A stretch of 11,557 nucleotides of DNA, taken from positions 1 to 11,557 of the forward strand of contig DMBA01000296.1 in assembly GCA_003446315.1 (NCBI GenBank), given 5' to 3'. The DNA is from Ruminococcus sp. (GTDB taxonomy: Bacteria > Bacillota > Clostridia > Oscillospirales > Ruminococcaceae). The position numbers and the translations under genes were made by a program. The notes beneath the pieces were generated by a model. It worked only from the letters and a program-made list of their open reading frames with translations, ran no database searches and was not told where the DNA came from. This document shows, in pieces, positions 1 to 11,557 of this stretch (its first letter is position 1; the number at the start of each line of letters is the position of its first letter).

Positions 1-449
1 GCAAATGCACCCAGAAATGTTCCCGTTACCCATCCGGTTGCAGCGATCAGCGTCATGCCGTACATATATACCGGCACAAGCGGTTCTTCCTGCGCCGCGC
101 ATACGCCGAATATTTCATCCGTAATGCCGTATGCAGCAAGCATCCGGTGCGGCAATGTGAACCGTTTGTCCAGTTTTTGCGACAATGACAGCGCCATCAA
201 TGCATATCGGATATTGATTGTAAGCTGCACCAGCGCCATTTCTGCAAGGGAACCGCCATGCGCCATCACACCAACGCCCGCTGCCTGTCCTGCGGATGTC
301 AGATTCAGCAGAGAGATCATTGACGCTTCCGTGACGCTCAATCCGCTTTTGACTGCCAGTATTCCAAAGCCAAATGATACCGACAAATAACCCAGTGCGA
401 TCGGGATGCCATGCATCAGACCGCGCCGGAATGATGCGCCGTTTCTCAT
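1..449 (-). CDS. azlC: AzlC family branched-chain amino acid exporter subunit, 3'-truncated by window edge
   Basis: This is the N-terminal part (about 149 residues) of a membrane protein read from ATG at 447-449 to the left edge. AzlC is the large subunit of the AzlCD pair, which exports branched-chain amino acids or analogues; full-length members are usually about 230-240 residues, so roughly the last third is missing. Direct translation gives a typical AzlC start: RGLMHGIPIALGYLSVSFGF, then a serine-rich stretch with a conserved NLTSAGQAAG segment, then INIRYALMALSLSQ, which corresponds to the family's N-[IL]-R-[HY]-x-L-M signature. Hydrophobic segments fit transmembrane helices. The gene follows the second ligase gene by 54 nt on the same strand and probably shares its transcript. 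The start is chosen because an in-frame TAA lies just upstream; a GTG two codons earlier is the only alternative. Its substrate here may be an amino-acid-like product of the operon, but that is inference. Confidence 0.86.
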   Translation of the reverse strand, partial: MRNGASFRRGLMHGIPIALGYLSVSFGFGILAVKSGLSVTEASMISLLNLTSAGQAAGVGVMAHGGSLAEMALVQLTINIRYALMALSLSQKLDKRFTLPHRMLAAYGITDEIFGVCAAQEEPLVPVYMYGMTLIAATGWVTGTFLGAF

Positions 450-481
450 GCACACCCCTGCCCGTTCTTCTTACCAATCAT
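446..481 (-). other. Possible 11-codon minicistron leading into azlC
   Basis: The best SD in this gap (AGGAGG, minus strand, 491-496) sits 9 nt before an ATG at 479-481 that is not in the azlC frame. That ATG opens an 11-codon frame reading MIGKKNGQGCA, whose TGA overlaps the azlC ATG as ATGA. It could be a coupling leader, or a remnant of the azlC N-terminus shifted out of frame by a change in the following G-rich run. A second tiny frame (478-507, nine codons) also starts as ATGA on the ligase stop. These may be coincidence; no function is claimed. Confidence 0.3.
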
Positions 482-490
482 GATCGTGAG

Positions 491-496
491 CCTCCT
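491..496 (-). promoter_or_regulatory. Strong Shine-Dalgarno upstream of azlC minicistron
   Basis: A perfect AGGAGG lies in the 54-nt gap between the ligase stop and azlC. It is 9 nt from the minicistron ATG but about 41 nt from the azlC ATG, too far to serve azlC directly. azlC itself has only a weaker AGGGG-like site about 5 nt ahead of its ATG. Confidence 0.6.
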
Positions 497-503
497 ATTT
501 GCT

Positions 504-1934
504 TCATTTTAATCTTGTTTCTATGCTGTCTTGTATGGTATCCGTGTGCCGTATTTTGGCATAATGCGGCAGCAGTTCATTCACCTCTGCTGTGATCTGT
601 TCCCCGTCACACGGCGCAGATACATAAATTGCTGCATGGATCTCGCCGCCCTGCGCATATACCTTTGCCTTTGTAATCATCGGATATGCGGCATACTTCG
701 CTTCCAGTTCTTCCGGAAAGACATTTTCGCCGTTCGAAAGCAGGATCATCCGGCGCTTTCTGCCCTGTAACCAGAGTTTTCTGCCGTCACATTTGCCCAG
801 ATCACCTGTCCGGAAATAGCCTTCTTCATCAAATGCGGCTGCCGTTGCTTCCGGATTGCCGTAATACCCTTCAAACAGATTCTCTCCGCGCACCATGATC
901 TCGCCGATGCCGTTTTCATCCGGATCCGCAATCTTGATCTCCTGCGATTCCATGACCGTTCCGACCGATTCAAAATCATCCGAATTGCTGTATTCCACAC
1001 TGATGATCGAAGATGTTTCCGTCAAACCATAGGCTTCCAGCAGATTTAAGCCCGCGCCTTTGAAATATGCACGCAGCTCCGGTTTGAAATATGCGCCGCC
1101 GCAAAACAGATATTTGATCTTTCCGCCCAGTGCAAGTGCCGGCGGGATCCCGTTTGCCTGACACGCCGCATATATGCGCTCGTATATCAGCGGAACTGCA
1201 CAGAATACGGTCGGTTTGACCATCTGCAATTCCTCAGTGATCTTTTTCGTATCGCTGCAAAGATAAACCTGCATGCCGGTGCAGAGCGAATACATGAAAT
1301 TGCAGATGCCGCTGTATGTGTGGCTCAGCGGCAGGAACAAATAATCTTTGTCATCCTTCGTGAACGGTGTGCGCAAATACAGACTCTCCCAGTTTGCATA
1401 CATCCGATGCTGCGAAAGCATGACCGCTTTCGGCATGCCCGTTGTGCCGGATGAAAAGATGATCTTGCAGCATGTTTCTGCACCGCGCGGTATGATCTGC
1501 TCGGACGGTTCTGCCGGCAGCGCCAATATTGTCTCAATCCGCACAAATAGCATCTCCGGATACTGCTGTTTCAGCGTTTCTGCAATTGCCGCACGCTCTG
1601 CATCGTATAGGATCGCCGCTGCATGCAGGATCTCCGCGGAACGGATCACATCTGCGGATTTCCATTCCTTCGAAAGGGTACAGCTCACACCGACATATCC
1701 CATAATCGCAGTATCTGCGATCATATACTGATAGGAATTTGCTGCAAGCATGATGATATTTTTCCCCGCAAGCCCCATTTTCAGCAGCCCCGCCGCCGTA
1801 TGCCGCACATCTTCTGCAAATGTCCGGAAGGTTCTGCCTGTAAATGCTGCTCCATCCCGTTCAAAAATATACGGATGTTCCGGGAAATGCTGCAATCCGT
1901 TTTCCAAAAGCGCGTCGATCTCGTAAGTCTTCAT
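504..1934 (-). CDS. ANL-superfamily adenylate-forming ligase (acyl-CoA synthetase-like)
   Basis: A 476-aa cytosolic enzyme expected to activate a carboxylic acid with ATP as an acyl-adenylate and pass it to CoA, a carrier or an amine. The core motifs are visible in order: A3 P-loop FSSGTTGMPK at 160-169, the A4-type LPLSH at 201-205, A5 YGLTE at 302-306, A7 YFRTGD at 373-378 and the A8 hinge GRKRRM at 391-396. These resemble fatty-acyl-CoA synthetases more than NRPS domains. The C-terminal subdomain is short: the usual A10 motif (P-x-T-x-x-G-K) is not evident, and the only lysine near that point is the last residue, K476. The start is fixed by AAAGGAG 8 nt upstream and by ATGA overlap with the preceding ligase stop. 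The acid substrate cannot be read from sequence. Last gene before azlC in the coupled run. Confidence 0.9.
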   Translation of the reverse strand: MKTYEIDALLENGLQHFPEHPYIFERDGAAFTGRTFRTFAEDVRHTAAGLLKMGLAGKNIIMLAANSYQYMIADTAIMGYVGVSCTLSKEWKSADVIRSAEILHAAAILYDAERAAIAETLKQQYPEMLFVRIETILALPAEPSEQIIPRGAETCCKIIFSSGTTGMPKAVMLSQHRMYANWESLYLRTPFTKDDKDYLFLPLSHTYSGICNFMYSLCTGMQVYLCSDTKKITEELQMVKPTVFCAVPLIYERIYAACQANGIPPALALGGKIKYLFCGGAYFKPELRAYFKGAGLNLLEAYGLTETSSIISVEYSNSDDFESVGTVMESQEIKIADPDENGIGEIMVRGENLFEGYYGNPEATAAAFDEEGYFRTGDLGKCDGRKLWLQGRKRRMILLSNGENVFPEELEAKYAAYPMITKAKVYAQGGEIHAAIYVSAPCDGEQITAEVNELLPHYAKIRHTDTIQDSIETRLK

Positions 1935-3361
1935 TCCAAATACTCCTTTAATCTGTCATAATTGATCTTGGTATGATGCTTGACATCGCAGGGGATCCTG
2001 TCAATGCACCGCAATACCGGCGCATTGATGCCAAAGGAGCGCAATGTCTTCCTGACCGTTTCTTCATGCGGCTGCGGATGCTGTAAAAAGACGTTGATGC
2101 GTCCTTTATGCTGTATTACCGCACATTTCGGGATCGTTGGATCCGCCGCTGTGATCGCCTGCTCAATCACATTACTGTAAAGATGTCTGCCGCATACCGT
2201 CACATATCTGCCCGTTTTGCCCAGATAATACAAGACACCGTCTGTTTCTTCCGCGATGTCGCCGGTGTGATGCCAGACAACGCCGCTGCTGTCGGTTTCC
2301 TTGCCGGAATCCTGCACCAGATAATGCTCCAGCAGCGCCGCACTCGATACCAGAATTTCACCGGTATCTGTCAGACGAACCTGCACCCCTTTCACCGGTA
2401 TGCCGAGCATTGCCCTGCCCTGCTGCTCCAGCGCCTGTATATATGCATCCAGATCCGCTGATGCAATGATGCTGCATTCTGTTGCGCCATAGATCAATGT
2501 GCATGCGCATTTTCGATATTTCTGCTTTATGATCCGCGCTTCATGCAGATTCAGGATCGCACCGCCGCAATAGACTCTGCGAAGATGCGGAAATACCGGC
2601 TCTGTCCGCAGACAGAAATCCGGTGATGTCAGCAGCATTGTGACCGGTTCATTCCGGAACAACCGCAGCACACGATTGCACTTTCCGGTGCTGCTCCTGC
2701 CAAGATTCAGCTTCGGCATGACTGTCGTGAAGCCATATAAAATATTCGCAAATACATATATATACGAAGTCGTCAGAACCGTTTCTTTGCCGTCATGTTC
2801 CAGATTATCGTGGATCAGTGTCAACTGATGCAGCAGATCCCGGTGACTGCGCACTGCAATCTTCGGCGTGCCGGTCGAGCCTGTTGTCATCGTCAGAAGC
2901 GCTGTGGTATCTTCCGGCAGCGGACGATGCGGCTGCATATCCGGTTTCTGCCCGTGATAACGGTCTGTGCGGACGATCCTGCGGATTTTGCCGATCTCCC
3001 GGAAAAACGGCCGCAGATACTTCGTTCTGCCGGATACCAGCACGGCATCCGGCGCATAATCTGCAAATACCCGCCGCAGTTTCTCCTGCTTTGCCCAGAT
3101 GTCTACATACATGATCGGGGCACCGATTTGCAGCGCGGCGATCATGCATACACATAAATCATATGACGGCGCTGCGAATGCCAGCAGCCGTTTGCCGCGC
3201 CGGATGCCGTGTGCCAGATAATATGCCTGCATCTGCTGCACATCCTGCTGCAATTCCGCGAAGCTGCGTCGTTTTACGCGATTCCCTCTTCGATAGATCA
3301 CCGCCGTTTCGCTTCCGCCTGCTGCAAATGCCTGTAAAAATGCATCAGCGATCCTGCTCAT
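1931..3361 (-). CDS. ANL-superfamily AMP-dependent ligase, OleC-like
   Basis: A 476-aa adenylate-forming enzyme, the same length as its downstream neighbour but clearly divergent from it. Visible motifs: A3 TMTTGSTGTPK at 157-167, A5 YGATE at 291-295, A7 HHTGD at 364-368, A8-like region near 381-400, and a good A10 ending IPCDVKHHTKINYDRL with the expected catalytic lysine at K465. The FTTGSTG-type loop, the YGATE and the D-x-K/R-H-x-x-K-I ending resemble OleC-type enzymes (beta-lactone synthetases of olefin and beta-lactone pathways) and related acyl ligases. This is pattern recognition from memory, so beta-lactone formation is not claimed. The ATG at 3359-3361 lies inside the end of the DUF3419 gene (17-nt overlap), and the stop overlaps the next ligase start as ATGA. 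It probably activates a carboxylate or a hydroxy acid made by the operon. Confidence 0.88.
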   Translation of the reverse strand: MSRIADAFLQAFAAGGSETAVIYRRGNRVKRRSFAELQQDVQQMQAYYLAHGIRRGKRLLAFAAPSYDLCVCMIAALQIGAPIMYVDIWAKQEKLRRVFADYAPDAVLVSGRTKYLRPFFREIGKIRRIVRTDRYHGQKPDMQPHRPLPEDTTALLTMTTGSTGTPKIAVRSHRDLLHQLTLIHDNLEHDGKETVLTTSYIYVFANILYGFTTVMPKLNLGRSSTGKCNRVLRLFRNEPVTMLLTSPDFCLRTEPVFPHLRRVYCGGAILNLHEARIIKQKYRKCACTLIYGATECSIIASADLDAYIQALEQQGRAMLGIPVKGVQVRLTDTGEILVSSAALLEHYLVQDSGKETDSSGVVWHHTGDIAEETDGVLYYLGKTGRYVTVCGRHLYSNVIEQAITAADPTIPKCAVIQHKGRINVFLQHPQPHEETVRKTLRSFGINAPVLRCIDRIPCDVKHHTKINYDRLKEYLE

Positions 3362-4430
3362 GCCGCTGCCCCCGATAGATCAGAAAATCACGATAAAACC
3401 ATGCCTGATTCTGCGGGAACAATTCTGCTGCTGCCGCACTGTCCCGCAGAAAGCCTGCGTCATCCAGATAACGCCGGTTCTGCATATTCCAATAAGCTGC
3501 TCTGCCGTCCGCTTTCAGCATTTTGGAAAGTGCCGCCGCATTATCTGCAAATGCTTCCTCGCTCATATATTCAAAAATATCCGAAAGATTCGCAAAATCA
3601 ATCTCCTTCACATCCAGAGAAAGCAGATCATCCCGCACCAGCCGGATGCGGTCAAGGCGATAACGGATAATCTCAAAACAATTCCGGTGCAGATACAGCG
3701 GCAGTGCACGCGGCGTAAAATTACCCGTCACGATATATTGCATATACGGATTTCTTGCATTTGCCGTTTGCGCGATCCCGGCTGCAAATCGCTCCCGGAT
3801 ATCATCCCCGCTTTCCGCTTTTTCATCGACATATGCATAACAGCTTTGATCTCTCCCAAGCCTGCCCATCACACGATATCCGAAATAGATCCGGAACATC
3901 ATCCGCAAGCCTGCATGATTGATCCTGCGATTGAAAAACCGAAGCTGTTCTTCCGGATGATCCATCGCTGCAAACTCCTCAAAAATCTCCCGCGTGGAAA
4001 ACAGCGGAATCACCTGCCGCCGGAATATCCCGAAAAAGCGCTCAAACTTTCCGGCATCGATCAGTCCGTTTGTGATAAGCTCTGTATGCGCATCAAAATA
4101 TTTGCGTGCCGCATCTGAGATCAGCAGACGCACGCGCCGGTACAGCGCAAGCCGGTCACCGTCACATACGCCAAACAGCCGCAGCACATCTTCATAATCC
4201 AGCAGACGCATGGCTGCCATTTTCAGCTCACATGTCCAAAGCTGCGCCGGATTCCGGTCAAATGCATAGATTTTCTTCGGATCTCCCAGCAGCAGCGCAA
4301 AGGTATTATCTCCGCCGGATGCCACGGAAATCCCCGTTTCACCCTTCTGCACCTGCAGCGCTTTTAACAGGATTTTTGTATCTTCCCAGCAATTCGAATA
4401 CCGGATCTCCGGTTGGATTTTATGTTGCAT
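3345..4430 (-). CDS. DUF3419/BtaA-like SAM-dependent 3-amino-3-carboxypropyl transferase
   Basis: A 361-aa protein of the DUF3419 family, whose characterised member BtaA moves the 3-amino-3-carboxypropyl group of S-adenosylmethionine onto diacylglycerol, giving a homoserine ether lipid. Family marks are plain: YSNCWED at 11-17, the SAM-binding glycine motif VASGGDN at 36-42, the acidic residue of FDRNPAQL at D58, CELKMAAMR at 67-75 with LRLFG soon after, and the C-terminal FANLSDIFEYM followed by YWNM. The length fits a stand-alone BtaA domain. There is no adjacent BtaB N-methyltransferase, so betaine lipid as end product is not indicated; the acceptor could be a lipid or a soluble intermediate. 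Start: GGAG 6 nt before ATG, with an 11-nt overlap with the upstream gene's end. Probably central to the pathway because it supplies a C4 amino acid unit. Confidence 0.88.
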   Translation of the reverse strand: MQHKIQPEIRYSNCWEDTKILLKALQVQKGETGISVASGGDNTFALLLGDPKKIYAFDRNPAQLWTCELKMAAMRLLDYEDVLRLFGVCDGDRLALYRRVRLLISDAARKYFDAHTELITNGLIDAGKFERFFGIFRRQVIPLFSTREIFEEFAAMDHPEEQLRFFNRRINHAGLRMMFRIYFGYRVMGRLGRDQSCYAYVDEKAESGDDIRERFAAGIAQTANARNPYMQYIVTGNFTPRALPLYLHRNCFEIIRYRLDRIRLVRDDLLSLDVKEIDFANLSDIFEYMSEEAFADNAAALSKMLKADGRAAYWNMQNRRYLDDAGFLRDSAAAAELFPQNQAWFYRDFLIYRGQRHEQDR

Positions 4431-6957
4431 CAGACTCTCCTATGATCTCAACTGTTCCTTGTATGCCGTCCACCCGAACCGTCATACCGTCCTGCACCGC
4501 ATCCGTCAGTCCGCGGATGCCTGCGACCAGTGTGATGCCCATTTCCCGCGCTACGACCGCCGAATGAGACAATACACTGCCGCGCTCTATGATAACTGCT
4601 TTTGCCATCGGAAACAATACAGTCCAGCCCGGATCTGTACGCTTTGCCATCAGAATATAGCCCTCAACATCCGCATGTGCCGGATCTTCCACGAGCTTTA
4701 CGATCCCTGTGACCGGTTTTCCGCCCCCTGCCGCACCGTGCAGGACTGCGCCGCCTTCTGTCTCCTGCCGCGTATAGACAGGAAGCATATGCGCAGGCGT
4801 AACAGAACCGTAAAAATACATGCGATCGTAGATCGGACGCGATTTGTTTGCCGCATATTCCGCTTTGCGCTGTTCTGCTTTTTGGCGGATCTCTGCCGGA
4901 TCCGTCCATCTGCCTGCCGCGATTTCGGATATTTCCGCTTTCTCCAGATAAAATACATCCCGGTAATGTGCCAGCATGCCCGCCTGCTCCAGATTCTTTC
5001 CGATGCGCAGATAAATATTCCGCACAACAGAATAAATATAAGTGCGGCGCAAACGCAATGACTCCCGATTACGGATAAAATATTTCGTCACACGCAGCAG
5101 CAGCCGGAGCCACGGACGCTTCCATGCACCGAAATGCGCAAGCAATGCCTGCTCTGCTCCGGCATCCTGCACGCCGCCCGATTCCGGCAGCGTTTCACAA
5201 TGCAGATAACCGCGGATCGTATCCAGCAGGAAGGACGGGTCTTCAAACAGCGTCACGGTTTCCAGTTTCAGCTCATCCATTGTCCGTGCGCCGAATCGCC
5301 GGATATATGCCGCGATCTTGCGGAACACCGGGTCATCATCCTGCATATGCTTCATGATGACGGCGTTCTCTGCTTCAAACAATGCCTTCAGCTCCGGCAT
5401 GTTCCGGATCTCTTTTACGATTTCCAGCACGGCTGCACTCTGCTCCGCGCTTTCGACATCGCCCTGCTTGCTGATAACTGCACTCAGCATGCCTTCATAT
5501 CCCGCGATCTGCTGCTTTTTGAGTTGATCGGTCAGCATCCCGTAAAAGACCATTGCGCCCATATCATTTGCGATCGGCGTGATGAAATCATCCAGAATCT
5601 CCCGTTCCAGTGTATCATATACCGCCAGTGCTTCGGCATTGTTCATGCCCTCGAACGAATTGGCATAATATGGTTTTGTCACCTGTGCAAACCGTTCCAG
5701 AAAATGTGCACTGTCCTTTTTCATCCGCAGCATGCGCCGGATAAAACTCAGATAGATCCGGACAAGCCGCGTTTTTGCGCCCATCTCCGATTCCTGCACG
5801 GTCATCTTAACGCCCATCATATTTTCCATATACTGCTTGTTTTTCTGATAGCCCGGATATAACGCCGTCATCCGATACCAACTGTTCAGGCGGTAATAGA
5901 TCTTGTTCTCATAAAAACAAAGCATATTGTCCAGATCATCCGAAATGGATGCGATGGCTTCCGGACTGACATAAAATGTACGCAGCGTCTGCCGGTATAT
6001 CTTGGCATAGACTTCCCGCGCAAAGGTAAAGGTCAGCGGGGTCGTCACGCCGGAATAGCTCTCAATGATATTGGAATTGTCCAGCACTGTCCGGAATGCG
6101 CTTTTATCTATGCCGCTGTAATTGGCAATGGCGCGGCTTTGCAGAATGTATATCGTTTCACCCTGTATGCAGAATTCAATATCCTGCCCGATGCGCGGCG
6201 TATTCCCTTTTTCGATCTGCTGTGCATAATCATACAGCCGCAGCAGCATTTCATCCGATACATGCGCATCTGCTTCTTTTCTGTATACGATTTCTCTTGC
6301 GGCACTGATCCCGTAGTCGCTGCTGTCGCTCTCACCCGAAACAAGCTGCTCCCCGATCCCTTTGACCACGCTGATATGCGTTTCATCCGGATCATTTGTG
6401 GTCGGGTCGATCGTAAACATCACGCCGGCATAATCTGCCGGGATCATGCGCTGAATGATGACGGCTGCACGGATCTCCGGCGAAAGCAAGCCGTTCCTTG
6501 CACGATACTGCATCGCACGATCCGAAAAACAGGAACGGTAACACTTGCGCACGGCATCCAGTACCGCTTCCGTTCCGCTGACATCCAGCCAGCTCTCCAG
6601 CATCCCGGCAAACGAATGTGCATCACTGTCTTCATCGGCTGCACTGGATCGAACTGCAAGCAGTGTCTGTTCCCCGAACAGCTCCTGCAAATGCACGGTG
6701 ATCCGATCTTTCCATTCCGGCGAAAAATCACAATGATCCAGCAGATCAAGAATCTTCTGCCGGTTTTCCGGCTGATAATCCCGCAGCAGCGCCTGATATG
6801 CCGAAAGCTGCTCCCCCAGATATGCTGTAAACAGCGCGGTCGGCAAAACCGTCCATTCCGGCACCGGCATCCCCATGCGGTCAAGCTGCTCCAGATGATA
6901 TGCCTTTCCGCCGATCGTCTGCACTTCCGGCACGGTGTTTTCCAGTATACAATTCAT
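4420..6957 (-). CDS. PEP-synthase/rifampicin-phosphotransferase-type dikinase (PEP-utilizing enzyme family)
   Basis: An 845-aa cytosolic phosphotransferase. The N-terminal ATP-binding (PPDK_N) domain covers about 1-280: GGK at 16-18, AVRSSAADED at 101-110, SFAGMLES at 115-122, AGVMFTIDP at 177-185 and QDIEFCIQG at 258-266, closing with ILQSRAI. The C-terminal swinging PEP-utilizers domain holds the phospho-acceptor histidine in LSHSAVVARE (His about 798). Between them lies a roughly 480-residue helical domain instead of the PEP/pyruvate barrel. Size and order match rifampicin phosphotransferases (about 865 aa), which move the beta-phosphate of ATP via the His to a hydroxyl. The middle domain starts VLDNSNIIESYSGVTTPLTF, a pattern of uncharacterised PEP-synthase-like proteins, so the acceptor is unknown and antibiotic resistance is not implied. 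Start at 6957: GAGG 8 nt upstream and ATGA overlap with the UbiA-like gene. Confidence 0.87.
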   Translation of the reverse strand: MNCILENTVPEVQTIGGKAYHLEQLDRMGMPVPEWTVLPTALFTAYLGEQLSAYQALLRDYQPENRQKILDLLDHCDFSPEWKDRITVHLQELFGEQTLLAVRSSAADEDSDAHSFAGMLESWLDVSGTEAVLDAVRKCYRSCFSDRAMQYRARNGLLSPEIRAAVIIQRMIPADYAGVMFTIDPTTNDPDETHISVVKGIGEQLVSGESDSSDYGISAAREIVYRKEADAHVSDEMLLRLYDYAQQIEKGNTPRIGQDIEFCIQGETIYILQSRAIANYSGIDKSAFRTVLDNSNIIESYSGVTTPLTFTFAREVYAKIYRQTLRTFYVSPEAIASISDDLDNMLCFYENKIYYRLNSWYRMTALYPGYQKNKQYMENMMGVKMTVQESEMGAKTRLVRIYLSFIRRMLRMKKDSAHFLERFAQVTKPYYANSFEGMNNAEALAVYDTLEREILDDFITPIANDMGAMVFYGMLTDQLKKQQIAGYEGMLSAVISKQGDVESAEQSAAVLEIVKEIRNMPELKALFEAENAVIMKHMQDDDPVFRKIAAYIRRFGARTMDELKLETVTLFEDPSFLLDTIRGYLHCETLPESGGVQDAGAEQALLAHFGAWKRPWLRLLLRVTKYFIRNRESLRLRRTYIYSVVRNIYLRIGKNLEQAGMLAHYRDVFYLEKAEISEIAAGRWTDPAEIRQKAEQRKAEYAANKSRPIYDRMYFYGSVTPAHMLPVYTRQETEGGAVLHGAAGGGKPVTGIVKLVEDPAHADVEGYILMAKRTDPGWTVLFPMAKAVIIERGSVLSHSAVVAREMGITLVAGIRGLTDAVQDGMTVRVDGIQGTVEIIGESDAT

Positions 6958-7460
6958 TTTGATTTCCTCTTGATTACGGCATAAACCGCTGAAATAAACA
7001 GGCAGCTCAGACAAATCACCGCTTGTTTTCCGCCGTATGCCGTCCCGTTCAGCAGATCATATAGTGCAAATAACAATGCCATATACGGACATTTCAGCAC
7101 CGCTGCCCGATTCATCAGCAGCAAATAAGCGATCGCCGCAAGACAGCAGATCCCCGATAACCCAAACAAATACAGATGCAGCAGCAACATCATGAGGCTG
7201 ATGCATCCAAACATCACAAGCAGTTCCTGCCGCCGCAGATGCTGCGTCTTTTTGCCGCTGTCTTTTTCGTAATCAAACCAGTCATCCGCTGTCCGCAGCA
7301 GCAGCAGATAACCGAAAATGACCGGCAGCATCCGCAATGCATCTGCAAAACGGAGATCTGCCTGCCATGTGTAAAGCATCGTCAGAAGCAAAGCCGCCGC
7401 AAGATAAACTGCTGCCAATCCTTTTCTGCTCCAATACCGCACAATCCGCATCGCACTCAT
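6954..7460 (-). CDS. UbiA-like integral membrane protein, half-size
   Basis: A 168-aa hydrophobic protein with probable membrane helices at about 14-31, 41-57, 80-100, 102-117, 126-140 and 147-163. Between the second and third is an aspartate-rich cytosolic loop, RTADDWFDYEKD (56-67), resembling the first Asp motif (N/R-x-x-D-D-x-x-D) with which UbiA prenyltransferases bind Mg-diphosphate. True UbiA enzymes are about 280-300 aa and carry a second Asp motif; here neither the length nor a second motif is present, so it may be a reduced enzyme, half of a dimer, or a membrane anchor for the operon's lipid substrate. The ATG at 7458-7460 overlaps the stop of the PP-loop gene as ATGA, and no good SD precedes it, so translation probably depends on coupling. 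The gene downstream starts as ATGA on its stop. Confidence 0.7.
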   Translation of the reverse strand: MSAMRIVRYWSRKGLAAVYLAAALLLTMLYTWQADLRFADALRMLPVIFGYLLLLRTADDWFDYEKDSGKKTQHLRRQELLVMFGCISLMMLLLHLYLFGLSGICCLAAIAYLLLMNRAAVLKCPYMALLFALYDLLNGTAYGGKQAVICLSCLFISAVYAVIKRKSK

Positions 7461-8518
7461 TTTTTGACAAAATTCCGATAGATCCACGCTTTCAGCCGGA
7501 TCGGTTCTTCCCTGACACCCAACGTTTCACACAGCAGCTTCATATCTGCACGCGGTTTCTCTGCATATTTTGCCTGCTCCACAAGCGCTATGCCCTGTTC
7601 CCGCGTCAGTTTCCCGCTGCGCACCAGAACACTGATCTCCGGCAGGCAATGCGGTCTGCCCTCTGCGCACTGGTAAATATAATGTGCCGCATGATGCACC
7701 TTGCAGTCATAATGGTCATAATCCTGATCCGGTGTCCATGACGTTTTTTCCCGCAGGAACTGTACGATCTCCTGCTCATCATAGGGGTGATATAAGAAAA
7801 ATGCCGTAAATTCACGGAAATCGTTTTCCCGCACGCCGTCATACAGCATTTGTCTGACATCCGCAGCAAGACCGGCATCCAGCTTGCTTTCGGTCAGATC
7901 CAGCAGCTTCCGGTAAAGCGCATTGACATCTGTTTCCGCTGCCGGACGAAGCCCCGCATCCACAAATCCGGTGAACACATCATCTCCGTAATACCGAAGC
8001 ATCTGCTGCGGACTTCTGCCGTGAATACACATGCCGGCATTGATCTTCGCAGTATAGTTAATCATCGCCGCATAGCCAAGATAGGAACAGGCAATGCAAG
8101 GGGTCAGGAAATGCTGCACCGAATACCGGAAAAACCGGTTCAGCAGATCCGGATCAAAGGAAATATATTCATGCTCCACGCCGAATTCCTGCACCATTGC
8201 ATCTACATTTTTGCGTGCACTGTCACTGAAAAAACCATTGAGCATCGTGAATGTCTTCACATGCAGCCCGTATTCCTTCACCAGCTTATACAGCACATAC
8301 ATGCTGTCCTTTCCGCCGGAGATCCCGACGGCTGCATCATAATCATACTTTCCGCGCACCGCTTCCAGCCGTTCCGCAAACAATTCCGTCAGATGGGCAC
8401 GATCCCCGAGCTGCGGCGCGATTTTATCGTATCTGCTGCAATAACAGCATTCACCGTTTGGCAGAATCTCCATTCTGCGCACGGTTTCGTCATTCAGACA
8501 GCGCACACACCGTTTCAT
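7457..8518 (-). CDS. PP-loop ATPase, N-acetyl-sugar amidotransferase-like, with cysteine pairs
   Basis: A 353-aa adenine nucleotide alpha-hydrolase-fold enzyme. The N-terminus has a four-cysteine knuckle (C4-x-x-C7 and C24/C25-x-C27), as in N-acetyl-sugar amidotransferases of the WbpG/PseA/LegX type, followed by the pyrophosphate loop GISGGKDS ending near residue 72. A further pair, C141-x-x-C144 in TPCIACSY, lies where tRNA thiolases such as TtcA carry catalytic or Fe-S cysteines. The family adenylates a carbonyl oxygen and replaces it with nitrogen or sulfur. No sugar-pathway genes surround it, and cysK is in the same operon, so a thioamide, amidine or amide step on the pathway intermediate is plausible; the actual reaction is unknown. 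The start is directly adjacent to the GNAT stop with AAAGGAG about 7 nt upstream; the stop overlaps the UbiA-like gene as ATGA. Confidence 0.85.
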   Translation of the reverse strand: MKRCVRCLNDETVRRMEILPNGECCYCSRYDKIAPQLGDRAHLTELFAERLEAVRGKYDYDAAVGISGGKDSMYVLYKLVKEYGLHVKTFTMLNGFFSDSARKNVDAMVQEFGVEHEYISFDPDLLNRFFRYSVQHFLTPCIACSYLGYAAMINYTAKINAGMCIHGRSPQQMLRYYGDDVFTGFVDAGLRPAAETDVNALYRKLLDLTESKLDAGLAADVRQMLYDGVRENDFREFTAFFLYHPYDEQEIVQFLREKTSWTPDQDYDHYDCKVHHAAHYIYQCAEGRPHCLPEISVLVRSGKLTREQGIALVEQAKYAEKPRADMKLLCETLGVREEPIRLKAWIYRNFVKK

Positions 8519-9397
8519 TCAGAACTCCTTTATAAACACCGCATACCGCTTCTCATCCGATTCCACTTCACTGTCAAAGCGCCGGAATGTCTCCTTCTGC
8601 TCGCACTGAAAATGATACATCATTTTATCATATCCGTGCTCTGTCACATACTTCCATCCAAGATACATCAAAGCGGTATAGATCTTATGCTTCCGGTATT
8701 CCGGCAGCACCGCGCTCGTTTTGGAGATGAAGCAGGTGCCGTCCGGACTGTCATAGCCCATCACAAAACCGACCGTTTTCCCCTGATATTCCGCTGTGCA
8801 GAGCGCGATCTTCAAGCCCTTTGTCCATTGCAGATAAAGCGCACGAAAATAAGAAAGCGGGATATCGCAATACAAATGACTCCCGCGAAATGCTGCGCTT
8901 GAAATCGCAAACACGGTATCCGCCTGCGAATAAACCGCATCCCCTTCATACAGCGAGAACGTGAAGCCTTCCCGCAGCTTTTGCTGATAAAGCACTTCAC
9001 CCATCTGATACTGCGGATTGTGCATATCAATATTCGCACTCCGGTAAGTATAAAGCGGCTCATAGCCTGCCGCCCGGATCAGTTCCGGATAATACGGCGG
9101 ATTCGTACAATCCGGAAACAAATGCAGATCAAACCGGCTGATCGCCCAGCGGTATTGCATCCATGAACAATAATTCACAGGCCCCACAAGCGCATGAAAG
9201 CCCAGTTCCCGCGCACGCTGTTCCATCGCTGCAAACAACGCTTTTACGTCCTCTGCCTGCTCTGTCAGCGTGACAAACCCAAACAAACACGGATGATCTT
9301 CCATCTTCCGGTTGATAATCAACTCCGCTTCACACCCGTTGACCCGAAATGTTTCATGATAATCCGCAAGTGCCAGTATTTCTCGTTCGTCCTTCAT
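8519..9397 (-). CDS. GNAT-fold N-acyltransferase, YghO-like
   Basis: A 292-aa protein. A first half containing GPVNYCSWMQY (about 72-82) and TNPPYYPELIRAAGYEPL (about 98-115) resembles the YghO-type GNAT proteins, which share a GP-x-N-x-S/C-x-x-x-x-x-G/R stretch and a N-x-P-Y-Y segment. The C-terminal half carries the acetyl-CoA-binding region KTSAVLPEYRKHKIYTAL (226-243) and a terminal strand. The usual Q/R-x-x-G-x-G/A loop is degenerate here (RKHKIY, no glycine), so cofactor binding may be altered. Expected role: moving an acyl group to an amine of the operon's product, but the substrate is unknown. The chosen ATG (9395-9397) has AAGGA 7 nt upstream; a longer frame starting inside the kinase gene would overlap it and lacks such support. 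Nineteen nt separate it from the kinase stop, and it abuts the PP-loop start. Confidence 0.78.
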   Translation of the reverse strand: MKDEREILALADYHETFRVNGCEAELIINRKMEDHPCLFGFVTLTEQAEDVKALFAAMEQRARELGFHALVGPVNYCSWMQYRWAISRFDLHLFPDCTNPPYYPELIRAAGYEPLYTYRSANIDMHNPQYQMGEVLYQQKLREGFTFSLYEGDAVYSQADTVFAISSAAFRGSHLYCDIPLSYFRALYLQWTKGLKIALCTAEYQGKTVGFVMGYDSPDGTCFISKTSAVLPEYRKHKIYTALMYLGWKYVTEHGYDKMMYHFQCEQKETFRRFDSEVESDEKRYAVFIKEF

Positions 9398-9416
9398 ATT
9401 TCCATCCTTCTCCCGG

Positions 9417-10472
9417 TCAGATTCCAAGCAGCCGCAGCATCCGTGCCGTATTCTTTGCTGTCTGCTGCGGTGTATCGACATGCAGCGTTTTCCCCGCAAG
9501 CCGCAGCAGCATCAGCTTATTCACACAAAATTCCAGCGTATTGAACCGCAGCAGCGCATGATATTCCGCATCGGTCAATGTGATGCCCGTCAGTGCGGTC
9601 ATCCTGTCCCTGTAATGCCGCAGCATGGCTTTTGCTTCGTCATCCGTCAGCGCATCCAGCACGGAGATCACCAGCTCTACTGCATCATGCTCCGGATTCT
9701 GATAACACGCAAGCTCCCAGTCATAAAGATAAATGCGCTCCGCCGTCACACAAAGATTGCGGTCACAGCAATCGTTATGCGTCAGCGTCCGCCGACCGGA
9801 AACCGCTTTGTATTCGGTGTCGATCTGCGCAAGAAACCGTTCGATCTCTGCAAGCTGCTGCGCCGAAAAGATCCGTCGGTTTTCTCCCGCCAGACTCTGA
9901 AACATCCGCCGCAAAACACCTTTTGTACGGCGATAATCTGCCGCAGAATAACAATTGATCCGCAATTGCGGAACGATCGCCCGATCACCCAGATATTTTG
10001 CATGCACGGCTGCAATTTCATCCAGCACCCGATCCAGTGCCGGTTCGATCGCATCACTTTCCGGCAGTTCTTCCATTGCCAGCATGCAAAAGCCGTTTCC
10101 CTTGCTGCATACAGAACCGTAAACTGTCGGAATAAGCGTCTGCGGCAATACATCCGGTTTGCTGTATAAAACAGCTTCCCGCACTGCACTGCCGCTGTAA
10201 CCGAATATTTTATGATGAAAAATCAGCAAAAGCATCAGCAGAGGATTCCCGCCGCTGACCATCAGAATCCCATTGGAGATAATACGGACAGATTTGCATT
10301 TTCCGACAAAAGAAACCGTTTTTCCGCTGCGGAATGCCGCTTCATATCGCATGACACCCGCACTTCCGGATGCCACACGATTGCTCATTCCGCTTTCATC
10401 TGCAACCGGTTCCGCTTGTACCCGAACCGGTTTTTGCCCGAAGATCCGGCAAATTGCCTTTCTGATCTGCAT
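9417..10472 (-). CDS. Aminoglycoside-phosphotransferase-fold small-molecule kinase
   Basis: A 351-aa kinase of the APH/choline-kinase superfamily. The nucleotide-binding N-lobe includes a probable ATP lysine in SFVGKCKSV (K58 or K60) and a helix-C glutamate in REAVLY (E99). The catalytic loop is LTHNDCCDRN (230-239), with D234 and N239 in the expected H-N-D-x-x-x-x-N pattern, and the Mg-binding aspartate is D251 in YLYDWELA. Such kinases phosphorylate hydroxyls of small amino or sugar compounds; the acceptor here is not evident, and a resistance role is not suggested by the context. The ATG at 10470-10472 lies 8 nt after the cysK stop; the SD is weak (ACCGGAT), so an internal ATG (for example M29, GMSNRV) cannot be excluded. 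A longer frame overlapping cysK is rejected. Confidence 0.82.
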   Translation of the reverse strand: MQIRKAICRIFGQKPVRVQAEPVADESGMSNRVASGSAGVMRYEAAFRSGKTVSFVGKCKSVRIISNGILMVSGGNPLLMLLLIFHHKIFGYSGSAVREAVLYSKPDVLPQTLIPTVYGSVCSKGNGFCMLAMEELPESDAIEPALDRVLDEIAAVHAKYLGDRAIVPQLRINCYSAADYRRTKGVLRRMFQSLAGENRRIFSAQQLAEIERFLAQIDTEYKAVSGRRTLTHNDCCDRNLCVTAERIYLYDWELACYQNPEHDAVELVISVLDALTDDEAKAMLRHYRDRMTALTGITLTDAEYHALLRFNTLEFCVNKLMLLRLAGKTLHVDTPQQTAKNTARMLRLLGI

Positions 10473-10480
10473 GATCCGGT

Positions 10481-11407
10481 TCAGTCGAAAAGCGGTGTGG
10501 AGAAATACCGTTCCGCCGTATCCGGCAAAATGGTCACGACTCGTTTGCCTGCGCCCAGTTTCTTCGCCATTGCGAGCGCTGCCGCGACATTCGTGCCGCT
10601 GGAAATGCCGCACATGATGCCTTCCATCGCTGCAAGTTTCTTAGCGGTCGAAATGGCTTCCTCATCGCTTACGATATGGATGTGATTGTAAATATTCCGG
10701 TTCAGAATGCCCGGAATAATGCCGTCACCGATGCCCATTTGCAGGTGCGTTCCGACGGTTCCGCCTGCAAGAATCGCTGCGTGCTCCGGCTCGACTGCCC
10801 AGATCTCCATATCCGGATTCTGTGATTTCAGTGTCTCGCCGATGCCGGTGATCGTGCCGCCTGTACCGATACCGGAACAAAAACCGTCGATCTTGCCGGC
10901 TGTCTGCTCCAGGATCTCCAGTGCGGTATAATACTTCTGCGCCTCGGTATTGTGCACATTATCAAACTGCTGCGGCACAAATACCCGCGGATCATTTGCC
11001 TGCATCTCCAAAGCCGTATCCAGACATTTCTGGATGCATTTGCCGATATCGCCGTCATCGTGAATCAGCACGACTTTTGCACCGTAATGCTCCACCAGCT
11101 TGCGGCGTTCTTCGCTGACCGAATCCGGCATGATGATGACCACCTGATATCCTCTGACTGCGCCGACCAGTGCAAGACCAATGCCCTGATTGCCGCTTGT
11201 CGGCTCGACAATTATCGTGTCATCCTTGATCCTGCCTTCTTTTTCCGCATTCAGGATCATATTATATGCAGTGCGGGTCTTGATCGAGCCGCCCACATTC
11301 AAGCCTTCAAACTTCACCAGAATCTCGGCATTTTCCGGTGCATTCATGCGATTCAGCCGAATCATCGGGGTATGTCCGACTGCATCCAAAATTGTTTGGT
11401 AAACCAT
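10481..11407 (-). CDS. cysK: Cysteine synthase (O-acetylserine sulfhydrylase)
   Basis: A 308-aa pyridoxal-phosphate enzyme that makes cysteine from O-acetylserine and sulfide, first gene of the operon. Recognised by the PLP lysine K43 in GGSIKTRTA, the substrate loop PTSGNQGIG (69-77), the phosphate-binding GTGGT at 181-185, SSGTN at 269-273 contacting the pyridine nitrogen, and the typical end DTAERYFSTPLFD. Length is normal. One oddity is Q74 in the loop, where enterobacterial CysK has threonine (TSGNT); I recall this glutamine in many clostridial homologues, so it may be a clade trait. Start: GGAG 10 nt before the ATG, downstream of the operon promoter. It may serve ordinary sulfur assimilation, or supply cysteine or a related beta-substituted alanine to the downstream pathway; the tight linkage favours the latter without proving it. 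Confidence 0.93.
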   Translation of the reverse strand: MVYQTILDAVGHTPMIRLNRMNAPENAEILVKFEGLNVGGSIKTRTAYNMILNAEKEGRIKDDTIIVEPTSGNQGIGLALVGAVRGYQVVIIMPDSVSEERRKLVEHYGAKVVLIHDDGDIGKCIQKCLDTALEMQANDPRVFVPQQFDNVHNTEAQKYYTALEILEQTAGKIDGFCSGIGTGGTITGIGETLKSQNPDMEIWAVEPEHAAILAGGTVGTHLQMGIGDGIIPGILNRNIYNHIHIVSDEEAISTAKKLAAMEGIMCGISSGTNVAAALAMAKKLGAGKRVVTILPDTAERYFSTPLFD

Positions 11408-11444
11408 AAACTAAATTCTCCGTTCATTCTTTGAAATATATCCT

Positions 11445-11473
11445 ATTATATCACATTAACCGTGAAATTTCAA
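11445..11473 (-). promoter_or_regulatory. Sigma-A type promoter of the operon
   Basis: On the minus strand, -35 TTGAAA (11468-11473), a 17-nt spacer and a perfect -10 TATAAT (11445-11450), preceded by the extended-10 TGA. Transcription should start near 11438, leaving about a 30-nt leader before cysK. No other comparably good promoter was seen inside the operon. Confidence 0.85.
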
Positions 11474-11481
11474 CCCTCATG

Positions 11482-11502
11482 CCGAAAATACAATGCTTTC
11501 GG
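11482..11502. repeat. Inverted repeat upstream of the operon promoter
   Basis: CCGAAA and its complement TTTCGG separated by 9 nt, ending 9 nt upstream of the -35 box. It has no U-tract after it, so it is not an obvious terminator. It may be a small operator or chance; six paired bases is weak. Confidence 0.35.
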
Positions 11503-11512
11503 GCGATTTCAG

Positions 11513-11549
11513 CGGTCAACTGTGTGCTTTGGTCAACATTCGGTCAACT
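11513..11549 (-). repeat. Three direct GTTGACC repeats upstream of the operon promoter
   Basis: Minus-strand GTTGACC occurs at 11514-11520, 11531-11537 and 11542-11548, spaced 17 and 11 bp; the outer two extend to AGTTGACCG. The position, 41-75 bp upstream of the -35 box, fits an activator or repressor site. The remainder of 11408-11557 holds only the promoter and leader, with no gene seen. No T-box or riboswitch signature was recognised. Confidence 0.5.
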
Positions 11550-11557
11550 TTTACGAT

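Follow-up and report, generated by a model that had tools for sequence, protein, structure and literature searches.

Several described systems resemble proteins encoded in the stretch of Ruminococcus sp. DNA analysed here (the window, 11,557 nucleotides), each in part. The link to betaine lipid (DGTS) synthesis by BtaA and BtaB is a DUF3419 protein, likened by its membership of PF11899, the Pfam family holding BtaA; however, no N-methyltransferase (BtaB) is found by Pfam among the nine proteins of the window, and the window block has seven further conserved genes without a part in DGTS synthesis. The NASAT/WbuX/WbpG family shares with a second protein the PP-loop and tetracysteine motifs and a fold match over the whole length, but the window protein falls under the WbuX cut-off and is encoded beside DUF3419. 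NASAT enzymes presumably require an ammonia-supplying partner; none is found in the window, which counts against the pathway proposed below. The same protein has a PP-loop, a CxxC and a distal cysteine in common with the [4Fe-4S] thiolases NcsA, TtuA and Ncs6, and these cysteines are candidate cluster ligands, although its predicted fold is nearest to NASAT and not to a thiolase. UbiA prenyltransferases such as DGGGP synthase share with a third protein the first Asp-rich motif and the fold of their N-terminal half, whereas their second half and second Asp-rich motif are missing from it. Finally, rifampicin phosphotransferase (Rph) and the prodigiosin ligases PigC and RedH have, like a fourth window protein, an N-terminal ATP-grasp domain and a C-terminal swivel histidine; dikinases of the window type differ in adjoining, or being fused with, a UbiA half, and residues ~219-504 of the window protein are unaligned with Rph. 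A literature search restricted to open-licence papers found no description of the combination, in agreement with the original prediction, which had not recognised it as a known pathway.

Layout of the operon and its conserved block

The ORF list of the window contains nine reading frames at this locus, all on the minus strand, whose starts were set by comparison with relatives. From upstream to downstream, the features are:

11445..11473, minus strand, promoter-like site TTGAAA-17-TATAAT with TG before the -10, ahead of cysK (consensus match only)
10481..11407, minus strand, cysK-like cysteine synthase (TIGR01139, 358.5 bits, cut-off 350.95), outside the conserved block
9417..10472, minus strand, APH-fold small-molecule kinase, of a family also fused to HMG-CoA reductase elsewhere
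8519..9397, minus strand, GNAT N-acyltransferase-like protein with a conserved GPxNY..W..YRW motif
7457..8518, minus strand, PP-loop ATP pyrophosphatase, NASAT/WbuX-like, with Zn-type C4xxC7...C24xxC27, SGGKDS 67-72 and extra C141xxC144 and C272
6954..7460, minus strand, half-size UbiA-fold membrane protein with an RxxDDxxD[YF]xxD motif (start 7460 or 7451)
4420..6957, minus strand, rifampicin-phosphotransferase-type dikinase with ATP-grasp and C-terminal swivel domain, catalytic His kept
3345..4430, minus strand, DUF3419 (BtaA-like) protein, presumed SAM 3-amino-3-carboxypropyl transferase (Pfam PF11899)
1931..3361, minus strand, ANL2 adenylating ligase, nearest NCBIfam model PRK09274
504..1934, minus strand, ANL1 adenylating ligase, nearest PRK06187, MenE and malonyl-CoA synthetase

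Searches of Pfam and NCBIfam assign the proteins to PALP/cysK, APH, GNAT, PP-loop, PPDK_N with PEP-utilizers, DUF3419 and, twice, AMP-binding; the remaining, UbiA-like protein has no match in either collection, and its predicted fold matches UbiA. The ORFs and families confirm the nine-gene coupled operon first read from the letters. Its genes are separated by an 8-nt gap (cysK-APH), a 19-nt gap (APH-GNAT) and 0 nt (GNAT-PP-loop), followed by overlaps of 4 nt (PP-loop-UbiA), 4 nt (UbiA-dikinase), 11 nt (dikinase-DUF3419), 17 nt (DUF3419-ANL2) and 4 nt (ANL2-ANL1), so that the range originally given, from a 17-nt overlap to a 19-nt gap, is the same with starts chosen by relatives. The absence of a PKS/NRPS or carrier protein also holds, none scoring above cut-off among the nine proteins in Pfam or NCBIfam. 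PADLOC-DB gave a match to 0 families for all nine (cut-off 1e-5), and an anti-phage defence reading was dropped on this ground. No structured RNA was matched in Rfam at gathering scores. The site upstream of cysK (11473-11445) fits 11 of 12 consensus positions; since promoter-like sites are not enriched in the window (15, against a shuffle mean of 12.7, sd 3.7), its case is its own score and place. Terminator-like counts in the window were not clearly over those of shuffles.

Conservation was analysed in the best 80 of at least 495 DUF3419 relatives found, a sample and not a census. These loci were picked by DUF3419 similarity, and therefore the neighbouring genes played no part in the choice. 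We split them into 23 close loci, 5 of a fusion group (L063 and L073-L076) and 52 distant ones. Among these 80, cysK recurs only in L001 (tblastn, E <= 1e-5); the conserved operon thus consists of eight genes, not nine, and cysK, counted as a pathway gene in the original prediction, was rejected as a conserved member. The AzlC gene downstream, likewise considered, had no match in the same 80 loci. The eight genes occur in the order kinase (APH), GNAT, PP-loop, half-UbiA, dikinase, DUF3419, ANL2, ANL1 in 15 of the 23 close loci, a recurrence which makes the operon more than chance. An accidental adjacency of unrelated housekeeping or accessory genes would accommodate cysK, a common housekeeping gene placed so, besides the window, only in L001, and the rearranged order of L020; but the order is kept in those 15 loci despite differing flanks, gene fusions and the co-occurrence of rare genes also speak against accident, and this barely credible reading is already refuted by the conserved order. 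Neighbours thus stay largely together and are found so beyond a single genome. Identity values compared pairwise across the eight proteins are only moderately correlated (Spearman 0.35-0.76), and the block version falls in one clade. Four loci labelled Candidatus Saccharibacteria nest within this otherwise Bacillota clade; their carriers have very small genomes (~0.9 Mb for the three searched), in which the cluster is an accessory pathway.

Motifs and predicted folds of the block proteins

The DUF3419 protein matches PF11899 with 191.9 bits, and its GDN and DxN residues, the presumed SAM-site motif, are invariant in 24/24 aligned rows. Some relatives are named S-adenosylmethionine-diacylglycerol 3-amino-3-carboxypropyl transferase at JGI, and one BtaA family protein at NCBI; against solved structures, weak matches only were obtained (best E 0.029).

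In the PP-loop protein, C4, C7, G22, C24, C27 and SGGKDS 67-72 are invariant in all 19 rows and fit SGGXDS and CXXCXn[GN]XCXXC. The extra cysteines C141, C144 and C272 are equally invariant (19/19), and this triad is complete in 119 of 120 homologues among the matches listed, the window's own included. The NASAT structure 8wex has no such triad at the aligned places. On the other hand, of four WbuX proteins over the cut-off of model TIGR03573, two carry all three cysteines and two none, and we withdrew the triad as a mark separating the window family from WbuX. NcsA ligand cysteines are given as C142, C145 and C233 in PMC10067955. The triad leaves sulfur chemistry possible without proving it. 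It also lends something, together with a fold similarity to the tRNA thiolases NcsA and TtuA, to a role in RNA modification, in which DUF3419 would transfer the aminocarboxypropyl group and the PP-loop enzyme would thiolate a nucleoside, acp3U being a known tRNA modification (PMC6895100). Such a role is very improbable: it offers no evident function for UbiA, dikinase, ANL ligases and GNAT, and NASAT is the top structural match of the PP-loop protein, over its whole length and by a wide margin over the thiolases.

This proximity to N-acetyl sugar amidotransferases suggests another product, a surface glycan or teichoic-acid-like decoration, in which a NASAT-type enzyme would act on a GNAT-made N-acetyl sugar and a choline-kinase-like APH protein would add a phospho-substituent. 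One relative (P0222) is indeed named N-acetyl sugar amidotransferase in UniRef, the others shown being hypothetical proteins at NCBI; the APH kinase has weak choline kinase similarity; an epimerase gene lies upstream of the cluster in L074, and an ORF within the L020 cluster resembles a glycosyltransferase by eye. However, the PP-loop protein reaches 128.3 bits against the WbuX cut-off of 203.2, no further sugar-gene family appears in three or more close loci (flank-ORF clustering, partly annotated), and DUF3419 and the two ANL ligases are left unexplained, so that we consider a glycan product doubtful.

The label half-UbiA is borne out by the alignment of relatives and by the predicted fold: the protein has 168 aa (157-206 in the 18 relatives listed) and aligns with residues 5-183 of the 279-residue 7bpu, and R56, D59, D60, D63 and D67 of the first Asp-rich motif are invariant in 18/18. 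Natural fusions join a half-UbiA to the dikinase. In the latter, VRSSA and LSHSAV, with the ATP-grasp Arg and the swivel His, are invariant in 16/16 rows, the His being aligned with Rph His825; the NCBIfam models Rph, PigC and RedH are each matched under their cut-offs. The APH kinase keeps its HND...RN and D.E motifs in 18/18 rows. The second Lys of the C-terminal DVKHHTKI motif of ANL2 is kept in 22/22 rows and ANL1 terminates in a conserved C-terminal Lys. The GNAT protein had no match among solved structures.

Distribution and the distant version of the cluster

Among the 52 distant loci (within the best 80 of at least 495), the dikinase is present in 44, a lipid-kinase-like membrane protein in 43, a full-length UbiA in 42, GNAT in 40 and ANL2 in 37. 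Four of the eight sequences without dikinase end near DUF3419 or its neighbours; the other four (L025, L030, L037 and L072) do not. As L031, L037 and L072 have no further cluster gene in the available sequence, DUF3419 is also found alone. HMG-CoA reductase is often part of the wider cluster, and in other loci it is naturally fused with an APH-type kinase. We read the eight-gene block as the form that anaerobes, chiefly Clostridia, have of a biosynthetic cluster shared across phyla. Culturable carriers of the wide version include Natronospirillum operosum and Phormidium tenue. The original prediction had missed this wider cluster with its full-length UbiA, lipid-kinase-like protein and frequent HMG-CoA reductase. 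Neither HMG-CoA reductase nor family F3, whose profile had no match among solved structures, was found in the 23 close loci, and the reductase was not found in 17 of 18 genomes of close loci; the two versions therefore need not share a product. The pointers to a lipid come chiefly from the distant version.

Of 294 other genomes sampled from the order, none had a DUF3419 match, against 3 of 398 in the phylum sample. The gene is single-copy in 18/18 carrier genomes and was not found in the viral contigs scanned with this protein. The patchy spread, the single copy and the pairing of two ANL ligases with an Rph/PigC/RedH-like dikinase, typical of specialised pathways, would suit a soluble, secreted specialised compound that contains an aminocarboxypropyl unit and acts as metal chelator, antibiotic or signal, in which case the half-UbiA would do no more than tether the dikinase to the membrane. 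We regard this as somewhat unlikely, given the UbiA and lipid-kinase-like proteins in most distant loci and the lack, in close loci, of any exporter gene with a fixed position; genes of the ABC-ATPase family F11 flank 6/23 of these, in varying positions and strands.

Proposed pathway and its meaning

Our preferred reading, held with slightly less than even confidence, is that the block makes a membrane-associated conjugate around an aminocarboxypropyl (homoserine-type) unit, probably lipid-linked. By analogy with BtaA acting on diacylglycerol, DUF3419 would move the 3-amino-3-carboxypropyl group of SAM onto an acceptor hydroxyl or other nucleophile, and the GNAT would acylate the newly added amine. 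The PP-loop enzyme may use ATP to activate either the amide so formed or a carboxyl group, exchanging O for N (amidine or amide) or S (thioamide). The ANL ligases would convert carboxylates into adenylates and the APH kinase would phosphorylate an alcohol, while the dikinase could relay phosphate via its swivel His to a substrate kept at or in the membrane by the partner half-UbiA. All substrates, the order of steps, the choice of amidine or thioamide and the lipid as acceptor are what we infer from the families; the SAM-derived aminocarboxypropyl unit and amide/thioamide-type chemistry proposed originally hold as the best guess from the same source, and the product may be, as then suggested, a homoserine-like conjugate or aminolipid.

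More tentatively, the cluster could define an undescribed membrane-linked aminocarboxypropyl (homoserine-ether) class, with a pathway distributed across about 20 phylum-level groups. A UbiA-type protein would there present the lipid to an Rph-type dikinase, in anaerobes as an N-terminal half that is sometimes fused to it, and anaerobes would add an amidine or thioamide via the Cys-triad PP-loop enzyme. If right, this would be an unnamed biosynthetic route in gut, oral and environmental bacteria across many phyla, an example of cooperation between half a UbiA protein and a dikinase, and a new class of lipid or lipid-linked metabolite offering a defined target for lipidomics.

The eight-gene block and its borders

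The window carries nine minus-strand ORFs, whose families are those named in the original prediction. Comparison with relatives shifted four starts inward (APH 10472, GNAT 9397, half-UbiA 7460 or 7451, dikinase 6957), leaving overlaps of at most 17 nt and gaps of at most 19 nt at the junctions, and a promoter-like site (11/12 match) lies upstream of cysK. Among the matches listed, the closest relatives are Oscillospiraceae MAGs.

A DUF3419 profile built from 30 proteins yielded 80 loci (the best 80 of at least 495 relatives), in which the block genes were located by six-frame profile searches. Within this set, 23 loci were grouped as close, and in 15 of them the order APH-GNAT-PP-loop-half-UbiA-dikinase-DUF3419-ANL2-ANL1 is identical, ANL1 (like ANL2 an adenylating ligase) being truncated by the contig end in one (L019). 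As for the others, L008, L010 and L017 start within the dikinase gene, and in L017 no ANL gene lies further downstream either. APH is missing from L007 and L013, and the PP-loop gene from L015; L009 retains just APH, GNAT, dikinase and DUF3419, and L020 has no APH and its ANL1 relocated to the front. The adjacent pairs are retained in 23 (dikinase-DUF3419), 21 (DUF3419-ANL2), 20 (ANL2-ANL1), 19 (half-UbiA-dikinase), 18 (GNAT-PP-loop and PP-loop-half-UbiA) and 17 (APH-GNAT) of the 23 loci. The ANL2 match of L010 (L010:1930-3636) is split into two separate pieces, so this gene may be broken or misassembled.

Directly downstream of ANL1 lies a gene that gave no match in the 80 DUF3419 loci:

window 3-455: AzlC gene, truncated by the window end

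Counting families present in at least three loci overall, few flanking families are common to the close loci: an ABC-ATPase family (F11) occurs in the flanks of 6 of the 23, at no constant position, followed by F25 (three), F24 (two) and the GH43 family F22 (two). Furthermore, cysK recurs only in L001 among the 80 loci, the window DUF3419 or PP-loop protein is matched (E <= 1e-20) by L001's genome alone among 295 genomes sampled from its order, and DUF3419 is single copy in each of the 18 carrier genomes searched. These results indicate that the block is both rare and sharply delimited as a unit. DUF3419 was also found in one of 299 genomes of the family of L011's genome, namely L011's own, the centre of the draw, and in one of 14 control genomes (Deinobacterium chartae). 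The glycoside hydrolase family 43 genes downstream of the cluster at L001:14691-16325 and L063:3974-5392 are probably unrelated to it.

Fusions, wider version and phylogenetic spread

In a phylum sample of 398 genomes, drawn without regard to similarity and centred on L001's genome, DUF3419 was detected (E <= 1e-10) in three, one being that of L001. In the other two, DUF3419 directly adjoins a fused ORF of HMG-CoA reductase and an APH-type kinase, the latter of the same family as the window APH. HMG-CoA reductase-APH-type kinase fusions adjoining DUF3419 are:

L095:6270-9026
L096:7970-10726
L030:4612-7362

An additional N-terminal domain is present on the GNAT ORF at L073:4514-6013 and L074:4643-6106, HAD-like by Pfam in L074.

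The 52 distant loci, which belong to neither the close nor the fusion group (among the best 80 of at least 495), contain the dikinase (44), the membrane protein family F3 (43), full-length UbiA (42), GNAT (40), ANL2 (37), HMG-CoA reductase (23) and ANL1 (4), while the PP-loop, APH and half-UbiA profiles give the best match in none of the 52, the APH domain of L030 being masked by the fusion. F3 follows DUF3419 in 43 loci. Its first member has no Pfam match; weak matches to DUF92 occur in 6 of 23 members and to CTP_transf_1 in one. Partly on the basis of its motifs, F3 is read as a putative phytol/dolichol-kinase-like protein. MMPL exporters adjoin L030, L033, L059 and L078. A Roseinatronobacter plasmid bears the wide version, with F3 and GNAT annotated as hypothetical proteins and the other genes by domain. 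In L031, L037 and L072, six-frame profile searches of the locus DNA found no cluster gene besides DUF3419. Another DUF3419 context occurs on the Rhizobium plasmid pMK-2 (L085:1808-7056), next to ketoacyl-ACP synthase III, an oxidoreductase, an MBL-fold protein and a CoF synthetase.

Loci with DUF3419 and dikinase bear 20 phylum-level labels, Melainabacteria counted apart; 16 of these labels occur in the distant loci. Since MAGs predominate, some assignments may reflect errors in binning. The DUF3419 tree places the 24 close rows in a single clade and the fusion group, with L063 within, in another, with the distant rows outside both. Four loci titled Candidatus Saccharibacteria (L009, L013, L015, L017) are nested within the otherwise Bacillota clade. 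L009 and L013 have two flanking families in common, one also found in L015; the genomes of these three measure about 0.9 Mb, and cluster parts are absent in L009, L015 and L017.

Enzyme motifs and proposed chemistry

The swivel His of the dikinase aligns with His825 of rifampicin phosphotransferase, a residue whose role is described in PMC4844700, and VRSSA and LSHSAV are invariant (16/16 rows). On these grounds the dikinase probably functions as an ATP-to-AMP phosphotransferase or ligase. The APH motifs HND...RN and D.E are kept in 18/18 rows, and the C-terminal motif Lys of ANL2 in 22/22. ANL1 (window:504-1934) has a conserved Lys as its last residue, which is shared by 18 of the 19 relatives that are complete; how far this residue lies from the hinge suggests that it is the A10 lysine. 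Of the four WbuX-family proteins in L086-L089, those of L087 and L088 carry both the CxxC and a distal Cys, and those of L086 and L089 carry none of these Cys.

Gene order, fusions and co-occurrence support a linked function. Judging from what is known of the enzyme families, DUF3419 would perform acp transfer, GNAT N-acylation, the PP-loop enzyme conversion of an amide to an amidine or thioamide, the ANL ligases activation of carboxylates, and APH and the dikinase phosphorylation. A lipid is the favoured candidate acceptor, considering the kinship of DUF3419 with BtaA and the presence of UbiA, F3 and the exporters. Searches of open-licence papers yielded no description of the cluster. The whole system is a new biosynthetic cluster assembled from known enzyme families, and its product class may be new.
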